Part shown: piece by piece, positions 1 through 64,000 of the stretch
Layout of the letters: every line of letters starts with the position of its first letter
Position numbering within the stretch: the stretch's first letter is position 1
Assembly: GCA_018402525.1 (NCBI GenBank)
Contig: JAGYIR010000011.1
Span: 310,001-374,000 of the forward strand
Source: Crocinitomicaceae bacterium
Lineage (GTDB): Bacteria; Bacteroidota; Bacteroidia; Flavobacteriales_D; Crocinitomicaceae
Length of the DNA: 64,000 nt
Direction: 5' to 3'
Program-made: the position numbers and the translations under genes
The notes under the pieces: generated by a model
The model's input: the letters and a program-made list of their open reading frames with translations, nothing else
What the model was told of the DNA's origin: nothing
The model's database searches: none

Positions 1-1
1 A

Positions 2-76
2 GAAGTAAGTGCGGAAATATTGGCTTTAGATAAGGAGAGCGATGGTTTAATCATGGAAATTCTAAACCTGAACTAA
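2..76 (+). CDS. hsdM: Type I DNA methyltransferase, C-terminal end (partial)
   Basis: Only the last 24 codons lie in the window, ending at the TAA at 74-76. The peptide (ISAEILALDKE-like, ending in EILNLN) resembles the usual tail of HsdM, the adenine methylase subunit. The stop overlaps the hsdS start by one base (TAATG), which indicates translational coupling. The methylase identity rests on this short tail plus the hsdS gene directly downstream. Confidence 0.7.
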   Translation, partial: EVSAEILALDKESDGLIMEILNLN

Positions 77-1374
77 TGGAAGTAACAGCAAAAAATGCAA
101 CCTTTCAAAAATATCCTATCTACAAAGATACTGGTGTGGAATGGTTAGAGGAAATTCCTGAGAAGTGGGAGGTATTGCCATCCAAAAGATTCCATCAAGT
201 AAAAAAGAAATCGAATAGCAAAAGAGAATGTGATAATGTATTATCACTCACATTAAGAGGTGTTGTAAATAATGACCCTGATTCTCCAGAAGGAATGGTA
301 CCAAAAGATTATGGTACTTATCAAATATTTGATAAAAATAATTTAGTTTTTAAATTAATTGATTTAGAAAATGTAAAAACTAGCAGAGTTGGTATTGTTC
401 ACGAAAAAGGTATTATGAGCTCTGCATATATTAGATTGATAGTTGGCGATGAGAACTTTGCGAGGTATACCTATTACTATTTTTATAGCTTATATATTAA
501 TGAAGTATATAATAAACTTGGATCAGGTGTAAGATCTACACTTGGCCCATCAGACTTATTAAACATCCCTTACATTAAACCACCTCTCCAAGAACAAATC
601 ACCATTGCCCATTTCTTAGACGACAAAACCACCAAAATAGACCGTGTCATTGCCCAAAAACAACAAATGATTGCCTTGCTCAAAGAACGCAAGCAAATTA
701 TTATACAAAATGCGGTAACCAAAGGATTAGACCCAAATGCCAAAATGAAAGATAGCGGTGCGGTATGGATTGGGGAGATACCGGAGAGTTGGAGTTTTAT
801 TTCATTGAAGTATATACTCAAAGAGAGAAATGAAAGATCAGAAGAAGGAAAAGAACCAATTCTTATGATGAGCCAAGTTCATGGTTTGGTTATTCGTTCA
901 GACTTTCACGATAAAGCAGAAGTTGCTCAAACTACAGTAGGAAGTAAAATTGTCTATACAAATGACTTGGTGTTTAATAAGTTAAAAGCTCATCTTGGCG
1001 TCTTTTTCAAAAGCACAATACCGTTTAATGGTATAGTCAGCCCTGATTATGCAGTATATTATGGCAACGGCATGTTTAAAGACATGAAATATTTAGAACT
1101 GTTATTTAGGCACCCCGCCTACATCAGTCAATTTATTTGTAAGGCAACAGGAATTGTTGAAGGTTTAATCCGCTTATATACAAGCGAATTATTTAGTATT
1201 AAGGTTCCTGTTCCACCAATAAATGAACAAGAAAATATTTTAGCTTACATCGAAACCCAATCCGCCAAAATTGACAAGGCGATAAAACTGCAAGAGCAGC
1301 AGATTGAGAAAATAAAAGAGTTGAAAGCTACATTGATAGATGGGGCTGTGACGGGTAAAATAAAGATTTTTTAA
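76..1374 (+). CDS. hsdS: Type I restriction-modification specificity subunit
   Basis: This 432-aa protein is the DNA-recognition subunit that directs the HsdM and HsdR subunits to a bipartite target. It has two target-recognition halves. Each opens with a G-x-x-W-x-x-x-I-P-E-x-W motif (about residues 20-31 and 231-241). Each closes with a PP-x-x-EQ helix that runs into a coiled-coil spacer (about 172-215 and 378-425). The length and two-fold repeat are normal for HsdS, so it looks intact. The start ATG overlaps the hsdM stop. The next gene begins 11 bases after the stop, so all five hsd-region genes probably form one operon. Confidence 0.93.
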   Translation: MEVTAKNATFQKYPIYKDTGVEWLEEIPEKWEVLPSKRFHQVKKKSNSKRECDNVLSLTLRGVVNNDPDSPEGMVPKDYGTYQIFDKNNLVFKLIDLENVKTSRVGIVHEKGIMSSAYIRLIVGDENFARYTYYYFYSLYINEVYNKLGSGVRSTLGPSDLLNIPYIKPPLQEQITIAHFLDDKTTKIDRVIAQKQQMIALLKERKQIIIQNAVTKGLDPNAKMKDSGAVWIGEIPESWSFISLKYILKERNERSEEGKEPILMMSQVHGLVIRSDFHDKAEVAQTTVGSKIVYTNDLVFNKLKAHLGVFFKSTIPFNGIVSPDYAVYYGNGMFKDMKYLELLFRHPAYISQFICKATGIVEGLIRLYTSELFSIKVPVPPINEQENILAYIETQSAKIDKAIKLQEQQIEKIKELKATLIDGAVTGKIKIF

Positions 1375-1385
1375 TACATTAGATA

Positions 1386-3503
1386 ATGGACAGATACATA
1401 ACAAAACACATCAATAAACTGGTATTAGATCCTAATAATTATCGATTCATCGATAGTAAGGATTATACACTAGTGCCTGAAGAAAATATTGCTGAAGAAC
1501 GCATTCAAACCAGAACCTATAATTTACTCATAGGAAAGAATGAATCGCTTATCGAAGATTTGATTCTTAGTTTTAAGTCGAATGGCATCTTAAAACTGGA
1601 TCCTATCCAAGTGAAAACAATAGATGATGGAAGATTTTTAGTTGTTGAAGGAAACAGAAGGACTGCAGCTCTCAAGTATCTCTACAATGAATTCCTAAAA
1701 GGAAACGATGTAGGTGATTTAACCGAAACGGACTTTAAAAGTATAGAGATTGTTCAAATTTCTGATGAGCAGCCTATCCAGCATCTTATAACAATGGGTT
1801 TACATCATATTAGTGGAAAAAAGAAATGGAGTCCTGTAAATCAAGCCCAATTAGTTCACGACTTAAGGTTTAAGCACGGTTTAGAAGAAGAAGAGATATG
1901 CCGTAAACTGGCAATTACGAAGCATAATCTTCGCAGAAGTTTACGAGTTTTGGCGCTTATTGAATGTTACAAGGATTCGGATTTTGGTGATCAGTTTCAC
2001 ACCAATATGTATTCAGTTTTTGAAGAAATCATTAAGAATACCAAAGTGAAAAATTGGCTTGCATGGAATGATTTTGATTTAAAACCAGATCATCAAGAAA
2101 ATCTAGAAAACATATTCTCATGGATATCGAAAGAAGTTGTGGTGGATGAGGAAACCGATCAGAAAATAACTTATGAACCGATAATTACTAAAAGTCACGA
2201 GATTCGCGAGTTGTCGAAATTTATTGATGATGAAAAGGCGATAAATGAAATGGTTGAGGCGAGAAGCATTACCGCGGGTTTTGTATTAAGTGATGCCGTT
2301 GGTGAATCACGTCTTTTGAATGCTATAGATAACGTTGGGAAAGAGATTCAACAAGTGTTTAAGTTTAGCGAACACATGGCACAAGACGAATTTTCTAGGA
2401 TTGAAAACTTGAAGAATAAACTTGAGAAGTTATTGCCGAGCAACAACGCGTCAGTGGAAATTGTTCAGCGCAAAGCTTCTCTATATTTTAATGAAATTAA
2501 GTCACACTTTACAGATCTTCATATAACTAGTTATAGAAAGTTAGAAAATATTGACGTCAAACATTTAACAAGAGTTAATTTATTCGCTGGAGGAAATAAT
2601 ACGGGAAAAACATCCATTCTTGAATTAATCTTCCTTTTTACTCGTTTGAATACTATTCAAAGTCTCGTAGAATTGGAGAAGTTCCGGGGTCGCTTTTTTG
2701 GAGACTTTTCCTCACGCTGGTTTGATAAAGTATTTGTGAAAGAAATTAAATTGAGAGGCGAATTTAATGGTAAAGAATGTGAATTGCACATTTCAAAATT
2801 TGAAAGCGAAGAACCTTTTGAAAAAAGCCAATATTTAAATAGTATAATTTCGGAATCGCAAATTGAAGACGATTCCTTTTCTAGTACGATACATTTATTT
2901 GCAAATAAAGATCCAGAACTTTACTTTGAGAAGAATCAATTTCTCTGTGAAGCTACATTTAGCAGTCCATACAGATTTGACGATGATCTTCTAAGGCGTG
3001 CACATGGAAGAGCAGTAGAAGAGCAATATTTTGAAAGAATAATTGGATTCATACGTGAGAAAATGGATCCAAATATTCAAAAAATAGAGATGATTAATAT
3101 TGATGGGCAAAGCCGATTTATGGTTTCCGCATCAAATATCCAACATGCCATCGACATCACTAAATATGGAGAAGGGTTACAACGTGTTTTTGAAATCGCT
3201 CTTCTTATGGGATATAGTCGAAACGGAATAATATGTATTGATGAGCTAGATAGTGCACTTCACAAGAGTTTACTAATTGATTTTACAGCATTCATTCAAT
3301 CGATGGCGGTCGAATTTAATGTTCAAGTATTCTTAAGTACTCATAGCAAAGAGTGCATTGATGCCTTCGTAGAAAATGATTTTCCTGATGATGAGTTGAC
3401 AGCTTATTCCTTAACTGAAGATAATGGTAAAGTAGAATGTCGTTTTCTCGATGGAAACAAATTAAAGCGTTTAGTAGAGTCCATGAATATTGATATCCGA
3501 TAG
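1386..3503 (+). CDS. ParB-like domain fused to OLD/AAA-type ATPase, inside the hsd operon
   Basis: This is a 705-aa fusion. The N-terminal part resembles the ParB/Srx nuclease-like fold, with the EGNRRTAA box at about 88-95. It is followed by a ParB-like helix-turn-helix region at about 166-195. The C-terminal half is an SMC/OLD-type ATPase: Walker A GGNNTGKTS at 402-410, a signature-like KYGEG at about 594, Walker B IICIDE at 615-620 and a switch LSTHS at about 650-654. The gene lies between hsdS and hsdR and is three bases from a TOPRIM-like partner. ATPase plus TOPRIM partners inside type I loci recall RloA/RloB and PARIS AriA/AriB; the ParB-like front end is unlike AriA. It probably acts as a sensor or guard in phage defence, but this is inference. 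Confidence 0.8.
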   Translation: MDRYITKHINKLVLDPNNYRFIDSKDYTLVPEENIAEERIQTRTYNLLIGKNESLIEDLILSFKSNGILKLDPIQVKTIDDGRFLVVEGNRRTAALKYLYNEFLKGNDVGDLTETDFKSIEIVQISDEQPIQHLITMGLHHISGKKKWSPVNQAQLVHDLRFKHGLEEEEICRKLAITKHNLRRSLRVLALIECYKDSDFGDQFHTNMYSVFEEIIKNTKVKNWLAWNDFDLKPDHQENLENIFSWISKEVVVDEETDQKITYEPIITKSHEIRELSKFIDDEKAINEMVEARSITAGFVLSDAVGESRLLNAIDNVGKEIQQVFKFSEHMAQDEFSRIENLKNKLEKLLPSNNASVEIVQRKASLYFNEIKSHFTDLHITSYRKLENIDVKHLTRVNLFAGGNNTGKTSILELIFLFTRLNTIQSLVELEKFRGRFFGDFSSRWFDKVFVKEIKLRGEFNGKECELHISKFESEEPFEKSQYLNSIISESQIEDDSFSSTIHLFANKDPELYFEKNQFLCEATFSSPYRFDDDLLRRAHGRAVEEQYFERIIGFIREKMDPNIQKIEMINIDGQSRFMVSASNIQHAIDITKYGEGLQRVFEIALLMGYSRNGIICIDELDSALHKSLLIDFTAFIQSMAVEFNVQVFLSTHSKECIDAFVENDFPDDELTAYSLTEDNGKVECRFLDGNKLKRLVESMNIDIR

Positions 3504-3506
3504 ACT

Positions 3507-4334
3507 ATGAAGAGTAAAATAACAGCAGTACTCTGCGAAGGCCCACACGATGTTTTTTTTCTATCTAAATTATTGAAGTCAATTAATTTTAAGAAGTGTG
3601 AAGAAATTAAATTGAAAGATTTTCCACAGCCCATGGATCAGTTTTTGATTTCAGAAGCACAAAAATCTAATGTACAAGATGTAAATCTTACAGAAGTGAG
3701 GCAAGCTTTGTTGCCACATACTGTTCTAAAAAAGATTGATTCGGATGTTTACTTTTTCTTGTATGCCCTTGGAGGCGATTCTAGGTCTGATTTAAGAAAT
3801 AGAATATTGACAACGTTTGTAGATGCAACGCCTAAACCAGGTGAACTTACAGAGATATTCAATGACAGTAGCTTATCTGTAGCCTATTTTCTAGATGCGG
3901 ATGACATGGGAATTCCAACCCGAATAGATGAATTAAACAAAGAATTAAAAGCCATTTTCGGCGATATCGAGCCGATTGATGAAAACGGGAAAGTAATTGA
4001 GCATCACGGAATAGGTATTGGCGGATATATTTTTGCCGAAGAAGGTAAGGAAACTGGGAGGTTAGAAAATATCATTATTCCAATGATGCGAATTGATAAT
4101 GAAGTGATTTTTGACAATGCAACAATTTATATTGATAGTCACTTTGATAAAAGTCGAGTAAAGAAGGGCAATTTTAAAAAAGACAAATCCATTATCTCAG
4201 TTGCGGGTCAATTGCAAAGATCAGGATCATCAAACAACGTAGTGATTGACCACTCAGATTATATTACTAAACCAAAAATTGATTCACACCCTAGATGTCA
4301 GGAAATTGTTGATTTTTTTTCAAAGTTGATTTAA
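3507..4334 (+). CDS. TOPRIM-like protein, partner of the upstream ATPase
   Basis: This 275-aa protein carries the core TOPRIM signatures. There is a conserved Glu in a CEGPHD motif at about 10-15 after a hydrophobic first strand. A FLDADD motif lies near residue 129. The pattern fits the DUF3226/OLD-type TOPRIM group, which binds metal and in several defence systems is the nuclease effector. It starts three bases after the ATPase gene and ends two bases before hsdR, so it is almost certainly co-translated with both. I infer that it is the effector half of an ATPase-TOPRIM pair embedded in the restriction operon. It could instead be an accessory nuclease of the restriction complex. Confidence 0.7.
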   Translation: MKSKITAVLCEGPHDVFFLSKLLKSINFKKCEEIKLKDFPQPMDQFLISEAQKSNVQDVNLTEVRQALLPHTVLKKIDSDVYFFLYALGGDSRSDLRNRILTTFVDATPKPGELTEIFNDSSLSVAYFLDADDMGIPTRIDELNKELKAIFGDIEPIDENGKVIEHHGIGIGGYIFAEEGKETGRLENIIIPMMRIDNEVIFDNATIYIDSHFDKSRVKKGNFKKDKSIISVAGQLQRSGSSNNVVIDHSDYITKPKIDSHPRCQEIVDFFSKLI

Positions 4335-4335
4335 T

Positions 4336-7300
4336 ATGAAATCACAAACGAACGAACAGGCACTAGAAGCTGCCATAGAAAAAGCCTTAACAGGAACTTG
4401 CTTAGAAGAACTGAGCAGAGAAATGGATGCAGTAGCAGCTGAGCCGAGAGAACTCTACCGAAGTGGCAATGGATTTTTCATTGGTAAAGCGGATGATTTC
4501 AACCCGCAATATGCCTTAGACGAAACCCGATTTTGGAACTTCTTAGAAAGTACCCAAAAAGAAGAACTCGATAAGATAAAACGATCAACTGACTGGAAAC
4601 TTAAAATTTTGGAACGTTACGATCGTATGGTGAAGAAATACGGCATCCTGCGTTTGTTGCGTAAAGGCTTAGAGGTAGAAGATGCCCACTTTACATTGCT
4701 TTATCAATTACCCATGGCAAGCAGCAGCAATGCAGTAAAGGAGAATTTTGAGCTTAATGAATTTAGCGTAACTCGTCAAATACGCTACAATACCGAAAAC
4801 CAACGAGAAGAAATCGACATGGTGGTATTTGTTAATGGTTTATCCATTGCAACCCTAGAACTCAAAAATCAATGGACAGGTCAGAATGCCAAAGTACATG
4901 GCATCAAACAATACAAATACGACAGAGACATCAGACAACCTTTGCTTCAGTTTGGGCGCTGTATAGTTCATTTTGCAGTAGATACCGATGAAGTGTACAT
5001 GTGTACAAAGCTAGATGGAAGTAATTCATTTTTCCTGCCATTTAACAAAGGACACAACAACGGAAAAGGTAATCCACCCAATCCCTTTGGACATAAAACA
5101 GCTTATTTGTGGGAAGAAGTTTTTACACGAGAAAGCTTAGCGAACATCATCCAGCACTTTGTACGTTTTGATGGTAAAGCAAACGACCCTTTAAGCAAGC
5201 GAACACTATTTTTTCCGCGTTATCATCAAATGGATGTGGTACGTAAAATATTGGATCATGCATCCAAAAACGGAACGAATCAAACCTATTTAATTCAACA
5301 TTCAGCAGGTTCAGGAAAATCCAACTCAATCACCTGGGCTGCTTACCAATTAATAGAAACTTATCCCGAAAGAGAAGATTTGCCCGGCTCGAAGGGCATT
5401 CAAAACCCCTTGTTTGATTCAGTAATTGTAGTGACCGATAGAAGGTTATTAGATAAACAACTTCGAGAAAACATCAAAGAATTTTCAGAAGTGAAAAATA
5501 TAGTTGCTCCAGCATATTCATCCAAAGATTTAAAAGACAGCTTAGAGCAAGGCAAAAAAATAGTCATAACCACCATTCAGAAATTCCCATTCATTGTTGA
5601 TGGAATCGCAGATTTAAGCGATAAACGATTTGCTGTCATCATAGACGAAGCTCACAGTTCACAAAGTGGTACTGCAGCAGGCAAAATGAATCAAGCAATG
5701 GGAATGGGAGAAATGGAGGAAGAGGCGGAAGACGCACAAGATAAAATCTTAAAAGCAATGCAAGCCCGTAAAATGAAGGGCAATGCTTCTTACTTGGCAT
5801 TTACTGCAACTCCAAAAAACGCCACATTAGAACGCTTCGGCAGCAAACATGAAGACGGTTCTTTCAAACCCTTCCATTTGTATTCCATGAAACAAGCCAT
5901 TGAAGAAGGCTTTATTTTGGATGTGTTAGCAAATTATACCACTTACAAAAGCTACTATGAAATAGAAAAATCTATTGAAGACAATCCACTTTTCGATACC
6001 AAAAAAGCACAAAAGAAATTGCGTGCCTATGTGGAGCGGGATAAACGAACAATTGCTACTAAGGCAGAGATTGTGGTAGAACACTTTATAAGCAAGGTGT
6101 ATAATACCAAAAAGCTGAAAGGAAAAGCGAAAGGAATGGTGGTAACTCAAAATATTGAATCAGCCATCCGCTATTATTTAGCCATTAAAAACATTTTAGC
6201 CGATAAAGGCACTCCATTTAAAATAGCTATAGCATTTTCTGGTAAGAAAACGGTTGATGGTGTTGAATACACAGAAGGCGATTTGAACGGCTTTGCAGAA
6301 AAAGATACGCGAGACCATTTCGATTCAGACGAATACCGAATTTTGGTGGTAGCTAACAAGTACTTAACTGGATTTGATCAACCAAAGCTATGTACAATGT
6401 ATGTAGATAAAAAACTACAAGGAGTTCTGGCTGTTCAAGCGCTAAGCAGATTGAATCGTGCCGCAGATAAATTGGGAAAGAAAACAGAAGACTTATTTAT
6501 TCTCGATTTTTTCAACCAAGTGGACGAAATTAAAGACTCGTTTGACCCATTTTATACGGCAACCTCCCTGAGTGGTGCCACAGATATCAATGTGTTGCAC
6601 GAATTGAAAGGCACATTAGATGATGCAGCAGTTTACGAATGGTTGGAAGTAGAATCCTTTGTAGAAAAGTACTTTGACGGAGTAGATGCGCAACAACTCA
6701 GTCCTATTATTGACAAAGCAGCCAATCGCTTCAATCAGGAATTACAATTAGAAGACGACGAAAAGGCAGATTTCAAAATCAAGTCAAAACAGTTTGTGAA
6801 AATTTACGGTCAAATGGCTTCCATAATGCCATATGAGGTGCTAGATTGGGAAAAACTATTTTGGTTCTTAAAGTTCTTGGTGCCTAAGTTGATTGTGAAA
6901 ACAAAAGAAGATGAGCTGATTGATGAATTATTAGAATCAGTTGATTTATCAACTTATGGATTAGAGCGGACAAAATTGAATCATTCTATAGGTTTAGATG
7001 ATTCTCCTGCAGAACTAGACCCACAAAACCCAAATCCGAGAGGCGCGCATGGAGTAGATGAAGAAAAAGACCCATTGGATGAAATTATTCAATCATTCAA
7101 CGAAAGATGGTTTCAAGGATGGGACACGACACCAGAAGACCAGAGAGTAAAATTCATTTCATTAAGTAAACATATTCAAGCTCATCCAGACTATCAAACC
7201 AAAGTTGCCAACAACAAAGACGCTCAAAACCGTGATTTGGCATTCAAGAAAATCTTGGATGATGTTATGGGTCAACAAAGAAAAAAAGAACTTGAATTGT

Positions 7301-7389
7301 ACAAACTTTATGCAAAGGACGAATCATTTTACCAAGCATTATTTGATACCATGAAAAGAATGATTGAAGGAGGTAACAAATTAAGATAG
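4336..7389 (+). CDS. hsdR: Type I restriction endonuclease subunit R
   Basis: This 1017-aa protein is the motor and nuclease subunit that translocates and cuts DNA lacking the methylation mark. The N-terminal PD-(D/E)xK nuclease shows D161 and the ELK triad at 175-177. The superfamily 2 helicase motor follows, with Walker A SAGSGKS at about 323-329, the DEAH box at 436-439, the motif III FTATP near 490 and a C-terminal helicase half. The length is typical and no frameshift is seen. It is the last gene of the hsd operon, and a repeat shared with two downstream modules starts about 30 bases after its stop. Confidence 0.96.
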   Translation: MKSQTNEQALEAAIEKALTGTCLEELSREMDAVAAEPRELYRSGNGFFIGKADDFNPQYALDETRFWNFLESTQKEELDKIKRSTDWKLKILERYDRMVKKYGILRLLRKGLEVEDAHFTLLYQLPMASSSNAVKENFELNEFSVTRQIRYNTENQREEIDMVVFVNGLSIATLELKNQWTGQNAKVHGIKQYKYDRDIRQPLLQFGRCIVHFAVDTDEVYMCTKLDGSNSFFLPFNKGHNNGKGNPPNPFGHKTAYLWEEVFTRESLANIIQHFVRFDGKANDPLSKRTLFFPRYHQMDVVRKILDHASKNGTNQTYLIQHSAGSGKSNSITWAAYQLIETYPEREDLPGSKGIQNPLFDSVIVVTDRRLLDKQLRENIKEFSEVKNIVAPAYSSKDLKDSLEQGKKIVITTIQKFPFIVDGIADLSDKRFAVIIDEAHSSQSGTAAGKMNQAMGMGEMEEEAEDAQDKILKAMQARKMKGNASYLAFTATPKNATLERFGSKHEDGSFKPFHLYSMKQAIEEGFILDVLANYTTYKSYYEIEKSIEDNPLFDTKKAQKKLRAYVERDKRTIATKAEIVVEHFISKVYNTKKLKGKAKGMVVTQNIESAIRYYLAIKNILADKGTPFKIAIAFSGKKTVDGVEYTEGDLNGFAEKDTRDHFDSDEYRILVVANKYLTGFDQPKLCTMYVDKKLQGVLAVQALSRLNRAADKLGKKTEDLFILDFFNQVDEIKDSFDPFYTATSLSGATDINVLHELKGTLDDAAVYEWLEVESFVEKYFDGVDAQQLSPIIDKAANRFNQELQLEDDEKADFKIKSKQFVKIYGQMASIMPYEVLDWEKLFWFLKFLVPKLIVKTKEDELIDELLESVDLSTYGLERTKLNHSIGLDDSPAELDPQNPNPRGAHGVDEEKDPLDEIIQSFNERWFQGWDTTPEDQRVKFISLSKHIQAHPDYQTKVANNKDAQNRDLAFKKILDDVMGQQRKKELELYKLYAKDESFYQALFDTMKRMIEGGNKLR

Positions 7390-7418
7390 ATCTCTCTCGA
7401 ATTAAGTTTTAAAGAAAC

Positions 7419-7473
7419 GGAAAATCGGTCTTCTCTCCGTACTCACTTTATTCATAAAACATAAAAGCAAGTG
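7419..7473 (+). repeat. Module-end repeat, copy 1
   Basis: This stretch contains CGGTCTTCTCTCCGTACTCA followed by CTTTATTCATAAAACATA and AAGCAAGTG. Near-identical sequence occurs at 15225-15270 and 17667-17717. It lies just 3' of hsdR. The rest of the gap to 7711 holds the inverted repeat described next and no convincing gene. Confidence 0.85.
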
Positions 7474-7571
7474 TATACAAAGCCCTCTTTGGCACCTGAG
7501 CGGAGCCGATTTTAACTCTCTTGTTATAACCCCTATCGTGAATAAAATGTGTATGTCGGTAAATCTCGAAT

Positions 7572-7600
7572 TATTCATTTTGTCCTCCTCTAAATGAATA
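7572..7600. promoter_or_regulatory. Perfect 9-bp inverted repeat upstream of the Hsp70 operon
   Basis: TATTCATTT and AAATGAATA are perfect complements separated by 11 bases and lie 110 bases before the first gene of the dnaK-like operon. The geometry (9-11-9) is operator-like and comparable in shape, not in sequence, to CIRCE heat-shock operators. There is no T-run, so a terminator for hsdR is less likely. Confidence 0.4.
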
Positions 7601-7710
7601 TAATTCCAATTTTCTTGTTACTTTGTTACCTCAACGCATTTAAATCAATAAAAACAACATATTTATATAACTATTAAATAGTGGATAGTTAAAAGGGTAA
7701 TTTAACTTAA

Positions 7711-9429
7711 ATGAATCATATACTAAACAACCCATATCGCATTCTTGGATTACTTGTTGGATCAAAGGCTGCTCAACAAAATAGACAAGTTACAAGACTG
7801 AAAAAGTTTATTGAAGCTGAACAAGAACCTGAATCAGACTTTAGTTTCCCTGTCCTTGGATCAATTAATCGTTCTGTCGTTTTTATTGATTTGGCTGCTT
7901 CTCAAATTACCCTAGATACAGAAAAGATGTCAGCAAGCTTGTTTTGGTTTTATATAGGAAGTCCAATTACGGACGAACCTGCTTTCGAAAAATTAGCTGA
8001 TGGAAATTATGAAGAAGCAGGAGCAATTTGGTCAAAATTAACGTCAAAACATGATGTAACGTCTCGAAATGCTTCAGCATTTTGGAATCTTTCGACATTA
8101 TACTTATCCAAATATCAGAACAAAACAATTCTTGTTGACGAATTCGAATTAGGTTTGAAATTGAAGTTGAAATTCTTAGAAAGTGAATATTGGCATCTTT
8201 TGAAGGAACAAGCTACGGATGCAACATTTAAAATTTCAAAAGTAGAACTACAATTACTTTTTCTTAAAAATGTCTGTTTAGAAATTGCAAAACATGATGA
8301 CCTTTATTTCGATAATCTTCTTGAAATTGTAAGTCAAGAAGAATTTGAAGCAAAAGAAGAATTTTTAAAGTCTATTGTTCAGAAACCAATAGCAGAAATT
8401 GAAAAGCAAATTAATGCTTCAAAATCCAAGAGAAAGGCCAGCAAAGCTGTTGCTTTGAAATACGGTGAGAAATTATACCTTGAGACTGCAGAAAAATTGA
8501 AAATTATTTCAACGTTGTTGGGTAGATCGAATGTTAAATACATTTCAATTTCAGACAAGGTTTCTGATGAAATCCTCCAATGTGGAATTGACTATTTTTC
8601 ACATTATCGCGATTCGGCCACTGACCCTGGTCCTGAAGTAATAAAATTATTCAACGCAGCAAAAAGTAGGGCATTGGGTAATATTGCAAAACAGCGTTGT
8701 GCAGAAAATACTGAAAATTTGCAAGCATGGATTGACGACAAGCCGATGCGTGAAAAACAAACATTAGTTACAGCGGACTTAAAACTGTTAAAAAACCTTA
8801 TTGATGCATTTGAAGATCGCCAATCTTCAAACATAGGTAGTGCAGAAGCAATACTCAAAGAAGCAAAAAATTCACTTTCTAATCTGAAAAGAATCCTTGG
8901 TGCAAACGATGAACTTTATTTAGTAATTAGTACAAGGATAGCTGGAATTGCGCAAGGAATGTGTGTTTTCGAAATAAATCGATTGCAGCAAACAATTGAT
9001 AAAACATTAGATCAAGTTACCAAAATCGTACTAATTCTAAACTTAAAAGAGAAGGTTGATCAAGCATGGCAAGTAGTTATATCAATAGAAAATATGGATT
9101 TAAGTGATGAATTCAGATCACATTATTCCAGTAATCGGTCTTCGCTTAATGGTTTAAAAACTCAACTTGCAGGCATAAAAACTCCTTCTTCTAGTAGCTC
9201 AGGCGGCTGCTACATTGCCACAATGGCATATGGTGATTATGATCACCCACAGGTCAAGATTTTAAGAGAATTCAGAGATGAAAAATTATCTAAGTCTGCA
9301 TTTGGCAGATGGTTCATTAGAATATACTATCATTACTCACCCAAATTAGTTGTTAAGCTAAAAGACTCAACTGGAATAAATAAACTCATTCGCACCACAC
9401 TGAACTTAATCGTCAAATTAATAAAATAA
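7711..9429 (+). CDS. CFI-box C-terminal domain protein with J-like N-terminus
   Basis: This 572-aa protein opens with a short NPYRILGL motif, reminiscent of the start of DnaJ-type domains. The middle is a long, mostly helical region without a family I recognise, possibly TPR-like. It ends (from about residue 498) in a recognisable CFI-box type domain, [12 protein letters not shown] followed by LREFRDE and YYHYSP, after a serine-rich linker. Similar C-terminal domains occur on bacterial proteins linked to chaperone or AAA modules. It is the first gene of the operon, and its stop overlaps the next start by one base (TAATG). It is probably a co-chaperone or adaptor for the divergent Hsp70 two genes downstream; that role is inferred from context. 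Confidence 0.7.
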
Positions 9430-10325
9430 TGAGGAAAACCCTACTTGCAATACTTGTTGTTCTCGCAACAAATTCCTTTGCTCAAATCACGCAAACTGAT
9501 TTGGATAAAGAAATGAAAACTGTAGACAACAAAATCAGAAGTTTAAATTCAAAAAACGCTTCACTTGAAAATGAAGTTGGAACCCTCAAAACTCAACTTG
9601 ACGCGGCTCAGAAACAAATAGATGATCTTGAGTCCAAAACAGAGTCAAATAGTACGGCAATAAATGCCACTAGTGAAGAACTTGGTTTAAAAATTTCAAC
9701 AACTGAATCTACTACAAACCAAAAAATTACGGCTGTCGATCAATCGGTGAGTAAAAGTACATTATACAGTATAATTGGTGTTTTATTGGCTGTTCTTATC
9801 TCAGGTATTTTATACTTCCTTTTGAGCAAAAGACAAAAAGTTGATCGTTCAGATTTGATCGAAAAGCTCAGTAAAACTAAATCTTCACTTGAGGAAGGAT
9901 TGATCAAAGAATTTGGAAAACAAACGGAATTATTAGAAACACAAATCAAATTAATTGAAGGACAAAAATCAAACTCATCTGCTCCAGCTGCTGAAATTGA
10001 CCATTCATTAGCCTTGCGCGTTGCGGATGAAATTACGCTAATTGAAAGAAACATAAGTTTAATGGATTCTAGTGTTAAAGGACTTAAACAATTATCGAGA
10101 TCCGTGACAAAACTTCGTGATAATTTAATGGCAAACGGATACGAAATTCCTGAATTATTAGGTAAAAAATATGATCAAGGAATGAAGGTTATTGTAGTTA
10201 GTTCAATACCCGATGAAAGTATTGAAAAGGACCAAGAAATCATAACAAAAATTATTAAGCCTCAGGTTAATTATCAAGATAAGATGATTCAAACTGCGCA
10301 AATTGAAACTTTAAAGGGAATATAA
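9429..10325 (+). CDS. Exported coiled-coil protein with one membrane anchor
   Basis: This 298-aa protein has a signal peptide (residues 1-18, cut after SFAQ-like sequence). A periplasmic coiled coil rich in heptad leucine and isoleucine follows (about 22-105). One transmembrane helix at about 112-133 precedes SKRQK, and a mainly helical cytoplasmic tail ends the protein. The topology would link the cell envelope to the cytoplasmic Hsp70, whose gene starts eight bases later. I recognise no family. A sensor or anchoring role for the chaperone module is inference. Confidence 0.7.
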   Translation: MRKTLLAILVVLATNSFAQITQTDLDKEMKTVDNKIRSLNSKNASLENEVGTLKTQLDAAQKQIDDLESKTESNSTAINATSEELGLKISTTESTTNQKITAVDQSVSKSTLYSIIGVLLAVLISGILYFLLSKRQKVDRSDLIEKLSKTKSSLEEGLIKEFGKQTELLETQIKLIEGQKSNSSAPAAEIDHSLALRVADEITLIERNISLMDSSVKGLKQLSRSVTKLRDNLMANGYEIPELLGKKYDQGMKVIVVSSIPDESIEKDQEIITKIIKPQVNYQDKMIQTAQIETLKGI

Positions 10326-10333
10326 TAATAGCT

Positions 10334-12868
10334 ATGAGAAATAAAATTGATTACGGTATTGATTTAGGTACAACTAACTCAGCCATTGCAAGAATCGAAA
10401 ATGGTAAACCGGTTATAAAAAAGTCCGACACTCTAAAGGACACAACACCTTCTTGTGTAAGCTATAACAAGAAGGGCGATTCACTTGTTGGTGACACGGC
10501 CTTCAATGTAATGAAGATAGATAATGCTAGGGCATTGAAAAACAACAGTCTGAATGGTGGTAATTCGAATTCATTTATTGAATTCAAACGAACAATGGGT
10601 ACGACTCATTCTTATGAAAGTTCAAATTTGGGAAAAACTTTGAGCTCAGAGGAATTATCAGCAGAAGTTCTTAAAAAGTTAAAATCATACATAATTGATG
10701 AAAATGTTGATTCGGTAGTAATTACGGTACCTGCTAAGTTTTTAAATCCCCAAAAGGATGCAACAATGAAAGCGGCAAAACTTGCCGGCTTCAAGCATGT
10801 TGAGTTATTGCAGGAGCCAGTTGCAGCAGCAACGGCTTACGGGTTGTCATCGAAAAAGAAAGATGGTTATTGGTTAGTATTTGACTTTGGAGGAGGGACA
10901 TTTGATGGAGCCTTAGTGAAATCTGAGGAAGGAATCCTTTCTGTTAAAGACACTGCAGGTGACAACTGGCTTGGCGGTAAGAATTTAGATGATGCAATAG
11001 TTGATGAATTAATCATCCCTTATCTTAAGCAGAATTACGCCATTGATTTTGTTATTGAAGACGAGTCAAAACTACAAATGCTGCGAGATGCAGTGAAGCC
11101 TTATGCCGAAGAAGCAAAAAATCAATTGTCATTTAAAGAATCATTTAGTATACTTTCTAATCTTGGTGATTTACCTTTTGAAGATGAAAATGGAGAGGAG
11201 CCAGAAATTGATGTAACTGTTACTCAAACGGAATTAGAAAAAGTCTTGGCACCAATTTTTCAAAAGGCGATTGATATAACAAAGGATTTAATAAAACACA
11301 ATAACCTGAAAGGTAGTGATTTAGATGCATTGATTTTAGTGGGTGGCCCAACATTTTCTCCGATTTTGAGAAAAATGCTCAAAGAACAAATTTCTGAAAA
11401 TGTAGATACTTCAATTGACCCCATGACAGCGGTTGCAACAGGTGCTGCTTTATTTGCATCCACAATTTCTGTTTCAGAAGAAGTACTGGAAGTGAATAGA
11501 GATAAGACGAAACTTCAACTGGAGTTAAATTATGAAGCTACAACAGTAGAATTGGATGAAATGATCAACGTTTCCATTTTAAAAGATAAAACGGAAGGTG
11601 AAATTCCAGAAAAAGTATTTATTGAGCTTGTTCGGGGAGATGGAGCTTGGTCAAGTGCAAAAAAACAAGTTGGCGAAAAGAAAACATTGATCGACGTTAT
11701 CCTGAATGAAGGATCCAATCAATTTACTGTCAATGCCTATGACGACCATGGAAACAGGATTGACTGTCAACCGAACCAATTTACAATACTTCAAGGAATT
11801 GGTGGCTTGGAAAATATGACGGTACTTCCCTATAATATTGGTATTGCAAAGTATTTTGATACAGAAGAAAAGGATTTATTTTTGGATGTGCCAGGATTAG
11901 AGAAAAACAAAAAAGTTCCTGCTGTTGGAATTAGAAATGATTTAAAAACACGCAGTCAAATTCGTCCGGGAGTCGCTGAAGATATTATTCGTATTCCAAT
12001 TTACCAAGGGGAGCACAAGGCAGAAGGTACTAATCCTTTGCTAAATAATTGGGTTTATGATGTAATTATTAATGGAGAATCAGTGCCTAAATTAATTCCG
12101 ATAGGAAGCAATGTAGAAATAACAATTAAAGTAGATCGATCAGAAAAAATGCAATTTTCAGCATATTTTCCGGTAATTGATCATACAGAAGAATTAGAAA
12201 TTGATATTAAGAATCCTGCCCCTCCTGAAACTGATTATCTGAAAAAAGAAATTCATTTAGCAAAAAAGACTGCTCAAAAAGTGAATGATAATAAAACATT
12301 GAGTAATCTGGAAAATTTAGAATCTCAATTAGAAAAATCAGGAGGTAGTGCGGATGGAAAATTGCAAATATTGGATGGTTTACGCAAGGATTTATTAATT
12401 CTTGATGCGCAGGAAAAAGAGGTGGTTTGGCCTGAGATAGAAAAAGAGTTAAAAGCAGATTATTATGAACTTGAAGATTTAGTTGATAAAATCAAACTGG
12501 ATGAGGCTGCTCGTGAAATGCTAAACATGGAGAAGGTGAACGCATTCATGCTAGAAACGCATAGTAAGATTGAGAATTGTATTTCTGAAAAAGACATAAA
12601 GGAAGGTAAAGAATTGATTAGAAGCATTGCTCAACTAGATTTTGACTTGCGCAATGCAGTTACTGGAAACGCAATAGATGTGCAATATCTAAATCAATTG
12701 AATGACACATTCAATTCATTCCATTGGACGAATCCAAATAAGGCTAGACAATTAATTAATCAAGGACTTCAACAAGTAAATGAGGGTAGAACTGGAGGGG
12801 TTAGAAATATACTAATTGAAATTATTTCTCTTATGCCTGAGGATGAAAAACCTGAAACGCTAGTATAA
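10334..12868 (+). CDS. Divergent Hsp70 (DnaK-like) chaperone
   Basis: This 844-aa protein has a full actin-like ATPase domain in residues 1-380. Phosphate-1 GIDLGTTNS is at 8-16, EPVAAATAYG at about 161-170, phosphate-2 FDFGGGTFD at 183-191 and the adenosine motif LVGGPTF at about 335-341. The substrate-binding half is diverged and the C-terminus is a long charged helical extension. It is about 200 residues longer than housekeeping DnaK. In DnaK the adenosine motif continues with R-M-P; here it is F-S-P. The protein is therefore a specialised Hsp70, not the cell's DnaK. It sits centrally in an operon with a possible J-like protein and an AAA+ fusion, which suggests a dedicated remodelling machine. 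Confidence 0.9.
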   Translation: MRNKIDYGIDLGTTNSAIARIENGKPVIKKSDTLKDTTPSCVSYNKKGDSLVGDTAFNVMKIDNARALKNNSLNGGNSNSFIEFKRTMGTTHSYESSNLGKTLSSEELSAEVLKKLKSYIIDENVDSVVITVPAKFLNPQKDATMKAAKLAGFKHVELLQEPVAAATAYGLSSKKKDGYWLVFDFGGGTFDGALVKSEEGILSVKDTAGDNWLGGKNLDDAIVDELIIPYLKQNYAIDFVIEDESKLQMLRDAVKPYAEEAKNQLSFKESFSILSNLGDLPFEDENGEEPEIDVTVTQTELEKVLAPIFQKAIDITKDLIKHNNLKGSDLDALILVGGPTFSPILRKMLKEQISENVDTSIDPMTAVATGAALFASTISVSEEVLEVNRDKTKLQLELNYEATTVELDEMINVSILKDKTEGEIPEKVFIELVRGDGAWSSAKKQVGEKKTLIDVILNEGSNQFTVNAYDDHGNRIDCQPNQFTILQGIGGLENMTVLPYNIGIAKYFDTEEKDLFLDVPGLEKNKKVPAVGIRNDLKTRSQIRPGVAEDIIRIPIYQGEHKAEGTNPLLNNWVYDVIINGESVPKLIPIGSNVEITIKVDRSEKMQFSAYFPVIDHTEELEIDIKNPAPPETDYLKKEIHLAKKTAQKVNDNKTLSNLENLESQLEKSGGSADGKLQILDGLRKDLLILDAQEKEVVWPEIEKELKADYYELEDLVDKIKLDEAAREMLNMEKVNAFMLETHSKIENCISEKDIKEGKELIRSIAQLDFDLRNAVTGNAIDVQYLNQLNDTFNSFHWTNPNKARQLINQGLQQVNEGRTGGVRNILIEIISLMPEDEKPETLV

Positions 12869-12902
12869 AACGACTACTGAACATTGAATAACATCAGAAA
12901 GA

Positions 12903-14708
12903 ATGAGTAAAGGACTTTTACAGAAGAATTTTTCCATCAATGAAAAATACAATGTGCTGATGTTCATCAAGCACAGTGCAAACGCGGAAACATACCGAGT
13001 AAAAGGCGCGGATGGAAAATTATATGTCTTAAAACTTTTTAATTACTCAAAACTTCAACGTTCAGCGTTTGATGAACACAATAATGTCTTGGAAATTGAG
13101 ATTTTAAAATCAATAAATCATTCAAATGTTGTCCAATATCATGACTCTGGTGAAATTATCTTTGAAGGTAAAAAGTACGGTTTCTTGATTTTGGCTTTTA
13201 TTTCAGGAGAGACACTTGCAGAACGTATTTCACGAGAACCGTTCACTTCAATTTATGATATTAAACAAGTTATAATTGGTGTTTTGGAAGGGCTTCAATA
13301 TGTGCATACGCTTAAAGAACCAATAATACATAATGAAATCACTCCTCAAAACATAATGTTGGATTTGTCTGGTAATGTTCAAGTGCCCAAAATAATCGAT
13401 TTTGGTTTTGCAAGGTCGTTTCATAAATCAACAAGAACATATTCTAGAGAAGGATTAAACTTGAATTATGTTGCTTCTGAATGTTTCAATAATTTATTTT
13501 CACCTCAATCAGATTTATATTCTGTAGGTGTTTTATTTTTCCATTTACTATATGGTTTACCACCTTGGTTTCGTGATGTTTCAAAATTCATTTCAGACAG
13601 AACAAAGGCTGAAGATCTAATACTGGATGAAAGAACCAAACCGTTAATCTTTCCGGTTATTTCTGACAAGTTCATTGATTACGATGAAGACGTACAAAAA
13701 ATCTTGAAAAAAGCCCTGCAACAAGATTCTGATGAAAGATTTCAATCAGGTGAAGAATTTATTCAAGCCTTGAATGGAGAAATTGAAATAGAAGATCCTG
13801 ATACCACAAAAAAGATAAAATCTGATGAAATTCCTGAAAAGAAATTAAAGCAGAAAAAGGGATCAGGGAAAGGTTTTGATGGTATTGCCGGAATGGAGGA
13901 TTTAAAAGCTCAATTAAAATTAGATGTTATTGACGCTTTGCATAACCCTGAAGAGTATTCCAAGTATGGTGTTACAATTCCAAATGGAATGCTTTTATAT
14001 GGACCTCCAGGATGTGGAAAGACATTTTTTGCCAAACATTTTGCTGAAGAGGTTGGCTTTAATTTTATGTTGGCAACGCCATCTACTTTAAAAAGTAGAT
14101 TCATAAATGCGACTCAGGAAAATATCGCAAAAATGTTTGAGGAGGCAGAAAAGAATGCTCCGACAATTATTTTTATCGATGAAATAAATGAACTCCTTCC
14201 AAATCGAGATAGTGATGCTCATGAAATGGCTAAAAGTGCCGTGAATGAAATGTTAGCTCAAATGGATAGAACAGGAGAAAAAGGAATTTTTATTATCGGT
14301 GCAACTAACTATCCGGACATGATTGATCCTGCAATGTTAAGAGCGGGTCGTTTGGATAAGAAATTTTATTTACCTCCCCCCGATTTAAATGCTCGAAAAT
14401 CGATGTTCGAAATGTATCTCAAGAATCGACCGTTGGATTTTGGAATTGATTATGAAAAACTTGCAAATTTGACAGAAAATTACGTCTCATCGGACATTGA
14501 GTTTTTAGTTAATGAATCGTCTCGTGAGGCATTGAAAAATAAATCTAGAATATCGATGGGTATTTTGGAAGGTACGATTAAAAAAACAAAACCATCGGTC
14601 CCGCTTCATGAATTACAAAAATATGAAAGCATCCGTGCAAAAATGAATTCAGAAAAGTCATCGGATGATATAAAACCAAATGAACGAAATAGAATTGGGT
14701 TTAAATAA
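12903..14708 (+). CDS. Protein kinase-like domain fused to AAA+ ATPase
   Basis: This is a 601-aa two-domain protein. The N-terminal Ser/Thr kinase fold covers about residues 15-290. The ATP lysine is in VLKLF (K44), and DFG is at 166-168. The catalytic HRDxKxxN loop is replaced by HNEITPQN (143-150), so the catalytic Asp is Glu and the following Lys is Thr; it is probably a weak or pseudo-kinase. A lysine-rich linker (about 300-325) leads to an FtsH/Cdc48-class AAA+ domain. Its motifs are Walker A GPPGCGKT at 367-374, Walker B IIFIDE at 422-427, sensor 1 ATN at 467-469 and the RAGRLD arginine region at about 480-485. No FtsH protease motif follows. It starts 34 bases after the Hsp70 gene and is presumably part of the same transcript. 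Confidence 0.88.
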   Translation: MSKGLLQKNFSINEKYNVLMFIKHSANAETYRVKGADGKLYVLKLFNYSKLQRSAFDEHNNVLEIEILKSINHSNVVQYHDSGEIIFEGKKYGFLILAFISGETLAERISREPFTSIYDIKQVIIGVLEGLQYVHTLKEPIIHNEITPQNIMLDLSGNVQVPKIIDFGFARSFHKSTRTYSREGLNLNYVASECFNNLFSPQSDLYSVGVLFFHLLYGLPPWFRDVSKFISDRTKAEDLILDERTKPLIFPVISDKFIDYDEDVQKILKKALQQDSDERFQSGEEFIQALNGEIEIEDPDTTKKIKSDEIPEKKLKQKKGSGKGFDGIAGMEDLKAQLKLDVIDALHNPEEYSKYGVTIPNGMLLYGPPGCGKTFFAKHFAEEVGFNFMLATPSTLKSRFINATQENIAKMFEEAEKNAPTIIFIDEINELLPNRDSDAHEMAKSAVNEMLAQMDRTGEKGIFIIGATNYPDMIDPAMLRAGRLDKKFYLPPPDLNARKSMFEMYLKNRPLDFGIDYEKLANLTENYVSSDIEFLVNESSREALKNKSRISMGILEGTIKKTKPSVPLHELQKYESIRAKMNSEKSSDDIKPNERNRIGFK

Positions 14709-14724
14709 TTACTAAAGCAAAGAC

Positions 14725-15225
14725 ATGATGGATAGAATTGAATTTGAAAAATTATTGCTTAAAACAGCTTTCTGTTGTTTAGCTTCTGATGGGAATATTG
14801 ATAAGCGTGAAATTGATTTGATCAAAGTTGTTTTCAGTGAATATGAGCAGTATCAAGGTGTTAATTTTGATGATAAAATCAATTCCTTCATTAAGATTTA
14901 TAATGAAAAGGGTAAGGATTTCTTTACTTTCTACTTTGATATTTTAAAAGAGGAATCTTTTACTTTTGAAGAAGAATTAGAAATTATTGATATTGCTATC
15001 CGAACCATTCAGGCAGATGAATTAGTAGAATATTCAGAAATCAAATTCTTTAAAATTATACGTCATAATTTAAAATCAACTGACGAACAAATTCTTGAAA
15101 AATTTCCTGACATTGAATTGTTTTTGGAGGAAGACATTGTAACTGAATCTCCCTTGGATAAAATAACTAAACAGTATTTTGAATCTGTCGATCTCCTCAA
15201 ATTTGAACATTTAAAAATTGAATAG
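14725..15225 (+). CDS. TerB-like protein
   Basis: This 166-aa acidic helical protein matches the tellurite-resistance TerB fold. It shows an early CCLASDGNIDKREIDLI motif, whose Asp/Glu pattern binds metal in TerB, and a second helical half with EIIDIAIRTIQADE. TerB-type domains are often associated with phage-defence and stress modules in bacteria and can act as membrane-linked scaffolds. It is the last gene of the chaperone/AAA operon, 16 bases after the kinase-AAA gene. Its stop codon runs straight into the second copy of the module-end repeat. Confidence 0.75.
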   Translation: MMDRIEFEKLLLKTAFCCLASDGNIDKREIDLIKVVFSEYEQYQGVNFDDKINSFIKIYNEKGKDFFTFYFDILKEESFTFEEELEIIDIAIRTIQADELVEYSEIKFFKIIRHNLKSTDEQILEKFPDIELFLEEDIVTESPLDKITKQYFESVDLLKFEHLKIE

Positions 15226-15270
15226 GAAAAGCGGTCTTCTCTCCGTACTCACTTTATTCATAAAACATAC
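15225..15270 (+). repeat. Module-end repeat, copy 2
   Basis: Begins at the last base of the TerB-like stop codon. It matches copy 1 almost base for base (GGAAAAGCGGTCTTCTCTCC, then GTACTCACTTTATTCATAAA, then ACATA). It ends before the AAGCAAGTG extension shared by copies 1 and 3. Confidence 0.88.
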
Positions 15271-15324
15271 TCATATGTTTTAATCGCCGAAGATAATTTT
15301 TTCTATACTTTTAAAACAAAAACC

Positions 15325-16302
15325 ATGTCACAAATCACTGACCCAATTCCACAAGAAATCCAAGTCGAGCTCCAGCAGCTAAACCTAGATTTAGACCAAA
15401 AAATCCCAGCCAAAAAGCTAGACAAAAACCTCCTTATTGCCACCTGGAACATTCGCGCATTTGGAGACCTAACAAAAAAATGGCAAAGCCAGGAAGATGA
15501 TTCACCAAAAAGAGATTTTCATTCAATCTCATGCATCGTAGAAATCATAAAGCGTTTTGATGTCATCGCAGTACAAGAAGTAAAAGGAAACATTCGAGCT
15601 TTGCGTTATGCATTAAAACTATTGGGAAATAACTATTCATTAATCCTTACAGATGTAAATCGTGGGAAAGTGGGGAATGATGAACGAATGGCCTATATTT
15701 TTGATACCCGTAGAGTACAAATGTCAGGATTAGCATGTGAATTAGTTGTTCCAGAAGAATGGCAAAAAAGTGTTGGAGAAGAGGTAATGAAAGAACAATT
15801 TTGTCGCTCTCCTTATGCTGTTTCATTCAAGTCAAATGAACAAACATTTATCTTAGTAACATTACATATATTGTATGGCAAAAAATCTACAGATCGAATC
15901 AACGAATTGAAAGGTATTGCCAACTGGATGGCAGATTGGGCAAAAGACCTCAACGCTTATCATCAGAACCTCATCACACTTGGAGATTTTAACATAGACA
16001 AACGAGGAGACCTATTAAACCAAACCTTCATCGAAAGCGGTCTCTTCGTTCCGCCATCACTTCAATCCCAAGAAGTAACCCGCTCCATATTTGATGAAAC
16101 AAAATACTATGATCAAATCGCTTGGTTCCAAAACAAAAAGGGAGTAAATAGTCTTTCTTTAGAATACAACACTGGAGGCAATTATGATTTCATGCAAACC
16201 TGTTTAATCAATCGTTCATTAACCAAAGTTCAAAAATCGTGGATGCTTTCAGACCATTATCCTTTATGGGTGGAGTTCAATATTGATGAACATAGGAAGT
16301 AA
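15325..16302 (+). CDS. Endonuclease/exonuclease/phosphatase (EEP) family protein
   Basis: This 325-aa protein has the full DNase I-like EEP catalytic set: Asn in ATWNIR, the metal-binding Glu in VQEVK, the D-x-N of LGDFNID and the SDH motif near the C-terminus (MLSDHYPLW). These enzymes hydrolyse phosphodiesters in DNA, RNA or phospholipids. No signal peptide is seen, so it probably acts in the cytoplasm. Position after the Hsp70/AAA operon and between two copies of the module-end repeat suggests a defence-associated nuclease; the substrate cannot be told from sequence. Confidence 0.85.
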   Translation: MSQITDPIPQEIQVELQQLNLDLDQKIPAKKLDKNLLIATWNIRAFGDLTKKWQSQEDDSPKRDFHSISCIVEIIKRFDVIAVQEVKGNIRALRYALKLLGNNYSLILTDVNRGKVGNDERMAYIFDTRRVQMSGLACELVVPEEWQKSVGEEVMKEQFCRSPYAVSFKSNEQTFILVTLHILYGKKSTDRINELKGIANWMADWAKDLNAYHQNLITLGDFNIDKRGDLLNQTFIESGLFVPPSLQSQEVTRSIFDETKYYDQIAWFQNKKGVNSLSLEYNTGGNYDFMQTCLINRSLTKVQKSWMLSDHYPLWVEFNIDEHRK

Positions 16303-16319
16303 TTTTAAGTCAATTTATT

Positions 16320-16350
16320 TTGCTTTTATAAAAAGTACTTTATATACTTG
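16320..16350 (+). promoter_or_regulatory. Putative Bacteroidota promoter
   Basis: TTG at 16320-16322 and TATACTTG at 16343-16350 are separated by 20 bases. They resemble the TTG/TAnnTTTG promoter of this phylum (one mismatch) and lie 26 bases before the next gene. Confidence 0.4.
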
Positions 16351-16376
16351 ATAAATAATAATCAACCATACTATCA

Positions 16377-17666
16377 ATGAAACAACTAATTCTGGGATTA
16401 CTTTTAACTTTTACTTATTCATGTGTCAACGCGCAAGTGAATACTAAAACGACCAATTACGAAAAGAAAAAAAAGACAATTGAAAAAATTAAAAATTCAT
16501 CAACAAATAGTGATGGATTAAAAATTAAAGTTACCGATATAAACAGTGCCTTGCATAAAGTTTCGGTGGAATTTGAAGATTTTTCTTGGCACAGTGATCC
16601 ACCTGAGGCGTTGAATACATTTTTACCTAATCTAAATCAATTTGCGTTTAATGGATTACAGACTGATGATACTAATTTTGTTCGAAGTATTGTTGGGTAC
16701 CGAAGATTAGATTCATTGTTGATCATTATAGAAAATGCCAAGGACACATTAACAAAGTTATATGAGAAGGATTCTCCAAGTAGCAAGAATTCTTTATACG
16801 CTCGGGATAGTTCAGTATGTGCAGATTTTATTATTAAAATTCAAAATTTATATTCAAAAAATCATAATGACGTTTTTAAGTCAATTCAAAAAGAAATAGA
16901 TTCTTTGACGACTAGTTTTGAGGTTTTATTAGAAATGCAAAAATCGATCAGCACATATAACCAAGCCTTGCGTGACGAAATTGCTCTTAACCATTGGGAT
17001 TATATCAGCCTAAAGAAAAATTCATCAAAAATACTTAGTGGCACAAAGGCATTGATATTTGCTGTTAAAAAGGGAGTTAAAGGTGATTATTTATCAAAGG
17101 AACATGAAGTCAAAGATGAAATTGTTTCTGTTATTATTCATATAATAGATAATTTTAACCCATCTGATACTATTACTTCTTTTCAACAAGATATCTATCG
17201 TATAGGGAAGTTTAAAATAGATTTCTCGACTGGGCTTGGGGTAAATTCATTAGTTAATTCATCATTTTACATTGGTAAAAAAGATACTGTTCCATTCATC
17301 GACAGAGAAAATACAAAGAAATTAGATTTATCCATTACTACGCTTGCTCATTTCAATTGGAGACTATCATCATGCCTTTCTGCAGGTCCTACTGTTGGTG
17401 TATCTGTATCAATATTTGATGCTAAACCAACATTTCTTGTTGGGGGTAGTTTTGCATTTGGTAAAAGGAATTTAATTTCTTTATCTGGAGGAGTTTCTTT
17501 TGGAACAGTAAATGCACTCTCTGGTAAAGTATCCACTAATGGAAAAAATGCAGATTTAGAGCTTGCACCAGACATTTCAGAGGTTCCTACCTATAATAAA
17601 ATTGGAGTTGGCTATTTTGGAAGTTTAACCTACAACCTGAAAAGAACAAAAAAGAAGCTCAAATAA
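16377..17666 (+). CDS. Exported protein with probable outer-membrane barrel-like C-terminus
   Basis: This 429-aa protein has a signal peptide (about 1-19, ending CVNAQ). A charged helical middle follows. The C-terminal third (about 285-425) alternates hydrophobic and polar residues with many glycines (SAGPTVGVSVSIF, VGGSFAFGKR, SLSGGVSFGTV), as in outer-membrane beta strands. I recognise no family. It follows the EEP nuclease by 74 bases with its own possible promoter, and its stop is followed directly by the third module-end repeat. Its link to the nuclease is unproven. Confidence 0.65.
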   Translation: MKQLILGLLLTFTYSCVNAQVNTKTTNYEKKKKTIEKIKNSSTNSDGLKIKVTDINSALHKVSVEFEDFSWHSDPPEALNTFLPNLNQFAFNGLQTDDTNFVRSIVGYRRLDSLLIIIENAKDTLTKLYEKDSPSSKNSLYARDSSVCADFIIKIQNLYSKNHNDVFKSIQKEIDSLTTSFEVLLEMQKSISTYNQALRDEIALNHWDYISLKKNSSKILSGTKALIFAVKKGVKGDYLSKEHEVKDEIVSVIIHIIDNFNPSDTITSFQQDIYRIGKFKIDFSTGLGVNSLVNSSFYIGKKDTVPFIDRENTKKLDLSITTLAHFNWRLSSCLSAGPTVGVSVSIFDAKPTFLVGGSFAFGKRNLISLSGGVSFGTVNALSGKVSTNGKNADLELAPDISEVPTYNKIGVGYFGSLTYNLKRTKKKLK

Positions 17667-17717
17667 AAGCGGTCTTCTTTCAGTACTCGCTTTATTCACA
17701 AAACATACAAGCAAGTG
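17667..17717 (+). repeat. Module-end repeat, copy 3
   Basis: Starts at the base after the stop of the exported protein. It carries GCGGTCTTCTTTCAGTACTC, GCTTTATTCACAAAACATAC and AAGCAAGTG, with a handful of substitutions relative to copies 1 and 2. Confidence 0.85.
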
Positions 17718-18344
17718 AAAATAAATCGCTCTAAGTGCTAACGCATATTCATTAGCGCACTTGCATGTAACATTCTTTCCAGTCCGTTTTCGTGCCTCGA
17801 ACCAACTTCCATTCATTTGTTTTGTTCATCACGCTCCGTGCCTCTTTCAGTCGTGGCTTCTTTGTCTGTAAAGTAGTATTTCTCTTACTTCACTGCGTTT
17901 CATTTGTTCATACCACTTTTCATCCATCGCCACTTGTTAATTTGGCTCGCCTGCTAATCGCGTCGGGCTGCGGTGTGTCACAGTTTTTGTAAGCCATGTT
18001 GTTTTGTAGTATTTATCGTAAACTCCAATACCACCACCAACCGCACATAGGAATTGTCTACTCGTCCCTCTTGGCCAAATCCTATCTTTTCCAACACACA
18101 AACAAAAACTTCGCCACCCCTTGTGTAGTGCACAAAAAACTGCTATCCCTCATGGCTTCGGTTTGCGCTTTTTTTGTTTCTACAAAGGTCATTCCCGTTT
18201 TTCATTTCGCTGCGCTACAATCAAAACTCTCCACTCCCTCCCTAGCTCAACTCGCAGTCGGCTCGCGCGCGCACTTCAGTCCTTCGTTCCTCGAGGTCAC
18301 TACGTCCTTTCGTTCTCCCTACGCTGGCTGTAGGCACTTTTTCC
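17718..18344. other. Gene-free stretch of unusual composition
   Basis: About 630 bases with no credible gene; short open frames here read as low-complexity, Ser/Phe/Cys-rich peptides. The base composition is visibly richer in C and G than the flanks (for example CTCGCGCGCGCACTTC near 18264). An imperfect hairpin, AAGTGCTAA pairing with TTAGCGCACTT, lies at about 17733-17762. It may be a boundary between accessory modules or decayed DNA. Confidence 0.5.
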
Positions 18345-19226
18345 TTATTGCGCTTGAATGGAAATCGTCATAAATACGGTTGATAATGGCGCTCCAGGTT
18401 CTTTGTTGTACTTCACCTGTTTTCTTACAGCGTCGATTACTTTGTTGATTAATATTTGATTTGTTGTAGTTGTATTTGAAGCAATATTTTGTGCATGAAC
18501 AACATTTCCACCGGCGTCAATTGTCAATTTAAGCGAGATTTTTGCATCAACATCTGAATTTAAATTTTCAATGTTTGGTTCATTTAAACGCACTCTTCTC
18601 GGTCCACCACCTGTTCCTCCAGGATCTGCTATTCCCACTCCATATCCATTTCCATCTCCGGTATTGTTTGATTCACGACCACCAAAACCAAATGGACTAT
18701 CAGATGACGTCATTTTTGAATCGTTTGAATGCGAACTTGAATTTATTGTCGTTGTCGTTGTTTGTAAAGGAGCTTCTGCCTGATGAGTTTTGGTTTCTAT
18801 TTTAGAATTTGTCTTTTCCTTAGATTTTTTAGTTTCTTCAGGTTTAAATGTTCCTTCGCGTTTGAATGTCCCATGTATAAAACCTTCTCCTTCTAACTGA
18901 TTATTATTGATGATTTCCAACGAAAGAATTCCTAATTCACTGCCCGTGTCGATATAAATGAAGTTCCCATCAATTTCGTATTTACCACTCATTTTAATAG
19001 TGACATAGGTAAAATGACAGTAGTTTCCTTTGAACTCGATATCCCTTATTAGTTTAAATACACCTTCAATTCCAGCTCTGTCATTATCGGAGACTCGTAT
19101 GAATTTCCCTTTTATTGAGTCAATATTAATATTCTCAGTTTGTTCAGCTAATTCAGTTGATTCTGTTTTGCATCCATATATGGATATTGTAAGTGCAATT
19201 AATAGGTAAGTAGTCAGATGCCGCAT
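18345..19226 (-). CDS. Lipoprotein with TonB-like C-terminal domain
   Basis: This 293-aa protein has a lipoprotein signal (TISIYGC, Cys at about 19). An N-terminal region of about 100 residues is rich in beta strands, and a low-complexity Thr/Ser/Gly linker contains a glycine-rich GDGNGYGVGIADPGG stretch. The C-terminal portion (about 215-293) resembles the TonB/TolA energy-transducer fold, with RLNEPNIE, ISLKLTIDAGGNVVHAQ and a final VFMTISIQ strand. True TonB proteins have an N-terminal membrane helix rather than a lipid anchor, so it is probably not a classic energy transducer. It is a monocistronic minus-strand gene. Confidence 0.65.
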   Translation of the reverse strand: MRHLTTYLLIALTISIYGCKTESTELAEQTENINIDSIKGKFIRVSDNDRAGIEGVFKLIRDIEFKGNYCHFTYVTIKMSGKYEIDGNFIYIDTGSELGILSLEIINNNQLEGEGFIHGTFKREGTFKPEETKKSKEKTNSKIETKTHQAEAPLQTTTTTINSSSHSNDSKMTSSDSPFGFGGRESNNTGDGNGYGVGIADPGGTGGGPRRVRLNEPNIENLNSDVDAKISLKLTIDAGGNVVHAQNIASNTTTTNQILINKVIDAVRKQVKYNKEPGAPLSTVFMTISIQAQ

Positions 19227-19412
19227 TTATTTTAATTTGAAACTAAATTAATAATAATTAGTCACCAAACTACCTCCCCTTTACAAACGGCAAGTTAGGC
19301 CACTGGTTGTTGTTGCCCAAGGTCAAGCCCTACGGGTTTTGTAAAAAATCTCCACCCCATATCATTCTTTTCTAAAACTCCAATCACACTTCGTGACGGA
19401 AATTAGGGGTGA

Positions 19413-19435
19413 TACCCTGAGCCTGTCGAAGGGTA
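19413..19435. repeat. REP-like hairpin
   Basis: TACCCT and AGGGTA flank the core GAGCCTGTCGA. The CCCTGAGCCTGTCGAAGGG type is a scattered intergenic palindrome; related copies lie at 20806-20854. The remainder of the 19227-19540 gap shows no gene. Confidence 0.55.
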
Positions 19436-19540
19436 GTATTTTTTTCAAAAACCTTGTTCACCTGCCACCCTATGCCCTTTTTGTTGCCTATGCAAAGTGC
19501 AGCCAGCAATTATGCTTGGGATTAACAATTAAAACTTAAA

Positions 19541-19732
19541 ATGATGAAAAATCAAAGAATGCTAAGAGTAGGGTACAAATACCAAAACAGAGCCTTCCAC
19601 CAAATGGTTATGATACCAGAAATTAAGCTCACAGGCAAGTGGCTCAAAGAATCTGGGTTTGAAGAAGGGCAAAATGTGAAAGTTGTTGTTCAGAAAAATA
19701 AACTAATTATTACGCCCGATAAAAATGAATAG
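19541..19732 (+). CDS. symE: SymE-family type I toxin
   Basis: This 63-aa protein carries the SymE signature: a central IPEIKLTGKWLKESGF segment then FEEGQNVKVVVQKNKLIIT, an AbrB-like swapped-hairpin fold. SymE of Escherichia coli is an SOS-induced toxin that affects RNA and nucleoid compaction and is controlled by an antisense RNA, SymR. I cannot confirm an antisense RNA here. The first two codons are both ATG, so the start could be one codon later. It overlaps the next small gene by eight bases, which suggests coupling. Confidence 0.75.
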   Translation: MMKNQRMLRVGYKYQNRAFHQMVMIPEIKLTGKWLKESGFEEGQNVKVVVQKNKLIITPDKNE

Positions 19733-19925
19733 TTCAAAACGGATTGCATACCGAAGTAATCCTGCGGTAATTAAATCCGCACTGACCCGACTTCCTAGAA
19801 AACATTTATTGCTACATCAGCGCTATATCCGAAAAGTAGCTTTTGTACTTCCTGTTGGAAACGAACGTCGCATGTATGTACGATTGTACTTGTATTGCAT
19901 GCATCTTTTGGAAGATGAATATTAA
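19725..19925 (+). CDS. Small basic protein overlapping symE
   Basis: This 66-aa protein is rich in Arg, Lys, His and Tyr (for example LTRLPRKHLLLHQRYIRKVAF). I recognise no family. It begins within the last codons of symE in another frame and is followed at once by a strong hairpin terminator, so it looks like the second gene of a two-gene unit. It might modulate or accompany the toxin, but there is no direct evidence. Confidence 0.5.
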   Translation: MNSSKRIAYRSNPAVIKSALTRLPRKHLLLHQRYIRKVAFVLPVGNERRMYVRLYLYCMHLLEDEY

Positions 19926-19932
19926 TGCAAAA

Positions 19933-19956
19933 ACGCCACCCATAATTGGGTGGCGT
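19933..19956. terminator. Bidirectional hairpin terminator
   Basis: ACGCCACCCA and TGGGTGGCGT form a perfect 10-bp stem around a TAAT loop between convergent genes (66-aa gene on +, 61-aa gene on -). Reading the minus strand, the stem is followed by TTTTTGC. Confidence 0.8.
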
Positions 19957-19978
19957 TACATTTGTTTCCAATAAAACT

Positions 19979-20164
19979 TTACGATTTAATCCGATTCCAA
20001 ACCCATTTCAGCAATACACTCACCAGAAAACTGGCAGTTGCTCCAACTACCGCTAGGACGACAGTCTTTAGATAATCCTGCGAATCTATTTGCGCAGCCA
20101 CGGTAAACACCGTTCCGGTTACTGTGCCTAATGCTGTTGTATGATCATGATGAGGTACGTTCAT
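19979..20164 (-). CDS. Small membrane protein, holin-like size
   Basis: This 61-aa protein has one or two hydrophobic segments (about 15-27 and 33-55) and ends in a basic tail (LLKWVWNRIKS). Length and layout resemble small holin-type or peptide-toxin membrane proteins, but I recognise no family. It is the last gene of a four-gene minus-strand cluster led by the 249-aa unknown protein. Confidence 0.55.
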   Translation of the reverse strand: MNVPHHDHTTALGTVTGTVFTVAAQIDSQDYLKTVVLAVVGATASFLVSVLLKWVWNRIKS

Positions 20165-20176
20165 TTTTCGTGGGTT

Positions 20177-20389
20177 TTAATCTTCACAAACTTCTGCAGC
20201 TGAACAAGCTTTAGAAGTCAAAACCAATTTAACTTCAACCAATTCAGTTTCGTCGGTTATTTCCTCGTTGTAGTCAACTTCAACCAGATTAACCTTTCCT
20301 GATAACTCAGAACCCGCTTTGAAGCGAGGTCTTCGACGTGATCGGACATTTACAATCAAATCACTTTGAGAACACTTTTCTGCATTCAT
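20177..20389 (-). CDS. Small unknown protein of the 249-aa cluster
   Basis: This is a 70-aa soluble protein: a basic patch (VNVRSRRRPRF, about 14-24) precedes an acidic half (VDYNEEITDETELVEV). It has three cysteines. No family is recognised. It lies 12 bases upstream of the small membrane protein and is presumably co-transcribed with it. Confidence 0.5.
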   Translation of the reverse strand: MNAEKCSQSDLIVNVRSRRRPRFKAGSELSGKVNLVEVDYNEEITDETELVEVKLVLTSKACSAAEVCED

Positions 20390-20441
20390 ATTTTCAAAAA
20401 ATTTAGTCCGAGCTCTTGTATCGCTCGGACAGATTCAACAC

Positions 20442-20756
20442 TCAAATTCCTAGAGCGGCACCTCCGCCTAGGTCGTCATTGCAGTCATTGCTTTCCGCTA
20501 TCGCTGCCTGACTCATCGCTGATGCGACAGCTCCACCAACTACCAGGTAACCACCCAACGCTATCACACCTGCTGGCAAAGCCACTGGAGCAGCGAGAAT
20601 GGTAGCACCCGCAGCAGCCACAGCCACTCCAACGATGCGCAACTTTTTAAAGAACGGTGGAGTATCCACTCCACAGCGCTTAAAGTAAGAGCGCAACTTA
20701 TTTAAATCGCCCGAAGCGTTGCTAAGGCGATCCTTGATTTTTCCCTTATTTTTCAT
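20442..20756 (-). CDS. Small Ala/Gly-rich membrane protein
   Basis: This 104-aa protein has a charged N-terminal helix (about 1-40), then two hydrophobic Ala/Gly-rich segments (about 42-66 and 67-86) and an acidic, Gly-rich tail. This is typical of a small two-helix membrane hairpin such as a channel or holin-like protein, but no family is recognised. It is the second gene of the minus-strand cluster. Confidence 0.55.
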   Translation of the reverse strand: MKNKGKIKDRLSNASGDLNKLRSYFKRCGVDTPPFFKKLRIVGVAVAAAGATILAAPVALPAGVIALGGYLVVGGAVASAMSQAAIAESNDCNDDLGGGAALGI

Positions 20757-20789
20757 CTTCTGATGATATTAAGATTTAACATTCACTTT

Positions 20790-20862
20790 AGTAATTCAGC
20801 CTTGCTCCCCGAGCTGAGTATGTCGAGGGAGTTCCCCGAGCCTGCCGAGGGGGAGAATTACT
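20790..20862. repeat. Nested REP-like palindromes, probable terminator of the 249-aa gene
   Basis: Outer arms AGTAATTC (20790-20797) and GAATTACT (20855-20862) enclose two hairpins, TCCCCGAGCTGAGTATGTCG-AGGGA and CCCCGAGCCTGCCGAGGGG. The right outer arm overlaps the stop codon of the 249-aa gene. The hairpins are relatives of the palindrome at 19413. Confidence 0.65.
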
Positions 20863-21607
20863 GAATCTCCACAATACTCAACGCATTGTACGCACCATTT
20901 TTCAGTACATACTGTGCACCATTCACTTCTTGGAAGAACTCAATCATCAGAAGGAACATATCGGTACCAGTACCAGCTGCTGCAGCTACAGGTGTCAATA
21001 CAACATCTGTCGAAGTCCCATCTAGTGGGAGATTCACTGCGTTCGTCTCCTGAACATCAGTTTCACCAGTCGCAAAGTCCACCTTCGCCCACGCTCCGCG
21101 TAGGGTAATGTGCGTCGCTCCTTGTGGTACACTCACATCATTAATTGGAACGAGTCCGTTAATGGTGATTACTCCAGTAGCTGGATCAACCGAATAAGGG
21201 TTGTAAAGAATAGAACCCAAAATCGCCGCGATGTTGAAGTTGAAACCTTTCAGTTTCGCTTTCGCTTCAGGAAGTGCGATGCCTACACCTACATTTCGCT
21301 CACCTCGAATACTGGTACCATCCAGATTCTTGATTTGCGTCATGAGTTTCGTCAACCGCGATACAACTTTGCTATCCGATGCATTCTGCATCATCGTGCG
21401 AATTGAATCACGTAACAACTTCCCTGAACTCGCCGATGAACCAAACTCTGCTCCATTCTCCCGCGTTCTAACAAACGCAGGATCATTCGCAATTCGTTTC
21501 GCATCCACAGACGTTTTCATACGCGCCAAGTTCCCATCCTTCGTTTTATAGAAGTTCACGTTATCCAACGTACCCTTCAATTTAATTAAGCCGGTTTGTC
21601 TTGCCAT
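20858..21607 (-). CDS. ~250-aa protein of unknown function found in Bacteroidota
   Basis: This 249-aa protein starts MARQTGLIKLKGT, followed by NFYKTKDGNLARMK and NDPAFVRTRENGAEFG. From memory, this N-terminal pattern recurs in proteins of similar size in many Bacteroidota genomes, but none has a function I know. The N-terminal half is charged and helical; the second half (about 120-249) is beta-rich and Ala/Thr-rich. There is no signal peptide. It heads a cluster of three smaller genes with membrane segments and faces a divergent small putative regulator at 21884. A phage-derived structural or secretion-related origin is possible; nothing proves it. Confidence 0.6.
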   Translation of the reverse strand: MARQTGLIKLKGTLDNVNFYKTKDGNLARMKTSVDAKRIANDPAFVRTRENGAEFGSSASSGKLLRDSIRTMMQNASDSKVVSRLTKLMTQIKNLDGTSIRGERNVGVGIALPEAKAKLKGFNFNIAAILGSILYNPYSVDPATGVITINGLVPINDVSVPQGATHITLRGAWAKVDFATGETDVQETNAVNLPLDGTSTDVVLTPVAAAAGTGTDMFLLMIEFFQEVNGAQYVLKNGAYNALSIVEIQ

Positions 21608-21883
21608 TGCTTTATGTTTTTATGATTCGGCCCGTTTCCAGGTCGGCCGTTTCACCTCATCGTTGCACTCGAGTTTCCCGGGAATTGAATTCACCCAAAA
21701 GTGCTTCGACAAGACAAACTTGCAACCTTTTAAAACACGATACAATAGACCACTTCCGTTCCATAAACTTTGTGCAGAATTGTGCCGATTTTGCACATTG
21801 CATCGCCCTCAAAAGCACTTAAATTTGTGAGAACTATTACCCGCCTTTTAAGTATGGGTTAAGTATGGATAGAGTATGAAAAC

Positions 21884-22078
21884 ATGAGAAATAAGCGCCT
21901 AATAATTTACCCAAAAGACATCATGTTAATCACAGGCAAAAGTGAACGCTATTCTCGGTACCTATTAAAACGAATTAAAAAACACCTGAACAAAGAAAAT
22001 CACCAAGTGGTTTCTACTTCAGAATTTTGTCAATATATGGGGTTGGATATTGAAGAGGTAATAACAACTTTTATTTAG
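21884..22078 (+). CDS. Small putative DNA-binding regulator
   Basis: This 64-aa basic protein (IYPKDIMLITGKSERYSRYLLKRIK at about 8-32, then EFCQYMGLDIEEVI) is shaped like a short winged or excisionase-type helix-turn-helix protein. It is divergently oriented to the 249-aa gene across a 276-base spacer in which I see no other gene. A regulatory role for the cluster is inference. Confidence 0.5.
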   Translation: MRNKRLIIYPKDIMLITGKSERYSRYLLKRIKKHLNKENHQVVSTSEFCQYMGLDIEEVITTFI

Positions 22079-22115
22079 GTTATCTAAAGATTGTACGTTA
22101 CAATGGTAAGCAATA

Positions 22116-22559
22116 CTAATTGCACATCCACTCAAATTCATCACTTCTAAAACAAATTTTCCATTCAGTATTATCTTGGTCCTTTCCGTAATGGTGATAC
22201 CCTTTCATCTGAATAAAAAAATCAAATTCCGACTGGTTAATTCCATTGCCAATATTACGATCGAAATTATCATTCTTTATTTTTTGATCCAATCTAATAA
22301 TTGCTACTTTGTCTTCGTCAAACCAAATAAGAGCATAATCAGCCGTTGATGTATAGTTTGAAGAGTTTGTTGCATCATTGAGTTGACGTCCAGTATAAAG
22401 TTCGATTTCCCTAAAATAATATTCGGAATAATAGTACTCTGTTTTATACTTAACTCCAGCGTGCTTGGTTAATTGAGCGGAAATATTGTTAACCGAAAAT
22501 ATGAAAATCAACCCAAATAGTGGCTTTAAATAGTTTTTAGAAACCATCTGGTTTATCAT
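22116..22559 (-). CDS. Exported protein of unknown function
   Basis: This 147-aa protein has a signal peptide of about 28 residues (cut after NNISAQ; M6 is an alternative start). The mature part is rich in Tyr, Asp and Asn and has two cysteines near the end (CFRSDEFEWMCN). No family is recognised. It is single, on the minus strand, and precedes no obvious partner. Confidence 0.55.
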   Translation of the reverse strand: MINQMVSKNYLKPLFGLIFIFSVNNISAQLTKHAGVKYKTEYYYSEYYFREIELYTGRQLNDATNSSNYTSTADYALIWFDEDKVAIIRLDQKIKNDNFDRNIGNGINQSEFDFFIQMKGYHHYGKDQDNTEWKICFRSDEFEWMCN

Positions 22560-22610
22560 CTGTTTTAACTAAATTCAATGAAATTTCACTTCACAATATA
22601 GCTAATAATG

Positions 22611-22997
22611 CTAATTATTTTCAATAAGTCTTTTTAAGTATTGATATTCCAGATGAGCATCAATCATATCAGACCAAGGGAAAATACTCCCATCGAATTC
22701 AGGAATCTGCATGAATTCGGAAGAGCTAATTTCATGATCGACAGGGACGACAATGACAGAGCCAAATCCGTTTGAAAAACAAAAAACAGGCTTGGGATGA
22801 AAGCAAAATTCACGGTCGCGAGTATAAGTTAATTTAGGTTTAATTTCTTGCCAATGAAAATCAATATACCGAGGAATGGAATCATAATATTGGTTGAAAA
22901 AATGTTTAGCCCAGATAATTGCGCAATCTTTTCCTTCAATAAAGTTTATAATGCAACCATTGTCTTCGTCCCATTCTGAATAAATCATATATAACAT
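22611..22997 (-). CDS. Hypothetical soluble protein
   Basis: This is a 128-aa protein if started at the ATG at 22997. Longer in-frame starts, up to 23165, are possible but would run through the small-RNA gene at 23087-23182, so I prefer the shorter form. It is rich in aromatic residues and acids (YSEWDEDNGC, PVDHEISSSEFMQIPEFDGSIF). The general look is of a SMI1/KNR4-like or immunity-type protein, but there is no firm match. Confidence 0.45.
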   Translation of the reverse strand: MLYMIYSEWDEDNGCIINFIEGKDCAIIWAKHFFNQYYDSIPRYIDFHWQEIKPKLTYTRDREFCFHPKPVFCFSNGFGSVIVVPVDHEISSSEFMQIPEFDGSIFPWSDMIDAHLEYQYLKRLIENN

Positions 22998-23086
22998 AAT
23001 TCCTTTTTTAAGAGAATCACATCCTAAGAAAAAGTAACAATCAATTGCCAAATAGTGGGAAATGCAGAATATTTGCCTATCTTTGT

Positions 23087-23182
23087 ACCGTTCTAAGAAA
23101 TTAGATGAAAATATTGTAGACACGCCCATATGGCTGTGGGAACAGAAACCCTTAAGATGTATCAAATGTCTTAGGGGTTTTG
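23087..23182 (+). ncRNA. Structured small RNA, copy A
   Basis: A TATCTTTG -7 box at 23078-23085 precedes a transcript with three predicted hairpins: TCTAA-GAAA-TTAGA, CCCATA-TGGC-TGTGGG (23125-23140) and a terminator stem CCCTTAAGA/TCTTAGGGG followed by TTTTGT. A close copy lies at 25588-25686, and its different terminator arms still pair (AGCTCAAGA/TCTTGGGCT). That compensatory change supports an RNA. The Rfam identity is unknown to me; a flavobacterial motif is possible. Confidence 0.65.
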
Positions 23183-23284
23183 TCTTTTATATCCTATTAG
23201 TATTCAGTTTTGTAACAACGGAAGAATCGAATAAATCCCGTTAAAATTTATTGCCAAATAACAGATTTTAGTATCTTTACTTTA

Positions 23285-23476
23285 GAACTCGTTCTTTAAA
23301 TAAAAGCAAATTCCAATTGATTAAACGTGAACAATGCGGCGAACAAGCTCATTTTGAAAACACGTAAACAATTGATAAACAATACGTAGGCTAAGGGATC
23401 TTCAGTCCCGTCCAGACCGCTTAGTACAAATGTACACAAAGCACAAAAGCCTCAATAATTATTGAGGCTTTTTTTT
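23285..23476 (+). ncRNA. ~190-nt structured RNA candidate
   Basis: The promoter is TTG (23251-23253), 18 bases, then TATCTTTA (23272-23279). The RNA ends in a perfect 24-base palindrome (23447-23470) followed by T6. Inside, CAATTG (23314) and ACGTG (23325) pair with CACGT (23361) and CAATTG (23369). CTAAG (23391) pairs with CTTAG (23420) around a GGGA/TCCC hairpin. No coding frame fits. Size and rod shape would suit a 6S-type RNA of flavobacteria, but that is only a guess. Confidence 0.6.
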
Positions 23477-23481
23477 ACACT

Positions 23482-23577
23482 AAAGGCTTGAAAGCCTTGA
23501 AAACATTAAAGAAAAGCCCATATGGCTGTGGGAACAGAAAACCCTAAGATGTATCAAATATCTTAGGGTTTTTGCTT
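23482..23577 (+). ncRNA. Small RNA, partial copy B
   Basis: It contains the CCCATA-TGGC-TGTGGG hairpin and the ACCCTAAGA/TCTTAGGGT terminator with a T-run, matching copies A and C. The promoter and first hairpin are replaced by an AAGGCTT/AAGCCTT hairpin. It may be a decayed copy or a processed read-through product. The following 250 bases to the hipT terminator hold nothing clear. Confidence 0.5.
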
Positions 23578-23825
23578 TCTACTCATCTCAAATCAAATAG
23601 ACATCAGGAGACAAAAAAAGCCTAAAGGAGACAGAAATGTTTCAGTTTTTGCTTCAGCTAAAACATAAATGTTTCAGTTGTGGAGACTTTAGACAACATT
23701 AGGACAAATTGAATGAATGGTAGTTTGGAAATATTTTGAATTTAATTTATTTTTAAAAAGAGTCGGACTTTTCTTTTGAACATAACTTTAAAGACTTTTA
23801 TACCATCGTATATAATCGAAATTAT

Positions 23826-23850
23826 AAATGGAGAGCCATGCTCTCCATTT
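23826..23850 (-). terminator. Terminator of the hip operon
   Basis: An 11-bp perfect stem (AAATGGAGAGC/GCTCTCCATTT) around a 3-base loop lies 30 bases beyond the hipT stop. Confidence 0.75.
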
Positions 23851-23879
23851 TCAAAATTACCTTCATTGATCTTGTGTCG

Positions 23880-24878
23880 CTATTTAGACAACTGATTTCT
23901 ACGCTTATTATACCCTAAAAGATAACCACGTTGTGAAGTTTCACTTAAAAATGAGTTCTGAATCATTTCATCTACCAACGCATTTCGTTCACAAAAAGGA
24001 AGTAATAATTTCTCAATACGAGATACAGGAATTCCAATCTGCTTGCCGAACGTAACAAAATCTTGATGTTCTGGAGTACCAGTTTTATTATACGAATACG
24101 TACGATTTTCGGTCGGTAATAATCCACCACTCAAAGCAAAATTTGAATCATCTACATGCAAGCGAGTATTGATGATGTCATAAGCAGGGCTCAATAAATA
24201 ATCACCTCCTTGACTTTCCAGAAGCGCGAAGTTTTTTAAATGCGCGTCTCCATTGGAGAATAAATAATTGAAGACTACAAGTGCAAAGTATTTCTCAATT
24301 TCAACACGCCATGCCGGAACATATTTTTGAATCAATTCACCTAAGCGAACATAATCATAGTCATATTTGAAATTAGCTCCACTCGTTTCGGATGTCATGC
24401 CTGCCAAGGATGCAAAATCTTCTTTACCCCATTTCAATCCATTTGGTCGGATATCAAATCGTTTGGTGATATAAGCTGGCTCACCTTCTTGAAAGAAAAT
24501 AAGTGCATTGGCTGCTGTGTTGATTCCGTATAATTGTGATGCAATTTGCATGGTGAGATGTTCATTCGCAGGAACTTCATTTACTTTCTTCAAATCAATC
24601 GGAATTGGTTTAAGTATATGTGTTCCTTGCTCTCCTGGTTTTGTTAATCGTAAATGATTTTTCTCTTGGATGAGCGATAACTTTTCTTGAACTCCTGAAA
24701 TGGAAATACGATTTCGGTTTTCCATAAAAAGTTCATTTGTAGCCTCATCTCGTTTTGGAGCATGATAAGGTAAAACGTGACTTACTTTTTTTCCGCCAAA
24801 TACATTACGCAAGGTTGCAGGACTATAACTTGTAAATCCAGTTTTAAGTGTTCCTGGGCATCTGTCTAATTCCATCAT
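23880..24878 (-). CDS. hipT: HipT-type serine/threonine kinase toxin
   Basis: This 332-aa HipA-like kinase lacks the N-terminal subdomain found in HipA. The Gly-rich loop reads ISISGVQEK with the S-I-S pair of serines at 59 and 61, the autophosphorylation motif type described for HipT. The catalytic NGDAHLKN is at 209-216 (D211) and the metal-binding YDIIN Asp is at 234. In E. coli, HipT phosphorylates tryptophanyl-tRNA synthetase and blocks translation. Its ATG overlaps the hipS stop by four bases. All catalytic residues are present, so it should be active. Confidence 0.88.
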   Translation of the reverse strand: MMELDRCPGTLKTGFTSYSPATLRNVFGGKKVSHVLPYHAPKRDEATNELFMENRNRISISGVQEKLSLIQEKNHLRLTKPGEQGTHILKPIPIDLKKVNEVPANEHLTMQIASQLYGINTAANALIFFQEGEPAYITKRFDIRPNGLKWGKEDFASLAGMTSETSGANFKYDYDYVRLGELIQKYVPAWRVEIEKYFALVVFNYLFSNGDAHLKNFALLESQGGDYLLSPAYDIINTRLHVDDSNFALSGGLLPTENRTYSYNKTGTPEHQDFVTFGKQIGIPVSRIEKLLLPFCERNALVDEMIQNSFLSETSQRGYLLGYNKRRNQLSK

Positions 24879-25201
24879 GAGAGATTTTCTGTTACTGTGA
24901 TTGCTCCAATTGTGTCTGCATTTGCAGTGGCCAACAAAAATCCAAAATGATCACGTTGATCAAGTTGTAATGTTCGACCTTGCAATTTTCTATTGACTCC
25001 TTCACTCAACATATTAAAGAAAAAAGGAAATAATGTTTCCGAATGATAAACTTTTTGTGATTTTGGGAAGGTGAGACTTATCGCTTTTTGATTTTCATCT
25101 GCAAAATAACTATCGTCATACGAGAATTGGAAGTGACGTTTTTCATCTTCGACCAACTCACCAGCAAGTACTCCATTATTATATACGTTTGCTCTTCTCA
25201 T
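24875..25201 (-). CDS. hipS: HipS-type antitoxin (HipA N-terminal subdomain as separate protein)
   Basis: This 108-aa protein corresponds to the N-subdomain-1 of HipA (YNNGVLAGELVED, then ISLTFPKSQKVY, then FFFNMLSEGVNRK and HFGFLLATANADTIGAITV). In the three-component hipBST systems this small protein, not HipB, is the antitoxin that inhibits the kinase. The gene sits one base after hipB and overlaps hipT by four bases. That order (hipB-hipS-hipT) matches the described systems. Confidence 0.88.
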   Translation of the reverse strand: MRRANVYNNGVLAGELVEDEKRHFQFSYDDSYFADENQKAISLTFPKSQKVYHSETLFPFFFNMLSEGVNRKLQGRTLQLDQRDHFGFLLATANADTIGAITVTENLS

Positions 25202-25202
25202 C

Positions 25203-25412
25203 TTAGATCACTTTTTTGACTTGTAATGTCAATTCCATTCCTAGTATTTCTGCAATGCGATCAACCATCTCAATACTGGGATTCATTTGTCCATTTTCAA
25301 TTTTCACAATTGAATTCACACTAACTTCAGCCAATTCAGCTAAATGCTTTTGGGTTATTCCTAGCGTGTTTCGACGTTCTTTAATATTATTTCCTAATTG
25401 CTTAAACAACAT
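25203..25412 (-). CDS. hipB: HipB-type HTH regulator
   Basis: This 69-aa XRE-family protein has helix-turn-helix IKERRNTLGITQKHLAELAE, SVNSIVKIENGQ and MNPSIEMVDRIAEIL. I start at the ATG at 25412; a longer frame to 25535 would run through the promoter and repeated operator motifs and has no protein-like content. It should repress the operon and may augment HipS, as in other hipBST systems. Confidence 0.88.
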   Translation of the reverse strand: MLFKQLGNNIKERRNTLGITQKHLAELAEVSVNSIVKIENGQMNPSIEMVDRIAEILGMELTLQVKKVI

Positions 25413-25420
25413 TATCGTGT

Positions 25421-25560
25421 GTTTTTGATGTAAATATAGTGTATTTATATCATAAAAAAATGCCAAATAAACATAATAGTAGTTATTTAATATCATAAAT
25501 GGAATAAGTATGCGATCTAAAGTAGAAATACACACTATAGTAGTTATTTTGTAAATAGTG
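25421..25560 (-). promoter_or_regulatory. hip operon control region with repeated motifs
   Basis: ATAGTAGTTATTT occurs twice (25476-25488 and 25537-25549), and related AT-rich inverted pieces are present: CACTAT...AATAGTG around 25533-25560 and AAATA...TATTT around 25432-25446. They lie between hipB and the divergent small-RNA promoter, where HipB operators are expected. Confidence 0.5.
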
Positions 25561-25587
25561 TTAATTCATAAAAAATGCCTATCTTTG

Positions 25588-25686
25588 CACCGTTCTAAGA
25601 AATTAGATAAAAATATTATAGACACGCCCATATGGCTGTGGGACTAGAAAAGCTCAAGATGTATCAAATGTCTTGGGCTTTTTGTT
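25588..25686 (+). ncRNA. Structured small RNA, copy C
   Basis: The -7 box TATCTTTG (25580-25587) is followed by the same TCTAA-GAAA-TTAGA and CCCATA-TGGC-TGTGGG hairpins as copy A. The terminator stem is AGCTCAAGA/TCTTGGGCT plus TTTTT. It is divergent from hipB and very close to its control region. Confidence 0.65.
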
Positions 25687-25804
25687 TTATATAATTTTAT
25701 AAGAGACGGCTTCAAAACCCTAAGGAGTATCACCGCCAATGTTAATAGCGCAGCAAAATGACCTGATTTTCTCTTTAGCGCACGATACAAATTCATGGAA
25801 ATAA

Positions 25805-27289
25805 TCAATACTTCGCTGACTTTCCGTCAATCGTAGTGTCTAAAATAAACTTCCTGACGTGGTCATTCGCCGATTTCAAGTCCTCCTTTCGTAAGTACAT
25901 CATGTGTCCACTCTCATACCCTTCAAAACACATGCGATCTGACATTTTACCACTTGGATCAATTTGCCACATGGTATATTTTGAATTAAAATAAGTAGTC
26001 GCTCCATCAAAATAACCGACTTGAAACATCACATTCAAATAAGGATTTTGTGCCATCGCTTTTCTAAGATTATCCCTTGTGTTATTGTTCTGCCTGTCCC
26101 AAGGATGGACAGAACCAAACATGTTGTACTTCATGTCTGTTTTAAAATTCAGTACTTCTGACATGTAAAAGTTGATTGCCGGGGTAAACGAGTGCAGCCA
26201 AGAGGTCAACTCAGGATTGTAATCAGGACTTCCCCCCGCCTCCATTTTATCTAATCCTAAGTAGCGTGAATCCAATCTACCGACACTGTAACCATCTCTA
26301 TCACGCAGCAATTCCTTCCAAAAGAAAGAAGTCGGCACGACAAGGTTGTGCTGTAAAATTGATTTTTTTGTAAGTCCCGAATAGTAGGCCATTTTTTCAG
26401 CAATCACTTCCTTTTCTTTTTCGTTCAGCGATCCTCCACGTGCCAATGCAGGCATCAATACATCCAAGGTGTACTTCTCGACTTCAGGTAATAATTCGTT
26501 CAACGTCTTGCCTTGTAATTCCAGAGGCAACATTTTATGATACCATGCTGCAGCTGAAAAATAAGGTAAATTCAACGAAGAGGAAATGGGAGCATCTGAT
26601 TCAAATACATTGTAATCGGCAGGTGAAACTAAAATGACGCCGTTCAAGTACATCCATTGTTTTTCCTGTAATTCCAATGCTAATCCTGATACGCGCGTCC
26701 CTCCATAACTCTCTCCAATCAAATATTTCGGCGAAAGCCAACGATTGTTGCGTGACATAAAAGTATTCAACCATTCGGCCAAATAGGTAATGTCAGCATT
26801 GATCCCAAAGAATTTCTCCCGTTTAACTTCCTTTCCTGAAACAGGAATGGTACGTGAATACCCCGTATTTACTGGGTTGATGTATAAAATGTCACTCACA
26901 TCCAAAACAGAAAAAGGATTGTCTTTTATTCCGTACGGTTGCACAGGATAACCTTCATCATCAATGTTCAATAATTTTGGTCCTGTATAGGCAATATGCA
27001 TCCAGGCAGAAGCTGAACCAGGGCCTCCGTTAAACGAAATCAATAACGGTCGTTTCGAGAAATCTTTTGTGTCACTTCTACGGTAATACGTGTAATGCAA
27101 TGTGGCGATTGGCTCTCCCGCTTCGTCCCACAATGGTTGAGTACCTGTCACCGCAGTATATGCCAATTTTTGACCATTTATTGTGGTAATGTGCTGGGTT
27201 GTAATTGTCGTATCAACAGGAATATTAATTCCTTGAGCAAACGACATAAGTGCTACCAAAACACTCAAAAAAGTCAATACAGTTCTCAT
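25805..27289 (-). CDS. Serine carboxypeptidase-type peptidase (S10 family)
   Basis: This 494-aa protein has a signal peptide starting at the ATG at 27289 (MRTVLTFLSVLVALMSFAQ). The S10 alpha/beta-hydrolase hallmarks are the oxyanion segment FNGGPGSASAWM, the nucleophile LIGESYGGTR, a late Asp region and the His in GYESGHMMY. It is exported and probably digests peptides in the periplasm or outside. Upstream in-frame starts lack a signal peptide and are not preferred. It stands alone on the minus strand. Confidence 0.9.
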   Translation of the reverse strand: MRTVLTFLSVLVALMSFAQGINIPVDTTITTQHITTINGQKLAYTAVTGTQPLWDEAGEPIATLHYTYYRRSDTKDFSKRPLLISFNGGPGSASAWMHIAYTGPKLLNIDDEGYPVQPYGIKDNPFSVLDVSDILYINPVNTGYSRTIPVSGKEVKREKFFGINADITYLAEWLNTFMSRNNRWLSPKYLIGESYGGTRVSGLALELQEKQWMYLNGVILVSPADYNVFESDAPISSSLNLPYFSAAAWYHKMLPLELQGKTLNELLPEVEKYTLDVLMPALARGGSLNEKEKEVIAEKMAYYSGLTKKSILQHNLVVPTSFFWKELLRDRDGYSVGRLDSRYLGLDKMEAGGSPDYNPELTSWLHSFTPAINFYMSEVLNFKTDMKYNMFGSVHPWDRQNNNTRDNLRKAMAQNPYLNVMFQVGYFDGATTYFNSKYTMWQIDPSGKMSDRMCFEGYESGHMMYLRKEDLKSANDHVRKFILDTTIDGKSAKY

Positions 27290-27419
27290 AGTTTCATTTT
27301 TAATTTCACTTAAATCAACATAAGTCAAGTTATCCAAATGTAAACCGAATAATTTAAACAGCGGGAGACCGACAAAAGAAATCACCAACTTTTCCTATAT
27401 TTATCAGTAAATCCACCCC

Positions 27420-27860
27420 ATGAAAAAACTATTTCTTCTTCCAATCCTGTTCTTGTCACTGCACATCAATGCGCAAACAGAAACACCTCAGCAAGTTGTT
27501 CAACAATTTTTTGAAGCATTTCACAAGAAGGACACCTCTGCCCTACGGTCTTTTTTTGACGAGCACTGCGTCATACGAACGATTGCGAAAGGTAAAAACG
27601 TGGAGGGAATGATCTCAACAGATGAATTGAACGATTTCTTGAGAATGATGGCTAGTATTCCTGAGGACGTGCAGTTTTCAGAAAAAATTGAAGAGTACAA
27701 AGTAGAAGTCGATGGGTTACTAGCGCATGTGTGGACGCCCTACTCTTTTTTTGTCAATGATGAGTTATCTCACACGGGAGTTAATTCCATTGTGTTAGCT
27801 TATTTAGAAGGTTGGAAAATAGTTCACCTCATTGATACACGCGTTATTCCTACAAAGTAA
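27420..27860 (+). CDS. Exported NTF2/SnoaL-like protein
   Basis: This 146-aa protein has a signal peptide (about 1-18, HINAQ) followed by a NTF2-like cone fold: VVQQFFEAFHKKDTSALRSFF, then a beta-rich second half ending KIVHLIDTRV. Such proteins include small ligand-binding and enzyme-like members; no catalytic residues allow a more exact call. Divergent from the peptidase. Confidence 0.75.
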   Translation: MKKLFLLPILFLSLHINAQTETPQQVVQQFFEAFHKKDTSALRSFFDEHCVIRTIAKGKNVEGMISTDELNDFLRMMASIPEDVQFSEKIEEYKVEVDGLLAHVWTPYSFFVNDELSHTGVNSIVLAYLEGWKIVHLIDTRVIPTK

Positions 27861-27936
27861 ATTGAGTCAGCACAGCAATTAGCGTGAACCAACTTAAATA
27901 TTTATCTTTGCCTGACTTACTCAAAATACATTTCGC

Positions 27937-28659
27937 ATGCAACAAAAGCTAATCACTATTTTCATTGCCTTTACCCTTGTTTCCTGCTCTACGGATTCTA
28001 ATACACGAGAAACTGAACTTTCTAACTCCGATGAATCAGCGGTTCATTCCGATGAAACAACCAATAAAGAAGTAATAGAACCTCAGGATGCGAATAAAAC
28101 ACTAACGTTCAATGTGTTTGAAGATTATGCGCAATTAAGTACTAAACAAGAGATTATCGATGCTTTCGGTAAAGAGAATGTCAAACATGGATCAAGCTGG
28201 TACGCAGAAGGTACAGTTGAATTGAAACACACCATTATTCGAAACCCTACAAACGGACACCGCATAAAATACCTGTGGGATGTAGAAAATCCTTCAAAAT
28301 TAAGTTCCATTGAAGCTTCCTATTTTGAATATGATGAGAATTACGAAGTTGTAAAAAGACAAAAAGTAGCTACAAATTGTGGACTTTATACAGGAATGAA
28401 GATAAACGAGTTAAGAAAATGGAACGGTGAAGACTTTGATTTTTTTGGATTCGGTTGGGATTACGAAGGTGGAATATCGGTAACTCCTAAATCAAGATTG
28501 AGCAAATGCCCTGTGCATATTAAATTGACCATGGAGCACCTAAGTGACATGGAACCTTTTGAAGAATTGTATGGCGATAGTGAGTTTTCCACCGACAATG
28601 AATTGGTTAAAAAGGCGCCAATTTTAATTGACATAATGACTTATAATATTGAAGACTGA
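27937..28659 (+). CDS. Lipoprotein of unknown function
   Basis: This 240-aa protein has a lipoprotein signal (FTLVSC, Cys at about 17). The next 40 residues are a Ser/Thr/Glu-rich linker, typical of surface lipoproteins in this phylum. The folded part shows no family I know. A TATCTTTG box at 27903-27910 is a likely promoter. It is 12 bases upstream of the PhnA-like gene and could share its transcript. Confidence 0.65.
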   Translation: MQQKLITIFIAFTLVSCSTDSNTRETELSNSDESAVHSDETTNKEVIEPQDANKTLTFNVFEDYAQLSTKQEIIDAFGKENVKHGSSWYAEGTVELKHTIIRNPTNGHRIKYLWDVENPSKLSSIEASYFEYDENYEVVKRQKVATNCGLYTGMKINELRKWNGEDFDFFGFGWDYEGGISVTPKSRLSKCPVHIKLTMEHLSDMEPFEELYGDSEFSTDNELVKKAPILIDIMTYNIED

Positions 28660-28671
28660 CTTGAATATAGT

Positions 28672-29229
28672 ATGGAAAAAGAACTAACAACGAGAAGTGG
28701 AAATGCATGTGAATTGTGTACTTCGACAGAAAACCTATCTGTATATGTCGTGCCACCTACAGCTGGTGTAAACAGCGATCAATGCATTCATGTCTGTGCG
28801 ACGTGTAAATCGCAAATTAGTGGTGAAACAGAACCCGACAGCAATCACTGGAGATGCCTGAATGATAGTATGTGGAGCGAAGTGGAAGCCGTTAAAGTCG
28901 TGGCGTGGCGGATGTTGAATAGACTAAAAAATGAAGGCTGGTCGCAAGACTTGCTCGATATGATGTACTTGGAAGACAGTACGCTGAACTGGGCAAAAGA
29001 AGGTCAGAACGAAATAAAGATCAAACACATCGATAGCAACGGTGTTGAATTGCAATCAGGCGATTCTGTGGTGCTCATCAAAGACTTAAAAGTCAAAGGT
29101 GGAGGATTTACCGCAAAACGTGGGACTGCAGTGCGCAACATTACGCTGGTTCACGACAATGCCGACCACATTGAAGGAAAGGTGGATGGTCAACGCATTG
29201 TTATTCTGACACAGTACGTAAAGAAATAG
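28672..29229 (+). CDS. phnA: PhnA (YjdM)-type zinc-ribbon protein
   Basis: This 185-aa protein combines an N-terminal CxxC...CxxC zinc ribbon (CELC at about 13-16, CATC at about 42-45) with a C-terminal SH3-like PhnA domain (GVELQSGDSVVLIKDLKVKG at about 124-143). Early work linked the name to phosphonate use, but the family role is unsettled. The length is longer than E. coli YjdM because of a helical insert between the two domains, which is common in this phylum. Confidence 0.88.
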   Translation: MEKELTTRSGNACELCTSTENLSVYVVPPTAGVNSDQCIHVCATCKSQISGETEPDSNHWRCLNDSMWSEVEAVKVVAWRMLNRLKNEGWSQDLLDMMYLEDSTLNWAKEGQNEIKIKHIDSNGVELQSGDSVVLIKDLKVKGGGFTAKRGTAVRNITLVHDNADHIEGKVDGQRIVILTQYVKK

Positions 29230-29313
29230 GCTAGCATTTCAAGTGAAGCAGTTTCATTGCCTTGCATTCGTTGATCGTTTGGGTTAACTTTAACTCATAA
29301 AATTGTTCTAAAA

Positions 29314-30207
29314 ATGGTGAATGGAATTAAATTACTTATCGTTTTACTCGTCATTGGTCGCCAAGTTAATGCCCAATACACTCCCCTACTCGACAATCAC
29401 AATGAGTGGCAGTTTACCACGTGCTACTTCGGTTGTCCCTCAGACACTTATTTTGCAGTAGACGATACCATTGTCGGCAGCTATTCGTATAAAATTTTAG
29501 AAGGATTCCATTTTATCAATCGTAATGTGCTGCTCCGTGAAGAAATTGAGAACCGCAAAGTGTACCTCATGGTTATACCTGATTTTGGTTCTCCTAAGGA
29601 AGTACTGCTTTACGACTTTTCAATGGAAGCCGGTGATTCCATTGAATTGTTCAACTACGTCACGCCTTATGTGAATGAACCTGGGTATTTTACATTGGAC
29701 TCTATTCAACTAGCGCCACTCGTCGATGGGAGCGATTACAGGCATTTTTATTTATCAGCGAACATGCCTGCATTCGCAGGAACGACAAACGCTATTTGGA
29801 TTGAAGGTGTTGGGTCACGAACAATGATCAACGCTCCAGGAAGTTATCCTGACATCAACAATGTTGGACAGTTGAGTTGTTTCTTCAAAAACACGGAGCT
29901 ATTTTACGCCAATACGGATTCCATTCCTGGCTGTACGATCGAATATCCAGAACTAGGACTGCCAGAAACATTAGAGACAAACTATAGAATTTTCCCTACC
30001 ATTTCGAATGATAAAGTAACAATTGAAAGTGATGCAAAAATGGACGATGTTCAGGTGATTCGCATCGATGGAAGAATCGTCCGTACCTTCACTCCAAATC
30101 ATCACATGTTAGAAATACAAGTATCCAGCTATCCAAATGGTATGTACTACGTCGTCGTCAACCAAGGTCAACAATCCCAGTACCGCATGAAATTTATAAA
30201 GCAATAA
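29314..30207 (+). CDS. Secreted protein with type IX sorting domain
   Basis: This 297-aa protein has a signal peptide (about 1-20, ending VNAQ). A beta-rich body follows. The C-terminal type A sorting domain of about 75 residues includes IFPTISNDKVTIE, VQVIRIDGRIV and YPNGMYYVVV. This directs passage through the type IX secretion system and attachment or release at the surface. The body has no domain I recognise. Confidence 0.82.
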   Translation: MVNGIKLLIVLLVIGRQVNAQYTPLLDNHNEWQFTTCYFGCPSDTYFAVDDTIVGSYSYKILEGFHFINRNVLLREEIENRKVYLMVIPDFGSPKEVLLYDFSMEAGDSIELFNYVTPYVNEPGYFTLDSIQLAPLVDGSDYRHFYLSANMPAFAGTTNAIWIEGVGSRTMINAPGSYPDINNVGQLSCFFKNTELFYANTDSIPGCTIEYPELGLPETLETNYRIFPTISNDKVTIESDAKMDDVQVIRIDGRIVRTFTPNHHMLEIQVSSYPNGMYYVVVNQGQQSQYRMKFIKQ

Positions 30208-30213
30208 GTAAAA

Positions 30214-31434
30214 CTATACTTTCTTCTTGAAGGGACGCTTGTTCTTGTGAAACGATCGCTTTTTAGCCGATGAACCTTCGCTTCGTTCTCTCCAAACAGG
30301 CCCTTCACCTAATTCTGCTGGCGGTTGGAACTTTGGAACGGTCATTTCTATCAACTTTTCGATGTTCTGCATGCGGGCCATATCTTTAAGATTCACCATC
30401 GTAATGGCTTCTCCTTTCGTATTGGCACGGGCAGTTCTTCCGACACGGTGAACATAATCTTCCGCATCGTGAGGTACATCGTAATTGATGACCATGTTTA
30501 TTTCCTTGATATCAATCCCCCTGCTCATCACGTCCGTTGCGACTAGAATACGAATGCGTTTTGACCGAAAACCTCTCAATACTTCTTCACGCTGATCTTG
30601 TTCTAAATTGGAGGAAATCCCTTTCGAGGCGAATCCTGAAACACGCAGTGACTTCACAATTTCGGAAACCTTGCTCTTTGTCGAAGTAAAAATGATAATA
30701 CTGTCAAAATGCTTACGTTCTGCTAAAATATGTGCAACCACCTTCGCTTTTTGATCATCGTGTGCCAAGTAAACCTTTTGGTCGACACCTGCTGCTGGTT
30801 TTGAAATCGACAACGAAATTTCTGCTGGATTGTTCAATATATTTTGTGCCAATTGCGAAATACTTTTAGGCATTGTCGCACTGAATAATAGCGTTTGGTG
30901 CTTTTCTGGAAGGTAAGAAATGATCTTTCTCAAATCATCAATAAATCCCATGTCCAACATACGATCCGCCTCATCCAACACCAAGTGTTTCACTTTGTCA
31001 AACTTGACATAACCCAATTTTAAATGTGAAAGCAATTTCCCCGGCGTCGCAACAATAATATCTGTTCCTCCAACCAAGGCTTCTTTTTCCATCTGCCAGT
31101 CTTTTCCGCCACCGCCGCCGTAAATAGCGACAGAACTTACGGAAACAAAATAAGCTAATCCTTGAATTTGCTGTTCAATCTGAATCGCCAACTCACGTGT
31201 CGGTACAATAATCAATGTATCAGTGAAGACCTCCGTTTTACCAACCAATTTATTCAAAATCGGTAGCACGAACGCTCCTGTTTTACCTGTCCCTGTTTGG
31301 GCACATGCAATTAAGTCTCTGTTCTCTAATACGTATGGGATGGCTTTTTCTTGAATGGGTGTTGCATTTTCGAACCCCATGTATGAAATAGCCTCTAATA
31401 ACCCTTCTTCAAGGTTCAGTTCTGTAAATTTCAT
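30214..31434 (-). CDS. rhlE: DEAD-box RNA helicase, RhlE type
   Basis: This 406-aa helicase has all standard motifs: Q-motif GFENATPIQEKAIP, Walker A AQTGTGKT, PTRELAIQ, DEADRMLDMGF, SAT, and HRVGRTAR near residue 335. A short basic tail (RSFHKNKRPFKKKV) is typical for RNA binding. It unwinds RNA in ribosome assembly or cold adaptation. It sits convergent to the sorting-domain protein with only six bases between stops. Confidence 0.93.
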   Translation of the reverse strand: MKFTELNLEEGLLEAISYMGFENATPIQEKAIPYVLENRDLIACAQTGTGKTGAFVLPILNKLVGKTEVFTDTLIIVPTRELAIQIEQQIQGLAYFVSVSSVAIYGGGGGKDWQMEKEALVGGTDIIVATPGKLLSHLKLGYVKFDKVKHLVLDEADRMLDMGFIDDLRKIISYLPEKHQTLLFSATMPKSISQLAQNILNNPAEISLSISKPAAGVDQKVYLAHDDQKAKVVAHILAERKHFDSIIIFTSTKSKVSEIVKSLRVSGFASKGISSNLEQDQREEVLRGFRSKRIRILVATDVMSRGIDIKEINMVINYDVPHDAEDYVHRVGRTARANTKGEAITMVNLKDMARMQNIEKLIEMTVPKFQPPAELGEGPVWRERSEGSSAKKRSFHKNKRPFKKKV

Positions 31435-31493
31435 CGAGGATGAAGTTAGTAATAATTAATGAATTCGCTGAAGAAAATAAAAATTTGAATCAT

Positions 31494-32123
31494 TCACGTG
31501 TTCAAAAATCCGAGTCCCACGGGATTGTTCAACATCCAACCCGTTAGACTGTAGCGATCCGCATTGGTAGTCAGTACTTCATGTTCTACATCTGCGCTTT
31601 TAAACAAGATCAATCGCGATTTGAATGGTTCAATCTTTATCTCCTGATTCTCTTTGTAAATAACCAATTCACCTCCATCTCCTTCTTTCCAATCCGGATT
31701 CAAATAAAGCACAAACGAAATGATGCGGTTACTTCTTTCCTTGAATTGATCGACGTGTTTCTTGTAGAAAGTACCAGTTGGGTAGTAAGCCAGGTGACAT
31801 TCAACATCGGAAATTCCCAAAAAGCAAAGTCGTTTAATCTGCCCGACTAATTCGTGCAGTTGCTGGTAAAAAACCTTCAGTTCGCTATCGCGTTGTTCGT
31901 CCAACCAATAGACGTAATCGCCACGAATTTTTTTATCAATCGTATGATCACCCAATGCTCCAATTCCCGCCTTGGCAAGATCATCTTCGTCCAGTCGCTG
32001 CTGAAAAAAATCATAAATATGTGTATAAAACTCAGGAGATATGAAATCGTCAATAACAACAAAATCATCTTCCGCTAAACGGTCTAGCCACTCGATATAG
32101 TTTTCTTCAGAATAAAGTTTCAT
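31494..32123 (-). CDS. 2-oxoglutarate/Fe(II) oxygenase (prolyl 4-hydroxylase-like)
   Basis: This 209-aa protein has the double-stranded beta-helix iron site: H and D in YKKHVDQF, the distal His in ADVEHEV, and an Arg after it (RYSLTGWM) for 2-oxoglutarate. Related enzymes hydroxylate prolyl residues of ribosomal or other proteins. There is no signal peptide. It lies 59 bases upstream of rhlE on the same strand and may be co-transcribed, a suggestive pairing for translation-related work. Confidence 0.82.
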   Translation of the reverse strand: MKLYSEENYIEWLDRLAEDDFVVIDDFISPEFYTHIYDFFQQRLDEDDLAKAGIGALGDHTIDKKIRGDYVYWLDEQRDSELKVFYQQLHELVGQIKRLCFLGISDVECHLAYYPTGTFYKKHVDQFKERSNRIISFVLYLNPDWKEGDGGELVIYKENQEIKIEPFKSRLILFKSADVEHEVLTTNADRYSLTGWMLNNPVGLGFLNT

Positions 32124-32214
32124 CGCTAAAAAAAGTGCGTGAATCTACGGATTTATAATATACGGTGATCAAAAATTAAGAGGTGAATATGCTACGAATT
32201 CAAGACGGTCGAAA

Positions 32215-32486
32215 TACTAACCTGAGTTCGATTTTAAAATGCACTCAGATCGCTTGAATTTAGGCAGTTTCGATATTAATGAAGAAGGAATATCGGGATA
32301 TTTCGATGAAATTATGAGAAGAAAATGTCAAATTCAGGCGAAAAACATGTTTTGCTAATCCTTTTGATTGATCGGATCGTCGTTATCTTTATTTCAAGGT
32401 AGCTCGCTACACCTCATAAAGACGGCCTAAATCCGTTTTATCAAAAGAATTTCTGAGTAGATTTTAAAATCGAACTCAGGTTAGTA
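32215..32486. mobile_element. MITE-like element with 35-bp terminal inverted repeats
   Basis: TACTAACCTGAGTTCGATTT and following bases at 32215-32249 recur in inverted form at 32452-32486, with only two mismatches in 35 bases. The 202-base interior has no gene of its own. No target duplication is obvious. It fills most of the 422-base gap between the oxygenase and cmk. Confidence 0.7.
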
Positions 32487-32545
32487 AACCTTATGCGACT
32501 AACCTTCCTATTATTTTAAGTATCTTTCGGACGTTAATTTTTTGA

Positions 32546-33244
32546 ATGAAGGACAAAAAAATCACCATAGCAATAGACGGTTACTCTTCCTGCGGAAAGA
32601 GCACACTGGCTAAGGACGTCGCTAAAGAATTGGGATATGTATTCATCGATTCTGGTGCCATGTACCGTGCTGTGACCTATTTTGCTCTTCAAAATGGAAT
32701 AATTAATGCCGATAGCATCGATGTTCAAAAATTGATTTCATTACTGCCTTCGATTAATTTGCATTTTGAAGTCAACTCCACAACCCTGCTTCCTGAGATC
32801 TATTTGAACAATAAAAACGTCGAAACAGAAATAAGAAAACCAGAAATTGCTGCCCGGGTATCTCGTATTGCAGAGATCAAAGAAGTCCGTATTAAATTGG
32901 TTGACGAGCAGCAGAAAATGGGACAAGGAGGTGGAATTGTAATGGACGGAAGAGACATTGGGTCTGTTGTTTTTCCGAATGCAGAACTTAAACTGTTCGT
33001 CACTGCTTCCATTGAGGTAAGAACCCAACGCAGGTTTGATGAGCTCATTCAAAAAGGAATAACGACAACTCGACAAGAAGTTCAAGAAAATTTAACATGG
33101 CGCGATTTAATCGATACTACTCGGGGGGAAAGTCCACTCATTCAAACGGAAGATGCGATCATTTTGGACAATACTGCGTTGACAAAAGAGGAGCAATTAG
33201 CTCACGTTTTAGCGTTAGTAAACCAACTAATTTCTAGTAAATAG
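32546..33244 (+). CDS. cmk: Cytidylate kinase
   Basis: This 232-aa enzyme phosphorylates CMP and dCMP. Walker A reads DGYSSCGKST, the substrate region FIDSGAMYRAVT and the signature GRDIGSVVFPNA; the LID Arg residues are in RTQRRFDEL. The length is standard. It starts shortly after the MITE-like element, which therefore sits in its promoter region. Confidence 0.95.
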   Translation: MKDKKITIAIDGYSSCGKSTLAKDVAKELGYVFIDSGAMYRAVTYFALQNGIINADSIDVQKLISLLPSINLHFEVNSTTLLPEIYLNNKNVETEIRKPEIAARVSRIAEIKEVRIKLVDEQQKMGQGGGIVMDGRDIGSVVFPNAELKLFVTASIEVRTQRRFDELIQKGITTTRQEVQENLTWRDLIDTTRGESPLIQTEDAIILDNTALTKEEQLAHVLALVNQLISSK

Positions 33245-33330
33245 GAAGAAATTTATTTTTTCTGTTATTTTTTTAATCTCTTTGTGATAATTTATTAAAT
33301 TTGTCGCTACTACTACGATAATACCAACAT

Positions 33331-33993
33331 ATGAGTTCAATAAGCAAAATAACTGAAGAGATTATAAACCGTAGTCCTTTCCTTAGAGAGGCAATGACGG
33401 AAAATTTAATTAATGTATCCGCATTAGCTCGCAAAATCATTCCTGAGGTCGAAAAAATGACCAATAAGGAGATTAAGGAGGGTGCGATCGTGATGGCCAT
33501 TAAGCGTATGACGCCGGGCGTATACCACAAACTTGATGTTAAAATCAAAAAAGTAATTGGTGGAATAGGAGATTTTCTTGTGCGCAGCGATTTGGTCGAT
33601 TTTACATTTGAAAATTCAGAATCATTACGTGATTGTCAAAACGAGTTGATTAAATACACACAAAATGACAAAGACAGCTTTTTTGCTTTGTGTAAAGGCA
33701 TTACAGAAACGACTTATATCTTGAATACCAAATATGCAGATGATGTAAAACGTATTTTTGCAAAAGAAAATTCGAAAGGACACAATACGGATTTATCATC
33801 GATCACGGTAAAACTTCCTGAAACAAATACCGAAACTTTCGGCGTGTACTATTACATTATGAAACATTTGGCATGTGATGGAATCAACATTGAACAAGTA
33901 GTATCAACTGCGAATGAGTTCACGGTTATCGTAGATTCGTCTGATATTGATGATGCTTTTAAAATTCTAATGCAATTGAAGCGTAGCATTTAG
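33331..33993 (+). CDS. ACT-domain-like protein, conserved in Bacteroidota
   Basis: This 220-aa protein has a helical N-terminal half (IKEGAIVMAIKRM) and a C-terminal ACT-like pair of beta-alpha-beta units (FGVYYYIMKHLACDGINIEQVV, EFTVIVDSSDIDDAFKIL). Such relatives are sometimes labelled aspartate kinase, but no kinase domain is present. It may sense a small ligand. Its stop overlaps the end of the convergent small membrane gene by four bases. Confidence 0.7.
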   Translation: MSSISKITEEIINRSPFLREAMTENLINVSALARKIIPEVEKMTNKEIKEGAIVMAIKRMTPGVYHKLDVKIKKVIGGIGDFLVRSDLVDFTFENSESLRDCQNELIKYTQNDKDSFFALCKGITETTYILNTKYADDVKRIFAKENSKGHNTDLSSITVKLPETNTETFGVYYYIMKHLACDGINIEQVVSTANEFTVIVDSSDIDDAFKILMQLKRSI

Positions 33994-34190
33994 GCTGCTG
34001 CTTCCTCGTTTTTGCACTGTTCTTCTGGTAGCGCACCACAAAAACCGCATGGTGCACCGTCTTCATTGAGCAATGGATTGTTACTTGCACAAGTTCCTGC
34101 GAACTTACCATCTTTTTTCGCCCAAATTTTCACCGCAATACCTGCAAATGCGAGCGCTAAAAGTCCAATTGAAATAAGAATTAACTCCAT
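33990..34190 (-). CDS. NqrM-like four-cysteine small membrane protein
   Basis: This 66-aa protein has one N-terminal transmembrane helix (about 3-23) and a cytoplasmic or periplasmic tail with four cysteines (GTCAS, APCGFCGALPEEQC). The layout recalls NqrM, which delivers iron to the Na+-NQR complex, but no nqr genes are in view, so this is only a likeness. Confidence 0.6.
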   Translation of the reverse strand: MELILISIGLLALAFAGIAVKIWAKKDGKFAGTCASNNPLLNEDGAPCGFCGALPEEQCKNEEAAA

Positions 34191-34213
34191 ACTGTTTTGT
34201 TTCTACAAAGGTA

Positions 34214-34957
34214 TCAATTTTTATTAATGAGGGCTCCTGAACCATATTGATTATATGCGACAATGTTGGGTGCGCCTTTGTACCAAATATCACCTGTTTG
34301 ATTCGTTTCAGCTAACAAATCACAGTTGTCTGCTCGAATTTTCATTATACCAACAGTAGAAGAAATAGCAATCAACTCATTGTTAACCTGTAAGTTGTAC
34401 GCATCCCCAAAACCATTGCTATTTAGATTGAACTTTGCATAATTTACAATCCCCGCAACAGTATAATTACCCCAACCATGCGTTATTAAAAGGTCCAATG
34501 AGTTGCCTTGTACTTTCAAATTGAAATGTCCAGCACCGTCTCGAATGGTGAGTGATAAATCCGTCACAGCAAGCGTATCTTCGCACAACACCTCCTGAGT
34601 TCCTTCAAAATTTATATTTATCAAGTTGACAAAATGAATCTCCACTACAACGATTTCGTCGTACGGTCGAAGAAATGCACAGTTGTTTTCATTCGTAATC
34701 ACTAATCGATTTTCATCATCGATTTGCAAACTAATTCCATTCAATAAATAGGCGCCCCCTTTTAGTACAACTTTGCTTACCGTGTCTTGCACCAATTCAT
34801 ATTTTAGGTGCGGTCCCATATAAAGTTTATCGAAGGCGTCAAGTACTACTTCCTTTGATGCCATTTCACCGGTTGATTTCAAACACGATTTGTCTTCCTT
34901 TTTATTGCAACCAACAATAAGAAAAATGGCTGCCACTAAAGTTATAATTCCTCTCAT
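34214..34957 (-). CDS. Head GIN domain lipoprotein
   Basis: This 247-aa protein has a lipoprotein signal (FLIVGC, Cys at about 17) followed by a DUF2807-type right-handed beta-helix: FDKLYMGPHLKYELVQDTV, then repeats with N and G turns. Proteins of this type are putative auto-transporter adhesins of the Bacteroidota surface. Its start overlaps the end of the upstream PagL-like gene by four bases, so the two form one operon. Confidence 0.82.
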   Translation of the reverse strand: MRGIITLVAAIFLIVGCNKKEDKSCLKSTGEMASKEVVLDAFDKLYMGPHLKYELVQDTVSKVVLKGGAYLLNGISLQIDDENRLVITNENNCAFLRPYDEIVVVEIHFVNLININFEGTQEVLCEDTLAVTDLSLTIRDGAGHFNLKVQGNSLDLLITHGWGNYTVAGIVNYAKFNLNSNGFGDAYNLQVNNELIAISSTVGIMKIRADNCDLLAETNQTGDIWYKGAPNIVAYNQYGSGALINKN

Positions 34958-36021
34958 CGCTTAAATGTATATCCTATTCCGTACTCCAAATAATCTGCCC
35001 GTGCCCAGTGTGACTTCAGTACTAGATTAATATTAATCCCATTATCAAATACGTAGCGCATTCCAACGCGATGGTACATTGGATCTTCGGGTTTGTACTT
35101 GTCACGCACATAAACACCCATCCCAACAAGTAAATGAAACTTATCCATCGGCAAAATATAACCGGCAAATACGCCTAGTTGAATAATCTCCGCTTGTGTT
35201 TTCCGCACATCACTATGGTAACCTAAAATTGCTTGCTTTGAGAATACATCAAATGAGGCTTCCATACCAACGCGCTGTCTGAAAAATCTTCGGCCTATTA
35301 CGTTTAGATTAAACACCGGATATTTTCTCCCACCTGTCGGATAAATTTCCTTGACGGAAGCAATTCCAATCACACCAAACTGCCACGATTTTTGATAAGG
35401 ATCGTGCACATAGTTACTGTCAATGCCTTCTTTAATGCGGTAACCGTATCCCAGCCCCAAAAAAGGTAAATTCAAACCCAAATTGGGCATTTTTGTCGCA
35501 CCGTTTGAGAAATGCGTCATATCAATTGAAACATTGATGGAGTGATCACCAAGCAAAATTCTATTCTCCAATCCAAGGCAAATATGCGCATTGATAGAAG
35601 AACCAATGGCCATTCCCAATTGATTATTGACCTGATCGAAATATTTGGTCGAATACGCAATTCCACAGCCTGCTTTACCAGACAGCACATAGTGCTTACG
35701 ATTAATCAACGGAAAGCTGGAAAAACCAATTATACCATATGTTTCGCCTAATAATTCACGATTTCCAGTGGTCCCAGCGAACACTGTTGCCCCAAAAAAA
35801 GGATTCTTGTATTCCTGATGCCACAGCTTTGCATTTTTTGATCGAAAATAAACGCTCAACTCACCTGCAAAAGCATGCTCAGCAGCCAAATGTCCCATCA
35901 CACTCCTATGCGCAGCAAGAAAGCCAGCTTTCCCCTTCGCTTCAACCCATACATCACTTTTCAGCTGTGCGTGACAGGTAAACGAAATTAGAACATATAT
36001 GACGAGGTAGATTGATCTCAC
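34954..36021 (-). CDS. PagL-like lipid A 3-O-deacylase / acyloxyacyl hydrolase
   Basis: This 355-aa outer-membrane beta-barrel protein has a signal peptide (ISFTCHAQ, about 1-18). The PagL catalytic His-Ser pair appears as MTHFSNGATK at about 169-178. Strands alternate as in a barrel, and the protein ends in F-K-R. It probably trims lipid A at the outer membrane. It is longer than classical PagL, as is usual in this phylum. It leads the operon with the GIN-domain lipoprotein. Confidence 0.8.
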   Translation of the reverse strand: MRSIYLVIYVLISFTCHAQLKSDVWVEAKGKAGFLAAHRSVMGHLAAEHAFAGELSVYFRSKNAKLWHQEYKNPFFGATVFAGTTGNRELLGETYGIIGFSSFPLINRKHYVLSGKAGCGIAYSTKYFDQVNNQLGMAIGSSINAHICLGLENRILLGDHSINVSIDMTHFSNGATKMPNLGLNLPFLGLGYGYRIKEGIDSNYVHDPYQKSWQFGVIGIASVKEIYPTGGRKYPVFNLNVIGRRFFRQRVGMEASFDVFSKQAILGYHSDVRKTQAEIIQLGVFAGYILPMDKFHLLVGMGVYVRDKYKPEDPMYHRVGMRYVFDNGININLVLKSHWARADYLEYGIGYTFKR

Positions 36022-36081
36022 AACGCAAAATTAATAATTCGTCAGCAAAGTAAGAATAATATTAATTTTGAAATAAAAAAG

Positions 36082-36855
36082 ATGGACAAACGACTAGAGG
36101 CCTTTGAGCGATTGCTCACAATCATGGATGATTTACGTGAAAAATGTCCTTGGGATAAAAAGCAAACCCTTGAATCGCTTCGGCATTTGACCATTGAAGA
36201 AACCTACGAACTGGCTGATGCTATAATTCAAAACGACCTCAGCGAACTGGAGGGAGAGATTGGTGATCTTTTGCTGCACATGGTGTTCTATTGTAAGATC
36301 GGCGCTGAGAAAAATGCCTTTGACATCACTTCTGTTTTAACACGGATTTGTGACAAACTTGTTCATCGTCATCCACACATCTATAGTGACGTTACCGCTG
36401 ATACAGAAGAAGAAGTAAAGTCCAATTGGGAAAAACTAAAACTGAAAGAGGGAAAAACCTCTGTGCTTGAAGGAGTTCCGAGTTCCCTTCCTGCTATGGT
36501 TAAAGCGGCTCGGATTCAAGAAAAAGTGAAAGGTGTTGGATTTGAATGGGACAATCGTGCTGATGTCTGGTTGAAAGTAAAAGAAGAACTTGCCGAATTC
36601 GAAGAAGAAGTGGAGTCAAACCAATCGCCTGAGCGCATCGAGGAGGAATTTGGAGATTTACTTTTCTCGCTGATCAACTATGCCCGATTCATCGATATTA
36701 ATCCAGAAAACGCATTGGCAAAAACAAACGTTAAATTCATACGCCGTTTCCAAAAAATGGAAGAACTAATGAAGAGCGATGCCCAGCCAATCGGAGAGAG
36801 CTCACTTGAAATTATGGATAAATACTGGGATAAAGCAAAATTGACCGAAAAATAA
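36082..36855 (+). CDS. mazG: Nucleoside triphosphate pyrophosphohydrolase
   Basis: This 257-aa protein has two MazG domains: the first with CPWDKKQTLESL and EETYEL-x-EGEIGDLL, the second with VKEELAEFEEEV and EEFGDLLFSLINY. The two E-x-x-E and D-x-x-D sets bind magnesium. It hydrolyses non-canonical and canonical NTPs to monophosphates. The length is typical of full MazG, not the solitary toxin-linked types. Confidence 0.94.
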   Translation: MDKRLEAFERLLTIMDDLREKCPWDKKQTLESLRHLTIEETYELADAIIQNDLSELEGEIGDLLLHMVFYCKIGAEKNAFDITSVLTRICDKLVHRHPHIYSDVTADTEEEVKSNWEKLKLKEGKTSVLEGVPSSLPAMVKAARIQEKVKGVGFEWDNRADVWLKVKEELAEFEEEVESNQSPERIEEEFGDLLFSLINYARFIDINPENALAKTNVKFIRRFQKMEELMKSDAQPIGESSLEIMDKYWDKAKLTEK

Positions 36856-37015
36856 TCCGAATTCAAAGTGCCAAAATAATTGGTTTCATTGTAGAATCGA
36901 TAGTATTCCAAACAATCAATAATCAATACCGTTCATCATTTTTCAAATAATTATACAATTGATATTCGTTCCTTTATCTTATCTTCGGGGCTTGTTAAAA
37001 CTAGATACTCAAAAC

Positions 37016-39364
37016 ATGAAACTTTTTTACAGTACTCTCCTCACTCTTTTACTGACCCAAATAGCTTTTGCTCAAGACTTTACTATTCGTGGTTTCGTCT
37101 ATGATAAAAAGAACGGTGAACCTATGCCCTTCGAGAAGGTGCGACTCTTAGCTATGGACAGCTCGACTGTAACTGGAGATATTACTGATGTCAATGGATT
37201 CTTCTCCTTATCAAAATTAAGTGCTGGGGATTATATCATCAAAGTGGAAAGTGCACTTTACGAAACCATTTCAAAAACAGTTGTTGCTCAAAACCAAGGT
37301 ATTTTGGATGTTGAGTTCCTTTTAGAAAAGAAGGAGAGTGTACAAAATTTAGGTGAAGTTCAAGTAAACGCAGAAACTCAAAGAAAAAACACGCAAGTTT
37401 TAATATCAGAGATTCGCTTGGATAAAAAGGGACTCGAACGTATTCCTAGTTTGGGAGGTGAGAACGATATCGTTGCAGCGTTTAGTATTACTCCAGGAGT
37501 TGTTACCACTGGAGATCAAGGTGGACAGTTGTATGTGCGTGGAGGAACTCCTATTCAAAATAAAATTTTATTGGATGGAATGACGATTTACAATCCATTC
37601 CACTCCATTGGTTTCTTTTCAATTTTTGAAACGGAACTTATTCAAAATGCAAGTATTTATACCGGTGGATTTGATGCACGCTACGGAGGAAGAATATCGT
37701 CCATCATGGATATTACCTATCGCGATGGAAACCGTCAAAAATTCGGTGGTAAAGTCTCTGTATCTCCTTTTATGGCCAAGGCAGTGCTGGAAGGACCTTT
37801 TGCACGTCCTAAGGATGGAAAACCAAGTGCAGCAACTTATATACTTTCTGCTAAACACAGTTTGATCGATTATTCAGCACAAGCACTCTACCCAAGTATA
37901 AATAACGGATTGGGAATGCCTTTTAGCTTTACGGATCTTTATGGCAAGGTAACGTTCAAGGGAGATGGAGGATCTAAATTTAGTGCGTTTGGATTTCATA
38001 ATGATGATAAAGTAGACTACGATATTGCTGAAATCAACTGGAAACAAAGTGGTGGTGGTTTAAATTTTCTTTTAGTACCGAGTAGTTCACCTATTTTTGT
38101 CCGTGGCCACGTTAACGGTAGCTCATACAGCACAACGTTTAACGAACCTATTGGTGAAACAGAAGTATTACCGAGAAGTAGTTCTATAGGTGGTTTTGAT
38201 TTAGGTTTTGACTTTACGTACTTCCTGAAAAACAACGGAGAGTTGAATTATGGAATCAATTTGAATGGATTCAACACAAAATTTGAAACGTATAACGAAG
38301 CAAAAAAGAAAATCACAGCAGATAACTTTACGACGGAGGTTGGATTATTCTTAAGTTATAATTTTGTTTCTACGCGTTGGGTTGTTCAACCGAGTATACG
38401 CGGTCAAATGTATGCTTCCTTGGGTACATTCTCACCAGAACCACGTTTGGGTGTTAAGTTTAACGCAAACGAAAAACTGAGATTAAAAGCTTCTGGTGGG
38501 CGCTTCTCTCAAAACTTCACATCGGCATCTTCCGACCGAGATGTTATCAACCTGTTCAATGGTTTTCTTTCTGCGCCAAGTAATGTACAAGAAACATTTG
38601 TCACCGTATTTCAAAATGAGAAGAATCCTAAAAATGGATTACAATATGCATGGCATGCTATCGGGGGATTTGAATATGACCTCACCAAAAAGATTTCATT
38701 TAATGTCGAAGGTTACTACAAATACTTCAGCCAATTAAGTAACATCAATCAAAACAAACTCTACCCAGATGAAGCTGCGTTTTCAACCATAGATGATGTT
38801 CTAAAAAAGGACTTCATTCTTGAAAACGGTGAATCTTATGGTGCTGACATTCTCGTAAAGTATTCTGGAGAGCGTTTGTTCCTTTGGGGGGTTTATTCAT
38901 ATGGACATTCTACACGCTGGGATGGAGATACTACTTATTTCCCTGTGTTCGACAGAAGACATAGTGTGAACTTGGTAGGAACATACCTGTTTGGTAAAAA
39001 TAAAGGGGTGGAATTGAGTATCCGTTGGAATCTTGGGTCTGGACTTCCGTACACACCAACAGCTGGTAATTTCGAAGGACAGAATTTTACTACTGGTGTA
39101 ACCACAGATTACACAACGGACAATTCAAATAATATCACAACAGTACTTGGTGACTTCAACAGCGAACGTTTACCGTACTATCACCGATTAGATATTACAG
39201 TGAAAAAGCGTTTCACTTTCAAGAATGAAACAATCATGGAAATTATTGCTTCAGTGACAAATACGTATAATAGAAAAAACATCTTCTACGTAAACCGTGT
39301 TACAAACGAGCAAATCCTTCAGTTCCCGATTATGCCAAGTTTAGGTGTAAGCTATAAGTTTTAA
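37016..39364 (+). CDS. TonB-dependent outer-membrane receptor
   Basis: This 782-aa receptor starts at the ATG at 37016, which gives a good signal peptide (LLTLLLTQIAFAQ); the upstream extension has none. A carboxypeptidase-like regulatory domain (about 20-110) precedes a plug (LYVRGGTPIQNKILLDGMTI) and a C-terminal barrel ending SLGVSYKF. It takes up a ligand using TonB energy. No SusD-like partner lies beside it, so it is not a classic Sus pair. Confidence 0.9.
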   Translation: MKLFYSTLLTLLLTQIAFAQDFTIRGFVYDKKNGEPMPFEKVRLLAMDSSTVTGDITDVNGFFSLSKLSAGDYIIKVESALYETISKTVVAQNQGILDVEFLLEKKESVQNLGEVQVNAETQRKNTQVLISEIRLDKKGLERIPSLGGENDIVAAFSITPGVVTTGDQGGQLYVRGGTPIQNKILLDGMTIYNPFHSIGFFSIFETELIQNASIYTGGFDARYGGRISSIMDITYRDGNRQKFGGKVSVSPFMAKAVLEGPFARPKDGKPSAATYILSAKHSLIDYSAQALYPSINNGLGMPFSFTDLYGKVTFKGDGGSKFSAFGFHNDDKVDYDIAEINWKQSGGGLNFLLVPSSSPIFVRGHVNGSSYSTTFNEPIGETEVLPRSSSIGGFDLGFDFTYFLKNNGELNYGINLNGFNTKFETYNEAKKKITADNFTTEVGLFLSYNFVSTRWVVQPSIRGQMYASLGTFSPEPRLGVKFNANEKLRLKASGGRFSQNFTSASSDRDVINLFNGFLSAPSNVQETFVTVFQNEKNPKNGLQYAWHAIGGFEYDLTKKISFNVEGYYKYFSQLSNINQNKLYPDEAAFSTIDDVLKKDFILENGESYGADILVKYSGERLFLWGVYSYGHSTRWDGDTTYFPVFDRRHSVNLVGTYLFGKNKGVELSIRWNLGSGLPYTPTAGNFEGQNFTTGVTTDYTTDNSNNITTVLGDFNSERLPYYHRLDITVKKRFTFKNETIMEIIASVTNTYNRKNIFYVNRVTNEQILQFPIMPSLGVSYKF

Positions 39365-39515
39365 GGAGACTTTAAGACGTTAGGATATTAAGACTTTAGA
39401 CCTCGTTTATATAACGAATCTATTTATGCCTAATAGAAATAATTTGTGTTCTCATTCCAATCGACTAAGAACGTCTTAACGACTTAGGGTCTTAAAATCT
39501 TGTAGTCTTAACGTC
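39365..39515 (+). repeat. Degenerate GTCTTAA tandem-type repeats
   Basis: The spacer before prfC has repeated near-copies of GTCTTAACG and GACTTTAGAC-like units on both strands (for example AACGTCTTAACGACTTAGGG and AGTCTTAACGTCTTGCGG). I see no gene in it. Confidence 0.55.
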
Positions 39516-39543
39516 TTGCGGTCTTAATAATTCAGTACATTTG
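39516..39543 (+). promoter_or_regulatory. Promoter of prfC
   Basis: TTG (39516-39518), 17 bases, then TACATTTG (39536-39543) match the Bacteroidota consensus, 20 bases before the ATG. Confidence 0.6.
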
Positions 39544-39563
39544 CGCTCGAAAAACACTTGTAC

Positions 39564-41162
39564 ATGAGCAACGCCATCGAAATAGCGAAAAGAAGAACAT
39601 TTGGAATTATTTCTCACCCTGATGCGGGTAAAACCACGTTGACAGAGAAACTTTTGCTTTTTGGAGGAGCGATTCAATCCGCTGGTGCTGTAAAGAACAA
39701 TAAAATAAAGAAGACGGCCACTTCTGATTTCATGGAGATTGAGAAGCAAAGAGGAATTTCTGTGGCGACTTCCGTTATGGCGTTTAACTATAATGGTAAA
39801 CAAATCAATATTCTTGATACACCTGGACACAAAGACTTCGCTGAAGATACATTTAGGACGCTGACAGCTGTGGATAGTGTTATTCTTGTGATTGATGTCG
39901 CGAGTGGTGTTGAATCCCAAACGGAGCGATTGATGGAAGTCTGTCGCATGCGTAACACACCAGTAATCATTTTTATCAATAAATTGGATAGAGACGGTAA
40001 AGAAGCGTTTGATTTATTAGATGAACTGGAAGACAAGTTGAAAATCAAGGTGCGCCCACTTTCTTGGCCCATTGGTATGGGAGATCGCTTCAAGGGTGTT
40101 TACAACATTTACAAAAAGGAATTGAACCTATTCTCCCCCAATAAAACAGGAATCTCAGATGATGTGCAATCCATATCTGATCTTAACTCTACTGAAATAG
40201 ATGAGATAATAGGCACGGATGAAGCTGCTGAATTGCGCGAAGAACTTGAAATCATTGAAGGAGTTTACACTGAATTTGATAGAGAAACGTATCTATCAGG
40301 TGAAGTCGCACCCGTTTTCTTTGGATCTGCCGTAAACAACTTTGGAGTGCAAGAGCTACTGAATGCCTTTTGTGAGATTTCACCTTCGCCAAGAGGAAGA
40401 GAAACTGATTTAAAAATGGTGGAACCTGACGATAATAAATTCTCTGGATTCGTTTTTAAAATTCACGCCAATCTAGATCCAAAGCACCGCGATAGAATTG
40501 CCTTCTTGCGCATCGTATCGGGGAAATTTGAGAGAAACACTTTCTATAACCATGTACGATTGGGAAAGAAATTGAAATTCCCTAACCCTACTTCCTTCAT
40601 GGCGCAAGATAAAAGCGTCATTGATGAAGCGTACCCTGGAGACGTAGTCGGGTTATACGATTCGGGTAATTTTAAAATTGGTGATACGCTCAATGAGGGC
40701 GAACAATTTATGTTTAAAGGGATACCGAGCTTTTCTCCAGAAATTTTCATGGAATTAGAAAACTTAGATCCAATGAAATCCAAGCAATTGGACAAAGGAA
40801 TTCGCCAGTTAATGGACGAAGGTGTTGCACAGCTGTTTATTCAACAACCGGGTAGTCGAAAAATTATTGGAACGGTTGGTCAATTACAATTTGAGGTGAT
40901 AAGCTACCGACTGGAACACGAGTACGGAGCAAAGTGTCGTTTTGTCCCACGTAACTTTCATAAAGCATGTTGGATTACAACCGACGACATAGCAAAGCTA
41001 GAAGAATTCAAAAGAGCAAAAGCACGCTACTTAGCGACTGACAAGGACGATAATTTGGTATTTCTTGCAGAAACATCTTTTCTCCTACAAACAGCAGAAC
41101 AAGATTACCCTGAGATCACCTTTCACAAAACATCAGCGTTTAAGCTAGAAGTTGCGAAGTAG
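39564..41162 (+). CDS. prfC: Peptide chain release factor 3
   Basis: This 532-aa translational GTPase recycles class I release factors. G1 is HPDAGKTTL, the switch and G2 T are in [14 protein letters not shown]3 is DTPGHKDF and G4 NKLD; the rest matches RF3. I use the ATG at 39564; a TTG two codons earlier is less likely. The stop is followed by a hairpin terminator shared with the convergent OmpA gene. Confidence 0.95.
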
Positions 41163-41203
41163 CATCAACTTTAGACTCAAATCCAGTGCAGTATAAAACA
41201 ATA

Positions 41204-41231
41204 AAAGGACTGTCCCGTCGAACAGCCCTTT
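41204..41231. terminator. Bidirectional terminator
   Basis: AAAGG-A-CTGT pairs with ACAG-C-CCTTT around an 8-base loop between prfC and the convergent OmpA-family gene. Confidence 0.65.
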
Positions 41232-41253
41232 CCTATATCCTTAAACACACTTC

Positions 41254-43317
41254 TTAAAGCGAAAGAACTTTAAACTCGGTTCTTCTATTTAATTGACGTC
41301 CTTCTTTCGTTTCATTTGTTGCAATCGGTTGTGTCTCTCCGTATCCAGCAGATACAAGTCGACTTGCGCTAATTCCTGCCTTCGTTAAAAAGTCAACAAC
41401 AGCCTGCGCTCTTCGTTCTGACAGTCCTTGGTTGTACGCATCAGAACCTTGTGAGTCTGTGTGACCAGACAACTCAATTTTAAGTGAAGGAACATCGTTC
41501 ATCAACTTAATCAATCGGTTCAACTCAGCTGTTGATTCTGGTCGTAAGGTTGCTTTGTCAAGATCAAAGAAAATGTTTTTTAATACGATCTTCGATCCTA
41601 CTTTCAATCCTTTCAATTCAATATCCTTTTCAACCGTTTGGAAAGCCGCTGTGCTCGGAATATCAAAATTTTCTGAATGGAACAAGTATCCCTCCTTCTT
41701 AACAGCAATACCATAGTTCTTACCTGCAGGAAGTGAAACCAAGTATTTTCCAGTCGCACTGTTCGACTTAAATGTCGCAATAACAACGTTCGCTTGATTA
41801 TCAACAATCTCAATTTCTGCCTCAAGTACGTTTTTCGTAAGCGCATCTGTAATCACACCCTTCAAAATAGTTAATTGCGCTTCTTTCACTTCTACGACAG
41901 GCGCAATGACAACTTCACTTACTGGAGCAGCAATGCTTGCCAATAAATTATCTTCATTATTCAAGACCATTTCCTTTTCAGCGCCTAAGAACGTTACCAT
42001 GTACAAATCACGTAATCCACGACTATCCTCTCCCATTGATGTATAATAACCGTGACGTCCACTTGCGGAAATCACGAAGAAAACATCGTCATCTGTGGTG
42101 TTTACAGGGTAGCCTAAGTTTTCTGGTTTGCTCCACGTTTTTGTTTTCTCGTTGTAAACTGATTTAAAAATATCAAATCCACCCATGGACGAATGCCCTT
42201 GCGAACTGAAGTACAAGGTCTTACCATCTGGATGCATAAACACCCCTTCCTCTGAATAAGGTGTATTGATAACTGCTCCCAAATTTTCAGCTGGCCCCCA
42301 TTCTCCCTTTTCTGTCAGATGAGAAACATAAATATCGTGATCACCAAATCCACCTTTCTTGTCAGAAACAAAGTACAACGTATTCCCATCTGGAGAATAG
42401 CATGCAGATGATTCATGATAATCTTTTGTGTTGATGTTTTTTCCCATGGATTCTGGTTTTGTCCAGACATCTCCAATCAAACGAGATTCGTACAAATCTC
42501 CCGCATTCGATTTCCCCAAGTAAATCCCAAACTTCTGTCCATCGTTAGAAATTCCAGTGTTTGCATCGTGGTCATTTGTATTTACTGGAGATCCAATATT
42601 TTTAGCAAGCGACCATGAACCATCGTCTTGTTTGTACGAAATGTAGATGTCTTCAAAATGTTCGTTCAACTGAGGGTCAATTTTCCCACCTGTTGAGTTC
42701 GGGCGACGTGCAGTAAATACTAAAACCGACTCATCTGCAGAGACAACTGCTCCATACTCATTGTATTCTGTATTGATGTTATCTCCTAAGTTATCCACGA
42801 ATACGCGAATTGGATTATCTACCAATTGCTTTCCATTGGAACATTGCTCGATGCGCATCATGACGTCTTGAATGATTGCCGGATCCCCACCACCCATTAC
42901 GGATCGCTGAAATTTTCCGTAGGCTGCAATAGCTTTATCAAATTGCATGTCCAAGTGATATGCTTTTCCTAATAAATACTGTAAACGCGGATCAACCGTT
43001 GGATTTAACTTCTCTGCTTTCTCCAAATGAGGCAGTGCTTTGAACTTAAACATTGAAGCCAAGTAACAGTCACCCAATTTAAAATTTAGCTCCGCATTGT
43101 TGGGGTTAAACGTGTTTGCCGCTTCGTAAGGCGCAATAGCATCTTTGTAAAATCCAGGTCCTTGAAAGTACAAATCGTCTCCTGCCTTTAGATTATCCTT
43201 CGCTGTTTTTAATCCGTCTTTATCGTCTTTAAAGTTTGATTTGTCAAATTCAACGTTTTGCGCAAACAATCCACTCGTAAAAATCAGTGCAATTGCTAGT
43301 GTATATCTTTTCAACAT
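41254..43317 (-). CDS. OmpA-family envelope protein with TPR and PD40 repeats
   Basis: This 687-aa protein has a signal peptide (IFTSGLFAQ), TPR-like helices (about 35-130), a WD40-like PD40 propeller (about 180-430), a carboxypeptidase-regulatory-like beta domain (about 480-565) and a peptidoglycan-binding OmpA domain (about 575-687: FFDLDKATLRPES, SGHTDSQGSDAYN, NRRTEF). The same architecture occurs in T9SS- and gliding-associated proteins such as PorE-type anchors. It probably links the outer membrane or secretion machinery to the cell wall. The TPR gene 23 bases upstream is likely its operon partner. Confidence 0.85.
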   Translation of the reverse strand: MLKRYTLAIALIFTSGLFAQNVEFDKSNFKDDKDGLKTAKDNLKAGDDLYFQGPGFYKDAIAPYEAANTFNPNNAELNFKLGDCYLASMFKFKALPHLEKAEKLNPTVDPRLQYLLGKAYHLDMQFDKAIAAYGKFQRSVMGGGDPAIIQDVMMRIEQCSNGKQLVDNPIRVFVDNLGDNINTEYNEYGAVVSADESVLVFTARRPNSTGGKIDPQLNEHFEDIYISYKQDDGSWSLAKNIGSPVNTNDHDANTGISNDGQKFGIYLGKSNAGDLYESRLIGDVWTKPESMGKNINTKDYHESSACYSPDGNTLYFVSDKKGGFGDHDIYVSHLTEKGEWGPAENLGAVINTPYSEEGVFMHPDGKTLYFSSQGHSSMGGFDIFKSVYNEKTKTWSKPENLGYPVNTTDDDVFFVISASGRHGYYTSMGEDSRGLRDLYMVTFLGAEKEMVLNNEDNLLASIAAPVSEVVIAPVVEVKEAQLTILKGVITDALTKNVLEAEIEIVDNQANVVIATFKSNSATGKYLVSLPAGKNYGIAVKKEGYLFHSENFDIPSTAAFQTVEKDIELKGLKVGSKIVLKNIFFDLDKATLRPESTAELNRLIKLMNDVPSLKIELSGHTDSQGSDAYNQGLSERRAQAVVDFLTKAGISASRLVSAGYGETQPIATNETKEGRQLNRRTEFKVLSL

Positions 43318-43339
43318 AATTTCTAATTTTTAAACTGAT

Positions 43340-44407
43340 TTATTCGCAAATTCCGATAAATGCGTTAGCACCTTCAGCTCCAAGATTTGCCGCCTTTTTC
43401 CAATCTTCACATGCGCCGCGCTCGTCTCTCAACATTTCTTTCGCATTTCCTCTATTCAAGTATGGATAGGCATAATTTGCATCCAACGCAATTGCCTTGT
43501 TGCAATCTTCAATACATCCATTCAAATCATCCAATTTAAACTTCGCAGCTGCCCTGTTGTTTAACGCATAAGCATATTTATCATTCAGCTCAATGGCTTT
43601 GGTGAAATCTTCAATAGCTCCTTTGTAGTCACCGTCATCATATTTGGCACTTCCACGATTGTTGTATGCGATGTAACTCTTATCGTCCACCATGATTGCT
43701 TTCGTATATTCTTGAATCGCTCCTTTAAAATCTCCTTTCTTACGCTTTGCACTTCCAAGATTATTGTATGTAAACGTCATTTGCTTGTCTAATAAAACCG
43801 CTTTTTGGTAATCTTTGATAGCTCCATCCAAATCATTCAGTTGACGTTTTGCGCTAGCTCTATCATTAAATGCATAAGCATAATCAGACTTAATGGCAAT
43901 GGCAGCATCAAAATCTTTAATCGCTCCCTCATAATCTGCACTCTCAAACTTTACTCCTCCGCGGTAGTAGAATGATTGCGCATGTGACTTGTCCGCGTCA
44001 ACAGCGTTCGAATAATCTTCGATAGCCATGTCCTTGTTCCCTAAGAAATAATTAGCTCTGCCTCGTGTAAAGTGACTTTCAGCATTGTTATTCAATACAA
44101 TTGAACTGTCGAAATCAATGATTGCATTGGCATAGTCCTCCATTGCAAAACGGGTCATTCCACGATTGAAAAATGCGAGTTCAAATCCAGGTTTTAACTC
44201 AATAGCCTTGTTAAAATCCTCAATGGCAGCTTGATATTGCTTTTGGGAGAATTTTTGAACTCCACTGTTATAAAGTCGTGCAGCATCTGTAGAATCACTT
44301 CCTAGAATTTTTGCTTGTACAACGGAGTCTGCTTGCGCACTCAAAACGCCTGTAATGAATAGTGTAGCGCAGAATAGGAACACCTTCCTTAATTGGTTGA
44401 TTGGCAT
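43340..44407 (-). CDS. Exported TPR-repeat protein
   Basis: This 355-aa protein has a signal peptide (LFITGVLSAQ) and about eight tetratricopeptide repeats with the A-x-x-x-F/Y-x-x-A-I-x-D-x-x-K-A-I pattern. It is a protein-protein scaffold in the periplasm. It is followed by the OmpA/PD40 protein, which itself has TPR-like helices, so a joint envelope role is likely. Confidence 0.85.
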   Translation of the reverse strand: MPINQLRKVFLFCATLFITGVLSAQADSVVQAKILGSDSTDAARLYNSGVQKFSQKQYQAAIEDFNKAIELKPGFELAFFNRGMTRFAMEDYANAIIDFDSSIVLNNNAESHFTRGRANYFLGNKDMAIEDYSNAVDADKSHAQSFYYRGGVKFESADYEGAIKDFDAAIAIKSDYAYAFNDRASAKRQLNDLDGAIKDYQKAVLLDKQMTFTYNNLGSAKRKKGDFKGAIQEYTKAIMVDDKSYIAYNNRGSAKYDDGDYKGAIEDFTKAIELNDKYAYALNNRAAAKFKLDDLNGCIEDCNKAIALDANYAYPYLNRGNAKEMLRDERGACEDWKKAANLGAEGANAFIGICE

Positions 44408-44524
44408 ACTATTTTGTTTTTAGTTTGCCCTAAGTTAGTAAAAAGTGAGAAATGAAATACGTCGTTGTTGAAAATTCAATCAACTTGAAAGAGATTGTAT
44501 CAAAAGATGACAGCGAAAATCGCC

Positions 44525-45697
44525 TTACTTCGCACCTGGGTTCGCATATAGTTTCACCTCATCGCTGGTAATTACATCTCCACCCAATATAATTAAGCGC
44601 TCAATAATATTGCGCAATTCACGTATATTTCCTGACCAATTGGTTTTTTGAAGCTCATCCAACGCTTTAGCGTCAAAGGATTTGCGTGCAATTCCGTGCT
44701 CCGCACACACCATCGTCATAAAGTGGTTCGCTAGCAATGGGATATCATCCCTGCGATCATTCAGCTTTGGCACGTGAATTAGAATGACTGCCAATCGATG
44801 GTACAAATCCTCTCTGAAATTTCCTGCTTCAATTTCCTTGCGGAGATCTTTGTTCGTTGCAGCCACAATTCGAGCATCAACTTTAATGTCCTTCTCACCA
44901 CCCACGCGTTGAATAACATTTTCTTGCAACGCTCTCAACACTTTTGCCTGCGCACTTGCCGACATATCACCTATTTCGTCTAAAAACAATGTGCCACCAG
45001 AAGCCAATTCAAACTTTCCCTTCTTTTGTTTAACAGCAGATGTAAATGCACCCTTTTCATGTCCAAATAGTTCACTTTCTATCAATTCTGAAGGAATTGC
45101 AGCACAATTTACCTCGATAAATGGCATATTTCTTCGATCGCTGTTATCATGCAATGACTGTGCAACTAACTCCTTTCCAGTTCCATTTTCACCAGTGATT
45201 AACACACGAGCATCTGACGGAGCAACTTTCTCAATCATCTCCTTGATCTTAATAATTCCGTCTGTTTCTCCAATAATGGAAGATCCTTTGAATTTCTTCA
45301 CAGTTTTCTTCAGCACTTCCTTCTCCTCAATCAAAACGGCTTTGTCCTTTGCATTGCGAATGGTGACCAAAATTCGGTTCAAATCCAAGGGCTTTTCGAT
45401 GAAATCAAAAGCTCCCTTTTTAATCGCTTGTACCGCAGTATCTATGTTTCCGTGACCGCTAATCATGATGACTGGCGTATCAATTTTATCGGTTAGAATG
45501 GCGTCAAGAACTTCCATCCCATCCATTTCAGGCATTTTAATGTCGCAAAAAATAATGTCATACGCACCGACTTTCGCCTTGTCGTATCCCTCCTTCCCGT
45601 TTTCAGCTTCGTCTACTTCAAACTCTTCAAATTCAAGAATTTCACGCAAGGCACGTCGAATTGCTCTCTCGTCATCGATCACTAAAATTTTGCTCAT
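44525..45697 (-). CDS. NtrC-family response regulator without DNA-binding domain
   Basis: This 390-aa protein has a receiver domain (residues 1-120; acceptor D52 in FCDIKMPEMDG) and a sigma-54 AAA+ domain: GENGTGKE 169-176, Walker B GTLFLDE at 235-241 and an IRELRNIIERL helix. The sigma-54 contact loop is GAFTSA (216-221), not the usual GAFTGA. The protein ends soon after the AAA+ part with no Fis-type helix-turn-helix. It could act on sigma-54 from solution or through a partner. No histidine kinase is next to it. Confidence 0.85.
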   Translation of the reverse strand: MSKILVIDDERAIRRALREILEFEEFEVDEAENGKEGYDKAKVGAYDIIFCDIKMPEMDGMEVLDAILTDKIDTPVIMISGHGNIDTAVQAIKKGAFDFIEKPLDLNRILVTIRNAKDKAVLIEEKEVLKKTVKKFKGSSIIGETDGIIKIKEMIEKVAPSDARVLITGENGTGKELVAQSLHDNSDRRNMPFIEVNCAAIPSELIESELFGHEKGAFTSAVKQKKGKFELASGGTLFLDEIGDMSASAQAKVLRALQENVIQRVGGEKDIKVDARIVAATNKDLRKEIEAGNFREDLYHRLAVILIHVPKLNDRRDDIPLLANHFMTMVCAEHGIARKSFDAKALDELQKTNWSGNIRELRNIIERLIILGGDVITSDEVKLYANPGAK

Positions 45698-45843
45698 GGT
45701 ATTTGTATTTTGGGTAAAGATAATAAGTCTATCAAAATATGCCCACTTCCAATTAGTTTAAGTCGGTTTTACTAACAACGCATTAAAATTGAACATAAAA
45801 TTCACAAAAAAATCATGCCAAGAATAGTCACCCAGTACAAACA

Positions 45844-46890
45844 ATGTCTATTTTTATGGATATGAAAGTATATACTGCCGCTGCTTGGATGGTCATTGCT
45901 ACCATCTTGTTTTTTGTATTGATTTATGCTCAGTCCATTATTATTCCGTTTGTTATTGCGTTATTGATTTGGTTTGTAGTAAAAAAAACGCGCGACTTAT
46001 TCGATCGATCTGCGCTCATAAAAAAATACATACCCTCATGGATTAAAGCCGGCGTTGCTTCTATTATCATATTTGGAATTATTGTTTTGATAGGCCAAGT
46101 CCTCACGAAAAATATTGAATCCTTAGCTCTTTCTTACAATGCTTACGCATCCAATATCGAAATTATATCACTAAAAATCAATAAAACATTTAACATTAAT
46201 TTGAATGATCGTTTGATCAGTTTCGTTCAAGAATTTGATTTCACAACCTACCTTCAATACTTATTCAACTCAATTTCTGATATCCTTGGAAAAATGGTGA
46301 TGATTGTCTTTTACGTAGTGTTTCTATTTGTTGAAGAGGCGTTATTCAGAAATAAAATTAAACTCATTTTTGCCTCAAACACGCAATACGAGAATGTAAG
46401 TAACATCCTAACCCGCATCGATAAATCGTTGTCAAGTTACATTAGTTTAAAAACGGTAATTAGCTTATTAACAACACTTCTGAGTTATATCATTTTACTT
46501 CTCGTTGGAATCGATTCCCCTCTCTTTTGGGCGTTTTTGATTTTCATGTTCAATTTTATCCCCTCGGTGGGACCAATCATGGGAACGCTACTTCCAGCGC
46601 TTTTTTCTCTAATTCAATTTGGTGAATTCCTGCCTGCCATTATCATTCTTATCGGAGTTGGTGGCGTAGCAACGCTTGTCGGCAGTCTCGTTGAACCAAA
46701 ATTGATGGGAAATACGTTGAATATTAGTCCATTGGTTGCGATTCTCGCATTGGCACTTTGGGGAAGTATTTGGGGGATTATCGGGATGCTTTTGTGTGTT
46801 CCAATCACTGTGGCAATGATTATTATATTCTCGCAATTTCCAGACACGCGGGGAATTGCAATTTTACTATCGGAGAAGGGACGAGTATAG
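45844..46890 (+). CDS. AI-2E family transporter (PerM-like)
   Basis: This 348-aa membrane protein has about eight transmembrane helices and the family's late motifs (FNFIPSVGPIMGTLLPA at about 238-254 and LVEPKLMGNTLNISPLVAI). Relatives move small molecules such as autoinducer-2 or ions out of the cell; the substrate here is unknown. The IS element lies 37 bases beyond its stop. Confidence 0.85.
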   Translation: MSIFMDMKVYTAAAWMVIATILFFVLIYAQSIIIPFVIALLIWFVVKKTRDLFDRSALIKKYIPSWIKAGVASIIIFGIIVLIGQVLTKNIESLALSYNAYASNIEIISLKINKTFNINLNDRLISFVQEFDFTTYLQYLFNSISDILGKMVMIVFYVVFLFVEEALFRNKIKLIFASNTQYENVSNILTRIDKSLSSYISLKTVISLLTTLLSYIILLLVGIDSPLFWAFLIFMFNFIPSVGPIMGTLLPALFSLIQFGEFLPAIIILIGVGGVATLVGSLVEPKLMGNTLNISPLVAILALALWGSIWGIIGMLLCVPITVAMIIIFSQFPDTRGIAILLSEKGRV

Positions 46891-46927
46891 AGGATTAGTA
46901 GATGTTACAAAAAGTCCTCCCCCTGCA

Positions 46928-47908
46928 CCCCCTCCAAAGAGCGATTGCCTAGCATCTCGCACATCCCAGTCTCAGTAATAGGTCGAATGAATTAATGTTT
47001 CCATAATTTGATTTAAATGCGATTTCATCCAAATAGCTTTGTAGGTGTTCTCTGCTAATGTGATGGTATTGTCCAAAAACGGCTCGCTTGACCATTGTGA
47101 AAAATCCTTCAATAGTACTTTGGTGAAATTCTCCCTTTTTCAATATTCTTTTCTGATGATTTAGAACTACATGTGTTTTAAAATCCTCCTTTAACCCGAA
47201 GTAACCTCCAAAACCATCCGTTACTATTTTACTTGCAGACTCGATAGTTGCCCTTACTATTGGTTTAATATTTTTGCCATCGGCATGACTCAAAACTTGA
47301 AGTTTCACTTGTTTGTTCTCTCTTGAAATCATGCCCAGAACGGGAGATTTATGTACCATTCCAGATTTAAATGGATTCCGCTTCTTTTTGTATGATTGTT
47401 TCATATTTGTTGTGCTTCCGCCTACATAAGTCTCGTCAATCTCGACAATTCCTTTAAGAATCAAGTCTTCTTTCATTGCTTTTCTAATTCTATGCTGGAG
47501 ATACCAGGCCGTATTTCGATTTACATTGATAGACCGAGCAAGTTGCAGGCTAGAAATTCCCTTTTTTGCAGCAAGAATTTGAGAAATGGCATAAAACCAT
47601 TTGGACAACGGAATTTTACTTGAATGAAAAATGGTTCCACATGTTACACTAAAGCTACTATTACAACTCCTACATTTAAATCCTTTTTCATATGATCTTT
47701 TATAAACTTCAACACTTTGACACCTGGTACAATGGGGTTTATTAGGCCACCTTATGCTGATTAGATAATTTTCAAAATCCCTTTCGGTCTTAAATTTTGA
47801 CACTATTGTATGTATATATATCCATGACTTTTTCTTTCAAAGAAACTCCTCTAGGTCATATTCTATTTACGTTGTGCTTTTAAATAGGCAATCGCTCTTC
47901 GGAGGGGG
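46928..47908 (-). mobile_element. IS1595-family insertion sequence
   Basis: Terminal inverted repeats of 24 bp (46928-46951 and 47885-47908), CCCCCTCC then AAGAGCGATTGCCTA with one mismatch, enclose a single transposase. The outer CCCCCTCC part may belong to the target, since similar G-rich repeats are common here. No 8-bp target duplication is seen. Confidence 0.75.
46949..47803 (-). CDS. IS1595-family transposase
   Basis: This 284-aa ISXO2-like transposase has a zinc ribbon (C25, C28, C44, C47), an HTH and a DDE catalytic set: D123 in EIDETYVGG, D196 in TDGFGG and E232 in STIEGFF. It appears complete. Its stop codon lies at the inner edge of the left terminal repeat. It belongs to the insertion sequence given above. 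Confidence 0.9.
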   Translation of the reverse strand: MSKFKTERDFENYLISIRWPNKPHCTRCQSVEVYKRSYEKGFKCRSCNSSFSVTCGTIFHSSKIPLSKWFYAISQILAAKKGISSLQLARSINVNRNTAWYLQHRIRKAMKEDLILKGIVEIDETYVGGSTTNMKQSYKKKRNPFKSGMVHKSPVLGMISRENKQVKLQVLSHADGKNIKPIVRATIESASKIVTDGFGGYFGLKEDFKTHVVLNHQKRILKKGEFHQSTIEGFFTMVKRAVFGQYHHISREHLQSYLDEIAFKSNYGNINSFDLLLRLGCARC

Positions 47909-47984
47909 AAACGTGCCGAGTACATTTCTTTTTTAACTTACTATTTACTACTGGCTACAAGACTGAACACGCTAACATTCGGAG

Positions 47985-48053
47985 ATGAATTAAAATTCTC
48001 CCTTTGGAGGAGAAGAAGCGAAAGCTTCTGATGGTAAAAGGGGGAGGATAAAC
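47985..48053. repeat. G-rich intergenic palindromic repeat
   Basis: CTCCCTTTGGAGGAG and GAAGCGAAAGCTTC hairpins precede GGGGGAGG. The CCCCCTCCAAAG at 46928 looks like a relative, so the IS may have landed in such a repeat. Confidence 0.45.
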
Positions 48054-48126
48054 ACAAATAAAAAAACCAAATTCCATCATAACACATACTTTCCTAACTT
48101 TGTTGTCATCATTAAAATTATCGGTC

Positions 48127-49773
48127 ATGTCAAAAATATTGAGTCTACTTGTTCTAATTACTGTGTTGAGTTCTTGTATGAAGGGAGAATCCGTCGATTT
48201 AGTGATTCACAATGCACGTGTGCATACGATGGAAGATGGAAATCCGATTTTTGACGCGATTGCGATTAAAGATGGAAAGATTGTAGAAGTAGGACCGGAA
48301 CGCCAGATTTTGAACAAGTACCGCGCTGATGAATTTATTGATGCTCAGAAAAAGGATGTTTATCCAGGATTTACCGATGCCCATGGTCATATCTTATCCT
48401 ATGCCAAACAGCAATTGAGCGTTGATTTGGTTGGCTGTAAATCGTACGATGAAATGATCGTTCGTGTAGAAAAATACAAGAGCAAAAAGAATCCGAAATT
48501 CATCATTGGTCGTGGCTGGGATCAATCGCTGTGGAAGGAAAACGAAATGCCCAACAACAAAAAACTGAGCGAAATTTTTCCAAATATTCCTGTGTGCTTG
48601 TTTCGCATAGACGGACATGCGTTATTGGCAAACGATTATTTGATCAAGCAATCCAACGTTATCGAGAAGTTTGCGAACGATCCCGAATTGAACCAAGGAG
48701 GGTATTTTTTCAACGATTCAACGGGTGGTTTTACAGGAATTATGGTCGACAATGCGATGAATCCAGTTTTGGACATTCTACCATCGTTTCCAGACAAAGA
48801 ACTTGAGACAGCCATCCTTGAAATTCAAGCAGAATTGTATGGATATGGAATCACAGGAGTACATGAAGCTGGTTTAGAATACGAAGAGGTTCAATTGCTA
48901 AAAAAACTCATCGATGCTGATAAATTAGGCCTAAACATCTATGCGATGCTCGCTCCCACTCCGAAGAATATTGCATTTGCGAAGAAGAATGGTGTCTACA
49001 CGCATGAAAACCTATTGATTCGCAGTTTCAAAGTCTACGGCGATGGTGCATTGGGTTCGAGAGGTGCATTTTTAAAACAGGTGTACAGCGATCATGATCA
49101 CCATCACGGTTACTTGACAACAAGCATGAAACGCATGAATGAAATAGCTGATTTATGCACGAAAATTGACTACCAAATGAACACACACGCTATTGGTGAT
49201 TCTACAAATCGTGTGTTGTTGGAATTGTATGAGCGGACGTTTGCACAAAACCCAGATCATCGTTGGCGCATTGAACACGCACAGATTGTCGATCCTGCGG
49301 ATTTCAAATTATTTGCTTCTGCGGGTGTATTTCCAAGCGTTCAACCGACACATGCCGTTTCAGATCAACGTTGGGCTGAATCACGCATTGGAGCGCACCG
49401 CATGGAAGGGGCTTATGCGTATCGTACGTTGTTGGAGCAATTTGGAATGCTTGCCATCGGAACAGATTTCCCCGTTGAACTGACAGATCCATTTCTGACG
49501 ATTCATGCCGCAGTGCAACGAAAAAATGCAGAGAATTTTCCAAGCACAGGATTCCTGCCTAAAGAACAGATAACCTTGGAGGAATGTATCAAAGGAATGA
49601 CGATTTGGGCGGCATACGCTGCTTTTCAAGAAAATGAATTGGGAACACTGGAAAAAGGAAAGGATGCAACGTTGGTAATGTTCGTCAACCCAGTGAAAAG
49701 TAATGCGGTTTTCGTTCCAAATTTCGCACACACGACTTGGATTAAAGGAAAAAAGGTCTACTCCGTAGAATAG
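48127..49773 (+). CDS. Lipoprotein amidohydrolase, YtcJ type
   Basis: This 548-aa protein starts at the ATG at 48127, which gives a lipoprotein signal (LLVLITVLSSC). The amidohydrolase-3 metal site begins with GFTDAHGHI; later HAIGD and an FPVE segment complete it. Relatives hydrolyse amides or exoenzyme substrates. It is anchored in the envelope. Its end forms part of a terminator hairpin. Confidence 0.86.
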   Translation: MSKILSLLVLITVLSSCMKGESVDLVIHNARVHTMEDGNPIFDAIAIKDGKIVEVGPERQILNKYRADEFIDAQKKDVYPGFTDAHGHILSYAKQQLSVDLVGCKSYDEMIVRVEKYKSKKNPKFIIGRGWDQSLWKENEMPNNKKLSEIFPNIPVCLFRIDGHALLANDYLIKQSNVIEKFANDPELNQGGYFFNDSTGGFTGIMVDNAMNPVLDILPSFPDKELETAILEIQAELYGYGITGVHEAGLEYEEVQLLKKLIDADKLGLNIYAMLAPTPKNIAFAKKNGVYTHENLLIRSFKVYGDGALGSRGAFLKQVYSDHDHHHGYLTTSMKRMNEIADLCTKIDYQMNTHAIGDSTNRVLLELYERTFAQNPDHRWRIEHAQIVDPADFKLFASAGVFPSVQPTHAVSDQRWAESRIGAHRMEGAYAYRTLLEQFGMLAIGTDFPVELTDPFLTIHAAVQRKNAENFPSTGFLPKEQITLEECIKGMTIWAAYAAFQENELGTLEKGKDATLVMFVNPVKSNAVFVPNFAHTTWIKGKKVYSVE

Positions 49774-49781
49774 ACCCTTTT
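49751..49781 (+). terminator. Hairpin terminator overlapping the amidohydrolase stop
   Basis: AAAAGG-TCTA pairs with TAGA-CC(C)TTTT; the stop codon TAG at 49771-49773 lies in the right arm. Confidence 0.55.
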
Positions 49782-49837
49782 AAAACGCACTCCGATCATC
49801 AAACCAGAAAGAAATCGAAATCCATTTGTAGAGACTC

Positions 49838-50803
49838 TTAAAACGATGGACATGAAATTGTTCTAAACGTCGCAGGCTTGTCCTTGCAATTCAAATTAAG
49901 TCCAAGTGACACTTCATGAGAACCACCTGAGACTCCGTTGTTGAGTTTTGATACCGTTACATCGTAACTGTATCCAATTCTAAATTTCCCTGTGTTGACA
50001 CCAATTGATAAGATAAAAGCATCTCTATTTCTATACCATGCACCTACGTTAAACACACCATACTTGAGGTATGTTCCGATACAAATTTCTTGAAATCCAT
50101 TTTGGTATTGGTAAATCACGTTCGGCATAATAGAAGTCGTGTTGTTGTATTGCGACTTGCCTCCCAATTTAATTTCGGCTCCCATGTGTCCTGTAAAACG
50201 CATCGGCAATCGCGATTCACCTACGATCATTGATTCATTTGGCATGTTCAAATGATGTGCAGCAACTCCAAAGAAAAAATGTTTGCTGTATCCTACGATT
50301 CCTGCTGATGCATCAAAAAAGTAGCGACTTCCACCTCTTGGAACATCTCCTGTTTGGTAGATAAATCCTCTTCGTGGGTCAATCATATCGCCAAATGTCA
50401 ATTTATCCCAATCCAAATATTTATTGGTCATCGCTGCTTTGGCACCGAATAGAATGTTGAATTTACGGTTTACCTTTAAGTGGTAAGAGTAAATCAAACC
50501 AAGGCTTGAAGTAAAGATAGTTCCTTGCCCTTGCTGATCGTGGGTAGCAATAATACCAATACCACCAGAAATATTTTTAAAATATTGATCATAGGAAATA
50601 CTGTACGTAACATAGTTTCCCGTCAAACTTGGCCATTGGTTTCTATAGCTCGAAGCAAAACGCGCACATCCTTGAGAACCAGCAAAGGCCGGATTCAAGT
50701 AGAGGGGATTAGCGTAGAACTGCGTAAACTGCGGGTCTTGCGCTACGGCATTTGTGGAAATAAATCCAAACAGTAAGAGCGTGTATAGTTTAATTGCTTT
50801 CAT
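49838..50803 (-). CDS. PorP/SprF family type IX secretion membrane protein
   Basis: This 321-aa protein has a signal peptide (about 1-21, ending NAVAQ), then the PorP hallmark DPQFTQFYANPLYLNPAFAG and a beta-barrel with an ending typical of the family. PorP/SprF proteins sit in the outer membrane and partner with T9SS cargo. It is the last gene of an operon that begins with an ECF sigma factor and contains a broken paralogue just upstream. Confidence 0.9.
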   Translation of the reverse strand: MKAIKLYTLLLFGFISTNAVAQDPQFTQFYANPLYLNPAFAGSQGCARFASSYRNQWPSLTGNYVTYSISYDQYFKNISGGIGIIATHDQQGQGTIFTSSLGLIYSYHLKVNRKFNILFGAKAAMTNKYLDWDKLTFGDMIDPRRGFIYQTGDVPRGGSRYFFDASAGIVGYSKHFFFGVAAHHLNMPNESMIVGESRLPMRFTGHMGAEIKLGGKSQYNNTTSIMPNVIYQYQNGFQEICIGTYLKYGVFNVGAWYRNRDAFILSIGVNTGKFRIGYSYDVTVSKLNNGVSGGSHEVSLGLNLNCKDKPATFRTISCPSF

Positions 50804-50806
50804 AAT

Positions 50807-51740
50807 CTATAGTTTAATAAATCGATTGCCAAAGCGGCTTTGTTTTCCAGTGAATCTTATTGTAAGTTGATGCGAAATTTCTCTTTTCTCCGTCATTCTA
50901 CTAATTGAATAATCGGCGTTGTAATACATTGCAAAATGATCAAACTTCATCCCAATAGTTGCTGAAGGATCATAATTTGAAGAATATGATGCTCCTATAA
51001 CGAATCCACTCCATTGAAAATTAGCACCCACCCAAAGTTCAGATAGCTGTCCCTTGCTCTGATACACGGCATAAGGCGAAAGTCTCACATTTCCCTTTCG
51101 CGATACCCAATCTGTCCCAAGATTCGCTACAAAATGATAATCGGCTCTTTCTGGATTGTTGATTGAATTGCTGTACATGTTGTCCTTGTGTCTAAATAAA
51201 TTATCTAACTGAACTCCTGCAAAGAACCATTTAGTATTCACCATTAATCCGGCGCCAAAATCCTTGTACCACAAATCCTTCCCAAGCGGTGACGATCCAT
51301 CTGGATAATAATCATGCATAATTCCTCTCTCCACTTCAACTGCTGTGACATCAGTCATGCGGTTCTTGATTAAGTGACTTATTCCCCATTTTAAATCGAA
51401 TCGATGGTTCAAAGGAAATGGTATTAGAAATAGAAATTTTTGGAGAGTATGTTAAGGCAACATCTGCGACGTGCACTCCCCCATTTCTATACATTGCGTG
51501 ATTCATCTGAATTCCAATTCCACCGCGCATTCCGTACACGTAATTATCCACATTCACTTGATTCATCAGCAATTCGTTCTCTTGCCCATACCATTGCAAG
51601 CGCGATAATGTTTGTACTCTTGGTGCCAACTGCGTACCGGCTGAGCTAAAATTCACGTCAGACGCCGACATTCCAGGAATGCTGAACTGTGGATCTCTAT
51701 AATTTTTCAGTGCAATTGGATTGTCCATCATGTTTTTCAC
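50807..51740 (-). pseudogene. Frameshifted PorP/SprF-like gene
   Basis: Two overlapping frames together look like one PorP/SprF protein: 51351-51740 (about 129 aa, YRDPQFSIPGMSASDVN, ending near SIRFKMGNKSL) and 50807-51412 (201 aa, from about DLKWGISHLIKN to RFGNRFIKL). The frames differ by +1 and the switch must fall in 51351-51412, where AAAA and GGGG runs occur. A one-base insertion or a sequencing error would explain it. No classical -1 slippery site fits the direction. The start (GTG at 51740 or ATG at 51731) gives no signal peptide. Confidence 0.7.
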
Positions 51741-52527
51741 CTTTCGTTGAAAATGCAGAGAGTTTATGTTTGAATGAAAGTGAATAATCAGAACTACTTT
51801 TCACTGATTTCCTCTTGATTTCCAATTTTTCAATGGATTTTTCTTTCAAAGTCGCGTTAATTAGATAGGCAAATTTTATTTCGTTATGTTGATCTAAATT
51901 CAATGTATGAATTGGTTTCACATTCAAACCACCAATAAACCCTCCTTGATTTTGATTGTTAGTCGCAGTGAACGAATTCAAGTTTTGATTGCTTTCCGCT
52001 GGATTGTAACTGTCCTGGGTTGAAACCGATGTTATTCCATCACTTACGGCATCATTCTGTGAATAGTCCACCTGATGGGCTGCATCCTGATTCGAAGCAA
52101 CAAAAGCTTGGTCGTTGGCTTTATCCACTGATTGGTTTCGCTCATTATATGTTCCTGCTGAAGCAATTCCCAAAGCTACATCAATTCCAGACGCACTATG
52201 ACGATTGTCCATATGCGCAATCTGCGAGGAAGTAGTTGCATTTTCTCCCATTGGAATTAGCGCGAGCATCAATCCAATCCCTGCGACTGATGCACTGGCG
52301 AGATCCATAAACCAAAGAACGGGTCTATCTCGCTTCAAACTTTCTTTTCTTGTATAGACAACGTTGGATTTTTTCAAACGTGCACTTTCCCAGACATCCT
52401 TGTCGACATCCAATTCAGGATGAAGCAACAAAAACGTCTTTAACTGTTCGACTTGAGAAGGCGATAAATTTCCTTCGGTCAACTCAAACAACCATAAGTC
52501 AATATTTGAAAATGAAGGGTTGCTCAT
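51697..52527 (-). CDS. Probable membrane anti-sigma factor
   Basis: This 276-aa protein begins with a short helical sigma-binding-like region (about 1-60), one transmembrane helix at about 70-93 and a Ser/Asn/Gln-rich periplasmic tail. Its ATG overlaps the sigma-factor stop (ATGA), the usual arrangement of ECF sigma/anti-sigma pairs. The end overlaps the PorP-like frame by about 44 bases, so the C-terminus may have been altered by a second frameshift. It could originally have continued into the PorP-like domain. Confidence 0.7.
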   Translation of the reverse strand: MSNPSFSNIDLWLFELTEGNLSPSQVEQLKTFLLLHPELDVDKDVWESARLKKSNVVYTRKESLKRDRPVLWFMDLASASVAGIGLMLALIPMGENATTSSQIAHMDNRHSASGIDVALGIASAGTYNERNQSVDKANDQAFVASNQDAAHQVDYSQNDAVSDGITSVSTQDSYNPAESNQNLNSFTATNNQNQGGFIGGLNVKPIHTLNLDQHNEIKFAYLINATLKEKSIEKLEIKRKSVKSSSDYSLSFKHKLSAFSTKGEKHDGQSNCTEKL

Positions 52528-53012
52528 ACTAGCTCTACTAATCCTTTTAACTGCTTTTTAATTTTTCTACGAGCCCTAAACAGATATACTTTGACTTGTG
52601 ATTCGCTTACATCCAGAATATCTCCAATCTCCTTGTAAGAATATCCTTCAACATCTCTAAGGAGGATAATACTCTTTTGGACTGGAGGCAAAATGTTCAC
52701 TGCTCTGTTTACCACCTGATTTGATTCGAAATTACCAGGACTTACTTCCCCTTTCTCATATGTTTCCATGTGATCAGAAAACGAAAGTCGTTTCTTACGG
52801 TTCGAAAAATTAATCATTGCATTGTGTGCGGTTGTAAACATCCAGGACTTCGCTTTCGCCGGATCTACCTTTCTGCGATTCACCCAAAGTTTTTCAAAAA
52901 CATCTTGCACAATATCCTCCGCATCTTCACGGTCGTGAAGAAAGCTCAATGCATAGCCGAACAAATTGTTGGCATGCAAATCAACTACGGTATTGTACTC
53001 TTGTCTTTTCAA
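52524..53012 (-). CDS. ECF-type RNA polymerase sigma factor
   Basis: This 162-aa factor has region 2 (LFGYALSFLHDREDAEDIVQ, then FEKLW) and region 4 (LPPVQKSIILLRDVEGYSYKEI, LDVSESQVKVYLFRARRKIK). It likely controls this operon and other envelope or T9SS genes. It lies directly before the anti-sigma gene. A SigP-type factor is known to regulate T9SS genes in Porphyromonas, but orthology is not shown. Confidence 0.9.
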   Translation of the reverse strand: MKRQEYNTVVDLHANNLFGYALSFLHDREDAEDIVQDVFEKLWVNRRKVDPAKAKSWMFTTAHNAMINFSNRKKRLSFSDHMETYEKGEVSPGNFESNQVVNRAVNILPPVQKSIILLRDVEGYSYKEIGDILDVSESQVKVYLFRARRKIKKQLKGLVELV

Positions 53013-53255
53013 AATCGGTTTAGTATTCGTTACAGTTAAAACAATCAGAACACCAATAATGTTACACTTATAACATCTAAAGTTAGTCGTTATTACTTAT
53101 ATATAGAGGGGAATTACCAAATGACACTTTATGGTTAATATTTCCACATGTTTGTTGAATATTTTTCAACGCGTTTTTTATTGAATTTTACATCCTCACA
53201 ATTACAGGAAGGATAATTATTGAGTTTTTAAATCCTTGAATCTTTGAATTTTCCG

Positions 53256-55067
53256 ATGGAAGCAAATTTTCATTATATTCGTACAGACTATAACATGAAA
53301 GCTATGATACCAACGAAAAGACTATTTGACATTCCTTACCACCAACTGAAGAGTTACCCAAACAGCAATATGTTTGTGACCAAAACCGACGGGAAATGGG
53401 TAGGTGTTTCTACACAAGAGTTTTTAAACGAAGCGATGCAAGTTTCCAAAGGACTTATTGCGCTTGGTGTCAAAGCAGGAGACAACGTCGGAATCATCTC
53501 TGGAACACGTTACGAGTGGAATGTCATGGATATCGCTATTCAGCAGACCGGTGCGATTGTCGTTCCGTTTTACCCAAATATTTCTGAAAACGATTACCGT
53601 TACATCTTCAACGATGCAGGAATAAAAATCTGTGTCCTTGCCAACGAGGAATTGTTCGGAAAAATAGAAAATATCAAGAAAGACACACCTGCGCTAGAAC
53701 ATGTTTTCACCATGGAAAATGTTTCCGGAGCGAAGCATTGGTCTGAAATAAAAAAATTAGGTGAGGGTGTTTCTGATCAAGATGTTAAAGATCGTATGGA
53801 TCCAGTAAAACACGAAGATTTAGCAACGATTATTTACACCTCTGGAACGACTGGAAATCCGAAAGGCGTTATGCTTTCTCATAAAAATATTTTATCCAAC
53901 GTTGAAGCGTGTATTGAGCCTATTCCAGCAGATAAAGATTCTAAAGTGCTGTCCTTCTTACCTGTTTGTCACGTGTACGAGCGTATGTTACATTATTTAT
54001 ACATGTACTTGGGTTGTTCAATTCATTTTGCGGAATCCATGGACACGATTGGAGATAATATACGTGAAGTCAAACCCGACGTTTTCACAGCCGTTCCAAG
54101 ACTACTTGAAAAAGTATTCGACAAAATCATGGCGAAAGGTGATGAACTGAAAGGAATCAAACGTGCTCTATTTTTCTGGGCAGTGAACTTGGCAGATCAA
54201 TACGATGTGGTCGGTCGTTCTGCTTGGTACAATTTTAAACTGAAGATTGCCCGCAAACTCATTTTCTCAAAGTGGCGTGAAGCATTGGGTGGAAATGTAC
54301 GTGCTATTGCTTCAGGAAGTGCTGCGCTACAACCACGTTTAGCACGTATTTTCCTAGGTGCAGGAATTGATATTTTGGAAGGTTACGGACTTACAGAAAC
54401 ATCTCCTGTGGTTTCGGTGAACAGTCACCAAAAAGGAATCCGCATTGGAACTGTAGGTGCGCTGATTGACAATGTTGAAGTGAAAATTGCAGAGGACGGT
54501 GAAATCTTGGTCAAAGGTCCAAATGTGATGCTTGGATACTACAATTTACCTGAAGTGACTGCTGAAGTGATGAAAGACGGCTGGTTCCACACAGGAGATA
54601 TCGGTGAATTTGTGGAAGGAAAATTCCTGAAAATCACTGACCGTAAAAAGGAAATTTTCAAAACGTCAGGTGGAAAATACATCGTTCCTCAAGCGATGGA
54701 AAATAAGTTTAAAGAATCGCGCTTTATTGAGCAAGTAATGGTGATTGGTGAAGGAGAAAAACACCCTGCTGCCTTGATTGTGCCTAGCTTTGACTTTGTG
54801 CGCGAATGGGCAAAACGTAAAAATGTTAAACTTGCAGATGACAGCAACATTGAACTTGTCGCTTCTACGGACGTTCGAAATAGAATAATGGAGGAAGTGA
54901 ATACCTTCAATAAAGAATTTGGAAGCTGGGAACAAATCAAACGCATTGAACTGCTCGACAAAGAGATGTCAGTGGAAGGAGGCGAATTAACACCAACCTT
55001 GAAGCTGAAACGTAAGAAAATCATGGAAATGTACGCAGATAAGGTGCGCGCGATTTATGGGGAGTAG
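53256..55067 (+). CDS. Long-chain acyl-CoA synthetase (AMP-forming)
   Basis: This enzyme of about 603 aa activates fatty acids via an acyl-adenylate. The ATP loop is IIYTSGTTGNPKGVMLSHKN, the A5 motif GYGLTETSP, A7 GWFHTGDIGEF. The start is ATG 53256, or possibly ATG 53295; both keep the whole enzyme. It is the only member in the window and is transcribed away from the sigma operon. Confidence 0.92.
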   Translation: MEANFHYIRTDYNMKAMIPTKRLFDIPYHQLKSYPNSNMFVTKTDGKWVGVSTQEFLNEAMQVSKGLIALGVKAGDNVGIISGTRYEWNVMDIAIQQTGAIVVPFYPNISENDYRYIFNDAGIKICVLANEELFGKIENIKKDTPALEHVFTMENVSGAKHWSEIKKLGEGVSDQDVKDRMDPVKHEDLATIIYTSGTTGNPKGVMLSHKNILSNVEACIEPIPADKDSKVLSFLPVCHVYERMLHYLYMYLGCSIHFAESMDTIGDNIREVKPDVFTAVPRLLEKVFDKIMAKGDELKGIKRALFFWAVNLADQYDVVGRSAWYNFKLKIARKLIFSKWREALGGNVRAIASGSAALQPRLARIFLGAGIDILEGYGLTETSPVVSVNSHQKGIRIGTVGALIDNVEVKIAEDGEILVKGPNVMLGYYNLPEVTAEVMKDGWFHTGDIGEFVEGKFLKITDRKKEIFKTSGGKYIVPQAMENKFKESRFIEQVMVIGEGEKHPAALIVPSFDFVREWAKRKNVKLADDSNIELVASTDVRNRIMEEVNTFNKEFGSWEQIKRIELLDKEMSVEGGELTPTLKLKRKKIMEMYADKVRAIYGE

Positions 55068-55076
55068 TCGAAATAG

Positions 55077-55403
55077 TTACGGTTTAACCACCGTCATTTT
55101 CACTACCACATGATGAAACTTCGGATAATGATTTCCTTTTTCGAACGTGAAGGATTTTAAATAGTTTTTTAGCTCAAATTCAGCTGGAGTACTTTTTAAA
55201 TTCGATTCAACCAAACGGACACTGGTGACATTCCCTTCTCTACTCACAGCGAGTTCAAATTTTGCCGTACCTGATTTAACACCTTCAACAATGAATTTAG
55301 AACCTGATGTCATTTGTCGCCCTTCGTCCATCAAGGTTCCACTCATTAACTGTCCGTAGGCCGTTCCGCAAAACAAAGAAAAAATGATAACGAGTCGCTG
55401 CAT
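55077..55403 (-). CDS. Small exported TonB-C-like protein
   Basis: This 108-aa protein has a signal peptide (about 1-17, CGTAYGQ) and a beta-alpha-beta unit with VEGVKSGTAKFELAVSREGNVTSVRLVES and KFHHVVVKMTVV, similar to the C-terminal fold of TonB or related periplasmic proteins. No membrane helix follows. The role is unknown. Confidence 0.65.
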   Translation of the reverse strand: MQRLVIIFSLFCGTAYGQLMSGTLMDEGRQMTSGSKFIVEGVKSGTAKFELAVSREGNVTSVRLVESNLKSTPAEFELKNYLKSFTFEKGNHYPKFHHVVVKMTVVKP

Positions 55404-55439
55404 AGTTTAATTTTTATAAAGCTAATTATTTTCGTGGAA

Positions 55440-55561
55440 AATAATAGTTCAAAGTTCAAGAAGTTTAAAATTCAAAGGTTGGATCTTACAGTATACTATG
55501 ACGGTTCAATCGAACAACTCTAAACTCTAAACTCTAAATTCTTAATTCTACACTCCCAACT
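55440..55561. repeat. AT-rich degenerate repeats
   Basis: Short units such as CTCTAAA (three in a row at about 55518-55540) and TTCAAAG follow one another between the 108-aa gene and recG. There is no gene. Confidence 0.5.
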
Positions 55562-57655
55562 CTACGCTATTCTCCCCCAATTCGGTCGTGCCCTTAACAA
55601 ATCACTCAACTTCGAACGTACTCCTTTGTTCTCGGAAAGTTCAAGGGTTGGATCTTTTGTCAGTAATGCTTTCGCGACTTCTCTTGTTAATGTGACAATT
55701 TGTGCATCTTTCGAAAGGTTTGATATTTTTAAATCCAGCAAACCACTCTGTTGTGTTCCCATTAGATCTCCTGGACCGCGTAATTGCAAATCGACTTCCG
55801 CTATTTCAAATCCATCGTTGGTACGTACCATCGTTTCCATGCGTTTCTTGCTGTCCTCGGATATGGCGTCACCTGTCATTAAAATACAGTACGATTGTTC
55901 AGCACCGCGCCCTACTCTACCTCGCAACTGATGCAATTGCGACAAGCCAAAACGTTCTGCACTTTCGATAACCATGATGCTCGCGTTGGGCACATTCACG
56001 CCGACTTCAATCACTGTTGTTGCAACCATGATCTGCGTTTCTCCTTTGATGAAGCGATTCATTTCAAATTCCTTATTCTCTGGTTTCATCTTTCCATGCA
56101 CCATGCTCACGTGGTAATCAGGTTTGGGAAATGATTTTTCGATGGCTTCAAATCCATCCATAAGGTTGTTGAAATCCAACGTTTCCGATTCCATGATCAG
56201 TGGATAAACAATGTACACCTGTCGACCTTTCTTGATTTCTTCGCGCATAAATCCAAACAAACGCAAGCGACTTGAATCGTATTTGTGCATGGTTGTAATT
56301 GGTTTTCGTCCAGGTGGAAGCTCATCAATTACTGAAACATCGAGGTCGCCGTAGAAAGTCATTGCAAGCGTTCTTGGAATCGGAGTTGCTGTCATGATAA
56401 GCACATGAGGTGGCAATTCGTTTTTCTTCCACATACGTGCCCGCTGTGCGACTCCAAAACGATGTTGTTCATCAATCACAACGAAACCGAGGTTCTTAAA
56501 TTGAACCGTATCCTCCAACAACGCATGTGTTCCAATAAGCAATTGAATTTCTCCATCCAACAACCCTTCGTGCAAGGGAATTCTGTCCTTTTTCTTCGTG
56601 GAGCCTGTCAACAATGCAACTCGGACACCTAAGGGTTGCATCATTTCACTGATCGAAGTATAATGTTGAATCGCCAAAATTTCAGTTGGAGCAATGAGCG
56701 CCGCTTGGTAACCATTTCCAACAGCCAGTAACATGGAAAGCAGCGCGACAAGCGTTTTACCACTTCCAACATCCCCCTGCAACAAACGATTCATGTGATG
56801 TCCCGACTTCATGTCCAGACGAATTTCTTTTAACACACGTTTCTGAGCGCCTGTTAATTCAAAAGGAATGTATTTTTCGTAAAAATCGTTGAATTCGTCA
56901 CCTACCCTTTCCATCACGTATCCTTTGGATTTCTCCATGGTGATTTTCTTGCGAAACAGCAGTTCCATTTGAAGGAAAAATAGTTCTTCAAATTTCAGTC
57001 GAAAGCGCGCTTGTTGCGCCTCCAGTTCATTTGATGGCGCATGTATTTTTCGGATGGCCAATTCACGATCTATCAGTCTATTTTCCTGCTTGAGTTGGAT
57101 TGGAAGTCTATCTTCGATTTGTCCACCAATGTTCTCTAACAATCCTGCTATTAACTTTTCAATTCCTTTGGTATTCAGTCCTCTCGAATTCAACAATTCT
57201 GTACTCGAATAAACGGGCTGTAATCCTTGCACTTCTGTTGCGTTTGCAGTAGCTATTTCCGGATGTGGAATGTTCCATTTTCCTTTGAAAAGGGTTGGTT
57301 TTCCATAAATAACAACATCTTCGTTGATTTTCAACGATGATTTAATCCAGCTTACACCTTTGAACCACACCAAATCTATCATTCCTGTGGTGTCTTGAAA
57401 TTTCGCGATTAAACGTTTGTTTCTTCCCACACCTGATTCAAGCATTCCCACAATTCGCCCTTTGATTTGTGCATGACCGTTTAATGAAATCAATTCTGCT
57501 ACCGTATGAAATTCAGAGCGATCTACATAGCGAAACGGGTAATATTCGAGTAAATCGAGGTAATTGTAGATACCCAATTCCTTTTTCAATAACTCGGCCT
57601 TTTGTGGACCAACACCTTTGAGGTATTCGATGGGAGTTATGAGGAAATTGTTCAT
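55562..57655 (-). CDS. recG: ATP-dependent DNA helicase RecG
   Basis: This 697-aa helicase remodels stalled replication forks and Holliday junctions. The wedge domain lies in about 1-200. The motor has Walker A GDVGSGKT and DEQHRFG, and the family TRG-like ending. Length and order match RecG. Confidence 0.94.
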   Translation of the reverse strand: MNNFLITPIEYLKGVGPQKAELLKKELGIYNYLDLLEYYPFRYVDRSEFHTVAELISLNGHAQIKGRIVGMLESGVGRNKRLIAKFQDTTGMIDLVWFKGVSWIKSSLKINEDVVIYGKPTLFKGKWNIPHPEIATANATEVQGLQPVYSSTELLNSRGLNTKGIEKLIAGLLENIGGQIEDRLPIQLKQENRLIDRELAIRKIHAPSNELEAQQARFRLKFEELFFLQMELLFRKKITMEKSKGYVMERVGDEFNDFYEKYIPFELTGAQKRVLKEIRLDMKSGHHMNRLLQGDVGSGKTLVALLSMLLAVGNGYQAALIAPTEILAIQHYTSISEMMQPLGVRVALLTGSTKKKDRIPLHEGLLDGEIQLLIGTHALLEDTVQFKNLGFVVIDEQHRFGVAQRARMWKKNELPPHVLIMTATPIPRTLAMTFYGDLDVSVIDELPPGRKPITTMHKYDSSRLRLFGFMREEIKKGRQVYIVYPLIMESETLDFNNLMDGFEAIEKSFPKPDYHVSMVHGKMKPENKEFEMNRFIKGETQIMVATTVIEVGVNVPNASIMVIESAERFGLSQLHQLRGRVGRGAEQSYCILMTGDAISEDSKKRMETMVRTNDGFEIAEVDLQLRGPGDLMGTQQSGLLDLKISNLSKDAQIVTLTREVAKALLTKDPTLELSENKGVRSKLSDLLRARPNWGRIA

Positions 57656-57799
57656 GAAGTAAAACTAGGAAATAAGTTCAAAGTGCGAAAGTTAAAAAAG
57701 TTCAAAGTTAGAAAGTTCAAAGTTAGAAAGTTCATGCTTCGACTTCGCTCAGCATGTGTGTTCAAAGTTAGAACGTTCGATTCGTTTTGAAAAAAGAAA
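57656..57799. repeat. AAGTTCAAAGTTAG-type tandem repeats
   Basis: Near-identical units of about 14 bases (AAGTTCAAAGTTAGA) occur four to five times, interrupted by a CTTCGACTTCGCTCAGCATG hairpin piece related to the REP-like palindromes. No gene. Confidence 0.6.
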
Positions 57800-59884
57800 C
57801 TACTTCTTCGCCTCTTTGTAAAGCTTTAATCCTTCTTCTAGCCAAGCTTGGAACTTAGCGGGATCTCGGTGATTTTCATAATCTGCCGATCCGTTGATTA
57901 AATCTTCTCCGTTTGGACCTAACATGATATAATACGGTTGTGTGTTTGTTTTATAACGTGTCGCTTGCAGAAAACTCCATTTATTTCCGATGGTTTGAAT
58001 GTTCATCGTTCTGTCTTTGGTCACTTGAGCAACTCGCTGCTCATCCTTAGGCAATTCACGTTTGTCATCGACATAAAGCGAAACTATCACCACGTCATTT
58101 CTCAAAATATCTATGATCCCTGGTTCTCCCCAAACTGTTTCTTCCATTTTTCGGCAATTGACACACGCATGTCCTGTAAAATCGAGAAATACTGGTTTAC
58201 CGACTTCTTTGGCATACTCAATTCCCTCATCCATGTCATGAAATACCATAATTCCTTGAGGTCCTAAATGCATGCGATCATCATCACTATGCTCAGAAGT
58301 TCGAGTTCCTGAACCCCCAAATCCTAATGGAGATTCACTGTATGCCATTGGTGGTGGGAATCCGCTGATTAACTTCAATGGCGCACCCCAGAGTCCTGGA
58401 ATCAAATAAATAACGAAAATCACCGTAGTCATTCCCAACACAGTTCGACCAACGGATAAGTTTTCTATTGGACTATCGTGTGGTAAACGAATCATACCGA
58501 ACAAATACAGAGCGAGCGTAAAGAAAATACCAATCCAAATAGCCAAGAACAGTTCACGTTCTAGGAAGTGTCCTTGAACAACAAGATCCGCGTTCGATAA
58601 GAATTTCAAAGCCAATGCCAGCTCCAAGAACCCCAAAAATACTTTCACGGTGTTCAACCATCCTCCAGACTTTGGAAGTGTGTTCATCCACCCTGGGAAT
58701 GCGGCAAACAATGAAAATGGCAATGCCAACGCTAAGGAAAAACCGAGCATTCCGACAAATGGACCTGCTCCACCGATAGTTGCCGATTCAACCAATAATG
58801 TCCCAACAATTGGACCTGTGCACGAAAATGAAACCAAGGCAAGCGCTAAAGCCATGAAGAAAATTCCAATCACTCCCCCCTTATCTGAAGCTTTATCAGC
58901 TTTGTTCAACCATGAATTAGGTAAACGTATTTCGAACGCCCCCATGAATGAAATAGCAAACACGACTAACAAAACAAAGAAAATAATATTGAACCAGACA
59001 TTGGTCGAAAGGGCGTTTAAGGCATCTGAGCCAAAGAGCCACGTCACAATGGTGCCAAGTAACACATAGATTACAATAATCGAAATTCCGTAAAGAACCG
59101 CGTTTCTAATTCCCGCAGCTCTCGTCTTACTTGTTTTCGTAAAGAAACTAACTGTCATTGGAATCATTGGAAAAACACATGGCGTTAACAATGCTGCAAA
59201 TCCACTGATAAAGGCTAAGAAGAATATCATCCAAAGCGATTTTTTTGATGTTTTCTTTTTTGTTGGGTCAATATCTTTTACATCTAGCTTTTTCTCTTCC
59301 TTTTCAGCAGTTGGTGCTACTTCTGTGGTCAATTCTTCAGTAATCTCAGTGAGTTCCACTTCAACATCGGATTGAGTTTCTGTTGACCCAGTTTCCGCTT
59401 TCACTCCTTTCACCTTCACAGAAAATTCTGCTTCATGCGGAGGTAAACAATGTGTATCATCACAGGTTTGAAAAACGAACTTTCCTTTAAGGGTAAAGTC
59501 CTTATCAGAAAGTACCTTGATCTTTTGTTTGAGTTTAATCGTATTAGAATGATATAACAAGTCTTCGTCTGCCATCTCATCATGCTCAAAAATAGGTTTC
59601 GGTTCCTCCACTTTTCCAACCGTCTTAAAATTTGCTGAAGGAGTTAACGTTACTGAAGTTGGGATTAAAAAACTTCCCTTCGGCAGGTAAACCGCATAAA
59701 TGTGCCAGTGCTTGACCATTGTAATCTCACCGATCACGGTAGCTTCATCTCCATTCTGTTCTACTGTAAATTTCCAACTGACCTTGTCTTCTGGAAACTC
59801 CAATTGTGCAGAAGTTGATCTAGCAACAAAAACGGTGAACAAGAGCAGAAATAAACCTAATACGTGGACGCTTAATTTCTTCAT
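57800..59884 (-). CDS. dsbD: Thiol:disulfide interchange protein DsbD
   Basis: This 694-aa protein transfers electrons from the cytoplasm to the periplasm. Order: signal peptide, N-terminal DsbD-alpha-like domain with CDDTHC, a membrane domain of about eight helices with LLTPCVFPMIPMTVSFF and FSCTGPIVG, and a C-terminal thioredoxin-like domain with CVNC. It starts just four bases after the adjacent DsbD-N-like gene, so the two form an operon. Confidence 0.92.
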   Translation of the reverse strand: MKKLSVHVLGLFLLLFTVFVARSTSAQLEFPEDKVSWKFTVEQNGDEATVIGEITMVKHWHIYAVYLPKGSFLIPTSVTLTPSANFKTVGKVEEPKPIFEHDEMADEDLLYHSNTIKLKQKIKVLSDKDFTLKGKFVFQTCDDTHCLPPHEAEFSVKVKGVKAETGSTETQSDVEVELTEITEELTTEVAPTAEKEEKKLDVKDIDPTKKKTSKKSLWMIFFLAFISGFAALLTPCVFPMIPMTVSFFTKTSKTRAAGIRNAVLYGISIIVIYVLLGTIVTWLFGSDALNALSTNVWFNIIFFVLLVVFAISFMGAFEIRLPNSWLNKADKASDKGGVIGIFFMALALALVSFSCTGPIVGTLLVESATIGGAGPFVGMLGFSLALALPFSLFAAFPGWMNTLPKSGGWLNTVKVFLGFLELALALKFLSNADLVVQGHFLERELFLAIWIGIFFTLALYLFGMIRLPHDSPIENLSVGRTVLGMTTVIFVIYLIPGLWGAPLKLISGFPPPMAYSESPLGFGGSGTRTSEHSDDDRMHLGPQGIMVFHDMDEGIEYAKEVGKPVFLDFTGHACVNCRKMEETVWGEPGIIDILRNDVVIVSLYVDDKRELPKDEQRVAQVTKDRTMNIQTIGNKWSFLQATRYKTNTQPYYIMLGPNGEDLINGSADYENHRDPAKFQAWLEEGLKLYKEAKK

Positions 59885-59887
59885 AAA

Positions 59888-60322
59888 CTAGATATTAATT
59901 GAAATGGTGAATTTGACATCTTTGGGAGGCAGACACATGGTGTCATTGCAAATCATGTATGTTACAACGCCCTCAAGTGTTGTTGATTCATTTGCCTTTA
60001 TTTTTTGTGAGAACGTGACTTGATCCTTAAAGAAATTCAGTTCTCCTTCAAAGTTCGGGTCATACGCACGAATGGATTCAGGCTCTTCTGTTTCTCCAAG
60101 GATTTTTACAGCACCATTTTCGGTAAATTCGAATGCCGTTGGCACTGGACCGATGCCATCGTCAATGTGTTGACTATATAGATGCCATCCTTCAGCGATT
60201 TCTGCTTGCATCATTAAAGCTTCATTTTCGTCATCATAATCATAGCTCCATACCACATTTTCCTGTGCGTTTACATTCAGAATGACCAACAAAAAAAATG
60301 AAAGGAAAATAAATTTTGACAT
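59888..60322 (-). CDS. Stand-alone DsbD N-terminal domain protein
   Basis: This 144-aa exported protein has a signal peptide (from ATG 60322; FLVILNVNAQ-like) and the DsbD alpha fold, with CNDTMCLPPKDVKF like the CDDTHC motif in the neighbouring dsbD. It should accept electrons from DsbD and pass them on to periplasmic partners. Gene duplication of the dsbD N-domain seems a likely origin. Confidence 0.82.
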   Translation of the reverse strand: MSKFIFLSFFLLVILNVNAQENVVWSYDYDDENEALMMQAEIAEGWHLYSQHIDDGIGPVPTAFEFTENGAVKILGETEEPESIRAYDPNFEGELNFFKDQVTFSQKIKANESTTLEGVVTYMICNDTMCLPPKDVKFTISINI

Positions 60323-60445
60323 AGCTTTACATTGTGCATCAAAGCTAATCAAACAGAATTAAAAAAATACAAAAGAATTGAAGAAATCCTTGTAATCCCA
60401 ACTATAAAAATGACAAATTGATTTTAAACATCTTTAACAAAGGTG

Positions 60446-60727
60446 CTATATTTTTATTTCAACAATCCGATCAATTGGAAGCCAAACACCTCCCTTTAAG
60501 CAGATATACTTTGCTCCATCCGCCCAAATGGTTGTGTTCACTCGTTTCAATCCCTCGTCATCATAAAAATAAATCGAAACCTTACCATGATAACCATTAC
60601 CGAGACGCGTGGCTTCTTTAATTTGTTCAAGCAATTGGGGATGTTGCTTTACCTTTATGTCTGATTTAAAAGAAAGAGCACTGATCGTTTCTTTCTCTAT
60701 AAGTGTTGAGTTCATCGTCGCTTGCAT
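60446..60727 (-). CDS. Small soluble protein of unknown function
   Basis: A 93-aa protein with start at ATG 60727 (an upstream extension adds only a hydrophobic stretch). It has an even mix of charged and aromatic residues (IYFYDDEGLKRVNTTIWADGAKYICLK). No family is recognised. Confidence 0.55.
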   Translation of the reverse strand: MQATMNSTLIEKETISALSFKSDIKVKQHPQLLEQIKEATRLGNGYHGKVSIYFYDDEGLKRVNTTIWADGAKYICLKGGVWLPIDRIVEIKI

Positions 60728-60815
60728 AGTCTTCGAATAATAGAATTGAAAGATTAAACTAGCAATAATAAACGGATTTAGCAAACAAAACAAAAAAAAT
60801 ATTTTTTATTTTAAA

Positions 60816-61844
60816 CTAAACCGTGAATGGTACACGCGCTTGAGCAGTCACCGTTTGATCAGAAAAAAGTTGTTCCTCGTACATGAATTTTGCTGTTATG
60901 GCAATCATTGCAGCGTTATCCGTACAATACTCAAAACGTGGTATGTACGTACTCCAACCTCTTTTTATCCCCTCTTCTTCCAATCGTTTACGCAAACCAC
61001 TATTCGCAGAAACACCTCCTGCAATTGCGATTTCGTTAATTCCATATTCTTTCGAAACTGCAATCAATTGCTTCATCAAAATGTCAATAATTGTTTTTTG
61101 AATGGACGCACATAGATCATTTAAATTTTCTTCAATAAAACGAGGGTTTTCTTTTTCCTGTTTTTGAATGAAATATAGAATTGATGTTTTTAACCCACTG
61201 AAACTGAAATTATAACCGTCGACTTTTGGTTTTGAAAACTCAAAACGATCTGGATTTCCGTTTTGTGCGTGTTTATCTACCAAAGGTCCGCCCGGATATT
61301 GGAATCCTAACATTTTTGCAGCCTTATCAAAAGCTTCTCCGGCAGCATCATCGATGGTGGTCCCTATAATTTCCATATCCAAATAGTCCTTCACCAAGAC
61401 GATTTGCGTATGTCCCCCAGAAACGGTTAAACACAGAAAAGGAAGTGTTGGTTTTGGTTTATCACCATCATCTATAAAATGTGCTAAAACATGACCATAC
61501 ATGTGATTAACATTAATTAACGGTTTGTCAAAAGCAAGGGAAAGTGCTTTCGCAAAAGAGGTACCCACGACCAATGATCCCAAAAGTCCCGGCCCCTTTG
61601 TGAAAGCAATTGCATCTATTTCCTCTTTCTGTATACCAGCATTCTTGATCGCTGTATGCACCACAGGCACAATGTTCTGAAGGTGTGCACGGCTTGCCAA
61701 CTCAGGAACAACTCCACCATATTCCTTATGAACAGTTTGTCCAGCAATAAAATTAGATAAAACGGTGTTATTTTTGAGAATGGAAGCTGAAGTGTCATCA
61801 CAAGAGGACTCAATCGCAAGAATTATTGTTTCTTTTTGGCGCAC
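60816..61844 (-). CDS. tsaD: tRNA threonylcarbamoyladenosine biosynthesis protein TsaD
   Basis: This 342-aa enzyme forms t6A37 on ANN-decoding tRNAs with TsaB/C/E. The GTG start at 61844 begins RQKETIILAIESSCDDTS; upstream codons are not protein-like. The metal-binding H-x-x-x-H appears in NHMYGHVLAH, and SFSGLKT is present. The divergent tamB-like gene starts 20 bases away, so the two promoters overlap. Confidence 0.93.
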   Translation of the reverse strand: MRQKETIILAIESSCDDTSASILKNNTVLSNFIAGQTVHKEYGGVVPELASRAHLQNIVPVVHTAIKNAGIQKEEIDAIAFTKGPGLLGSLVVGTSFAKALSLAFDKPLINVNHMYGHVLAHFIDDGDKPKPTLPFLCLTVSGGHTQIVLVKDYLDMEIIGTTIDDAAGEAFDKAAKMLGFQYPGGPLVDKHAQNGNPDRFEFSKPKVDGYNFSFSGLKTSILYFIQKQEKENPRFIEENLNDLCASIQKTIIDILMKQLIAVSKEYGINEIAIAGGVSANSGLRKRLEEEGIKRGWSTYIPRFEYCTDNAAMIAITAKFMYEEQLFSDQTVTAQARVPFTV

Positions 61845-61864
61845 AATGTTTAAGTTTGTAACGA

Positions 61865-64000
61865 ATGGCAAAATTACTAAAAATACTAGGACGATCACTC
61901 GGTATACTCTTCGAGTGGCTCCTGATTTTTTTAATTCTTTTTGCGTTTGCCATTCGCACTCCTGCAGTCCAAACTTATTTAGCCAAACAGGCAACAGCGT
62001 ACCTATCGGAGGAGTTAGGAACGGAATTTAAGATCGACCAAGTTGCTATCTTGTTCTTTGATGAAATCGCACTGGACGGTGTATTGATCCGAGACCTTAA
62101 TCAAGATACGATCGTTGCAGTAAAAACAATATATATTGGCATAAGTGATTGGGATTTGAAAAAATCTACTTTTTACCTGAAAAATGTAGCCGTCGAAAAT
62201 GCAACGATACATATCGTTCAGGACGAGGAAGGAGAATATAATTTTCAATTCATCAAGGATTATTTCAAGTCGCCTTCAACAAAAAAACAAAAACCTCCAA
62301 CGTTGTACGCTAACGAGGTTACCATCTCGAATACATTTTTCACTTTCGACGACAATAGAAAAAAACGACGAACAAAAGGTGTTGATTACTTTCACATTTA
62401 CACGACAGATATTGAATGTAACGTGAAGGATTTTAAAATGATTGGTCGGGATTTTTATGGAGATATCACCCACATAAGTTGCCGAGAAAAATCAGGATTT
62501 GAACTAAAAGATTTCAAGGCAAAATCGCATGTTTCAGAAAAAGGAATTTACCTTGCTGAACTGGCAATTAAATCCAAGGCATCCAAAATTTACTCCCAGA
62601 AACTCAACATGATTTCTTCACATTTTGAAGATTTTAGGTCATTTGAAGATAGCGTCAGTTTTGATGCGATCATCGATTCAAGCTCTTTATCGTTGAAAGA
62701 AGTTGCTCTATTTGCATACGTGATGGACGGGATGGAGGATCAGGTGCGTCTCTCTACAAAAATCAAACGAAAAGTCAAGAACTTAAAATTGGCTGATTTG
62801 AATTTGCAGTTTAAAGAAAAGACACAAATAAAAGGAACATTCGGGCTTCCGGATCGGTTCAATGTTGCGACATCCTTCCTGCATGAAAAATTGGACTATG
62901 TTTATGTTGACTTTGGTGAAATCAAAACCCTAAAACTCCCCTTTGTTGCCAATTCAACGTACATTACCATCAATAAAACTGTTAACCGACTTGGTTACAT
63001 TGAAGCCGAAGACACACGTTTGGATGGCTTTAGTTCTCAGTTTGTAATCGCTTCTGATTTGATAAAAACACAATTGGGGAATGTTCGCATTGATCATGGA
63101 ATCATGTTTACGAAGAATGAGAAAAACAACTCTTATGAGTTTGAACAATCCCAAGCGAGCAACTATGACGTTAAAGTGGAAAACTTCGATTTAGGCAAAC
63201 TCATTGCATCCAAAGATCTGGGTATTGTCGACGGAAAATTCTTTTTATCTGGAGAAGCTTTTTCGATCGAAGACATTCGATTTAAGTCAATTCAAGGTGA
63301 TGTGAACAGGTTTGATTACCTCGGTTATCCATACAAGAACATCACCGTTGTCGAAGGGACTGTAATTGATGATCGATTTACAGGGAAAATTGAGGTGAAG
63401 GACGATAATCTAGAACTGACTTACGATGGCTACATTGATTTTAAAAATGAGCTTCACTTGTTGTTCAATGTCAACATTGAAGAAGCACTTTTGGAAAAAC
63501 TACATTTAACGGACAAGGATGTGAAAATGTCTTCCCTTATTGAAATTGACCTTTACGGGAAAAATCCAAACGATTTTCGAGGTAAAATTTCCTTAGAGCA
63601 TTTCAGCTTTGAAGATGCAAAAAACAAGGTGAAAGTTCCACAAATGGATTTGACGATTACTCGCTCCGTGGAATCGGATAAGTTTATATTACGTAGTTCA
63701 ATTTTGGATGCTGACCTTACAGGCAAACTCAACGTCAACTCATTTTCGGATCAACTCGAATTAAAATTGAAATCCCTTTTTCCTGGATTTTTCAGTCACA
63801 GTGAACTGGTTCAAATACCAAGTACTGACAATAATAATTTTGAATTCAACACAACACTCAAGGAAACTGATGATTTACTAGCAATCTTTTATCCTGAATT
63901 GGCCATTGCACCAGAAACCAAAATAAGCGGAAATTATTACGGACAATCGTCCGATTTAAAGCTAAACATCAATTCTCCATTCGTTACATTCAAAGACATT
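61865..64000 (+). CDS. TamB-like translocation/assembly protein (5' part, runs off the window)
   Basis: This is a frame open from the ATG at 61865 to the end of the window: 712 codons, no stop. A single N-terminal membrane anchor (about 14-30, LLIFLILFAFAI) is followed by an AsmA/TamB-like periplasmic beta-rich body with repeats of the type VAVENATIHIVQDEEGEYNFQF. TamB-type proteins span the periplasm and help move lipids or assemble outer-membrane proteins. The C-terminal domain that would secure the call is outside the window. Confidence 0.8.
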   Translation, partial: MAKLLKILGRSLGILFEWLLIFLILFAFAIRTPAVQTYLAKQATAYLSEELGTEFKIDQVAILFFDEIALDGVLIRDLNQDTIVAVKTIYIGISDWDLKKSTFYLKNVAVENATIHIVQDEEGEYNFQFIKDYFKSPSTKKQKPPTLYANEVTISNTFFTFDDNRKKRRTKGVDYFHIYTTDIECNVKDFKMIGRDFYGDITHISCREKSGFELKDFKAKSHVSEKGIYLAELAIKSKASKIYSQKLNMISSHFEDFRSFEDSVSFDAIIDSSSLSLKEVALFAYVMDGMEDQVRLSTKIKRKVKNLKLADLNLQFKEKTQIKGTFGLPDRFNVATSFLHEKLDYVYVDFGEIKTLKLPFVANSTYITINKTVNRLGYIEAEDTRLDGFSSQFVIASDLIKTQLGNVRIDHGIMFTKNEKNNSYEFEQSQASNYDVKVENFDLGKLIASKDLGIVDGKFFLSGEAFSIEDIRFKSIQGDVNRFDYLGYPYKNITVVEGTVIDDRFTGKIEVKDDNLELTYDGYIDFKNELHLLFNVNIEEALLEKLHLTDKDVKMSSLIEIDLYGKNPNDFRGKISLEHFSFEDAKNKVKVPQMDLTITRSVESDKFILRSSILDADLTGKLNVNSFSDQLELKLKSLFPGFFSHSELVQIPSTDNNNFEFNTTLKETDDLLAIFYPELAIAPETKISGNYYGQSSDLKLNINSPFVTFKDI

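Follow-up and report, generated by a model that had tools for sequence, protein, structure and literature searches.

The bichaperone formed by DnaK-DnaJ-GrpE and ClpB combines an Hsp70 with an exchange factor and an AAA+ partner, and its exchange factor GrpE is a soluble co-chaperone. Chaperone genes have also been described in other genomic settings. Kaur et al. (2020) predicted GAP1-N2 GTPase-centric conflict systems which, in the accessible part of that paper, comprise HSP70, GrpE and DnaJ-FNIII (PMC7159879). The transmissible locus of stress tolerance (tLST) is known mainly from beta- and gamma-Proteobacteria, as stated in the available text of PMC8290217. In the present study we analysed five genes in a stretch of 64,000 nucleotides from a Crocinitomicaceae bacterium (contig JAGYIR010000011.1), the whole of which is referred to as the window. 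We favour, with moderate confidence, the reading that they encode a mobile, dedicated Hsp70/AAA+ chaperone machine of the inner membrane which most likely acts as an antiphage system.

Results

Gene layout and surroundings

All five genes lie on the forward strand. CFI (7711..9429), which encodes a helical protein of 572 aa, is followed by MEM (9429..10325), HSP (10334..12868; an Hsp70 of 844 aa), KAAA (12903..14708; with PF00069 and PF00004 domains) and TERB (14725..15225; a TerB-like protein). The intergenic gaps of -1, 8, 34 and 16 nt agree with the tight packing on one strand reported in the first-pass annotation, and 99 nt separate the end of TERB from the following gene. The flanks had been described as a restriction operon and a nuclease, which was also confirmed. 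Upstream we found a type I restriction-modification (R-M) operon with HsdM, whose gene ends at window base 76, HsdS and HsdR; an AAA_15 gene and a DUF3226 gene are located between HsdS and HsdR. Downstream of TERB lies a gene of the endonuclease/exonuclease/phosphatase (EEP) family (15325-16302). This gene was considered as a sixth member and dropped, since blastp at an E-value threshold of 1e-5 detected no relative of it at any other locus in the comparison. The source genome encodes a separate DnaK and GrpE of its own outside the operon.

The Hsp70 and its putative co-chaperones

In HSP the ATPase half is canonical and the C-terminal half divergent. Residues 8-404 (10355..11545, + strand) match the Hsp70 nucleotide-binding domain PF00012 with an E-value of 6.3e-71, and comparison with DnaK in the PDB gave an E-value of 4.7e-61. 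Residues D10, K85, E161, D184, T189 and D191 were invariant in 18/18 sequences; we take these to be the ATPase-site residues by their role in DnaK, and at the level of sequence the site is intact. In a comparison for a substrate-binding domain, the C-terminal half aligned to DnaK with a score of 29.5 (20 shuffles, all <=21.95) and a reported probability of 8%.

MEM is predicted to comprise a signal-like N-terminus, a periplasmic coiled coil, one transmembrane segment (approximately 9744..9827, + strand) and a cytosolic GrpE-like domain with helices and a strand-rich head (9996..10322, + strand). By hydropathy, an internal transmembrane segment followed by two to four K/R residues was present in 17/17 MEM sequences, the window copy among them (n=17; locus L133 has no MEM). 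The alignment to the GrpE profile by hhalign scored 34.6, compared with <=15.4 for 30 shuffles and 12.6 for the reversed sequence. A Foldseek search of 350,542 PDB chains with the MEM model returned GrpE at all of ranks 1-11, of which only 4 reached an E-value of 0.001, with TM scores of 0.17-0.28 by query length and an rmsd >20 A in 9/11. Pfam GrpE PF01025 misses MEM, the one match in the source genome at an E-value threshold of 0.001 being on another contig; since the family profile is not reached, we call MEM GrpE-like and not a member of PF01025. VIA-align of the same model listed BAG domains and helical bundles and no GrpE among its best 50 matches, and a PDB sequence search for GrpE with full-length MEM was swamped by coiled coils. 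Taken together, we regard MEM as a dedicated GrpE-like exchange factor by remote homology only. Its earlier description as an exported coiled-coil membrane protein thus holds for the membrane link, but the protein is not just a coiled coil.

For CFI, residues 500-567 (9208..9411, + strand) match the CFI-box C-terminal domain NF041770 with an E-value of 7.6e-23, and in 10/18 family members a C-terminal transmembrane segment replaces the CFI-box. The N-terminus scored 23.05 against a J-domain profile (50 shuffles, all <=14.85) over 26 aligned columns, and the HPD motif was found in 0/18 N-termini. The CFI-box reported earlier was therefore verified, whereas the J-like start hints only weakly at an HPD-less J-like partner. 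The structural model was helical (pLDDT 82.8); Foldseek gave no match at an E-value of 0.001, P58(IPK) appearing only at 0.018. When the CFI profile was searched against PDB sequences, engineered TPR proteins ranked first (E 2.3e-7, ~55 positions) with no single stretch passing. CFI is likely a client or adaptor subunit at the membrane. The term CFI-box-CTERM was not found in the literature searched, which was mostly open-access.

Several variant loci were also noted. Their large proteins include one that is CFI-like (L152, 74.3) and one that is weakly J-like (L155, 26.6), and those of L151 and L154 are neither. Their small GrpE-like proteins scored an unconvincing 16.2 and 15.0 against GrpE and 29.2 and 23.6 against MEM. 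Besides, a small membrane gene adjoins or sits within the operon at five loci, with a DUF6804 copy at L129; at L131 it is one gene away on the opposite strand. It had no tblastn match in the window.

The AAA+/kinase fusion and the TerB-like protein

KAAA matches both Pkinase PF00069 (E 1e-34) and AAA PF00004 (E 5.3e-37), as expected from the annotated fusion of an AAA+ remodeller to a kinase fold. In the kinase fold (12990..13745, + strand) the catalytic position of the HRD motif is Asp in 5/18 sequences, Glu in 9/18 and Gly, Asn or Ser in 4/18. This fold appears to be mostly dead, and the window protein, with Glu in place of the catalytic Asp, would not be an active kinase. The AAA+ core (13989..14375, + strand) is a single domain of the FtsH/Cdc48 type, and its Walker A and B motifs, sensor 1, arginine-finger positions and pore-loop aromatic residue are invariant in 18/18.

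TERB scored 17.7 bits against TerB PF05099 (E 0.0047), below the gathering cut-off of 24.4, and is therefore called TerB-like. The match of its family profile to PDB 2h5n (E 3.4e-4) spans just 17 positions. The likeness to TerB recorded in the first-pass annotation is hence retained as a faint one, but not membership in PF05099.

Conservation and horizontal transfer

The five genes were found in identical order and strand in 16/21 loci, some of which are close relatives; TERB is absent from two loci. The 21-locus count leaves aside L058 (with Hsp70 and KAAA but no match to the CFI and MEM models), L063, L064 and L066, the KAAA-only loci (L049-L057, L060-L062, L065, L068) and all AAA-only loci, and the censuses of 18 sequences further omit L038, L040 and L042, which are contig ends or near-duplicates. 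In nine of ten gene pairs the observed co-variation was reached by <=5/500 permutations; MEM and TERB co-varied weakly (38/500). The suggested conserved co-occurrence is thus beyond chance, and the five genes form a conserved unit.

A search of 395 genomes of the phylum with full-length MEM yielded nine matches, three of which (G441, G330, G272) were weak and confined to the coiled-coil half. Therefore, only the head was used for counting. KAAA, HSP and the MEM head domain were common to the same 6 of the 395 genomes (hypergeometric P ~1e-11 per pair, relatedness ignored). KAAA was detected at an E-value of 1e-80 in 7/395 genomes of the phylum and in full length in 8/200 genomes of the same family, the source genome included. 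These counts may be underestimates because scoring was limited to a few top candidates in each genome (two for HSP), by which an Hsp70 of G400 (2.9e-119) was missed. In view of this scarcity and of the separate DnaK and GrpE, a housekeeping operon was rejected.

The DnaK of the source genome is 88.6% and 80.1% identical to that of two carriers of the same family and 66.4% identical to that of G210. For the operon Hsp70 the corresponding values were 50%, 49% and 65%. No such reversal was seen in the same-family carrier G072 (DnaK 85.1%, operon Hsp70 67%). Judging by distribution and identities, the operon is accessory and horizontally transferred.

Defence genes in the neighbourhood and viral copies of the head

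The vicinity to defence genes that had been proposed was observed at several loci. Restriction, BREX, Gabija-like, RloB or NACHT genes adjoin the operon at at least 8/18 loci, a lower bound because most neighbouring proteins lacked annotation (17/105 non-window proteins were annotated individually by Pfam, and L035 through its record annotation). PADLOC models gave 237 matches around the operon loci and 3 in an equal-sized control, with many models being redundant and 4/18 control regions being short contigs. The neighbouring system differs between loci while the five genes stay constant. Such a vicinity is company and no proof of function.

Moreover, the MEM head recurs in two viral contigs, each time within a giant protein (E 8.3e-29 and 1e-23, both in very small search spaces). 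One copy is part of an antirestriction protein that is DarB-like (1206 bits) and has ART-PolyVal, ddrB-ParB and LPD23 domains; the other is in a giant protein that adjoins an ART-PolyVal protein of the polyvalent type. The viral head is of the operon type and not of the housekeeping GrpE type (hhalign 147 vs 32.5). It was detected in these two viral contigs only and in none of 50,697 GenBank phages. HSP and TERB had no relatives in the viral sequences searched, and the scans with KAAA returned a fragment (L034) and AAA-only matches. Two contigs of the viral collection (L253, L254) hold much of the operon and may be host DNA. The viral heads would fit an injected decoy.

Discussion

That the five genes specify a dedicated inner-membrane Hsp70/AAA+ machine is well supported by the predicted domains and motifs. 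The membrane-linked chaperone machine suggested in the first-pass annotation was borne out by the transmembrane segment and GrpE-like part of MEM and by the conserved motifs of the Hsp70 and the AAA+ protein (both 18/18). We infer an antiphage function, which we consider probable on comparative grounds. As the operon is mobile, is often found beside defence genes and has viral copies of its head, it probably represents a hitherto undescribed antiviral system.

The main rival is a mobile stress disaggregase. Such a role would agree with core parts that are chaperone parts, with an operon that is accessory and mobile and with operon proteins among which no killing effector, toxin or nuclease is evident, and mobile chaperone islands do exist, as reported in the available text of PMC8290217. 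However, the defence neighbours and the viral heads in or beside counter-defence-type proteins point away from it, as does the family listing of the five operon proteins, in which neither a ClpG disaggregase nor a small Hsp20 appears. We therefore consider it unlikely. Even should it apply, the coupling of the envelope to Hsp70 through a GrpE-like protein that spans the membrane would be unusual.

Alternatively, the operon could encode a chaperone for the assembly or maturation of large complexes nearby, such as R-M or BREX, or of a surface structure, without being a defence system itself. Some loci do adjoin large multi-subunit defence complexes, and the membrane topology would suit this role. 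This explanation is nevertheless improbable, since the five genes persist whereas the system beside them varies between loci, and at 10/18 loci, where most neighbours are unannotated, no such neighbour was identified. It is still less probable that the viral head recruits the operon as a host factor for the folding or replication of the phage, as phages such as lambda require host DnaJ/DnaK according to the accessible text of PMC12169576, because the head is of the operon type and a phage could hardly rely on an operon found in 6/395 genomes.

Within the antiphage reading, we tentatively propose a new class, possible although somewhat doubtful in its full form, in which a transmembrane GrpE-like factor sets the pace of a complete Hsp70 cycle across the inner membrane, and this cycle is coupled to an AAA+ unfoldase gated by a pseudokinase. 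Phages would answer with GrpE-head decoys that travel into the cell with the phage DNA as part of large polyvalent proteins, a form of exchange-factor mimicry. In this hypothetical mechanism the J-like subunit would capture, at the membrane, a phage protein that is either entering the cell or freshly synthesised, and the GrpE-like subunit would link the state of the envelope to nucleotide exchange. From the Hsp70 the client would then pass to the AAA+ ring, whose unfolding or disassembly of it would stop the infection, and the viral head may occupy the Hsp70 as a decoy and jam the cycle. Should this hold, bacterial immunity would include the unfolding of proteins by a dedicated Hsp70/AAA+ machine, GrpE would have been converted into a transmembrane signal transducer, and the occurrence of some Hsp70s in defence islands would find a reason. 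Phage mimicry of part of a chaperone would become open to testing, and heterologous defence assays would gain a further target.

Searches for the five-gene set or its parts showed no description of the set among the matches listed, in literature that was mostly open-access and largely outside subscription papers and bioRxiv, so that this absence is weak; the first-pass annotation, too, knew of no named system with this set. The AAA+ and kinase domains of KAAA are related to those of the defence ATPase/kinase proteins of IetAS and MADS (mad6), with NCBIfam scores far under the cut-offs for IetA/IteA (106.4 of 510 bits) and Mad6 (99.7 of 460 bits). A chaperone cycle that serves to sense phage has been described for bNACHT25 and DnaJ; there, as far as the accessible text goes, the system relies on host DnaJ (PMC12169576), whereas the operon brings a dedicated chaperone set. 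Like the operon, tLST is a mobile chaperone island with an AAA+ member, but it carries a small Hsp, ClpG, FtsH and others, and the available part of PMC8290217 names no Hsp70. In the portion of PMC11090510 at hand, the CnuD proteins of CoCoNuT type III are similar as Hsp70-like proteins in restriction-linked systems, some compound operons of which contain AAA+ and kinase genes. Their Walker A-like motifs are degenerate, in contrast to the ATPase residues of the operon Hsp70. The families listed for the proteins of the operon include no McrB GTPase, McrC homologue or HEPN nuclease; for McrB/McrC as for ClpG/Hsp20, the absence covers the operon proteins, the neighbours of other loci being only partly annotated.

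The bichaperone shares with the operon the logic of an Hsp70 with an exchange factor and an AAA+ partner. The operon differs in its exchange factor, which is transmembrane and only distantly GrpE-like, in a J-like partner without HPD, in the divergent C-terminal half of its Hsp70 and in having, where the bichaperone has ClpB, only one AAA domain, of the FtsH/Cdc48 type, joined to a dead kinase fold. The GAP1-N2 systems are similar as a predicted conflict system whose Hsp70 has its own GrpE and DnaJ fusion in the accessible text of PMC7159879. Instead of their further components the operon has a membrane-spanning exchange factor, an AAA+/kinase fusion and a TerB-like protein; its five proteins have no GTPase, tubulin or FNIII family among those listed (for MEM the best 25 of 46, for KAAA the best 25 of 32). 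On a conservative view, the operon could be a new variant of these predicted chaperone-based conflict systems. Every part comes from a known fold, and the novelty would lie in the arrangement.

Organisation and conservation of the five-gene operon

The five genes, under names assigned here, are located on the + strand of the window with almost no gaps between them: CFI (7711-9429, 572 aa), MEM (9429-10325, 298 aa), HSP (10334-12868, 844 aa), KAAA (12903-14708, 601 aa) and TERB (14725-15225, 166 aa). Pfam and NCBIfam identified a CFI-box C-terminus, an Hsp70, a kinase plus AAA architecture and, below threshold, TerB.

The first-pass annotation had proposed a search for co-occurrence of these families across genomes. 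All five genes were present in identical order and strand in 16 of the 21 closely examined loci (window, L035-L037, L041-L048, L059, L129-L131), a count that includes close relatives such as L041 and L042. Three of these complete loci (L043-L045) carry additional genes between HSP and KAAA. Elsewhere the operon reaches the contig end (L038, L040, L132), TERB is absent (L038, L039) or the locus is rearranged (L133, whose genome has a MEM gene at the end of a different contig). Eight of 200 same-family genomes, the source genome among them, have full-length KAAA relatives, and so do a Haliscomenobacter hydrossis plasmid and, among the best 80 matches from 84,980 species searched, other Bacteroidota. 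Among 395 genomes of the phylum, KAAA (E 1e-80) was detected in 7, HSP (E 1e-100) in 8 and the MEM head, the strand-rich C-terminal part of the GrpE-like domain of MEM, in 7, counts that may be low because few candidates were scored per genome and the Hsp70 of genome G400 was missed. All three were co-present in 6 genomes (P ~1e-11 per pair, relatedness ignored). Outside these six, G583 has a KAAA-only locus, and in G416, G375 and G400 the Hsp70 locus is a variant in which a small GrpE-like gene stands immediately upstream. The MEM head adjoins operon genes in five genomes, lies at a contig end in the sixth carrier (G413) and is weak in the variant G400. Moreover, gene identities co-vary: for nine of ten pairs at most 5 of 500 permutations reached the observed value, compared to 38 of 500 for MEM and TERB.

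The five-gene unit also transfers between lineages. The housekeeping DnaK of the source genome shares 88.6% and 80.1% identity with the DnaKs of the same-family carriers G148 and G060 and 66.4% with that of G210, whereas the operon Hsp70 shows the reverse pattern (50%, 49% and 65%, respectively). A third same-family carrier, G072, showed no reversal (DnaK 85.1%, operon Hsp70 67%). One operon copy is borne on the Haliscomenobacter hydrossis plasmid, and in Empedobacter sedimenti (L043) a MobA/VirD2-type relaxase gene lies immediately upstream.

Related Hsp70 genes occur in smaller variant operons with a small GrpE-like protein encoded immediately upstream (L151, L152, L154, L155, L252), hosted by Pseudomonas and Aminobacter plasmids and Bacteroidota; a TerB-like gene is present in L151 as well. 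On the Proteobacteria plasmids their surroundings include genes annotated as AAA ATPase and helicase (Aminobacter) or insertion-sequence genes (Pseudomonas). In rumen and gut Bacteroidales-type MAGs (L049-L051, L053, L055, L056, L060) no Hsp70 relative was found near the KAAA-like genes, each of which is followed by a similar-looking protein of 125-138 aa, which we take to be YbjN-like; this pair is possibly a separate two-gene system.

Defence neighbourhood

Proximity to defence genes was supported, with named defence neighbours at 8 of 18 loci: restriction-modification (window, L048, L129), BREX and nSTAND1 (L035), RloB and AAA_21 (L037), GmrSD (L039), a Gabija-like pair (L046) and NACHT-FGE (L132). 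In a blind test at 1e-15, 114 neighbouring proteins encoded within 8 kb (9 from the window) gave 237 PADLOC model matches and 114 control proteins from other regions of the carrier genomes gave 3; this excess indicates a direction and not a rate, because many matched models are redundant for the same proteins (28 for the window HsdS alone).

In the window, a type I restriction-modification operon (HsdM, HsdS, HsdR) is located upstream of the five genes. Two genes lie between HsdS and HsdR (1386-4334): an AAA_15 gene, whose product is an AAA_15/AbiEii-like ATPase that by eye has a ParB-like front, and a DUF3226 gene. The GC content is 0.33-0.38 across 1-18 kb and mostly 0.36-0.41 past 26 kb, with exceptions at 18-26 kb; it rises to 0.446 in 20001-22000, a region poor in long ORFs immediately downstream of the island. 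ARAGORN found no tRNA genes in the window.

Features of the encoded proteins

Judged from profiles and a structural model, MEM is a transmembrane GrpE-like protein. Comparison of 18 MEM C-termini with 30 GrpEs of the phylum by hhalign gave a score of 34.6 (probability 69%, E 4.4e-5 for one comparison), collinear up to the last strand, versus at most 15.4 for column-shuffled GrpE profiles (n=30) and 12.6 for a reversed profile. The AlphaFold model (pLDDT 80.4, pTM 0.46) consists of a very long helix followed by two helices and a strand-rich head. Using this model, Foldseek ranked GrpE or GrpEL1 at positions 1-11 among 350,542 PDB chains (E 9.6e-5 to 0.024, four below 0.001; next match 0.15). 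MEM was not detected by Pfam GrpE, its whole-chain superposition on GrpE was poor, and VIA-align returned other helical bundles and BAG domains. In all 17 sequences checked, the N-terminus resembles a signal peptide by eye and an internal hydrophobic segment is followed by 2-4 K/R, and therefore the coiled coil is predicted to lie in the periplasm and the GrpE-like part in the cytosol.

In HSP, six ATPase-site residues are kept in 18 of 18 sequences, and the C-terminal half bears a faint likeness to the DnaK substrate domain (29.5, probability 8%; shuffles (n=20) at most 21.95). In KAAA, Walker A, Walker B, sensor 1 and the arginine fingers are conserved in 18/18, as is an aromatic pore-loop residue, with Ile or Val as the next residue in 17, and the kinase aspartate is retained in only five (Glu in nine; Gly, Asn or Ser in four). 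KAAA is therefore probably a functional unfoldase fused to a mostly inactive kinase fold. The NPYRxLG N-terminus of CFI scored 23.05 over 26 columns against J domains (shuffles (n=50) at most 14.85), although the HPD motif is absent in 18/18. Of the 18 CFI C-termini, five contain a CFI-box, ten a TM segment and three neither, and structure and PDB searches with CFI gave no decisive match. TERB is TerB-like only.

Several accessory genes were observed. Within or just before the operon lie genes for exported-looking proteins, one lipoprotein-like (L043:9027-9704 and L044:7762-8412, 62.7% mutual identity) and one SH3-type (L036:8735-9277, with SH3_3, and L130:16305-16964, 61.1% identity), which are possible envelope sensors. 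L044 also encodes, between HSP and KAAA (8457-9977), a second, degenerate-looking Hsp70-like protein of 506 aa comprising the ATPase half and a short tail. A membrane protein of ~100 aa recurs adjacent to or inside the operon (L036, L038, L043, L129, L130) or one gene off (L131); the L129 copy is DUF6804, similar-looking genes occur in L151 and L254, and tblastn found none in the window.

MEM-type heads in viral contigs

A scan of a viral collection of 2.9 million contigs with the MEM family revealed a MEM-type head at residues 1528-1599 of a 2478-aa protein on a 98.6-kb contig, with a tblastn E of 2e-11 among the candidate stretches and 86.9 bits by HMM. By hhalign this head scored 147 to MEM versus 32.5 to GrpE, and it shares 35-53% identity with MEM heads, the closest being two gut-derived MAG copies. 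The protein had no match in Pfam or PHROG; the neighbouring protein contains ART-PolyVal, and upstream lies a gene for a virion structural protein. A head-only scan revealed a further head at residues 1052-1125 of a 4456-aa protein on a 42.7-kb contig, with a tblastn E of 2e-14 and, inside its own locus, an HMM E of 1e-23. Over residues 1137-3692 this second protein is of the DarB-like antirestriction type (PHROG, 1206 bits); it also has ddrB-ParB, ART-PolyVal, LPD23 and SNF2 domains, and a terminase small-subunit gene lies nearby. Among 50,697 GenBank phages no MEM-type head was matched. Polyvalent proteins have been proposed to enter with phage DNA and counter host defences (PMC5512222, accessible part), a text in which the word GrpE is absent.

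Two contigs of the viral collection carry much of the operon itself and may be non-viral DNA: L253 (IMGVR_UViG_3300031993_006635), with only a short MEM form (128 aa) and a Sel1-repeat CFI relative, and L254 (IMGVR_UViG_3300037483_001825), with a different gene order and a shortened KAAA (359 aa).

Proposed mechanism and known systems

Beyond the parts, predicted topology, conservation, mobility, defence company and viral copies established here, we infer a cycle in which J-like CFI and transmembrane MEM would put the Hsp70 at the inner membrane, an envelope state or a phage protein would set it off, and KAAA would dismantle the client. Competition with MEM for the Hsp70 is the probable role of the viral head. 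For bNACHT25, phage sensing is already known to depend on a host chaperone (PMC12169576, accessible part). As the main rival explanation, the operon would encode a mobile stress disaggregase that acts in the manner of the transmissible locus of stress tolerance (PMC8290217, accessible part).

No description of the five-gene set was found in the literature searched, which covers few subscription papers, nor in the accessible parts of PMC8195603 and PMC7824862. According to the accessible parts of the respective reports, the closest predicted relatives are the GAP1-N2 conflict systems, which feature Hsp70, GrpE and DnaJ fusions (PMC7159879), and the CoCoNuT Hsp70-like proteins (PMC11090510), from both of which the five-gene operon differs in lacking their defining parts.
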